NCBI GenBank assembly: GCA_029882995.1
Contig: JAOUJV010000015.1
Location: forward strand, 1-35,191
Reading direction: 5' to 3'
DNA length: 35,191 nt
Source of the DNA: Gammaproteobacteria bacterium
Lineage (GTDB): Bacteria > Pseudomonadota > Gammaproteobacteria > DAOVJZ01
This document shows positions 1 through 35,191 of this stretch, in pieces. The notes below the pieces were generated by a model. It saw only the letters and a list, made by a program, of their open reading frames with translations, was not told the DNA's origin and made no database searches. The translations under genes and the position numbers were made by a program. The first letter of the stretch is position 1; each line of letters begins with the position of its first letter.

Positions 1-1206
1 CTGATGTTTATTGATCTTGACCAGTTTAAATTGATCAATGACAGTTGTGGCCATGAGGCAGGTGATCATCTGCTAATCGATATTGCCAGTCGATTGGTTG
101 AAGTTGTACGGCCAGGTGATACAGTTGCCCGCTTTGGTGGTGATGAATTTATTATTCTTTGTGATCAGATATCAGAAGAAGATGATTTAAAGCATCTCAT
201 CGAACGTATTATTGAAAATGTAAAACAGCCTGTTGATATTGATGGAAGCGTGTTTTATCCAACGGTGAGTATTGGTATTGCAGGTGGTAATGGAAACGAG
301 GTGACTGGTGAACAGCTTCTTCAGAATGCGGATACTGCCATGTATATTGCCAAAGAACAGGGAAGAGACGGATGGAAGATTTATGATAATGAAATCGGCG
401 AGAACACACGTCTTCATGTCAGGATTGCAAGCGGGTTACGAAAGGCGGTAGAAAACAATGAGCTGGAAGCATATTATCAGCCTATTGTTGATACAAATAC
501 TCTCGAGATTATTGGTTCGGAAGCATTGCTGCGATGGAATCATGAGGGTGAAATGATTTCGCCGGCACAATTTATCCCGGTAGCTGAAATGACAGGGTCA
601 ATTGTAGAACTGGGCTTTTGGGTATTTGAAGAGGCATGCAGACAACAGGCTATCCTCAGAAATTATTTTACTGATGAAGAGATGCCATATATATCAGTGA
701 ATCTGTCTGCCAGACAGCTGGTTCAGCACAATCTGATTGAACGATTCGAGGAAATCATTAAAAAATATAACGCCAGCACAAGGCATCTTGTTATCGAGGT
801 CACAGAATCAACTTTAATGATTAATATTGATCGCTCATTAGAGCTTCTGCAAAAAATGGGTGAGATTGGACTTAGCCTTGCAATTGATGATTTTGGAACC
901 GGCCATTCTTCATTAAGTCGAATAAAGAGTTTGCCGGTAGATACAATCAAGATTGATCAGACCTTTGTGCGTAATGTTAATCATGATACAGGAAATCAGG
1001 CCATTATCAGGGCTGTGGTCAATATGGCGCATGCCATGGAACTCAAGGTAACAGCAGAGGGAGTGGAGGAAATTGGAGAATTAAATATCCTCAGAGAAAT
1101 GAAGTGCAACCGTGTGCAGGGATATTTGTTCGACAGGCCGTTAAATGCTGAGCAGTTTCTGAATGTATTATTGAAGTATCGATGTGGTTACAAACTGGCA
1201 GTATAA
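1..1206 (+). CDS. Bifunctional GGDEF-EAL c-di-GMP enzyme, 5' truncated by window
   Basis: This is the C-terminal part of a protein that probably both makes and breaks cyclic di-GMP. The reading frame is open to the window edge, so the N-terminal sensor region lies outside; the ATG at position 4 is internal to the GGDEF domain. Counting from that ATG, an intact GGDEF lies at residues 45-49, preceded by an RPGD inhibitory site (36-39) with the five-residue spacing expected for RxxD product inhibition. The EAL domain starts near residue 152, with EALLRW at 173-178, DDFGTG at 295-300 and QGYLF near 372-376. All these signatures look active, so neither domain appears degenerate. Which activity dominates cannot be told from sequence. 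The gene ends 93 bases before the Ca-loop protein gene on the same strand. Confidence 0.93.
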   Translation: MMFIDLDQFKLINDSCGHEAGDHLLIDIASRLVEVVRPGDTVARFGGDEFIILCDQISEEDDLKHLIERIIENVKQPVDIDGSVFYPTVSIGIAGGNGNEVTGEQLLQNADTAMYIAKEQGRDGWKIYDNEIGENTRLHVRIASGLRKAVENNELEAYYQPIVDTNTLEIIGSEALLRWNHEGEMISPAQFIPVAEMTGSIVELGFWVFEEACRQQAILRNYFTDEEMPYISVNLSARQLVQHNLIERFEEIIKKYNASTRHLVIEVTESTLMINIDRSLELLQKMGEIGLSLAIDDFGTGHSSLSRIKSLPVDTIKIDQTFVRNVNHDTGNQAIIRAVVNMAHAMELKVTAEGVEEIGELNILREMKCNRVQGYLFDRPLNAEQFLNVLLKYRCGYKLAV

Positions 1207-1262
1207 TTTAATTGTAAAATCAAATAGTTACATTTTTTACTGTAGCAAAACACCCATTTCCC

Positions 1263-1292
1263 GATATATATAATAGGCATGCAGTAGAGAGG
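1263..1292 (+). promoter_or_regulatory. Possible -10 and ribosome binding site of the Ca-loop protein gene
   Basis: An AT-only run (TATATATAAT, about 1264-1273) could serve as a -10 element. AGAGAGG at 1286-1292 is a good Shine-Dalgarno match seven bases before the ATG at 1300. No convincing -35 is visible, so the promoter part is tentative while the ribosome binding site is solid. Confidence 0.35.
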
Positions 1293-1299
1293 CAGTTGC

Positions 1300-2250
1300 A
1301 TGGATGTGGTAATTCACCCCGTACGTTCAGTACTTCCTGATTCATCGCAAGGTGCGAATACAAGACGTGCATTTGAGCCACGTGAGCGTATGCCTGTTCC
1401 CGGTAATCCACAAGCAGAACCAAATCGGCCTGATATTTCGCCCGGTATTATTCCTGTTGCAGAATCCGTTGCCCCTAATGATGTTCCTGAAGAAGTGGCA
1501 ATGATAGAGGCAGCAGATGAACTTAAAAAAAGATCTCTGGATTTTCAAATCATCGATCGTGTACTGGTTAAAAATGAAAATAAAAAAGACGAGGATAAAA
1601 TTCATAAAGAAACAAAACCGGATGGGGCTGAACATTCTTCTGAAGAGTCTGAAGAAAGGTCGCCACGTGGTGGATTAGATGAGGATGTGAAGCAAATTGT
1701 AGAGCAGACACGGTTACGTGCTGAGGCTCGCAGACGGGAAGCGAATGAGCCTGAAAAAACAGATCCATTGGCATTAGACCTGGATGGTAATGGTTTACAT
1801 ACAACAGGTATTGAAAATGGCATTGCCTTTGATATAAATGCTGACGGGAAGATTGATCAAACCAGTTTTATTGCCGGTAATGATGCCTTTGTTGCACTGG
1901 ATAAAAACAGTAATGGACGCATTGATAATGGCAGTGAGTTGTTTGGTGATCAAAATGGTTCTGCAAACGGCTATATCGATCTTGCGACGTATGATGATAA
2001 CCGGGATGGCATTATAGACAATAATGATGCCATCTATAGTCAATTACAGTTGTTGTACAACAATAATGGAGAGCTAAGGATGTCTTCATTAGAGGGGAGT
2101 GGTATCAAATCTATTAGCCTTGATTACTCCAATACCAGCATCGCTATTAACACCTATGACAGTATTGCCCAGATGGGTCGTTATGAGAAAGACGATGGTA
2201 CCAGTGGAGCCAGTGGGGATTTGATACTTGGTTATACTTCAATAGCCTAA
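1300..2250 (+). CDS. Small solitary protein with RTX-type C-terminal Ca-binding loops
   Basis: A 316-residue protein. Residues 1-150 are proline-rich and then highly charged, with many Lys/Glu runs, and are probably disordered. Residues 155-316 match the module usually found at or near the C-terminus of large RTX or hemolysin-type proteins: PLALDLDGNG at the start, then Asp-rich loops DINADGKID (178-186), DKNSNGRIDNGSELFGDQ (201-218) and DDNRDGIID (222-230). These loops look like EF-hand-type calcium sites. There is no signal peptide, membrane segment or GGxGxDxUx nonapeptide repeat. If it is secreted, an uncleaved C-terminal type I signal is possible, but that is inference. It sits between a c-di-GMP enzyme and a two-component pair, a context compatible with surface or biofilm biology but not proof. 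Function unknown. Confidence 0.8.
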   Translation: MDVVIHPVRSVLPDSSQGANTRRAFEPRERMPVPGNPQAEPNRPDISPGIIPVAESVAPNDVPEEVAMIEAADELKKRSLDFQIIDRVLVKNENKKDEDKIHKETKPDGAEHSSEESEERSPRGGLDEDVKQIVEQTRLRAEARRREANEPEKTDPLALDLDGNGLHTTGIENGIAFDINADGKIDQTSFIAGNDAFVALDKNSNGRIDNGSELFGDQNGSANGYIDLATYDDNRDGIIDNNDAIYSQLQLLYNNNGELRMSSLEGSGIKSISLDYSNTSIAINTYDSIAQMGRYEKDDGTSGASGDLILGYTSIA

Positions 2251-2405
2251 AATCAGCTTTATTTCAAAGAGTTAAATCTTATCTAGCCATCCATGTATGG
2301 CCATTCTTTACTATTTCTTTAAATGTTACAGCTCCACAATCTGGAACCAGCGTGTATTATTAAGGTCAGTAAAATATACTGAATCAGCTTATCTGGAATT
2401 ACATC

Positions 2406-3104
2406 ATGCCATCTCCAAACAAGGGACTCATCCTGATAGTCGAGGATGATAAAAATATTGCCGCACTGGTAGAGAAATATATCCTGCGTGAAGGTTTCGA
2501 TGCCATCATTGCCAATAACGGGAGAAAGGGTCTTGATCTTGCCAAAAGCAAAAAACCGGATCTGATCATTCTGGATATTATGTTACCTGAGCTGGATGGC
2601 TGGGGTGTTTGCAATGAACTGCGCAAGGATTTTGATATTCCTGTTTTAATGCTGACCGCACGTGAGGAAGAGGTCGATCGGATACTGGGCTTTTCTCTGG
2701 GTGCAGATGATTATGTTGTTAAACCATTCAGCCCACGTGAACTGGTTGAACGTGTAAAGGCCATCCTGAGGCGTACACAGTCTGTTCATAAAACAGAAAA
2801 ACAGATTATTAAGATTGGGGATGTATCACTTGATCCGGAAAAATATGCTGTGACATTAAATGATCAACCGGTATCACTAACACCATCAGAGTATTCTTTA
2901 TTGTTCGCCTTAATGACATCCCCCGGCCGTGTGTTTACGCGTGATGAATTATTGAACCATCTTTATAAACACGGTGAAGTGGTTGTTGATCGTGTCGTCG
3001 ATGTACATATTGGCAAGATTCGTCAAAAGCTGGAAGTAAATCCGGCAGAACCCCACTACATCCGTACCATGCGCGGTATCGGATATTGTTTTGCAGATAC
3101 ATAG
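2406..3104 (+). CDS. OmpR/PhoB-family response regulator
   Basis: A 232-residue response regulator with the usual two domains. The receiver domain has the acidic cluster E13-D14-D15, the phosphoacceptor D57 (in LIILDIMLPELDG), T84 and K106 (DDYVVKPFSP). The C-terminal winged helix (about 135-230) contains the typical SLTPSEYSLL, an R-V-V-D-V-HIGKIRQKL recognition segment and the final RGIGY. The histidine kinase gene follows within nine bases, so the two form a cognate pair. Similarity in layout recalls BaeR/BaeS, but the kinase sensor is shorter than BaeS and I do not assign a name. The chosen ATG has a weak TGGA ribosome binding site. The signal sensed and the target genes cannot be inferred. 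Confidence 0.92.
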   Translation: MPSPNKGLILIVEDDKNIAALVEKYILREGFDAIIANNGRKGLDLAKSKKPDLIILDIMLPELDGWGVCNELRKDFDIPVLMLTAREEEVDRILGFSLGADDYVVKPFSPRELVERVKAILRRTQSVHKTEKQIIKIGDVSLDPEKYAVTLNDQPVSLTPSEYSLLFALMTSPGRVFTRDELLNHLYKHGEVVVDRVVDVHIGKIRQKLEVNPAEPHYIRTMRGIGYCFADT

Positions 3105-3112
3105 ACCTGAAT

Positions 3113-4180
3113 ATGATGAAAAACAGACTTATCTGGAAGCTGCTTGCAGTCAATATTCCCATCGTTGTTATTGTTATAACGTTAATATGGTTGTCGGTTG
3201 ATTATCTGGCGGCAGACTATTTTATGGTATTGATGGATAAGTACCATATTTCCCCGACTGAAACTCACGCCATGTTTCTAAGTGCCGTACATCGTTATCT
3301 AATAAAGGCATCGCTTATTGCTATTGTGATTGCTGTTATTGTCGGTTTTCTGATGAATAAAAAGATACTTGATCCCCTGTCACAAATGATCAAGGTAACA
3401 GAAAAGATTGCAAACGGTGATTACAGTACAAGAGTTAAAATAAAAAGCAGTGATGAAATCAGTCAGCTGGGTGAAGCCTTTAATCGCATGGCAGACAGTT
3501 TGCAAAAGATTGAGGCATTGCGTAAGAACATGGTTATTGATGTTGCACATGAATTAAGAACACCATTGACTAACGTGCGTGGTTATCTAGAGGCATTGTC
3601 TGACGGTGTCGTGAAGCCGGAAAAGGAAACCTATGATTTGTTGTTACAGGAAGCAGGCAGGCTGACTGAACTGGTTGAAGATTTAAACAAGCTGACCAAA
3701 GCGGATATGGCCGAACTGAATGTTAAAAAAGAACCATTGATCTTGCCCGAGATTATTGAGAAAACGGTTTCATTCTACAAGCCATTAATAAGTGACAAAA
3801 AGATTGATATCAGCCTTCATTTTTCACCAAAGGCGGATACGATTGTTGCAGATAAAAACCAGTTGCATCAGGTATTGAATAATCTCATGCAAAATGCATG
3901 TCGTTACACACCGGATGGCGGGAAGATTGAAATAAAAACAACCAGTGAAATTCACGGTATACAGGTAACCGTTACCAATACCGGAACACCTATACCGCAG
4001 GAAGCACTGCCATTGATTTTTGAGCGCTTTTACCGGGTTGATAAATCACGCTCACGTGATTCCGGTGGTGCCGGCATTGGTCTTGCGATTGTAAAAAAAC
4101 TGATTAGCGCCCATGGCGGTGAAGTAGGTGCAGAGTCAGGTGATAATAAAAACCACGTCTGGTTCAGATTACCCGTGTAG
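3113..4180 (+). CDS. HAMP-domain sensor histidine kinase
   Basis: Membrane sensor kinase of about 355 residues, partner of the upstream response regulator. Two membrane segments (about 11-29 and 64-81, counted from 3113) enclose a very short periplasmic loop of some 35 residues, too small for a folded ligand-binding domain. A HAMP linker follows (about 82-135). The H-box is DVAHELRTPLTNVRG with phosphoacceptor H146, then an N-box (NNLMQNACRYTPDGG), an F-box (FERFYRVDKSRSRDSGG) and a G-box (GAGIGLAIVKKL). The reading frame could start at a TTG at 3086 inside the regulator gene, but the tandem ATG ATG at 3113/3116 directly after the regulator stop is more likely. The 3' end is one base from the convergent metH stop codon, with no room for a terminator between them. 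Confidence 0.9.
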   Translation: MMKNRLIWKLLAVNIPIVVIVITLIWLSVDYLAADYFMVLMDKYHISPTETHAMFLSAVHRYLIKASLIAIVIAVIVGFLMNKKILDPLSQMIKVTEKIANGDYSTRVKIKSSDEISQLGEAFNRMADSLQKIEALRKNMVIDVAHELRTPLTNVRGYLEALSDGVVKPEKETYDLLLQEAGRLTELVEDLNKLTKADMAELNVKKEPLILPEIIEKTVSFYKPLISDKKIDISLHFSPKADTIVADKNQLHQVLNNLMQNACRYTPDGGKIEIKTTSEIHGIQVTVTNTGTPIPQEALPLIFERFYRVDKSRSRDSGGAGIGLAIVKKLISAHGGEVGAESGDNKNHVWFRLPV

Positions 4181-4181
4181 G

Positions 4182-7100
4182 TTATTCCGGATCATATCCC
4201 AGACTGGGTGCCAGCCATCTTTCCATTTCTTTCAGTGACAGGGATTTGCGTTTTGCATAATCCTTGACCTGATCATGATTAATTTTACCAATACCAAAAT
4301 AACTGGATTCCGGGTTGGCGAAATACCAACCGGAGACAGAAGCGGCCGGATACATGGCGTGGCTTTCCGTCAGTATTACGCCGGTATTATTTTCTGCATC
4401 CAGTAATTGCCAGAGTAATGGCTTTTCTGTGTGGTCAGGGCAGGCCGGATAGCCTGGCGCCGGCCGGATACCTTTATATTCTTCCCTGATCAATTGATCA
4501 TTGCTTAAGGTTTCCTTATTGGCATAACCCCAGAATTCCTTGCGCACACGTTCATGCATATGTTCAGCAAATGCTTCCGCCAGACGATCAGCCAGTGCCT
4601 TTAACATAATGGCATGGTAGTCATCATGATCCTGCTCAAACTTTTTGACATGACTTTCAATATCAATGCCAGCGGTCACAACGAATCCACCAATATAATC
4701 TTCCAGCCCGGATTCTTTTGGTGCAATGAAATCAGCCAGACAGCGATTGGGTTTGCCTTCCGGTCTTTCAGTTTGCTGACGTAAATGATGTAGTGTCACG
4801 GTACTGTTGTTGCCAGTGACTTCAATGTCATCATCATTTATCTGGTTGGCAGGAAAGAAACCAATCACAGCACTGGCCTTAAGCCATTTTTCATCAACAA
4901 TTTGTTTTAGCAATCTTTGTGCATCCGCTAATAGCTTTTTGGCCTCTTCTCCCTTTTCCGGATCATCCAGAATCTTGGGATAACTGCCTTTCAGTTCCCA
5001 TGTGTGGAAGAAAGGGGTCCAGTCAATATATCTGACCAATTCTTCCAGCGAATAATCTTCAAATACTCTGGTACCAGTAAAAGCAGGTTTTACCGGTTTG
5101 AATTTTGACCAGTCAATTTTTACCTTGTTACTGCGTGCCTGCTTGAGTGTCAGCCATTTGGTTTGAGTACGCCGACTGGCATAGCTTTCACGTACCTTTT
5201 CATATTCAGCCGCCAGTTCTTTTATAAAACCTTGTCTGGAATTTTCACCAATCAGGTTTTGTGCCACACCAACAGCGCGTGATGCATCCTTGACCCAGAC
5301 AGTACCATGATTGTAATTGGGATTAATCTTGACGGCTGTGTGCGCTTTGGAGGTCGTGGCACCCCCCAGCATCAATGGCATGGTATAACCCAGCCGTTCC
5401 ATTTCCTTGGCAATGTGTACCATTTCATCAAGTGAAGGTGTGATCAAGCCGGAAAGTCCAATCACATCAACATTATGTTTTTTGGCTTCTTCCAGAATCT
5501 TGTTAGCAGGCACCATGACGCCAAGATCAATAACTTCAAAATTATTGCACTGCAGTACTACGCCAACTATATTTTTGCCAATATCATGAACATCGCCTTT
5601 GACAGTGGCCATCAGGATTTTGCCGGCGGCTTCAGACTTGCCATCCTTCTCGGCTTCAATAAACGGAATCAAATGCGCGACCGCCTTTTTCATCACACGC
5701 GCACTCTTGACCACCTGAGGCAAAAACATTTTACCGTCACCAAACAGTTCGCCGACCACATTCATGCCATCCATGAGCGGGCCTTCAATCACATGGATTG
5801 GACGCTCTGCGTTCAAACGTGCCTCTTCGGTATCTTCCACGACGAAGGCATCAATGCCCTTTACCATGGCGTGTTCAAGTCGTTTGGCAACTGGCAGTGA
5901 ACGCCATTCCTGATCTTCTTTTTTAGCCTCAGCTGTACCATCACCTTTGTATTTGTCTGCAATATCAAGCAAACGTTCGGTTGCATCAGGACGACGATTA
6001 AGGACAACATCTTCTACACACTCACGTAGTTCTTCCGGCAGATCATCATAGACGGCAAGCTGGGCCGCATTAACAATTCCCATATCCATTCCGGCAGCAA
6101 TAGCGTGATATAAAAACACGGAATGAATCGCTTCGCGCACCGGGTTGTTACCACGGAACGAAAATGAAACATTGGATACGCCGCCAGACACCATTGCATA
6201 AGGCAGGGTGTTCTTTATTTCACGGGTTGCTTCAATAAAATCGACACCATAGGTGTTATGTTCCTCAATGCCAGTTGCAACCGCAAAGATGTTTGGATCA
6301 AAGATAATGTCTTCGGGCGGGAAGCCGACCTGCTCGGTCAGAATTTTATAGGCGCGGGTACATATTTCGACTTTGCGCTCTCTTGTGTCAGCCTGACCGA
6401 TTTCATCAAATGCCATGACAATGACAGCCGCACCATAGCGACGACATAGTTGTGCGTGTTCAATAAACTTGTCCTCGCCTTCTTTAAGCGAAATGGAATT
6501 GACGATTCCCTTGCCCTGAATACATTTAAGACCGGCTTCAATGATTTCCCATTTACTGGAATCAACCATCACTGGTACACGCGAAATATCCGGTTCACTG
6601 GTGGTCAGGTTCAAAAACCGCGTCATTGCCGCCACGCCGTCAAGCATGCCTTCATCCATATTGATATCAATAATCTGTGCGCCGGCATCAACTTGATCTC
6701 GTGCAACATCAAGCGCCGTATCATAGTCTTCTTCAATAATTAAACGTTTGAAACGTGCAGATCCGGTCACATTGGTGCGTTCACCAACATTCACAAACAG
6801 GGAGTCAGCAGTAATATTGCAAGGTTCCAGCCCTGACAGCCGTGTAATGTGATCTTCAGGATTAGGGACACGTGGTTTGTATTGTTTCACTTCATTGGCA
6901 ATCGCCGCGATATGTTCCGGTGTGGTACCACAACAGCCGCCGACAATATTAACCAGACCATGTTTGGCCCAGTCACCAATTTCTTCGGCCAGCATTTGTG
7001 GTGTTTCATCAAAACCACCAAATGCATTGGGCAGTCCGGCGTTGGGATGAACATTCAGATAGCAATCAGAAAAGGAAGCCAGATCCTCAACATGCGGCCT

Positions 7101-7847
7101 TAGTTCCTTTGCACCAAGCGCACAGTTAAAACCAAAACTTAAGGGCTTGATGTGATGCAGGGAATTGTAAAATGCTTCCGGTGTCTGGCCGGTCAATATA
7201 CGGCCGGAGGCATCAGTAATCGTACCGGAAATCATTACCGGTAATTTATTACCGGTTGTTTCAAAATATTCATCAATAACAAACAGCGCGGCCTTGGCAT
7301 TAAGTGTGTCAAAAATAGTTTCCACCAGAATAATATCAATGCCACCATCAATCAGCCCTTTTAGTGATACCGTATAGGCTGCACGCAAATCATCAAATGT
7401 GACATCGCGTGCACCAGGATCATTAACATCCTTGGACATAGAGGCAGTAACCGGCATTGGCCCGAGGACACCGGCGACAAGGCGTGGTTTGTCCGGGCTT
7501 GATTTTTCATCACAGGCTTCGCGTGCAATTTTGGCTGCAGTAACATTGATCTCATACACGAGTTCTTCCATACCGTAGTCAGCCATACCATAGTGGTTAG
7601 CGTTAAAGGTATTGGTCTCGATGATATCTGCACCGGCATCCAGATACTTGCAGTGGATTTCCTTGATAATGTCCGGCCGGATCAGGCACAGCAGATCGTT
7701 ATTGCCTTTCACATCACTGGGCCAGTCGGCAAAACGCGCACCCCGATAATCAGCTTCATCCAGTTTGTAGGCCTGGATCATGGTGCCCATGGCGCCGTCC
7801 AGAATCAGGATGCGTTGTGTGAGAAGTTGTTCAAGCGTGGAAGACAT
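4182..7847 (-). CDS. metH: Cobalamin-dependent methionine synthase
   Basis: Full-length (1221 residues) MetH. It transfers a methyl group from 5-methyltetrahydrofolate to homocysteine through enzyme-bound cobalamin. Domains in order: homocysteine-binding with zinc ligands C242 (NCALG) and C305-C306 (GGCCGTTP); pterin-binding from about 350 ([13 protein letters not shown]); cobalamin cap and binding domains with DVHDIGKNI at 752-760, where H754 is the expected lower axial ligand; and a C-terminal reactivation domain with the AdoMet-binding [12 protein letters not shown] near residue 1130. All four modules look intact, so the cell must obtain or make B12. The gene is convergent with the histidine kinase gene and 79 bases downstream of the rhodanese gene. 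I looked for a cobalamin or SAM riboswitch upstream; the gap is too short and shows neither. Confidence 0.98.
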
Positions 7848-7926
7848 GGGTGCCCTATTATCTGCAAAGCTGCGAATTATATATGAAAATCAGGCAAAAA
7901 CCTGAAAATAGTGGAAGACTAATGAT

Positions 7927-8352
7927 TCAGCACTGTTCCCAGGGCAAATTATGGAAACGCCAGCCGCCTAAAGTGGAGCGGTGGTGATGTTCATCCAGTT
8001 CACCTTCGAAACCTTCAGAGACATTGTAAACATCAGCGAATTCTTCCTTAATAAGGAGTTCACCGGCTTCCAGTGAGCGTTTACCGCTGCGGCAGATCAA
8101 CACAATTGGTGCACAGCCACCTTCGGCCTCACAACTGATACCGCCTAGCAGAGTACGACGCACTTCAGTAGAAAAGTTGGGATTTACCTTCCAGCTGGGT
8201 TCATCAATCCACGGAATATTAATGGCACCGACCGGATGACCTATGAAAAGGAATTCCATATGGGAGCGAACATCAATGAGTACTGAGCGTGGTTCGTCCT
8301 GAACCAGCTTCCATGCCTCTTGGGGAGAGATTGTTTTGACTTTATGAGTCAT
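7927..8352 (-). CDS. Rhodanese-like domain protein
   Basis: A 141-residue single-domain rhodanese. The active loop CRSGKRS spans residues 87-93 with catalytic C87, and the early VLIDVRSHMEF motif (24-34) holds the conserved Asp-Val-Arg. It probably carries persulfide sulfur on the cysteine, but the acceptor cannot be predicted. Extra cysteines (C74, C80 and the terminal C141) and a His-rich stretch (EHHHRS, near residue 120) are present; whether they bind metal is unknown. It lies upstream of metH on the same strand with a 79-base gap, so co-transcription is possible. On the minus strand a TATACT (8382-8387) upstream of the ATG could be its -10, although no good -35 accompanies it. Confidence 0.88.
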   Translation of the reverse strand: MTHKVKTISPQEAWKLVQDEPRSVLIDVRSHMEFLFIGHPVGAINIPWIDEPSWKVNPNFSTEVRRTLLGGISCEAEGGCAPIVLICRSGKRSLEAGELLIKEEFADVYNVSEGFEGELDEHHHRSTLGGWRFHNLPWEQC

Positions 8353-8404
8353 AAAACGTCCATAAGATGGGGGTGATCGCTAGTATAGACCTTTTTTAAC
8401 GCAA

Positions 8405-8610
8405 TAAAGTGGGAATGAAAGAATAAATCGATAGAATACAATCCCCACAATATTATAATAATAAGTGAATATATTGGTAATAATCACCACATTAACCAAT
8501 TATAATGCCTAATTTAGGAGAATATTACATTTACAGATAATACAGCTGTTAGTGGTATGTTTTGATTATATAATTGGTCTTTTATATAAAAGAGTGGGAA
8601 TTACTTCTTA
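8405..8610. other. AT-rich intergenic block with direct and inverted repeats
   Basis: About 200 bases of strongly AT-rich sequence between the methyltransferase and rhodanese genes, with no plausible ORF. It is bracketed by a 9-bp direct repeat, AGTGGGAAT, at 8408-8416 and 8593-8601. Inside is a perfect 10-bp inverted repeat, ACCAATTATA (8495-8504) and TATAATTGGT (8569-8578). A second near-palindrome pairs GTGGGAAT (8409-8416) with ATCCCCAC (8441-8448). It could be a regulatory region, a small RNA locus or the remains of a small insertion; the sequence does not decide. Confidence 0.45.
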
Positions 8611-8621
8611 TTTAGGCTGTT

Positions 8622-9203
8622 TTAAGGCTTTTTAGCAATTAGCATTGCCTCATCTCTAAATCCCGCCGAGGTATCGCCTGTAATCCCTTCTTCACGATAA
8701 ACGAGGGTGCTCAGTCCTGAGAACAGGGACAGCAGTTCATTCTCTGCCAGCCGAAATTGTACACTGTCTGGTCCACGGTCACTGGTTCTGGCTTGTGTGA
8801 AGGTCTGATAAAACAGCAAGCCACCGGGTTTGAGAGCATCAATAATTTGTTGTATCAGAGAGCGTTCCAGAAAATGGGCAACCACAATCACATCAAAACT
8901 GTTTTTTTCAGGTGGGCAGGATTCAATATTACGGGCCTGTGCATTGATGTTCAGGTTTTGCTTAACGGCAAATTGATTCAGCTTGTCGATCGCTATTTCT
9001 GAAATATCCCATGCAGTTACATTAAGATTATTTTGTGCCAGCAAAACAGCATTGGCACCCAGTCCACAGGCCAGATCGAGCGCATTACCTTGAGAAGGTA
9101 ATAAATGCAGGTTTTCCTGCAACACAGCTGCAGGCGCAGAATCTGTAACTTCAGATTCTTTGTAGCGTGAATCCCATTTTTGTTTTAAATCTGATGTAGA
9201 CAT
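8622..9203 (-). CDS. Class I SAM-dependent methyltransferase (TehB-like)
   Basis: A 193-residue Rossmann-fold methyltransferase. Motif I is ALDLACGLGANA (41-52), followed by an acidic residue at the end of strand 2 (VTAWDISE, D76) and the motif IV/V region (FDVIVVAHFLER, then LKPGGLLFYQTF). The N-terminal KQKWDSRYKE resembles TehB and related tellurite or thiol methyltransferases, but the substrate is not predictable. It starts 31 bases after the trkH stop codon on the same strand and may be the last gene of that long operon. Downstream there is an unusually long, AT-rich gap before the rhodanese gene. Nothing in the composition of the gene itself suggests recent transfer. Confidence 0.85.
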   Translation of the reverse strand: MSTSDLKQKWDSRYKESEVTDSAPAAVLQENLHLLPSQGNALDLACGLGANAVLLAQNNLNVTAWDISEIAIDKLNQFAVKQNLNINAQARNIESCPPEKNSFDVIVVAHFLERSLIQQIIDALKPGGLLFYQTFTQARTSDRGPDSVQFRLAENELLSLFSGLSTLVYREEGITGDTSAGFRDEAMLIAKKP

Positions 9204-9234
9204 TAAGAGTGAGGTATTAAATTTTCGGCAGAGA

Positions 9235-10686
9235 TTACCGACGCCAGAAAGCAGGGCTGATAATTACCAACAGGGTAAAGATTTCCAGTCGCCCAAGTAA
9301 CATGGCAAAACACAAAACCCATTTGGCCGTATCATTAATGTTACCGTAGTGTGCGCCAACATCTCCAAGTCCGGGGCCAAGATTGTTCATGCATGCAGCC
9401 AGTGCAGAAAAGGCAGTCACCTGATTAAGGCCGGTTGCAATCAAGATCAATAACATAATACTGAAGCTGGCAACATAGAGTGAAAAGAATCCCCAGACAG
9501 ATTCAATGATCTGTTCTCCCATTACCTTGTTACCAATCTTGACCGGTATTTGTGCATTGGGATGAATCAAACGTCCGATTTCACGTTTTCCCTGTTTAAC
9601 CAGTAACAGAAAACGAATCACCTTGATACCGCCACCGGTTGATCCGGCACAAGCACCAATAAAGCTGACAAATAAAAGCATCACCGGCAAGAAACCGGGC
9701 CAGGCATAATAATCAGCAGTCGTAAAACCGGTTGTTGTGCCAATGGAAACCGCCTGAAAAATAGCATGATGTAATGTTGACCCAAATGAATCAAACGTAT
9801 GCATGAAATACAGGTACACAAAACTAATAACAGCGACACTAGACAGGATAAGAAGATAGGTTTTTACTTCCGGATCATTAAAATATGGTTTAGGACTGTT
9901 TGAACGCCAGGCAGTGAAATGCAGTGCAAAATTAATACCTGCCAATAACATAAAGACAACAGCGACAGCTTCAATCAAGGCACTGTTAAAGTATCCCATG
10001 CTGGCATCATGTGTTGAGAAGCCGCCGATGGCAATAGTGGAAAAGCTGTGCGCAATGGCATCAAACCCGGTCATACCGGCAGCCCAGTAGGCAAGTGCAC
10101 AGGCGACAGTCAGACCCAGATAGATATACCAGAGTGCCTTTGCTGTTTCAGTGATGCGCGGTGTCAGTTTTGAATCTTTCATGGGTCCCGGTGTTTCTGC
10201 ACGATACAACTGCATACCACCAACACCCAGCATGGGGAGTACGGCCACAGCCAGTACAATAATGCCCATGCCGCCCATCCATTGCAGTTGCTGACGATAG
10301 AACAGAATGGACTTTGGCAAATTATCAAGACCAACAATGACTGTGGCGCCGGTCGTGGTTAATGCTGACACAGATTCAAAAACAGCATCAGTAACACTCA
10401 TGTGAATGCTGTTGTTGAGCAGGAAGGGTATTGACCCAGACAATCCCAGTACAGTCCAGAACATGACGACAATAATAAATCCGTCTCGTAGCCGGAGTTC
10501 TCGGCGAACCTTGTATACCGGCAGCCAGACAAAAAATCCGGAAATCAGGATTCCGAAAAATGCCCAAAGAAAGGGATGCATGGCGCCATCATTGTATAGC
10601 CATGAAACAAACACGGGTGGTAGCAGGGAGATACTGAAGATCATCATCAGCAGTCCCAGAATTCGTTGTATTGCACCCGGTTGCAT
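9235..10686 (-). CDS. trkH: Trk potassium uptake membrane subunit
   Basis: A 483-residue polytopic inner-membrane protein, the pore subunit of the Trk potassium transporter. Four pore-loop repeats with the filter glycines can be seen: SALTTTGATV, STIAIGGFSTH, SIGTTTGFTTAD and NNLGPGLGDVG. The GACAGSTGGGIKVIR segment is also typical of TrkH. The start codon overlaps the trkA stop by one base (TAATG), implying translational coupling, and the two proteins work together: TrkA forms the cytoplasmic nucleotide-binding ring that gates TrkH. The length is normal and no key feature is missing. Confidence 0.96.
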   Translation of the reverse strand: MQPGAIQRILGLLMMIFSISLLPPVFVSWLYNDGAMHPFLWAFFGILISGFFVWLPVYKVRRELRLRDGFIIVVMFWTVLGLSGSIPFLLNNSIHMSVTDAVFESVSALTTTGATVIVGLDNLPKSILFYRQQLQWMGGMGIIVLAVAVLPMLGVGGMQLYRAETPGPMKDSKLTPRITETAKALWYIYLGLTVACALAYWAAGMTGFDAIAHSFSTIAIGGFSTHDASMGYFNSALIEAVAVVFMLLAGINFALHFTAWRSNSPKPYFNDPEVKTYLLILSSVAVISFVYLYFMHTFDSFGSTLHHAIFQAVSIGTTTGFTTADYYAWPGFLPVMLLFVSFIGACAGSTGGGIKVIRFLLLVKQGKREIGRLIHPNAQIPVKIGNKVMGEQIIESVWGFFSLYVASFSIMLLILIATGLNQVTAFSALAACMNNLGPGLGDVGAHYGNINDTAKWVLCFAMLLGRLEIFTLLVIISPAFWRR

Positions 10687-12059
10687 TAGATAAAGGTAAT
10701 TCCGACCTGAAACAGTTTTTCCACTTCAGGAATAAATTTCTTGTCGACCAGAAACAGGATGACGTGATCTTCCGGTTCAATGAGTGTGTCATGATGTGCA
10801 ATGACGACATCATTATCTCTTACAATGGCACCAATCGTCGTGCCCGGCGGTAGTTTGATTTCTTCAATAGTACGCCCGACAACACGTGATGTCTTTTTGT
10901 CGCCGTGGGCAATTGCTTCAATCGCCTCGGCCGCACCACGTCTTAACGAGTGGACAACAACGACATCACCACGTCGTATATGTGCAAGCAAACTGCCAAT
11001 TGTCGCTTGTTGTGGAGAGATGGCTATATCGATAATACTGCTTTGCACAAGGTCAACATAGGAAGCACGGTTAATCAAGGCCATAACCTTTTTTGCTCCC
11101 AGACGTTTTGCCAGCATGGATGAAAGAATATTCGCTTCATCATCATTCGTAACGGCACAGAAAATATCGGTATTTTCGATATTTTCTTCCAGCAACATTT
11201 CTTCATCAGCTGCATCACCGTGCAGGACAATGGTTTTATCAAGTTGTGCAGAGATAGAACGGGTACGTCCCAGATTGTGATCCAGTAGTTTTACCTGATA
11301 TTTGTGTTCCAGTGCCTTGGCCAGGCGAACACCAATATTGCCACCACCGGCCAGCATAATGCGTTTCATGGGTTTATCCAGTTTGCGCATTTCACTCATG
11401 ACAGCGCGAATATTTTTTCTGGCAGCGACAAAGAATACTTCGTCATCAGCCTCAATAATGGTATCGCCTTCGGGGAGAATGGGCTGGCCACGGCGGAAAA
11501 TAGCCGCAACACGCGCCTGTATACCGGGCATGTGTTCACCAAGTTCACGCAGTTCATGTCCGACCAGCGGTCCACCGTAATATGCCTTTACTGCGACCAG
11601 TTGTACTTTGCCTTCAGCAAAATCGAGTACTTGCAGAGCGCCGGGGTGTTCGATCAGACGCTGTACATATTCGGTGACCAGTTGTTCCGGACTGATAAGT
11701 ACATCAATAGGTATCGCGTCCTGAGAGAACAATTCTGGTAATTCAAGATATTCGGTAGCACGAATACGGGCAATTTTTGTCGGTGTATGAAACATACTAT
11801 AGGCAATCTGGCAGGCCGCCATGTTGGTTTCATCGCTATTGGTAACAGCGATAATCATATCGGCATCATCAGCACCGGCACTTTTTAATACATCCGGATA
11901 TGAGGCGATACCGGCAATCGTGCGCAAATCAAAACGATCCTGTAGTGCCTGCAGGCTTGCAGTATCAGTATCAACGACGGTGATGTCATTGGATTCACTG
12001 GCCAGATTAGCAGCTACCGAGCTTCCTACTTGTCCTGCACCTAAAATAATAATTTTCAT
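10686..12059 (-). CDS. trkA: Trk potassium transporter regulatory subunit
   Basis: A 457-residue cytoplasmic protein with two tandem RCK units. Each has an NAD-type Rossmann half ([10 protein letters not shown] at 7-16; [13 protein letters not shown] near 238) followed by an RCK-C half. The acidic residue after each second strand (TVVDTDT and LLDHN) fits dinucleotide binding. It assembles on the cytoplasmic face of TrkH and gates potassium uptake in response to ATP, ADP or NAD(H). The gene follows ntrX after 61 bases and overlaps trkH by one base. Placement behind ntrYX is conserved in gammaproteobacteria and hints that this two-component system and potassium uptake are expressed together. 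Confidence 0.97.
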
Positions 12060-12120
12060 AGAATTTATTTTTGTTCTTTCGTAAAAGAATAATAGCCTGA
12101 AACCCTGTTCTTGCTAGCAT

Positions 12121-13488
12121 TCAGGAGCCGGTTTCCTTGATATCAATACCGAGTGCACGCATTTTACGATAAAGATTGGTACGTTCCATCCCGGTTAATT
12201 TGGCCAATTGTGTGACATTGCCTCCGCAGGCATGAAGCCGGTGCTTCAGGTAATCACGCTCAAATATTTCACGTGCCTTTTTAAACGGCAGATCATAAAT
12301 ATCGGGTGTCAGTCCTGCCTCAATTGTTTCATGAGGTTTGCTAAGTGAAAATTCCACTTCATCCAGTGAAATTTCTTCCTCGGTTCCAAGTATCAGCAAG
12401 CGTTGTACCAGATTTTCGAGTTCACGCACGTTACCAGGCCAACGATGATTGCGTAGCCGATTCTGGGCGGCAACGGTAAAGCTACGGTAGGGTAAATTGT
12501 CCCTGTCAACATACAAACCGATATAGTAATTAATCAGATCAGGAATATCCTGTATATGTTCGCGCAGTGGTGCAATATGGATCGGAACAACATTCAGCTT
12601 GTAATACAAGTCATCACGAAAATGACCATCCTGTACTTCCTTTTCCAGATTTTTGTGGGTTGCAGCAATAATGCGCACATTGACCTGAACCGGTAAACTC
12701 CCGCCAACGCGTGTAAACGTCTGGCTATCAAGCGCGCCCAGTAATTTTGTCTGCATTTCCAGATCCATATCGCAGATCTCATCAAAGAATAATGTGCCGC
12801 CATTGGCCTGTTCAAATCGGCCAAAATGCACATGGTCATCTTTTTCATAACCAAAAAGTTCCATGGCTGAATTTTCTCGTGCAATGGTGGCAACATTAAT
12901 TTCAACATAGGGTCCGGACTTGCGTGCGCTGTTGCTGTGTAGATAATGTGCTGCAACACGTTTGCCACTACCAGCTTCTCCGGTTATTAGTACACAGGTG
13001 TCATGTAGTGCTACCTTGATGATTTGTTCGCGTAATGACTGCATTGGTTTGCTTTTGCCAATCGGTTCACTGACAGGTTGGGCACGGCGCAACAAGCTGA
13101 TATTTTCCTTTTGTAACTTGTCTGTTTCGAGCGCCCTTTCAACGGTGAGCACAAGCTTGGAGAGAGACAGTGGTTTTTCCAGATAGTCCCATGCACCCAG
13201 ACGGGTAGCTTCTACAGCAGTCTCGATCGTGCCATGACCGGAAATCATGATTACCGGCATCAGGACATCATCTTCTTCTGCCCATTCCTTTAATAGGGAG
13301 ATGCCATCACTGTCCGGCATCCAGATATCGAGCAAGACAAGATCAGGGCGTCGATGACGACGTGCATCGCGCGCACTTTTTGCATCCTGCGCAGTGGTAA
13401 CGTCATAGCCTTCATCTTCCAGAATATCCTTTACCAGCGTACAGATATCCGGTTCGTCATCAACAACCAGTATGTGTGCCGGGTTCAT
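12121..13488 (-). CDS. ntrX: NtrX-family response regulator lacking the GAFTGA loop
   Basis: A 455-residue NtrC-class regulator. The receiver has phosphoacceptor D54 (LVLLDIWMPDSDG) and K105. The AAA+ domain keeps Walker A GEAGSGK (170-176), Walker B LFFDEI (233-238) and a sensor region ending in RWPGNVRELENL. The Fis-type HTH is at the end (about 425-448, GGNVTQLAKLTGMERTNLYR). What is missing is the GAFTGA loop: after ELFG (210-213) only nine residues (YEKDDHVHF) precede GRFEQANGGTLFF, where sigma54 activators have about fifteen including GAFTGA. It may therefore not open sigma54 promoters and may act as a DNA-binding regulator instead; I recall alphaproteobacterial NtrX proteins also lacking a canonical loop. 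The start overlaps the ntrY stop (ATGA). Confidence 0.9.
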   Translation of the reverse strand: MNPAHILVVDDEPDICTLVKDILEDEGYDVTTAQDAKSARDARRHRRPDLVLLDIWMPDSDGISLLKEWAEEDDVLMPVIMISGHGTIETAVEATRLGAWDYLEKPLSLSKLVLTVERALETDKLQKENISLLRRAQPVSEPIGKSKPMQSLREQIIKVALHDTCVLITGEAGSGKRVAAHYLHSNSARKSGPYVEINVATIARENSAMELFGYEKDDHVHFGRFEQANGGTLFFDEICDMDLEMQTKLLGALDSQTFTRVGGSLPVQVNVRIIAATHKNLEKEVQDGHFRDDLYYKLNVVPIHIAPLREHIQDIPDLINYYIGLYVDRDNLPYRSFTVAAQNRLRNHRWPGNVRELENLVQRLLILGTEEEISLDEVEFSLSKPHETIEAGLTPDIYDLPFKKAREIFERDYLKHRLHACGGNVTQLAKLTGMERTNLYRKMRALGIDIKETGS

Positions 13489-15707
13489 GCGTTGGTTTCA
13501 ACCTTTTGTTCATCACTTGATGGAATCTGTTTAATTTCGTGTACCGGAAACCGAATCACAATACAGGCGCCTCCACCTTTGTTATTTTCTGCCCACAATA
13601 CACCATTGTGTTCTTCTACAATCTTTTTAACGATAGCCAGACCAAGACCGGTGCCTTTGGTTTTGGTAGTAACATAGGGCTCAAAAACATTAGGTAGAAT
13701 TTTCTCCGGAATGCCAGGACCATTATCAGCAACTCGCAATTCAATAAAATGATCATTCTCCCTGACAATTTGTCGGGAGCTGATGTTAATGACCGGGTGA
13801 CCCTTGTCAACAGAAGCTTCCATAGCATTCTTTAGCAGGTTATGTATAAGTTGTCTGAGTCGACCGGCATCTGCCTCAATATTAATTGTTTCAGATTCCA
13901 GTGTCATATTGATTTCAGTATTATTGGTATTATTGCGGTATAACTCCAGCACTTCATTAATCAGTTTGGGCAGATCAACAGGTATAAGGCGAATTTGAGG
14001 ACTGCGTGCATATTCAGAAAATGCCTTGACCATTTCCTTCATGACATCTACTTGCTGAACAATGGTGTGTGTTGCACGATCCATGACCTCGGCATCTTCT
14101 GCCGGCATGGTATCCAGATATTTGTGACGCAAGCGTTCAGCTGATAATTGAATGGGTGTTAACGGATTTTTAATCTCATGCGCAAGCCTGCGTGCCACTT
14201 CACTCCAGGCCTTGTCACTTTGCGCTTGCATCATGACAGTGACATCATCAAAGACAATCACTTGTCCACTGTCTTCTTCTGTAGATAGCAATGCACCGCG
14301 ACACATAATGACCTTTCTCCCTTCATTGCCAAATATATGGATTTCCTCACGCCAGTCTTTTTCTGCTATTTCAAGATGATGCTTTATACGTTCAATAAAA
14401 TTTTCAAGATGCGGATTCTGTTTTGAAATCTGGGCGATGTCCTTACCCATGAATTTTTCCATATCTATATCCAATATCTTGCCCGATACCGGATTGGCTG
14501 TTTGTAATTGTTGTTTGGTATTAATTGTCAGTACACCGGAAGATAATTTTGACAACACACCTTCGAGAAAGGCGCGTTGTTTTTCCACCAGTTGCTTGCT
14601 TTTGGTTTCCGTGTCACGTGCCTGTGAAATTCTATGCGTCATCTGGTTGAATGAGAAAATTAACAAACCCATTTCATCAGTGCCGGGCAATGGAATGCGT
14701 TTATCATAATCACCATCGGCAACCGCACGAGTACCTTCAGCGAGTTGCTGAATGGGTGAAACCAGTCGTTGGGCAACAAAAATAGCGGACAGCACAGCAG
14801 TCAATACGCCAAGCAACAGGATCAATGACAGAATCAGAGTAAAGCTGTATATAAGCGGACTTCGCAGATAGGACAGTTCGGCATATTGTGCATAGGCAGT
14901 CTGTACACTGTCCGCCAGTGTGCCGAGATGTTCAGATACAGGGTACAATGCCTGCAAGATAAGAGTTTCAGCAGTTGGTTCGGTGGCAGGTACTGTAATA
15001 ACGACACGAATATTAAGTTGCGCATCCTTGATAGGATCGAGCCCTGCATACGAAAGTCCTTGCTTGAGCTGTAACAGGATGGCTTCATCCGGTCGGTCAG
15101 GAATAAAATCACCGGTATCGATACTATTTGATGCAATAATTTTCCCGTTTAGACTCATCAATGTAAGTTCAGAAGCATTATTGCGACTACGCAGATCATT
15201 TAAGGTAACAGAAATCATACCTAATGGTTGTCCGGATAGCTCGTTGGCCATTTCCTTTGTGTCACGTAACAATTGACGCATACGTACATCCAGCGCGGTA
15301 CGACTGAGCTCCATGGCATCTTCCATGGCGTGATCAACACGGACATCAAACCAGCTATCAATGCCTCGATGCAGAAACTGAAGTGAAAAATAATAGACCA
15401 CAGAAACCGGTAGCAGGGAAAGAATAATAAACATGGTCACCAGTCGCAGTGTCATGCGTGAACCCATAACACGCTTGCGATAACGACGGATAAGCTGTGT
15501 CAGGTTAAAAGTAATCAGGCCAAGCAGTATGACCAGGCCAAAGACGGCAACCATTAACATAATGGAATACATGCGACCGAACTGTGCAGAGTTTTCAGTG
15601 GCCGCACTCATCAGGTAAAGCAGAACAATCAGTCCGACAAATAGCAGGCTGACGGGTTTAAAGCTGGTGCTGAATTGTTTTAGTTTGTCAGCGGCCATGA
15701 ATACCAT
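13485..15707 (-). CDS. ntrY: NtrY-family membrane sensor histidine kinase
   Basis: A 740-residue kinase with four predicted membrane helices (about 19-36, 48-68, 89-111 and 287-311). The region between the third and fourth (about 112-285) is a sizeable extracytoplasmic sensor. HAMP (about 312-365), a PAS-like domain (about 375-490), the dimerization domain with SEVARRLAHEIKNPLTP (phosphoacceptor H510) and a complete ATPase domain (NAMEAS, DNGPGIP, TKGTGLGLAIVKK) follow. It is the partner of the adjacent ntrX. Start choice: ATG at 15707 has AGGA only two bases away, whereas ATG at 15698 is better spaced but shortens the protein by three residues; both overlap the DUF4390 gene. NtrY/NtrX are linked to nitrogen and redox control in other bacteria; the signal here is unknown. 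Confidence 0.94.
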   Translation of the reverse strand: MVFMAADKLKQFSTSFKPVSLLFVGLIVLLYLMSAATENSAQFGRMYSIMLMVAVFGLVILLGLITFNLTQLIRRYRKRVMGSRMTLRLVTMFIILSLLPVSVVYYFSLQFLHRGIDSWFDVRVDHAMEDAMELSRTALDVRMRQLLRDTKEMANELSGQPLGMISVTLNDLRSRNNASELTLMSLNGKIIASNSIDTGDFIPDRPDEAILLQLKQGLSYAGLDPIKDAQLNIRVVITVPATEPTAETLILQALYPVSEHLGTLADSVQTAYAQYAELSYLRSPLIYSFTLILSLILLLGVLTAVLSAIFVAQRLVSPIQQLAEGTRAVADGDYDKRIPLPGTDEMGLLIFSFNQMTHRISQARDTETKSKQLVEKQRAFLEGVLSKLSSGVLTINTKQQLQTANPVSGKILDIDMEKFMGKDIAQISKQNPHLENFIERIKHHLEIAEKDWREEIHIFGNEGRKVIMCRGALLSTEEDSGQVIVFDDVTVMMQAQSDKAWSEVARRLAHEIKNPLTPIQLSAERLRHKYLDTMPAEDAEVMDRATHTIVQQVDVMKEMVKAFSEYARSPQIRLIPVDLPKLINEVLELYRNNTNNTEINMTLESETINIEADAGRLRQLIHNLLKNAMEASVDKGHPVINISSRQIVRENDHFIELRVADNGPGIPEKILPNVFEPYVTTKTKGTGLGLAIVKKIVEEHNGVLWAENNKGGGACIVIRFPVHEIKQIPSSDEQKVETNA

Positions 15708-16270
15708 TTTCCTGTCAATTGCCAGTCAGGTGATAAATAGGCTACTGGTCTAAGTGGCGAAGGTAACGCCTCAATATCAAGATAAGGTTTTATACGAATT
15801 TGAAAATCAAGATCAGTATCAATTTGTGTTGTTACAAAAAGCGGTAATTGTGAAATGCTACCAAGTGATGACAGTGTCAGTTGCAGTGTTAAAAAGTTAT
15901 AATTTTTACCTGAATTTAAATCACGCAACACATATTGCCTTGTTAATGCATGATACTGAATCTGGTAATATTGTGATAAATCAACGACGGTTCGGTTCCA
16001 AAGAAATTTGCGCTGTTCAATAATCTGTATTTCAACCACTATATTCAATGGTACACCGTTATTCAGTGCTTCGAGTACCTGACTACTGAACCAGTACTCA
16101 ATATTGGCATCAAGGTAAAATGATTTGTCATTTTCATGAACAGCGGCATTGATTACCTTGAAGCCGCTGGCGGGTTTTGGATTCTCGGCCTGAGAAAAAC
16201 CGGCCTGTAACAACAGGAGCAGAATAAAAAACCTGATTATCGATCTGTTATACCTTGCGCAGACAGGCAT
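15680..16270 (-). CDS. DUF4390 family secreted protein
   Basis: About 196 residues starting at the ATG at 16270. The reading frame stays open further upstream, to 16348, but that part lies inside rsmB, and only the later start gives a sensible signal peptide: basic CARYNRS, a hydrophobic stretch (IIRFFILLLLLQAG) and probable cleavage after FSQA. The rest is a beta-rich domain with no catalytic motif visible. I place it in the DUF4390 family from its conserved position between rsmB and ntrY and from its pattern (LDANIEYWFSSQVLEALNNG). The gene overlaps rsmB by about 23 bases at its start and ntrY by about 28 at its end, so translation is likely coupled. Being exported and next to NtrY, it could modulate the NtrY sensor domain, but that is speculation. 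Confidence 0.78.
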   Translation of the reverse strand: MPVCARYNRSIIRFFILLLLLQAGFSQAENPKPASGFKVINAAVHENDKSFYLDANIEYWFSSQVLEALNNGVPLNIVVEIQIIEQRKFLWNRTVVDLSQYYQIQYHALTRQYVLRDLNSGKNYNFLTLQLTLSSLGSISQLPLFVTTQIDTDLDFQIRIKPYLDIEALPSPLRPVAYLSPDWQLTGKWYSWPLTN

Positions 16271-17567
16271 AATAAAAACCATCCATTCCATGTTCTCCCG
16301 GAAGAATCTGCCGGCCGGCACTGACCTTTCTTCCCCATTTGACATCAATCATTTGTTCCTCAACATCATTGCAGGAATCAATAAAACGTGCAATCTGGTT
16401 CTCATTTTCTTGTGGTAGAATCGAGCAGGTTGCATAAACCAGCAGACCTCCGGGTGTGAGTAGAGGCCAAAGCGCATGCAGTATGGCTTCCTGTGTTTGC
16501 ACCAGCCGATCAATATCTTCCGGTTGACGTAATTGCTTTATATCCGGATGGCGGCGAATAACGCCGGTCGCCGAGCAGGGGGCATCGAGCAGTATGCGAT
16601 CAAACGGTTTTTTATCCCACCATTGATCCGGCTGTGAGGCATCTGCAACAATCAGTTTGGCCTCGAACCCCAGACGTTTCATATTTTCACTGACAAGTTG
16701 CATCCGATTCTGCTCACTGTCGATGGCAACCAGCGTGGCTGCTTCATGACAGGTCTCAAAAATGTGTCCGGTTTTGCCGCCGGGAGCGGCACAGGCATCA
16801 AGAATACGATGCCCCTTTTCACAGTTCAGCAAGGAGGCAGCAAACTGGGCGGCCTGATCCTGTACTGATACATGACCCTCAAAAAATCCAGGCAACTGAT
16901 CTACATTAACCGGTTTATCGAGAGTTAGCGCTGTGTTATTAAATTCAGAGATTGAACAGGTAATATCAAGTTCAGCCAGTTTCCCGATATATTGTTCGCG
17001 ATCCATTTTTAGCAAGTTCACCCTGAGAGTCATTGGTGGACGTTCATTATTGGCACGCAATATATTTTCCCATTCATCGGGCCAGAACTGTTTTAATATA
17101 TTTATCAACCATGCAGGATGGGAATATGTAGCAACAGGATCACTGTTAAGCTCATTAATTATGTTTTCCTGTTCACGCTGAAAATTACGCAAGACGGCAT
17201 TTACAATACTGGTTGCCCATTTTTTACCTATCTTGCCTGTTATTTTTACTGTTTCATCAACTGCAGCATGTGCCGGAGTGCGCATGTGAATGAGTTGATA
17301 GAGACCAATGATCAGTAAAAAATGAATATCACGATCACGTTCCTTGAAGGGTTTTTTTACCAGTGAATGAATAATCGATTCCAGTTGCCAGTACCAGCGC
17401 AGACAGCCGTATGTTATTTCCTGTAACAGGGGCTGGTCATCGAGTTTTGTTGTTTTTGAAACAGCAGGTAAAACAGTAGCAAGGGACTGATGTTTATCGA
17501 TGATCTGTTTAAGTGCCTGTATAGATGCCTGTCGAGCAGAGAGTGGTTTTATTTTTGTTTTTCCCAT
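16248..17567 (-). CDS. rsmB: 16S rRNA m5C967 methyltransferase
   Basis: A 439-residue RsmB (Sun/Fmu). It methylates C967 of 16S rRNA with SAM. The N-terminal NusB-like helical RNA-binding domain covers about residues 10-135. The catalytic domain has the SAM motif DACAAPGGKTG (257-267) and the two cysteines of RNA m5C enzymes: C331 in DAPCSATG and C381 in YATCSILPQ. It follows fmt with a six-base gap and its end is overlapped by the DUF4390 gene. The length matches the family and nothing is missing. Confidence 0.96.
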   Translation of the reverse strand: MGKTKIKPLSARQASIQALKQIIDKHQSLATVLPAVSKTTKLDDQPLLQEITYGCLRWYWQLESIIHSLVKKPFKERDRDIHFLLIIGLYQLIHMRTPAHAAVDETVKITGKIGKKWATSIVNAVLRNFQREQENIINELNSDPVATYSHPAWLINILKQFWPDEWENILRANNERPPMTLRVNLLKMDREQYIGKLAELDITCSISEFNNTALTLDKPVNVDQLPGFFEGHVSVQDQAAQFAASLLNCEKGHRILDACAAPGGKTGHIFETCHEAATLVAIDSEQNRMQLVSENMKRLGFEAKLIVADASQPDQWWDKKPFDRILLDAPCSATGVIRRHPDIKQLRQPEDIDRLVQTQEAILHALWPLLTPGGLLVYATCSILPQENENQIARFIDSCNDVEEQMIDVKWGRKVSAGRQILPGEHGMDGFYYACLRKV

Positions 17568-17573
17568 CAGGGG

Positions 17574-18515
17574 TCAGTCCAGAATTGAACCGGAAATATC
17601 ATGTGCATTAACAAACTCGGATGCCGTCATGGCGCGTTTGCCTGGCATTTGCAGTTTTTCAATACGCATAATGCCTTTCCCGGTTGCTACATCAATACCT
17701 TCTTTATTACAGCTTAAAACAGTGCCCGGTTTTTTATCACTGTTACTATTTATGATAGTGGCAGACCAGATACGCATATTTTCCTTGTTCATTCTGGCAT
17801 AGGCGACCGGCCACGGATTAAAAGCACGAATTTTTCTTTCTATCTCAGATGCCGGTTTTCCCCAATCTATTAAGGCCTCTTCCTTGGACAGTTTTTTTGC
17901 ATAGTTAGCCTGACTATCATCCTGTTTAGCCGGATTCACGGTGCCGGATTGTAATTGTGCAAGCACATCAAGCAGAGGCTGTGTTCCAAGTATTGCCAGT
18001 TTGTCATGCAGACTGCCGCCGGTTTCATTTTCTGTGATTGCACAGGTGGCAACAGCCAGTACATCTCCGGTATCAAGGCCAATATCCATTTGCATAATAC
18101 TGACACCGGTTTCACTGTCACCAGCCAGTATGGCGCGTTGAATTGGTGCGGCTCCACGCCAGCGTGGCAGAATAGATGCATGAATATTCAGGCAACCAAA
18201 TTGCGGAATAGATAAAACAGGCTCCGGCAATAACAATCCATAGGCAACCACAATCATGATATCGGGTTTGAGTTGTGCGATTTGATCCTGTTCCGGTTTT
18301 TCTTTTAACGATTCAGGTTGAAAGACATGAATATTATTTTTTAATGCGACTTCCTTGATCGGGCTGGCCTTGAGTTGACGACCGCGGCCAGCTGGGCGAT
18401 CAGGTTGCGTATAAACAGCAACAACATCATGTCCGGCATTAATCAAGGCTTCCAGTGCAGGCACTGAAAAATCAGGCGTGCCGGCAAAAATAATTCTGAG
18501 GCTTTGATTGGGCAT
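17574..18515 (-). CDS. fmt: Methionyl-tRNA formyltransferase
   Basis: A 313-residue Fmt. It formylates initiator Met-tRNA using 10-formyltetrahydrofolate. The catalytic triad is visible as N110 and H112 (CLNIHASILPRWRG) and D147 (MDIGLDTGD). The C-terminal OB-like domain that grips the tRNA starts near residue 205 (AFNPWPVAY is at its start). It begins only two bases after the def stop codon, the classic def-fmt pairing in which Fmt adds the formyl group that Def later removes. Confidence 0.97.
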   Translation of the reverse strand: MPNQSLRIIFAGTPDFSVPALEALINAGHDVVAVYTQPDRPAGRGRQLKASPIKEVALKNNIHVFQPESLKEKPEQDQIAQLKPDIMIVVAYGLLLPEPVLSIPQFGCLNIHASILPRWRGAAPIQRAILAGDSETGVSIMQMDIGLDTGDVLAVATCAITENETGGSLHDKLAILGTQPLLDVLAQLQSGTVNPAKQDDSQANYAKKLSKEEALIDWGKPASEIERKIRAFNPWPVAYARMNKENMRIWSATIINSNSDKKPGTVLSCNKEGIDVATGKGIMRIEKLQMPGKRAMTASEFVNAHDISGSILD

Positions 18516-18517
18516 GA

Positions 18518-19021
18518 TTACAGTACTTGCTTGCGTACTTTTTCCAGTTTTTTGCGAATGCGTTTTTGCTTCAATGATGACAGATAATCAACAAATAGTT
18601 TTCCATCCAGATGATCCATTTCATGCTGGATACATACAGCAAGCAGCCCATCAGTTTCCAATTCAAAGGATTCACCGTCCCGGTTCAATGCGCGTACTTT
18701 GATTTTCTCCGCCCTTTCGACTTCTTCAAAAATATCCGGTACCGACAGACAGCCTTCTTCCATTTTTTCTGTGCCAGTTGATTCCAGTATCTCGGGATTA
18801 ATCAGGCACAGAGGCTGATTCTTGTCTTCGGAAATATCGATCACAATAATCTGTTTGGCAATATTGACCTGAGTTGCGGCCAACCCGATGCCGGGGGCGG
18901 CATACATGGTCTCCAGCATGTCATCGACGGTTTTGCGTATCCCGTCATCCACATTTTCTACCGGTAATGCGTGATTACGCAGTCTGGGGTCGGGGTAATG
19001 GAGAATATTCAGTAGTGACAT
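18518..19021 (-). CDS. def: Peptide deformylase
   Basis: A 167-residue metalloprotease that removes the N-formyl group from new proteins. All three family motifs are present: GIGLAATQ (44-51), EEGCLSVP (88-95, metal ligand C91) and QHEMDH (132-137, ligands H133 and H137, catalytic E134). It is the first gene of the long minus-strand operon running through fmt, rsmB, DUF4390, ntrY, ntrX, trkA and trkH, and is divergent from the LysM protein gene. Confidence 0.98.
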
Positions 19022-19096
19022 GTGAATTACATCAAGCTTTTGATAGTGCAGATAAAATTTATCCTGCTAAAGTAATGTACGTAAGTGACACTATAT

Positions 19097-19126
19097 TATA
19101 TAGGCGGGAAAACCCATCTGTGTCAG
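19097..19126 (-). promoter_or_regulatory. Candidate promoter of the def operon
   Basis: On the minus strand CTGACA (19126-19121) is followed after 18 bases by TATATA (19102-19097), with a TATAAT overlapping slightly downstream. It faces def, about 75 bases from its start codon, in the divergent intergenic region. The spacing fits a sigma70 promoter; this is a visual match only. Confidence 0.4.
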
Positions 19127-19133
19127 TTTTGTT

Positions 19134-19162
19134 TTGGGTGTGCCCAGTATACCGTCTATAAT
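19134..19162 (+). promoter_or_regulatory. Candidate promoter of the LysM protein gene
   Basis: TTGGGT (19134-19139) and a perfect TATAAT (19157-19162) are separated by 17 bases. A ribosome binding site (AAGGGA, near 19191) precedes the ATG at 19205. The promoter lies back-to-back with the def promoter. Confidence 0.5.
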
Positions 19163-19204
19163 TCGGTATGTCCTTAAAAAATAACGGAATAAGGGAATAA
19201 AAAG

Positions 19205-20230
19205 ATGTCTAGAAAGTACCTGCTTGTCTTATTGATAGCATTATTTTCAGCCAATATCATGGCCGATGTGGTCAAGCTCAAGGCCGATCATCCGGATCGC
19301 TATGTCGTGGTCAAGGGCGATACCCTCTGGGATATTTCAGCCCGTTTCCTCGAAAACCCATGGAAGTGGCCGGAAATTTGGCATGTAAATACCCAAATCA
19401 AGAACCCGCATCTTATTTATCCAGGAGATGTTATTGCACTGACCTGGAAAGATGGCAAACCGCGCCTTGAAATACAACGTGGTCGACAGACAATAAAACT
19501 ATCACCCAATGTACGTGAATCACGGATTGAATCTGCGATACCGACCATTCCGGTTGATGCCATTCGCCAGTTTATGAACAGTAATCGTATTGTCGGCAAG
19601 GATGAAATAGACAATGCAGCCTATATTCTGTCACTGGCATCGGACCATCTGATCGGTGGAGAAGGGATAGAAGTCTTTGTGCGTAATCGCAAGAAAGAAG
19701 ATGCCACCAGTCGTTACGAAGTGCTGAGAGCAAACAAGCCGTTTATTGATCCTGTTAGCGGTGAAGAAATCGGTTATGAAGCCCTTTATCTGGGTGATTC
19801 GGAAATGCAGGCTGAAGGTGACCCGGCACGTTTCATGCTGACACAAACACGCCGTGAAGTGTTGAAAGGCGATCGTTTGTTGCCGATGAAAGATGAAGCC
19901 ATACATCATTACTACACACCACGTTCACCTTCGAATCAGATTGAAGGTCGTATTATTTCGGTTGTTGACGGTGTCAACCAGGTTGGTTCCTATCAGGTTG
20001 TTGCTATTAACAAGGGCGAAACCGACGGTCTGAATTCAGGTAACGTGCTGGCCATTTATCAAACAGGTGAGCAGGTGCGTGACAGCATGAATAAAAATGA
20101 AATGGTTAAACTCCCTAACGAGCGAGCTGGTCTTTTAATGGTTTTCCGCACTTATGAACGGGTAAGTTATGCGTTAGTGATGGAAGCTATTAAGCCTATA
20201 CATGTTCTTGATACTGTCGTAAACCCGTAA
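19205..20230 (+). CDS. Exported LysM-domain protein
   Basis: A 341-residue protein with a signal peptide (SRKYLLVLLIALFSANIMA, cleavage after residue 20) and a LysM domain at about 32-79 (GDTLWDISARFLENPWKWP, then NPHLIYPGDVIAL), which binds peptidoglycan glycan chains. The remainder (about 95-341) is a beta-rich region of unknown function with no catalytic motif that I recognise. Orthologues in the same place, between def and dprA, are common in gammaproteobacteria. No membrane anchor follows the signal peptide, so it is probably periplasmic and wall-associated. The stop codon marks the beginning of repeat copy A. Confidence 0.9.
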   Translation: MSRKYLLVLLIALFSANIMADVVKLKADHPDRYVVVKGDTLWDISARFLENPWKWPEIWHVNTQIKNPHLIYPGDVIALTWKDGKPRLEIQRGRQTIKLSPNVRESRIESAIPTIPVDAIRQFMNSNRIVGKDEIDNAAYILSLASDHLIGGEGIEVFVRNRKKEDATSRYEVLRANKPFIDPVSGEEIGYEALYLGDSEMQAEGDPARFMLTQTRREVLKGDRLLPMKDEAIHHYYTPRSPSNQIEGRIISVVDGVNQVGSYQVVAINKGETDGLNSGNVLAIYQTGEQVRDSMNKNEMVKLPNERAGLLMVFRTYERVSYALVMEAIKPIHVLDTVVNP

Positions 20231-20354
20231 AAAACTCCTAAAACGGTGCTGGCGGTGTTAAAAAGAAACTCGGATTAGCGTTATTTACCAGTATGTAAAC
20301 TCCGCATCCTTGTTTCTTTTTGCCTAGCCATCATCCGTTTTATGACCTTTTTAT
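20228..20354 (+). repeat. Dispersed structured repeat, copy A
   Basis: A 93-nt core (20244-20336) matches copy B (30459-30550) at about 80 of 93 positions by eye, with one single-base gap. The core folds on itself: AAAAAGAAAC (20260-20269) with GTTTCTTTTT (20312-20321), then GGAT with ATCC (20272-20275 and 20306-20309), and an apical TTTAC/GTAAA hairpin. An outer stem TAAAACGG (20239-20246) with CCGTTTTA (20335-20342) closes it. The complementarity continues imperfectly outward to the LysM gene stop codon on the left and about 20354 on the right. It may act as a transcript 3'-end structure for the LysM gene. No open reading frame is present. Confidence 0.85.
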
Positions 20355-20392
20355 AATTTCCAAAGAGATAATTTTCCAACAGTAAAATACGT

Positions 20393-20431
20393 TATACTTC
20401 TTCCACCAAAGGATTGGTGGGAGATGTTTTC
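20393..20431 (+). promoter_or_regulatory. dprA leader: -10 and hairpin overlapping the ribosome binding site
   Basis: TATACT (20393-20398) is a plausible -10, though no good -35 is seen. Just after it CCACCA (20403-20408) and TGGTGG (20415-20420) form a six-pair hairpin with a six-base loop. The 3' arm runs into GGTGGGAG, the likely Shine-Dalgarno for the ATG at 20432, so the hairpin could hide part of it. If transcription starts about seven bases after the -10, the hairpin would lie at the very 5' end of the mRNA. Confidence 0.35.
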
Positions 20432-21550
20432 ATGGAAGAAGAAATTTTTAATTGGTTGGTCGTTGTAAATACCCCTGGTCTGGGGATTCATACTTTTCAT
20501 ACCCTGCTGGAACAAGGCTTTTCACCGTCACGTTTATTACAAGCGGTGCATGATAATAAACCGGTTGAAGGGGTAAACCGGAAAATGATTGAGTGGTTAA
20601 GATCACCTGATACAAAAACATGCTTAAAGGATATGGCATGGCTTGAACAGGAAAATAACCATATTGTTTTATTTACCGATCCTCTGTACCCACCACTGTT
20701 AAAGGAAATTATTGATCCACCGCCTGTACTTTATGTGCATGGGGATGTTTCCTGTTTATCACATTACCAGATTGCGATGATCGGCAGCCGAAACCCGACA
20801 GGTGGCGGCAGTGAAACTGCGCAACGATTTGCACATAGTCTTGCACAAACCGGCTTTGTTATTACCAGTGGTCTGGCATTAGGTATTGATGCTGATAGCC
20901 ATCGCGGAGCAATCAGTGCAGGAGGTAAAACGATTGCTGTTACAGGTACAGGACTGGATCGCGTTTATCCGGCACGCAATAAAATGCTCGCACATGAAAT
21001 TGTTGAAACCGGTGGTGCACTGGTTTCCGAATTTCCGATTGGTACTCCGCCATTGGCAAATCATTTTCCTCGTCGCAATCGTATTGTCAGTGGACTTGCA
21101 TTGGGTGTGCTGGTAATTGAAGCGGCACGGCGCAGTGGCTCACTGATCACAGCCAGATTAGCGGCTGAACAGGGACGCGAAGTCTTTGCCATCCCGGGCT
21201 CAATACACAACCCGTTAGCCAAGGGATGCCACCGCCTTATTCGTCAGGGTGCCAAGCTGGTTGAGACCGTAGAGGATATCCTTGAAGAATTAGGGCCATT
21301 GGCACATGTTGAATTTTTAGACAAAAATCCGGTCGAAAAAGCTGAAAACAAGGTATTTCCGGATAATGATGAGCAGAGATTGCTTGAATACATCGGTTAT
21401 GACCCGATATCCATTGATATGCTTATAGAGAGGTCTGGATTGACGGCTGAGATAGTTTCATCCATGCTGTTAGTATTGGAGCTGCGGGGTTTTGTCTCTT
21501 CTGCAGCAGGGGGTATCATTATAAAAACAACAAAAGAGAGCGTGCTATGA
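20432..21550 (+). CDS. dprA: DNA-processing protein A
   Basis: A DprA/Smf of about 372 residues. It loads RecA on incoming single-stranded DNA during natural transformation. The Rossmann-like core carries MIGSRNPT (117-124) and SGLALGIDADSHRGA (146-160), followed by the GTGLDRVYP and NRIVSGL segments and a C-terminal winged-helix region (about 300-372). A TTG at 20414 could extend the frame by six residues, but the ATG at 20432 has a well-placed GGGAG and is preferred. The stop codon overlaps the smg start (ATGA). Presence of dprA alone does not show that the organism is competent, since most gammaproteobacteria keep it. Confidence 0.95.
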   Translation: MEEEIFNWLVVVNTPGLGIHTFHTLLEQGFSPSRLLQAVHDNKPVEGVNRKMIEWLRSPDTKTCLKDMAWLEQENNHIVLFTDPLYPPLLKEIIDPPPVLYVHGDVSCLSHYQIAMIGSRNPTGGGSETAQRFAHSLAQTGFVITSGLALGIDADSHRGAISAGGKTIAVTGTGLDRVYPARNKMLAHEIVETGGALVSEFPIGTPPLANHFPRRNRIVSGLALGVLVIEAARRSGSLITARLAAEQGREVFAIPGSIHNPLAKGCHRLIRQGAKLVETVEDILEELGPLAHVEFLDKNPVEKAENKVFPDNDEQRLLEYIGYDPISIDMLIERSGLTAEIVSSMLLVLELRGFVSSAAGGIIIKTTKESVL

Positions 21551-22032
21551 AGGAAAATGTGCTGGATATTTTGGTGTATCTCTTTGAAAACTATATAAAT
21601 GATGATGAAACAGAACTGGCAGTTGATGAGGAGACATTAAGAACGGAATTGGTAGAATCAGGCTTTGCCGAAAAAGAAGTGGTTAAGGCATTTTCGTGGC
21701 TTGAGGATTTGAATCCCAGAGTATTGGAAGAATATGATGGAGCCCGTCTGACTCACACGGACTCGATTCGTGTCTATACTGACCGGGAGAATGAGAAACT
21801 GGATATGGTCTGCAGAGGCTTCCTGATGTTTCTGGAGCAGGTCGGTATCCTTGATGCACATTCAAGAGAGTTAATTCTTGATCGGGTAATGGCACTGGAA
21901 GCGGATGATATTTCGCTCGAACAATTGAAGTGGGTCATATTATTGGTATTGTTTAACCAGCCGGGGCAGGAAGAAGCCTTCGCCTGGATGGAAGACCTGG
22001 TTTATGAAGAAATGGTAGGTGCGCCGCACTGA
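21547..22032 (+). CDS. smg: Smg family protein (DUF494)
   Basis: A 161-residue acidic protein of the Smg/DUF494 family, recognised by its start (MKENVLDILVYLFENYI), its helical acidic pattern and its invariable place between dprA and topA. Its biochemical role is unknown. Translation is probably coupled to dprA through the four-base ATGA overlap. No membrane segment or catalytic motif is seen. Confidence 0.92.
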   Translation: MKENVLDILVYLFENYINDDETELAVDEETLRTELVESGFAEKEVVKAFSWLEDLNPRVLEEYDGARLTHTDSIRVYTDRENEKLDMVCRGFLMFLEQVGILDAHSRELILDRVMALEADDISLEQLKWVILLVLFNQPGQEEAFAWMEDLVYEEMVGAPH

Positions 22033-22066
22033 TCAAATGGAACAGGTTAGGAATTTTTTATTAACT

Positions 22067-22091
22067 GCCCGCGTTTCGCGGGCTTTGCTTT
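22067..22091 (+). terminator. Intrinsic terminator between smg and topA
   Basis: A GC-only seven-pair stem (GCCCGCG with CGCGGGC, 22067-22083) with a TTT loop is followed by TTTGCTTTT. It ends 15 bases before the topA start, so it would also lie in the topA leader. Either topA has a promoter within the stem region or some read-through supplies its transcript. Confidence 0.7.
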
Positions 22092-22105
22092 TCCAGTAGG
22101 GTGTT

Positions 22106-24400
22106 ATGAGTAAAAACCTTGTATTAGTAGAATCGCCGGCAAAATCAAAAACGATTAAAAAATATCTGGGTAAGGATTATCAGGTATTGGCGACCTATGG
22201 TCATGTCCGTGACTTGTTACCAAAGGAAGGCGCAGTTGATACGGAACACGATTTCAAAATGACATATCGTGCAATCGAAAAAAATCAGAGACACATTGAT
22301 GCGATTGCCAAGGAAATGAAAAAGGCGGACACATTGTTGCTCGCAACTGACCCGGATCGCGAAGGTGAAGCAATTTCATGGCATGTATGTGAATTATTAA
22401 AAGATAAAAAACTGCTTAAAGACAAAAAGGTAAAGCGTGTTGTATTTCACGAAATTACCAAGAATGCCATTATTGATGCAGTAGAGCATCCACGTGATTT
22501 ATCGATGGATTTGATTAATGCACAGCAGGCGCGTCGTGCACTGGACTTTCTGGTTGGTTTTAATTTATCACCATTGCTGTGGAGAAAAATTCGACCCGGT
22601 CTGTCAGCCGGTCGTGTACAAAGTCCGGCATTACGCATGATCGTTGAACGTGAGGAAGAAATTGAAAAATTTGAACCACGTGAATACTGGACCATTGAAG
22701 CTGATATGCAACAGAACAATCAGGACTTTGTTTCCAGACTGACGCAGTATCAGGGAGAAAAACTGTCCCAGTTCAGCATCAATAATGAAAAGGATGCCAA
22801 GGCGGCGCATGCTGTTCTGATCAAAGCAGCCAACGGTAAATTAAAAGTTACCAGCGTTGAAAAGAAAAAGCGCAAGCGTAATCCGGCAGCACCGTTTACA
22901 ACATCCACATTACAACAGGAAGCCTCGCGCAAGCTGGGGTTCACTGCACAGCGTACCATGCGTATTGCACAGCAGTTATATGAAGGTGTTGATGTTGGCA
23001 GTGGTACAGTTGGTTTAATTACCTATATGCGTACAGACTCGGTGAGCCTGGCGCAGGAAGCACTGGATGAAATTCGTGAATCCATCGCAAACCGTTTTGG
23101 CAAGGACAAGGTGCCAAACAAGCCGCATGTGTATAAAACCAAGGCGAAGAATGCACAGGAAGCACACGAAGCGATTCGTCCCACTTCAGTCAAACGTACG
23201 CCGGAAATTATCAAGGAATACCTGAACAAGGATCAGCTCAAGTTATATCAATTGATCTGGAAACGTACCATGGCATCGCAAATGATTCATGCCACCATGG
23301 ATATGGTGGGTGTTGATTTGGCCGCCGGTGACAAGGGCGTGTTCCGCGCTAATGGTACCACCGTTGTTGAACCCGGTTTTATGGCTGTGTATCAGGAAGA
23401 TGTCGATGATGCCAAGAAGGAAGAAAGTGATGCTGAAAAAATTCTGCCGCCAATGAAAGAAGGCGATGAAATTGAGCTGAAAAAAATCAGGAATGAACAG
23501 CATTTCACCGAACCACCTCCACGCTATACGGAAGCAAGTCTGGTCAAGACACTGGAAGAACACGGTATCGGTCGCCCATCAACCTATGCCTCCATTATTT
23601 CAACCTTGCAGAACCGCGAGTATGTCGAAATAGATAAGCGCCGGTTTATGCCAACCGATGTAGGACGGGTTACCAATCGCTTCCTGACCCAGCACTTTAC
23701 CAAGTATGTTGATTATGATTTTACCGCCAATCTTGAAGATGAGCTGGATGCGATTGCACGTGGTGAGGAAGAATGGATTCCGCTGTTGAAAAAATTCTGG
23801 AGTCCGTTCAAGAAACTGGTAGTCGAAAAAGACAAAACAGTTGATCGCAAGGATGTAACACATGAACCGCTGGATGAAAAATGTCCCAAGTGCGGAAAAG
23901 GCCTTTCAATTCGTCTCGGAAGACGCGGACGTTTTGTGGGTTGTGATGAATACCCTGAATGTGACTACACACGTAATGTAGGTGATGACAAAGGCAGTAG
24001 CGAACCGGAAATTGTTGAGGGACGCAAGTGTCCTGAATGCAGTTCGGATCTGGTGATCAAAACCGGACGTTATGGCAAGTTTATTGGATGCGGTGGTTAT
24101 CCTGATTGTAAATATATCGAGCCACTGGAAAAACCGGAAGACACCGGTGTTGATTGTCCCAAATGCAAAAACGGAAGCATGCTCAAGCGCAAGTCGCGGC
24201 GTGGCAAGATTTTCTATTCCTGTTCGCTGTATCCGGATTGTGATTATGCCGTCTGGAATGAGCCTATCGAAGAGGCTTGCCCGGATTGCAAATGGCCCAT
24301 GCTGACAGTCAAGACAACCAAGAAACGCGGCACCGAAAAGGTGTGTCCACAGAAAGATTGCAAATTTGTCGAAGCAGTTGAAGACAAGGAAGCATCCTGA
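22106..24400 (+). CDS. topA: DNA topoisomerase I (type IA)
   Basis: A 764-residue topoisomerase that relaxes negative supercoils. The Toprim domain has E9 (VESPAKSKTI) and DPDREGE (82-88). The active-site tyrosine is Y307 in YMRTDSVS. The HGIGRPSTYASII motif is present. The C-terminus carries four zinc-ribbon units in a row from about residue 593: three of the CPxC...C(x)nC type and a last one of CPDC...CPQKDC form. It is somewhat shorter than the E. coli enzyme because the further C-terminal ribbon-like domains are absent. It follows smg after a strong terminator-like hairpin and precedes purE by 36 bases. Confidence 0.97.
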   Translation: MSKNLVLVESPAKSKTIKKYLGKDYQVLATYGHVRDLLPKEGAVDTEHDFKMTYRAIEKNQRHIDAIAKEMKKADTLLLATDPDREGEAISWHVCELLKDKKLLKDKKVKRVVFHEITKNAIIDAVEHPRDLSMDLINAQQARRALDFLVGFNLSPLLWRKIRPGLSAGRVQSPALRMIVEREEEIEKFEPREYWTIEADMQQNNQDFVSRLTQYQGEKLSQFSINNEKDAKAAHAVLIKAANGKLKVTSVEKKKRKRNPAAPFTTSTLQQEASRKLGFTAQRTMRIAQQLYEGVDVGSGTVGLITYMRTDSVSLAQEALDEIRESIANRFGKDKVPNKPHVYKTKAKNAQEAHEAIRPTSVKRTPEIIKEYLNKDQLKLYQLIWKRTMASQMIHATMDMVGVDLAAGDKGVFRANGTTVVEPGFMAVYQEDVDDAKKEESDAEKILPPMKEGDEIELKKIRNEQHFTEPPPRYTEASLVKTLEEHGIGRPSTYASIISTLQNREYVEIDKRRFMPTDVGRVTNRFLTQHFTKYVDYDFTANLEDELDAIARGEEEWIPLLKKFWSPFKKLVVEKDKTVDRKDVTHEPLDEKCPKCGKGLSIRLGRRGRFVGCDEYPECDYTRNVGDDKGSSEPEIVEGRKCPECSSDLVIKTGRYGKFIGCGGYPDCKYIEPLEKPEDTGVDCPKCKNGSMLKRKSRRGKIFYSCSLYPDCDYAVWNEPIEEACPDCKWPMLTVKTTKKRGTEKVCPQKDCKFVEAVEDKEAS

Positions 24401-24436
24401 TTTTTCAATAAAACATTAATTGGAGATTTTTATATC

Positions 24437-24937
24437 ATGTCAAAACCATTTATTGCTATTTTAATGGGTTCAGATTCCGATCTACCTGTAATGCAATCCA
24501 CAATCGATCAGCTAAAAGCATTCGATATTCCGTGTGAAGTCAGGGTGTCTTCTGCCCATCGTACACCGGAAGCCACCAGCAGTTATGTACACGATGCCGA
24601 TGCCCGTGGTTGTGCAGCATTTATCTGTGCTGCCGGTCTGGCCGCTCATCTGGCCGGTAATGTCGCTGCACATACTATCAAGCCGGTAATTGGTGTACCG
24701 ATGGACGGTGGCCCGTTATCAGGAATGGATGCACTGTTATCTACAGTACAAATGCCAGCCGGTATTCCGGTTGCAACAGTGGCAATCGGCAAGGCCGGTG
24801 CAAAGAATGCCGCTCATCTGGCAGCACAAATTCTTGCTATTACCGACAGCAGTGTTGCAGCCCGTATTAAAAAAGGGCGTGAAGATAACGCAGCAGACAT
24901 CATGAAAAAGAATGATGAACTGCAAAGCAAGCTATAA
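24437..24937 (+). CDS. purE: N5-carboxyaminoimidazole ribonucleotide mutase
   Basis: A 166-residue class I PurE that converts N5-CAIR to CAIR in purine synthesis. The nucleotide-binding [10 protein letters not shown] (10-19) and SSAHRTPE (38-45, catalytic H41) are typical. [22 protein letters not shown] and [18 protein letters not shown] complete the signature. Class I PurE needs PurK to supply N5-CAIR, yet purK is not beside it here; tsaC follows after 13 bases. purK must lie elsewhere in the genome. A good GGAG precedes the start. Confidence 0.97.
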
Positions 24938-24950
24938 GGAACCATAGGCA

Positions 24951-25508
24951 TTGCGCTGGTTACAGTTGCGCAAGGCAGTCAGGGTTCTTAATCACGGCGG
25001 CATTATTGCGTATCCTACAGAATCGGTTTACGGACTGGGATGTGATCCAAACAACGGATCCGCCGTATATCGCTTGTTATGGCTGAAGCAACGATCAGTT
25101 GATAAAGGTTTAATCCTGATCGCCTCATCATTGAAACAGCTTAAGCCCTACCTCGCCGAGATAGGCGAAGAATATCTCGAACGCGCGTTGATGACATGGC
25201 CGGGTCCGGCAACATGGTTAATACCTGCCAGTAACAAAACACCGCATTGGTTACGTGGAAAGCACAACACGATTGCTGTGCGTGTCACCAATCACCCACT
25301 GGCATCAGCACTGTGCCAGCAATTCAAAGGGCCTGTTGTTTCTACCAGTGCCAATAAAACCGGCGATCCGGTAACAAAACAGGTAGATCAAGTCAGGCAG
25401 ATATTTAGCGACGATATCGATTTCTATCTGGAAGGCGCAATCGGTGATCTGGAACGGCCAACAGAAATTCGTGACATTATGACGAATGAAATCATACGGG
25501 CAGGCTAG
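24951..25508 (+). CDS. tsaC: Threonylcarbamoyl-AMP synthase
   Basis: A 185-residue YrdC-domain protein that makes threonylcarbamoyl-AMP for the t6A modification of ANN-reading tRNAs. The short form, without the Sua5 C-terminal domain, is the TsaC type. YPTESVYGLGCDP (21-33), the KQRSVDKGLILIAS segment and STSANKTGDP (near 131) mark the ATP, threonine and bicarbonate site. The start is a TTG: no upstream ATG fits, and TAAGGA lies nine bases before it. It is separated from purE by 13 bases. The operon ends at the strong terminator just downstream. Confidence 0.93.
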   Translation: MRWLQLRKAVRVLNHGGIIAYPTESVYGLGCDPNNGSAVYRLLWLKQRSVDKGLILIASSLKQLKPYLAEIGEEYLERALMTWPGPATWLIPASNKTPHWLRGKHNTIAVRVTNHPLASALCQQFKGPVVSTSANKTGDPVTKQVDQVRQIFSDDIDFYLEGAIGDLERPTEIRDIMTNEIIRAG

Positions 25509-25520
25509 ATGATGTAATAA

Positions 25521-25556
25521 AAAAGGCCAGATGAATATTCATCTGGCCTTTTGCTT
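25521..25556. terminator. Bidirectional intrinsic terminator (perfect 32-bp palindrome)
   Basis: Positions 25521-25552 form an exact palindrome: AAAAGGCCAGATGAAT and its complement. It has T-runs in both directions and sits between the converging tsaC and rsd genes, so it can end transcripts from both strands. Confidence 0.93.
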
Positions 25557-25573
25557 TAAAGGGCAATATCTAA

Positions 25574-26044
25574 TCAGGCTGTTGCAGCAGATGATATGTT
25601 ACTAAAGGCATCAATTAACTGGTCTTCCAGTTCAATACGATCTGCCAGTTTTTCACCAAGCTTGGAGAGATCCTGTTCCAGTTCTTCAGGTGAGGTGGTG
25701 TCCTTGGTGTATTTGTCGTTGAAATCAACAATGGTTTGAGTTATTTCCGCAATACGTGAATAGATTTGTTCGGCCACTTCCTTTACAACCTGACGGCGTT
25801 CTGCATTATCCGCAAAGTGCTTGTATAGATGGAAGTGTGCTTCGGCGGTGTAATCAATTAATGAATTACAAAAATCCTGTAACAGTTTGCCAATGCTTTT
25901 GAGATCATCGTCTTTATCAAAAGGATGATTTTCTGCCAACTTGCCATACAGCGTCAGCATATCAGTACGTGCATCAACCAGTTTCTGGATTAATTCACGT
26001 GACCTTGTTCTACGTTCTACAAATTGTTTTATTTCGGCAGCCAT
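25574..26044 (-). CDS. rsd: Rsd/AlgQ family anti-sigma factor
   Basis: A 156-residue all-helical protein. Residues 58-74 (FCNSLIDYTAEAHFHLY) and about 125-143 (LSKLGEKLADRIELEDQLI) align well with the E. coli Rsd signature (FCQSLVDY and LSDIGEALEARFVLEDKLI, from memory). Rsd binds region 4 of the vegetative sigma factor and frees core polymerase for alternative sigma factors; AlgQ is the Pseudomonas counterpart. The gene has its own good promoter and a GAGGAA ribosome binding site. It stands alone between a terminator and the transporter gene. The family assignment is firm; that it acts on sigma70 here is inferred. Confidence 0.85.
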   Translation of the reverse strand: MAAEIKQFVERRTRSRELIQKLVDARTDMLTLYGKLAENHPFDKDDDLKSIGKLLQDFCNSLIDYTAEAHFHLYKHFADNAERRQVVKEVAEQIYSRIAEITQTIVDFNDKYTKDTTSPEELEQDLSKLGEKLADRIELEDQLIDAFSNISSAATA

Positions 26045-26113
26045 ACTGCATTCCTCTTTTGGTGTTTATCCCCACTCATAAACAGGATGAGGTTATTATT
26101 AATAGCTGGATTT

Positions 26114-26142
26114 TTTATACACGAAACCAGAGAGATAGACAA
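26114..26142 (-). promoter_or_regulatory. Candidate sigma70 promoter of rsd
   Basis: On the minus strand TTGTCT (26142-26137) and TATAAA (26119-26114) are separated by exactly 17 bases, about 70 bases upstream of the rsd ATG. This is one of the best-looking promoters in the window. Confidence 0.55.
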
Positions 26143-26219
26143 CTCTTTTAATCCATTACTTGTTTTGTCTGGTATAACTAAGATCTTGTTTTTAAGGCTT
26201 ATTAGGGATCGCTAATGGA

Positions 26220-27143
26220 TTATTCCCTGTGTTTAAAGCGGAAATAAGAGGTTGCGCCGGCGGAGGTTAAAATACACCAGACAGCAAACAATGCGCCTGG
26301 TAATGCGGTTTCGGGTGTGAAGTGTTTCAGTGCCAGCGCGACTCCCAGCCCCGCATTTTGCATTCCTATTTCAATGGCAAGCGTTAGTTGATGTTTATGA
26401 TCAAAACCAAACCAGCGTGCCGCAAACCATCCGGCGAGATAACCAAGTGCATTAAGTATCACAACCAGTAACAGGATTTCAGCACCAACAGAAGCAATCC
26501 GTTCCTGATTGGCGGCAACGGCATAACTGCAAATAATAATTATCGCAATTGCGGCAATAGCCGGTGCAATATCACTGGCACTTTTTTTCAAAGTGTTATT
26601 CATGAAATGGCGCAACACCATCCCGGCGATCAGCGGCAGTAATACGGTTTGTAAAATGGTTTTCATCATGCCCCAGAACGGAATAGGCATAAATACACCA
26701 CCGAGCAGTTCAACCAGTGACGGGGTTACCAGTGGTGATAAAAACGTGGCGACAGTGGTTAATGCAATAGAAAAGGCCAGTGCACCACCGGCCAGATACA
26801 CAATCACATTACTGGCCATGGCACCGGGCGCACAGCCGACAATAATGAATCCAAGCGCAATCTCTTTGGGCAGATCAGTGAAAAAGGCTACAGCAAAGCC
26901 CAGTAGGGGCATGACGGAATACTGGGTCAGAACGCCCAGGCCAATCCGTCTGGGGTGTTTCAAGGTATCATTCATGTCTTCTGGTTTCAGAACCAGTCCA
27001 AGCGCAAACATGGTCGCGGCAAAAAACCAGAGAAAACTTTGTTTGAAAACCAGAAACAGGGGTGGGTGTATATAGGCAGCAATGGCCCCAATCAGGGTAA
27101 GCGGCGCCAGACCATTGGCAATCAAACGAAAAATAAATAGCAT
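26220..27143 (-). CDS. Bile acid:sodium symporter (BASS) family transporter
   Basis: A 307-residue membrane protein with about nine or ten hydrophobic helices. Two signature segments of the BASS fold are visible: GCAPGAMASNVIVYLAGG (103-120) and EIGMQNAGLGVALALK (258-273), the discontinuous helices that bind sodium and substrate. Bacterial members transport varied organic anions, including pantoate and keto acids, so the name bile acid is historical and the substrate is unknown. It lies upstream of rsd with a 175-base gap containing the rsd promoter, so it is probably a separate unit. Confidence 0.9.
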   Translation of the reverse strand: MLFIFRLIANGLAPLTLIGAIAAYIHPPLFLVFKQSFLWFFAATMFALGLVLKPEDMNDTLKHPRRIGLGVLTQYSVMPLLGFAVAFFTDLPKEIALGFIIVGCAPGAMASNVIVYLAGGALAFSIALTTVATFLSPLVTPSLVELLGGVFMPIPFWGMMKTILQTVLLPLIAGMVLRHFMNNTLKKSASDIAPAIAAIAIIIICSYAVAANQERIASVGAEILLLVVILNALGYLAGWFAARWFGFDHKHQLTLAIEIGMQNAGLGVALALKHFTPETALPGALFAVWCILTSAGATSYFRFKHRE

Positions 27144-27230
27144 GATTTTAAAGAGTTATCGTTATCCTGAGAGCATGTTATAGGAATTAGTATGAGGATA
27201 CACGGTAAATTCCGGAGTGAGCAGGTCTAA

Positions 27231-28301
<1,071 letters not shown>

Positions 28302-28370
28302 TTACAATCTCACAGTTTTTCTTGTTACACTTCCTGAATATCTTTATTTCCCCTTTGTTTTTAGTACGTT

Positions 28371-28424
28371 AAAAAAAAATTAAAAAAGGCTTGTGAGAGT
28401 TTTGAAAATACGTATACTGCGCGC
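28371..28424 (+). promoter_or_regulatory. Strong promoter of DUF47-pit with A-tract and GC discriminator
   Basis: TTGTGA (28391-28396) and TATACT (28413-28418) are 16 bases apart. Two A-tracts (about 28372-28387) precede the -35 like an UP element, and GCGCGCC follows the -10. This combination resembles stringently controlled stable-RNA promoters, although the next gene is protein-coding. About 90 bases of leader follow before the ATG. No clear Pho box is seen. Confidence 0.55.
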
Positions 28425-28508
28425 CAATACAAAAGATTAAATAAACCAGATGCTGAATGAGCAGCGTCGCAACGGTACTGAAAGGCAGTGCCAATAGGAG
28501 AAAGAAGT

Positions 28509-29183
28509 ATGCCTAGTTATTTAACGAACCTTTTTGGTCGTTCTCCCGTCCGTCCCCTGCAAGAACACATGACAAAAGTTTATGCATGTGTCACCCAACT
28601 AACCCCCCTTTTTGAAGCACTCGTCGCAAATGATCAGGAAAAGATCAAGGAAGTTCGTCAGGACATTTCAGCGATGGAAAGCGAAGCTGATGAATTGAAA
28701 TGGGAGTTACGTAACCATTTACCAACCGGTTTATTCATGCCGGTGGACAGACGCGATTTACTCGAAGTACTCCAGATGCAGGACAAGATTGCAAATCAGG
28801 CACAGGATATTGCCGGTTTGATTATTGGCCGTCGCATGACGTTACCTGAACAAATGCATGAATCATTTCTTGTTTATGGCAGACGAGTTGTTGATGCCTG
28901 TAAACAGGCACTCAAGGTTATTAATGAGCTGGATGAACTGGTTGAGACCGGTTTTCGCGGTGCCGAAGTGGAGCGGGTTCAGGACATGATTAATGAACTC
29001 AATGCCATCGAGAATGATACAGATAAGTTGCAAATAAAACTGCGTGATATGTTGTTTGAGCTTGAAGACACATTAAGACCAACGGATGTGATGTTTACAT
29101 ATCGATTGCTGGAAAGTGTGGGTAATGTAGCTGATTTATCACAACGTGTTGGCAGTCGCTTGCAACTGTTGTTGGCAAGATAG
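28509..29183 (+). CDS. DUF47 (PhoU-like) phosphate transport accessory protein
   Basis: A helical protein of about 224 residues in the DUF47/TIGR00153 family, structurally related to PhoU. The family is usually encoded directly before a Pit permease, as here (11-base gap), and is thought to regulate it. The pattern ISAMESEADELKWELRNHLP, FMPVDRRDLLEVLQMQD and NDTDKLQIKLRD matches the acidic metal-binding helices of the fold. A GTG at 28488 could lengthen the frame by seven residues, but the ATG at 28509 has AGGAGA at ideal spacing and is chosen. Confidence 0.92.
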   Translation: MPSYLTNLFGRSPVRPLQEHMTKVYACVTQLTPLFEALVANDQEKIKEVRQDISAMESEADELKWELRNHLPTGLFMPVDRRDLLEVLQMQDKIANQAQDIAGLIIGRRMTLPEQMHESFLVYGRRVVDACKQALKVINELDELVETGFRGAEVERVQDMINELNAIENDTDKLQIKLRDMLFELEDTLRPTDVMFTYRLLESVGNVADLSQRVGSRLQLLLAR

Positions 29184-29194
29184 GGGATAACATA

Positions 29195-30448
29195 ATGGAT
29201 CAGATTTCAATTTATATTATCCTCGCTGCTGTCTTTGGATTATTAATGGCATGGGGCATTGGTGCCAACGATGTGGCCAATGCGATGGCGACTTCAGTTG
29301 GTTCAAAAGCGATCACGGTTTATCAGGCCATTTTCATTGCCGCCATTTTTGAGTTTGCCGGTGCCTATCTGGCCGGTGGTTCGGTTACTTCAACAATTCG
29401 AAAAGGGATTGTTGATAGTTTGTATTTTGCCGACAACCCGGATTTACTTGTCTTTGGTATGTTGGCCTCGTTATTGTCTGCCGGTATCTGGTTATTTATT
29501 GCATCGCGCAATGGCTGGCCGGTATCAACCACACACACGATTGTTGGTGCCATTGTTGGTTTTGCCGCAGTGGGTGTGGGAATGGATGCGGTGAAATGGG
29601 GCAAGGTCGGCACCATTGTTATGAGCTGGATAGTTTCACCATTACTCGCCGGCACAATTGCTTTAATGATTTTCCGTTCTATTCAGAGACTGATTCTGGA
29701 CACAGATAAACCACTGGATAACGCGCGCAAGTATGGGCCTGTTTATATCTTTGCAGTGGTATTTGTAATTGCCATGCTCACCATGAAAAAAGGACTCAAA
29801 CACCTTAGTCTGGATATCAGCACAGGTGAAAGCTTTGTCTACGCTATCGCAGTGGCATTTGTATTTGCAATCATTGGTGTATTCCTTGTACGTCGTGTCA
29901 AGGTAGACCCGGATGCAGATCTCAATTTCCACTACGCTAACGTAGAAAAGGTGTTCGCTGTCTTGATGGTCTTTACCGCCTCGGCAATGGCATTTGCACA
30001 TGGTTCAAACGATGTGGCCAATGCTATTGGTCCTGTCGCTGCTGTTGTGAGTACCGTTACAACCGGCGGTGTTTTGCAAAAATCAGTTTTACCAACATGG
30101 GTTCTGTTGCTGGGCGGCGGTGGTATTGTCTTTGGTCTGGCGACTTATGGTTTCAAGGTAATGAAAACAGTAGGCCAGAAGATCACTGAACTGACACCCA
30201 GCCGTGGTTTTGCTGCCGAGCTATCTGCTGCTTCAACGGTTGTACTGGCTTCCTTTACCGGTTTACCGGTTTCGACAACTCACACACTGGTAGGTGCTGT
30301 GCTTGGTGTTGGTCTGGCGCGCGGTATTGCAGCATTGAATATGCGTGTTGTTGGCAACATCTTCATGTCATGGGTGGTGACATTACCGGCAGGCGCGATT
30401 ATGTCTATTATGTTCTTCTATATGCTTAAGGGTATTTTTGCACCTTAA
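29195..30448 (+). CDS. pit: Pit-family inorganic phosphate permease
   Basis: A 417-residue polytopic membrane protein of the PiT family, importing phosphate with protons or sodium. Both inverted-repeat signatures are present: GANDVANAMATSVGS near residue 23 and GSNDVANAIGPVAAV near 270. Each is followed by a VSTTHT segment (GWPVSTTHTIVGAIVG and GLPVSTTHTLVGAVLG). The gene is coupled to the DUF47 gene. Its last codons and stop codon form the left arm of repeat copy B, and a terminator hairpin lies further downstream. Confidence 0.96.
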   Translation: MDQISIYIILAAVFGLLMAWGIGANDVANAMATSVGSKAITVYQAIFIAAIFEFAGAYLAGGSVTSTIRKGIVDSLYFADNPDLLVFGMLASLLSAGIWLFIASRNGWPVSTTHTIVGAIVGFAAVGVGMDAVKWGKVGTIVMSWIVSPLLAGTIALMIFRSIQRLILDTDKPLDNARKYGPVYIFAVVFVIAMLTMKKGLKHLSLDISTGESFVYAIAVAFVFAIIGVFLVRRVKVDPDADLNFHYANVEKVFAVLMVFTASAMAFAHGSNDVANAIGPVAAVVSTVTTGGVLQKSVLPTWVLLLGGGGIVFGLATYGFKVMKTVGQKITELTPSRGFAAELSAASTVVLASFTGLPVSTTHTLVGAVLGVGLARGIAALNMRVVGNIFMSWVVTLPAGAIMSIMFFYMLKGIFAP

Positions 30449-30567
30449 GTCCCTGAAGCGGCGCTGGCTGTGTTGAAAAGAAACTCGAATTTGCTCATTT
30501 ACTAGCATGTAAACTCCGCATTCTCGTTTCTTTTCGCCTTGCCATCATCCACTTCAGGAACTTAAGG
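30443..30567 (+). repeat. Dispersed structured repeat, copy B
   Basis: The core 30459-30550 matches copy A at about 86% by eye. The inner stem is GAAAAGAAAC (30475-30484) with GTTTCTTTTC (30526-30535), then GAAT with ATTC, and the same TTTAC/GTAAA apex. The outer stem is longer than in A: CCTTAAGTCCCTGAAG (30443-30458) with CTTCAGGAACTTAAGG (30552-30567), 15 of 16 paired. The left arm contains the pit stop codon (30446-30448). Compared with A, two stem positions change on both sides and keep pairing (A-T to G-C, and G-C to A-T). Confidence 0.88.
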
Positions 30568-30574
30568 CACGAAG

Positions 30575-30660
30575 GAAGCGGCACTGGCAGTATTGATCAA
30601 AAGGCATGGAATCTTGTTTCATGCCTTTTTCTTTTGTATGGCAGGTGATATACCATCATC
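30575..30660 (+). repeat. Partial relative of the dispersed repeat, copy C
   Basis: The left 22 bases (30575-30596) match copy B (30455-30476) at 19 positions, and the right end has the shared CCATCATC (30653-30660). The middle differs entirely and holds a terminator hairpin instead. It begins eight bases after copy B ends and has the same orientation. Confidence 0.6.
30599..30635 (+). terminator. Intrinsic terminator downstream of pit
   Basis: AAAAGGCATG (30599-30608) pairs with CATGCCTTTT (30620-30629), with further weak pairs into the loop, followed by a T-rich run. It lies inside repeat copy C and separates pit from aroE. Confidence 0.8.
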
Positions 30661-30695
30661 TATACTTACGACTTGTAACTTTTATTTTTTAAACA

Positions 30696-31523
30696 ATGAC
30701 AGACCAATATGCCGTGATGGGAAATCCCATCGCACACAGTAAATCTCCGAGTATTCACAAACAGTTTGCCGAGCAAACCGGGCAGTCGCTTGCGTATACA
30801 GCAATACTGGTAGAAAAAAATGCATTTCCTCAGGCAGTTGATACCTTTCAGTCACAAGGTGGCAAGGGTCTGAATATTACCGTGCCCTTTAAAGAAGAGG
30901 CATGGCATTGTGTGAATGAACGCAGTAAGCGTGCCGAGCTGGCGGGCGCAATCAACACCATTGTGTTTCAGGAAGACGGATCACGCTTTGGCGACAATAC
31001 CGATGGTGTTGGTTTGATTAATGACATCGTGAAAAATAATCATGGCCAGATTGCAGGTAATCATATTCTGGTGGTCGGTGCCGGTGGTGCAACACGGGGA
31101 ATTGTTGGACCACTGCTGGATGAGAAACCGGCACAACTGGTGATTGCCAATCGTACCGCAGAGAAAGCGATTATGCTGGCGGAAGATTTTTTACCGTTAG
31201 GCAACGTAAGAGGTTGTGGACTTGATCTACCTAACAATCAAAAATTCGATATGGTGATTAATGCCACTGCGGCAAGTTTGCAGGGTGAAATTCCCGCGTT
31301 ACCGGAAAATATTTTTGCCGCCGATGGCTGGTGTTATGACCTGATGTACAGCGCAGAACCCACTGCCTTTATGCAATGGAGCCAACAGCAGGGTGCTTCA
31401 GTTATGCTCGACGGCCTTGGGATGCTCGTTGAGCAGGCTGCGGAGTCTTTTTATCTTTGGCGTGGGGTGCGGCCTGAGACTGGTCCAGTACTCTCATCTC
31501 TACGAGATGCACTCCATCATTAA
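30696..31523 (+). CDS. aroE: Shikimate dehydrogenase
   Basis: A 275-residue AroE that reduces 3-dehydroshikimate with NADPH in aromatic amino acid synthesis. The shikimate site shows S15 and S17 (NPIAHSKSPS), K66 (ITVPFKEE), N87 and D103 (DNTDGVG). The NADP loop is GAGGATRGI (127-135), followed by NRTAEKA. The C-terminal DGLGMLVEQAAESF is typical. The last 122 bases are overlapped on the opposite strand by the end of the RRM protein gene, which is unusual; the AroE sequence there is the well-conserved one. Confidence 0.97.
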   Translation: MTDQYAVMGNPIAHSKSPSIHKQFAEQTGQSLAYTAILVEKNAFPQAVDTFQSQGGKGLNITVPFKEEAWHCVNERSKRAELAGAINTIVFQEDGSRFGDNTDGVGLINDIVKNNHGQIAGNHILVVGAGGATRGIVGPLLDEKPAQLVIANRTAEKAIMLAEDFLPLGNVRGCGLDLPNNQKFDMVINATAASLQGEIPALPENIFAADGWCYDLMYSAEPTAFMQWSQQQGASVMLDGLGMLVEQAAESFYLWRGVRPETGPVLSSLRDALHH

Positions 31524-31863
31524 ATTTTTCTGTCAGAAAACCACGGCGTTCTTTCTTTCTTTTATTATCAGTGGTCCATTTTATATCACGCCAGCCAATC
31601 GCACGGCGTTCATTGAAGCTGGCACGGTGGTGATACTCACGGACAAAAATCATTTCGCCGTCAAAGACGCTGTTGTTTAGCATTTTGATAGCACGCTTGG
31701 CATGCTTGACAGGGTTAACAGAGATACATGCATAACGTATCTTTGCACCATGATTCTGGTTTTTAAAAAATTTGATATGGGCAGTTTTGCAAAACTTCAG
31801 GAATAGCCTTTCCAATGCACCTGCATCGACCCTGTTAGACAGGTTACCTACAAATACATCCAT
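31402..31863 (-). CDS. RRM-domain RNA-binding protein with tail antisense to aroE
   Basis: A 153-residue basic protein. Residues 1-76 form a single RNA recognition motif with RNP2-like DVFVGNLS (2-9) and a degenerate RNP1 (AKIRYACISV, 40-49). Bacterial one-domain RRM proteins bind RNA, often under cold or stress, but this one has no assigned target. Residues 77-153 are rich in Arg, Lys, Gln and Ala and probably unstructured. Residues from about 114 on are encoded opposite the end of aroE, so the tail may have arisen by loss of an earlier stop codon. A frameshift or a shorter real product is an alternative. Upstream, 46 bases separate it from the carbonic-anhydrase-like gene on the same strand. 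Confidence 0.75.
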   Translation of the reverse strand: MDVFVGNLSNRVDAGALERLFLKFCKTAHIKFFKNQNHGAKIRYACISVNPVKHAKRAIKMLNNSVFDGEMIFVREYHHRASFNERRAIGWRDIKWTTDNKRKKERRGFLTEKFNDGVHLVEMRVLDQSQAAPHAKDKKTPQPAQRASQGRRA

Positions 31864-31909
31864 TATCGGAGCCCCTTTGTTGAGATTTCCCTTCGTTATT
31901 TTTATTGCA

Positions 31910-32440
31910 TCAGCACTTCCTGTGCCGGTCTTTCAAGTTTACATAATGATCGGCTGAATACGCCAGCCATTTTTTTTCTTTATCAGTCAATTCCCTGACT
32001 TTTCTGGCGGGTGCTCCCAGCCAGAGATAGCCGCTTTCAATGATTTTACCGGGGGAAACCAGACTTCCGGCACCCACCATGGCAAAATCCTCGATAATGG
32101 CTCCATCCAGTACAGTCGCACCCATGCCAACCAGTGAGAAATTGCCCACAGTACAGGCATGCAATATAACGCCATGTCCCACTGTGACATTGTCACCAAC
32201 AGTTAGTTCAAAACCGCCCGGTGCAAACTCGCCATCATGGGTGACATGCAAAATGGAGCCATCCTGAATATTGGTACGTTTTCCAATACGGATGGAATTG
32301 ACATCACCGCGTACAGCTGTCATGGGCCAGATAGAGGAATCAGCACCAATAACCACATCACCGACCACCAGTGCAGTTTCATCTATGTATGCACTGTCAT
32401 GTATATCAGGAGTAAAATTTTCAAATTTGCGTATGGTCAT
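31910..32440 (-). CDS. Gamma-carbonic anhydrase-like hexapeptide protein (YrdA type)
   Basis: A 176-residue left-handed beta-helix protein built from hexapeptide repeats ([37 protein letters not shown]). The three metal-ligand histidines of the gamma-class family appear as H65 (ILHVTHDG), H89 (VGHG) and H94 (LHAC). The C-terminal helix ([17 protein letters not shown]) is typical of YrdA/PaaY-like proteins. Carbonic anhydrase activity is plausible but many members are inactive or unproven. The start overlaps the glutathione reductase stop by four bases. Genes of this type often lie near aroE in gammaproteobacteria. Confidence 0.92.
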
Positions 32441-33783
32441 TTCATTGTCACCAGTTCTTCACTGCTGGTTGGATGAATTGCCACTGTGTTATCAAAGTCT
32501 GCCTTGGTCGCGCCCATCTTGATCGCAACTGCAAAACCCTGCAGCATTTCATCTGCACCGGTACCGATAATATGACAGCCGACAATCTTTTCTTTTGCAC
32601 CCACAGTCACCAGTTTCATGGCAGTTTTGGTTTCACCATCCGTCAGCGCATGATACATGGCGGTAAAGCGTGTCTGGTAAACCTTGACTGCATCACCGTG
32701 TGTCTTGCGTGCTTCATCTTCACTTAAACCGACAGTACCAATTGGTGGATGTGAGAATACCACGGTGGCGATATTGTCATAATCGAGTTTCAGATTGGCT
32801 TCCTTGTTAAACAGACGACGTGCAAGACGGCGGCCAGCGGCAATCGCAACGGGTGTTAATGCGGCTTTGCCTGTGACATCACCAATCGCATAAATACCCG
32901 GCATAATGGTATTTTCATATTGATCAACCTGTATAAAACCCTTGTCATCAGTATCAAGGCCGGCGGCTTCCAGATTCAGATCATCGGTCAACGGACGACG
33001 ACCGGTAGCCCAGATTAAACAATCAAAGCCGGTGAGTTTTTGATCAGCATGATGCAGTGTCAATGTTCCATCCGATTCCTTTGTAATTTCTGTAAGTGAG
33101 GTATTGGTCAGAATATTAATACCATGATCAATCATTTCTTCCATGAGTGTTTCACGTAACATGGCATCAAAATTGTCCAGCACATGTTCACGCCGGATTA
33201 ACAGACTGACTTCACTACCCAGTGCATTTAACAAACCGGCCAGTTCTACCGCAATGTAACCGGCACCAACGACGGCAACGCGTTTGGGTAAATGATCGAG
33301 TTCAAAAAATCCATCAGACGTAATGCCGTGTTCAGCGCCGGGAGTATCCGGAACAACGGGAGTACCACCGGGTGCAATCACAATATGATCCGCTGTAAAT
33401 TGTTCACCGTTAACTTCCAGTGTGTTTTTATCTACAAAGCGGGCGTGACCCTGAATCATATCAATGTCAGAATCTTTCAGGTAAGTACCGTACCAGTCAT
33501 TGATACCTTTGATATATTTTTGTCTGCCTTCAACCAGTTTCTTCCAGTCGAAATTGTTGCGGGTAATATCAAAACCATAACCGCTGGCATCTTCCAGCGC
33601 GTGCGCAATCGAGGCGCCATACCACATGACTTTTTTAGGTACACAGCCGACATTGACACAAGTGCCGCCGACCTTGCTCTTTTCGATAACAGCACATTTG
33701 GCTCCATGTTTGGCGCCCATTTCAGCCGCAGACAGACCGCCACTACCGGCACCGATGGAAATAAGGTCATAATGCTTTGCCAT
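32437..33783 (-). CDS. gor: Glutathione-disulfide reductase
   Basis: A 448-residue flavoprotein disulfide reductase. The FAD motif is [13 protein letters not shown] (11-23), the redox pair is C42 and C47 ([13 protein letters not shown]), and the NAD(P) motif [11 protein letters not shown] is followed by basic residues (IRRE) that suggest NADPH. The C-terminal catalytic base pair is H437 and E442 (HPTSSEE), supplied across the dimer. The layout is that of glutathione reductase rather than lipoamide or mercuric reductase: WYGA follows the redox cysteines, no N-terminal metal domain is present, and HPTSSEE is the Gor form. An AAGGA ribosome binding site precedes the ATG. It is translationally coupled to the gamma-carbonic-anhydrase-like gene. 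Confidence 0.93.
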
Positions 33784-33960
33784 TGCAAATCCTTGTTTTC
33801 AACAAAAAAGTGATTTTATCACGGGATTGAATATGAAGGACTAGGGTATTTTTGGGGTTTTATTATTAAACTGTCAAAATATGACCTGAATCAGTTCTAT
33901 ATCTGGAAAACAGCCTATAAACTGACACTTATCAATAAAACAAACAATTGTGGAATTTTC

Positions 33961-34587
33961 ATGAGAGAAGAAAACCTGTCACTGCGCGCCAAGTACAATA
34001 TCACAGCACTGTTTTACGATATTCTGGATTACCCGTGGGAACGGGTATACAGAAAATGGCGTCCTGAGATATTGGGCAATCTGCGTGGCAAGGTACTGGA
34101 AGCCGGTGTTGGAACTGGCAGAAACTTCCAGCACTATCATGAGAGCGTTGAGCTGACCGGTCTCGACCTGAGTCATGTCATGTTAAGAAAGGCCGGCAAG
34201 AAGGTAAAAAACGCAAAATGTAAAATTGAACTTCTACACGATGATGCCAGTATCATGCATCTGGTGGATTCAAATCAGTATGACTGGGTTATCTCCACCT
34301 TTCTTTGTTGCGTGATGCCCGATGAAGTACAACCGCATGCACTGGAACAATTCAGTCGTGTCCTGAAGCCTGGCGGCAAATTCAAATTACTGGAAATGAT
34401 TTATTCCAGGGATAAAAAAATAAGGCAGCGTCAGGATTTGTTTACCGGTTTTGTTGAAAAGGTTTATGGTGCCCGTTTTGACAGACATACCCTCGATTTT
34501 ATAAACGCATCACCCGATTTGGAAGTGACCAGCACTCGGTTTTTAAAGGATGATGTTTATCTTTTGATAGAAGGACAAAAAAACTAG
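33961..34587 (+). CDS. Class I SAM-dependent methyltransferase
   Basis: A 208-residue methyltransferase of the UbiE/type-11 kind. Motif I is VLEAGVGTGRN (45-55), the acidic residue after strand 2 is in LTGLDLSHVML, and the later motif is LKPGGKFKLLEM. The N-terminal YNITALFYDILDYPWERVYRKWR is common in small lipid or quinone-type methyltransferases, but the substrate is unknown. It has its own upstream region, divergent from gor. Its stop codon overlaps by four bases (CTAG) with the stop of the convergent SDR gene. Confidence 0.85.
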   Translation: MREENLSLRAKYNITALFYDILDYPWERVYRKWRPEILGNLRGKVLEAGVGTGRNFQHYHESVELTGLDLSHVMLRKAGKKVKNAKCKIELLHDDASIMHLVDSNQYDWVISTFLCCVMPDEVQPHALEQFSRVLKPGGKFKLLEMIYSRDKKIRQRQDLFTGFVEKVYGARFDRHTLDFINASPDLEVTSTRFLKDDVYLLIEGQKN

Positions 34588-35191
34588 TTAATCAGTGTGC
34601 GCCCACCGTCCACCGTCAACACCTGCCCACTCATGTAAGTCGCATCTTCGATTAAAAACTTCACGGCCTTGGCGATGTCCATCGGGTCACCTTTGCGTTT
34701 GAGAGCGGTGCGGGTGATGATGCGTTGCTTGGTAACTTCATCGATACCGTTATCGGGCCACATGATGGCACCGGGTGCAATGGCATTGACTCTGATCTCG
34801 GGGCCAAGTTCACGCGCCATGCTTTTGGTGAGCATGACGAGACCGGCCTTGGCGATACTGTAGACAGGATAATTCTTGAGTGGCCGGTCGGCATGAATAT
34901 CAACAATGTTGATAATGCAACCTTTGGCTGGTTTCAGAAACGGGGCTGAGTCCTGACAGACAAAAAACGGTGCCTTGAGGTTGCTGCCAATCAGGTCTTC
35001 CCATTGATCATCGGTTGCTGTGCCAACCGGTGTTTCGTAAAAGCTGGAGGCGTTGTTGATGACTACATCCAGTTGCCCCCAGGCTTCTGCTGCCTGCTTG
35101 ACCATGCTTTTTATTTTTTTGCTCTGGTGCAGGTCGGCTTGAATCAATACAACCGAGTTTTCGCGTTTGGCATTGAGTTCTTCCTGCAAGG
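34584..35191 (-). CDS. Pteridine-reductase-like short-chain dehydrogenase, 5' end outside window
   Basis: The C-terminal 200 or so residues of a short-chain dehydrogenase; the frame is open at the window edge, so the N-terminal cofactor loop is missing. NNASSFYETPVG, then NIVDIHADRP, then YSIAK mark it as pteridine-reductase type. The usual catalytic serine is replaced by aspartate, 13 residues before the tyrosine, as in PTR1 enzymes (D, Y and K spaced as D181/Y194/K198). PGAIMWPD after the active site also fits. It probably reduces dihydropterin or dihydrofolate to the tetrahydro form, like FolM/PTR1, which would link it to folate metabolism used by MetH, Fmt and purine synthesis; the substrate is inferred. 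Confidence 0.87.
   Translation of the reverse strand, partial: LQEELNAKRENSVVLIQADLHQSKKIKSMVKQAAEAWGQLDVVINNASSFYETPVGTATDDQWEDLIGSNLKAPFFVCQDSAPFLKPAKGCIINIVDIHADRPLKNYPVYSIAKAGLVMLTKSMARELGPEIRVNAIAPGAIMWPDNGIDEVTKQRIITRTALKRKGDPMDIAKAVKFLIEDATYMSGQVLTVDGGRTLIN

What the first reader, a model, noticed from the sequence alone, without database searches (positions are those of the whole stretch)
20228..30567. Covarying 93-nt structured repeat placed right after two stop codons
Copies A (20244-20336) and B (30459-30550) agree at about 80 of 93 positions, lie in the same orientation, and each begins next to the stop codon of an unrelated gene (LysM protein and pit). Both fold into the same long hairpin with a conserved apex (TTTAC, six-base loop, GTAAA, then CTCCGCAT). 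Two differences are compensatory: A20260-T20321 becomes G30475-C30535, and G20273-C20308 becomes A30488-T30522. That is what selection on a structure would leave. I cannot match it to REP, ERIC or another named family. It could be a 3'-UTR regulatory or processing element, a small mobile palindromic element, or a new RNA family.
Basis: seen in the sequence. Interest (0 to 1): 0.72.

Follow-up and report, generated by a model that had tools for sequence, protein, structure and literature searches.

The report
Palindromic mini-transposons landing at stop codons
The two "structured repeats" are copies of a short, gene-less jumping DNA hairpin, widespread in two bacterial phyla, that inserts at stop-codon-like sites (often at a real stop codon, whose copy it leaves intact) and whose two arms change together at the DNA level rather than as a regulatory RNA.

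Summary
A covariance model finds both window copies (81.5 and 63.4 bits) and 21 copies in this genome. Related copies occur in 43 of 274 genomes sampled across the class, 18 to 61 per genome where the model was run elsewhere, and in Bacteroidota. In a gapless alignment of 34 distinct copies, 92% of cells pair (73% shuffled) and 15 of 17 positions of the main stem show double changes. Three mismatched motifs stay fixed at constant spacing. G-T cells are no commoner than A-C cells, so pairing is kept in the DNA palindrome, not as an RNA. The elements are mobile: one empty site shows a 3-bp TAA duplication, A and B are absent from a sister genome, and in Pseudomonas borbori 31 of 35 left flanks are YTAR and 21 of 35 have exact 4-bp duplications. 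Outer arms match terminal repeats of IS5-type insertion sequences. Insertion beside stop codons follows from TTAA/CTAG/TAA/TGA targets. Best reading: a superfamily of IS5-type MITEs with an unusually conserved hairpin core of unknown function. In this genome alone all 20 classifiable copies follow a co-oriented gene, which is unexplained.

The parts
20234..20347 (+). Copy A: whole palindromic element (114 bp); flanks AAAA / TTTT, no direct duplication preserved
   Evidence: ends inferred by register with copy B; site empty in sister genome G001
20252..20330 (+). Copy A: conserved core (model R1 match, 63.4 bits)
20228..20230 (+). Stop codon TAA of the LysM-protein ORF directly before copy A
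30449..30561 (+). Copy B: whole palindromic element (113 bp)
   Evidence: site empty in sister genome G001
30467..30544 (+). Copy B: conserved core (model R1 match, 81.5 bits)
30445..30448 (.). Left TTAA flank of copy B (target-site duplication); contains the pit stop codon TAA 30446-30448
30562..30565 (.). Right TTAA flank of copy B (target-site duplication)
30496..30521 (+). Conserved apex CATTTAC-N6-GTAAACTCCGCAT of copy B
20282..20307 (+). Conserved apex TATTTAC-N6-GTAAACTCCGCAT of copy A
30574..30596 (+). Probable left-half remnant of a further copy (GAAGCGGCACTGGCAGTATTGAT)
   Evidence: sequence read; the same arrangement follows the copy on contig C162 (L006)

Best explanation
Copies A and B are non-autonomous palindromic transposable elements (MITEs) of IS5 type. 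Shown: the outer arms are terminal inverted repeats; insertion occurs at YTAR (TTAA, CTAA, CTAG, TTAG) or TNA (TAA, TGA) and duplicates that target; copies are present or absent at the same place in close relatives; in two classes the same ends flank IS-type transposase genes. Inferred: IS5-type transposases move them in trans, and copies at stop codons persist because the duplicated target restores the stop, so the upstream gene is unharmed. The inner part is a conserved core: freely changing but complementary stems separated by fixed mismatched motifs (GCGTT/GCCTTG, TC/TC, TCA/CTCC) and a TTTAC/GTAAA tip. Inferred: arm complementarity is kept at DNA level, by one arm templating the other during replication and/or by selection on the extruded DNA hairpin.
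For: Copy number: 21 in the own genome; 18, 61 and 55 in three other genomes. Empty site: G277 reads GCATGCAGGTTAAAGCTTCTCC (G169 nearly the same) where G022 has the element between two TAA. Loci A, B and L005 are empty in the sister genome G001. P. borbori: 31/35 left flanks YTAR and 21/35 exact 4-bp duplications. IS links: Xanthomonas IS with ends GAACCTGTTCACGATCTT, its transposase over the NCBIfam IS5_3 cutoff; P. borbori ~1-kb IS with ends CAGGCCGTTGAAAAA and a frameshifted DUF772 transposase, the same ends bounding the hairpins there. DNA-level pairing: 952 cells, 877 Watson-Crick, 16 G-T, 24 A-C. Orientation not consistently biased in G001, G022, G166 and P. borbori.
Against: No IS5-type transposase was found in the own genome; the only DDE_Tnp_1 hit reads as IS982-like, my reading of the sequence. 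Mobilisation in trans was not tested. One hairpin core sits inside several unrelated classes of ends, which simple internal deletion of one IS does not explain. Copy A and some others of the genus lack direct duplications and have complementary flanks instead. The P. borbori IS fragments score below the NCBIfam cutoffs and one scores better as IS1182 than as IS5. All 20 classifiable copies in the own genome are co-oriented with the upstream gene, which random insertion does not predict.
Confidence: 0.85

Rival explanations
1. A structured RNA family: a sense-strand 3'-UTR element that ends, protects or processes mRNAs, kept by selection on the RNA fold.
For: Very strong covariation. Conserved internal loops at fixed spacing. 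In this genome all 20 classifiable copies follow a co-oriented gene, several inside apparent operons (gapA|pgk, gspG|gspH, hscA|fdx). At the shared hldE|hldD locus the element differs at 4 of about 127 sites while flanking coding DNA is about 85% identical.
Against: G-T cells (16) are no commoner than A-C cells (24), so there is no wobble tolerance on either strand. Orientation is mixed in four other genomes, the sister genome included (8:5, 5:4, 4:12, 5:8). Target duplications and empty sites show DNA insertion. No Rfam match reaches threshold. No U-run follows the hairpin.
Confidence: 0.1
2. The hairpin core is itself a separate functional or mobile module that many different IS5-type MITEs have captured, recognised as a folded strand by an unknown protein. 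(A refinement of the best explanation, not exclusive of it.)
For: Core conserved across different end classes and two phyla; fixed spacing with free stems; extra hairpin modules add discrete lengths of 155 to 228 bp.
Against: The core was not seen moving without IS-type ends; no partner gene identified.
Confidence: 0.2
3. Intrinsic terminators that happen to resemble one another.
For: Location after stop codons; strong hairpins.
Against: The terminator scan calls neither copy; it finds a separate terminator after B at 30599-30629. The sequence core is shared across two phyla and absent at orthologous sites.
Confidence: 0.02

Closest known systems
MITEPsy1 of Pseudomonas syringae (PMC3189936), an IS5-type MITE shown to transpose
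   Same: Short, gene-less, inverted repeats, inserts at CTAG or YTAA with a 4-bp duplication; proposed parent IS is of the IS5 family; relatives reported in several genera
R0 and R2 intergenic repeats of P. fluorescens SBW25 (PMC2718517)
   Same: About 90-110 bp, ends identical to those of resident ISs, interpreted as MITEs, fold into stem-loops
   Different: Sequences not printed in the held text; relation to this core untested
IS1272 / IS1182-family transposition (PMC5678879)
   Same: An insertion sequence whose targets are stem-loops; one P. borbori transposase fragment scores best against the IS1182 model
   Different: IS1272 replaces its target stem-loop without duplication; here targets are duplicated
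REP / BIME elements (PMC3733652)
   Same: Dispersed intergenic palindromes
   Different: REPs are 20-40 bp with a GTAG- or CGTC-type tag; these are 113-140 bp with target duplications

Membership tests
IS5-type MITE | Short, without coding capacity | tested here: met
   113-140 bp, palindromic throughout
IS5-type MITE | Terminal inverted repeats | tested here: met
   Outer arms complementary; class-specific ends
IS5-type MITE | YTAR (4 bp) or TNA (3 bp) target duplication | tested here: met
   31/35 YTAR, 21/35 exact in P. borbori; TAA duplication against an empty site; TTAA at copy B. Not seen at copy A
IS5-type MITE | Ends shared with an autonomous IS | tested here: met
   For two end classes only: Xanthomonas IS, P. 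borbori IS. Not found for the window's own class
IS5-type MITE | Moved in trans by the transposase | not testable with these tools
   needs a transposition assay
Known Rfam RNA family | Match to a curated covariance model | tested here: not met
   best E 0.03 with 22 of the 135 bits required
RNA kept by selection on its fold | Wobble pairs tolerated above other mismatches | tested here: not met
   G-T 16, A-C 24 of 952 cells
REP element | 20-40 bp palindrome with tetranucleotide tag, RAYT transposase | tested here: not met
   Length 113-140 bp with target duplications; RAYT not searched
MITEPsy1 | Same interior sequence | not tested
   Interior not printed in the paper; end motif absent from six Pseudomonas/Stutzerimonas genomes

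The most novel reading that the evidence does not exclude
A folded single strand of DNA, not the double helix, is the recognised form of the element: fixed mismatched motifs at constant spacing on stems of free sequence form a shape read by a conserved protein in two phyla, while each arm is continually rewritten from the other. The element would combine ordinary IS5-type insertion with structure-read DNA, in the manner of integron attC sites, and in this lineage it has been tolerated or recruited only in the sense orientation.
Probability: 0.22. Interest if true: 0.78.

Novelty: new variant of a known kind. Interest (0 to 1): 0.52.

Why it matters
It accounts for one class of dispersed long intergenic hairpins that could be mistaken for RNA families, and shows how target choice (stop-codon-like motifs) lets a transposon enter gene-dense genomes without harm. 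It also offers a clean test for telling DNA-level from RNA-level covariation: G-T against A-C cells. The conserved core across different end classes and two phyla is unexplained and can be tested directly.

Tried and rejected
Searching papers for the core sequence gave only unrelated primers. Looking for the own genome's mobilising IS by DDE_Tnp_1 found only an IS982-like gene. Two requests failed on coordinates or handle type. The plasmid IS5 gene near one copy (L195) showed no clear inverted repeats. One query against the phage collection had no match. An early idea of an integron attC-like site was dropped as a membership claim because insertions carry target duplications. An early idea of orientation-driven RNA function was weakened by four genomes without consistent bias. 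Literature searches for an IS5-type MITE with this core found only MITEPsy1 as a near relative; most subscription papers are not held, so an earlier description cannot be excluded.

Full report
What is there. Copy A (about 20234-20347) and copy B (30449-30561) are two members of one palindromic family. blastn with copy A finds the first members in the own genome, and both copies fold well beyond shuffled expectation. A covariance model made from 34 copies, neither A nor B among them, finds just these two sites in the window and 21 in the 2.42-Mb genome.

Spread. The apex pattern CGGAGTKTAC-N-GTAMATGAG occurs in 43 of 274 genomes drawn across the class, with zero hits to the reversed control pattern. 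The model finds 18, 61 and 55 copies in three further genomes. Plasmids rarely have it (27 records of 72,556 with any match to one query, seven of them only to IS ends); the same query found no phage record, and seven viral stretches carry the apex.

Anatomy. Distances are constant: GCGTT begins 25 nt before CAT[TG]TAC, and GCCTTG 17 nt after CTCCG, in most copies. Total length is about 135-137 bp in several end classes, 140 bp in P. borbori and 113-114 bp at the two window copies. Between the fixed motifs the stems are free in sequence but complementary. On the gapless 34-row alignment 92.4% of cells pair (73.4% shuffled, 30-47% when slid), with 153 double-change cells against 45 shuffled and a covariation score of 0.512 against 0.165, none of 500 shuffles reaching it.

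DNA or RNA. In 68 fixed-geometry copies the variable stems give 952 cells: 877 Watson-Crick, 16 G-T, 24 A-C, 35 other. An RNA under selection should tolerate G-U on its own strand; here neither strand does. Fifteen 140-bp copies within P. borbori show the same: three stem positions are each split about evenly between two Watson-Crick states, with four G-T and no A-C cells of 210, and the two stem segments occur in all four combinations. I infer that the arms are kept alike at the DNA level. In the window's genus the palindrome often runs outward past the insertion site into the flanks (for example TCATAAG/CTTATGA at the copy on C32), which fits arm templating but has not been demonstrated.

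Mobility. In family f22 two genomes are empty (GCATGCAGGTTAAAGCTTCTCC in one) where G022 has GCATGCAGGTTAA-element-TAAACAG, a TAA duplication taking in the stop codon of the upstream gene. The sites of A, B and one further copy are empty in the sister genome, while the hldE|hldD copy is shared. In P. borbori 31 of 35 left flanks are YTAR and 21 of 35 have identical 4-bp flanks.

Link to insertion sequences. The arm TAAGAACCTGTTTACGATC matches both ends of a Xanthomonas IS whose transposase passes the NCBIfam IS5_3 cutoff. In P. borbori the ends CAGGCYGTTGAAAAA bound the hairpins and also a ~1-kb IS with a frameshifted transposase carrying DUF772, scoring below cutoff to both IS1182 and IS5 models. 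Several other end classes were seen but not tied to an IS here. The own genome has no such transposase that I could find, consistent with old copies.

Why stop codons. YTAR and TNA targets contain TAA, TAG or TGA. At copy B the left TTAA contains the pit stop. In the wider set the distance from the upstream stop to the apex peaks at 60-61 nt (17 copies outside the own genus), the length of the left arm. In P. borbori only 8 of 35 abut a stop exactly, so stop codons are favoured or tolerated, not obligatory.

What remains open. First, why one core is shared by different end classes and by two phyla. Second, the orientation in this genome: 15 tandem sites all sense and none antisense, two-sided p about 6e-5, with flanking genes recognisable by sequence (my reading), against 8:5, 5:4, 4:12 and 5:8 in four other genomes (gene calls there are by simple ORF rules). 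Third, the discrete longer forms (155 to 228 bp) made by extra hairpin modules.

Verdict. An IS5-type MITE superfamily with a conserved, DNA-level covarying hairpin core: a new variant of a known kind. MITEPsy1 is the nearest described relative in behaviour (PMC3189936); shared descent was not tested.

Noticed in passing
Own genome contigs C118, C34, C32, C9, C6, C133 and others (loci L266-L286): All 20 classifiable copies lie downstream of a co-oriented gene (15 tandem sense, 0 antisense), several inside apparent operons such as gapA|pgk and hscA|fdx; the sister genome and three others show no such bias.
   Followed up: partly
L288-L326 (P. borbori): Elements come in discrete lengths 140, 155, 170, 184, 197, 212, 228 bp through extra branch hairpins (e.g. 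GGGTGCGAGCCCAGTC) added at the internal loops on either arm.
   Followed up: partly
L007, L010, L011, L029: Copies in the window's genus have their own branch module, GCCCGTATATTGGGT, before the apex.
   Followed up: no
L221 against L004 (hldE|hldD): The one copy shared with the sister genome differs at 4 of about 127 sites while coding flanks are about 85% identical.
   Followed up: no
window 30574-30596 and L006 after the element: Two copies are followed by a left-half remnant of a further copy.
   Followed up: no
L213 (G276) and L216 (G278): At the same gene end as the L050 insertion, a different genus carries a related element without the apex, and G278 carries an unrelated insert: recurrent insertion at one stop codon.
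   Followed up: no
L186, L188 and L190 (viral contigs of 18-19 kb): Two copies each in contigs filed as viral.
   Followed up: no
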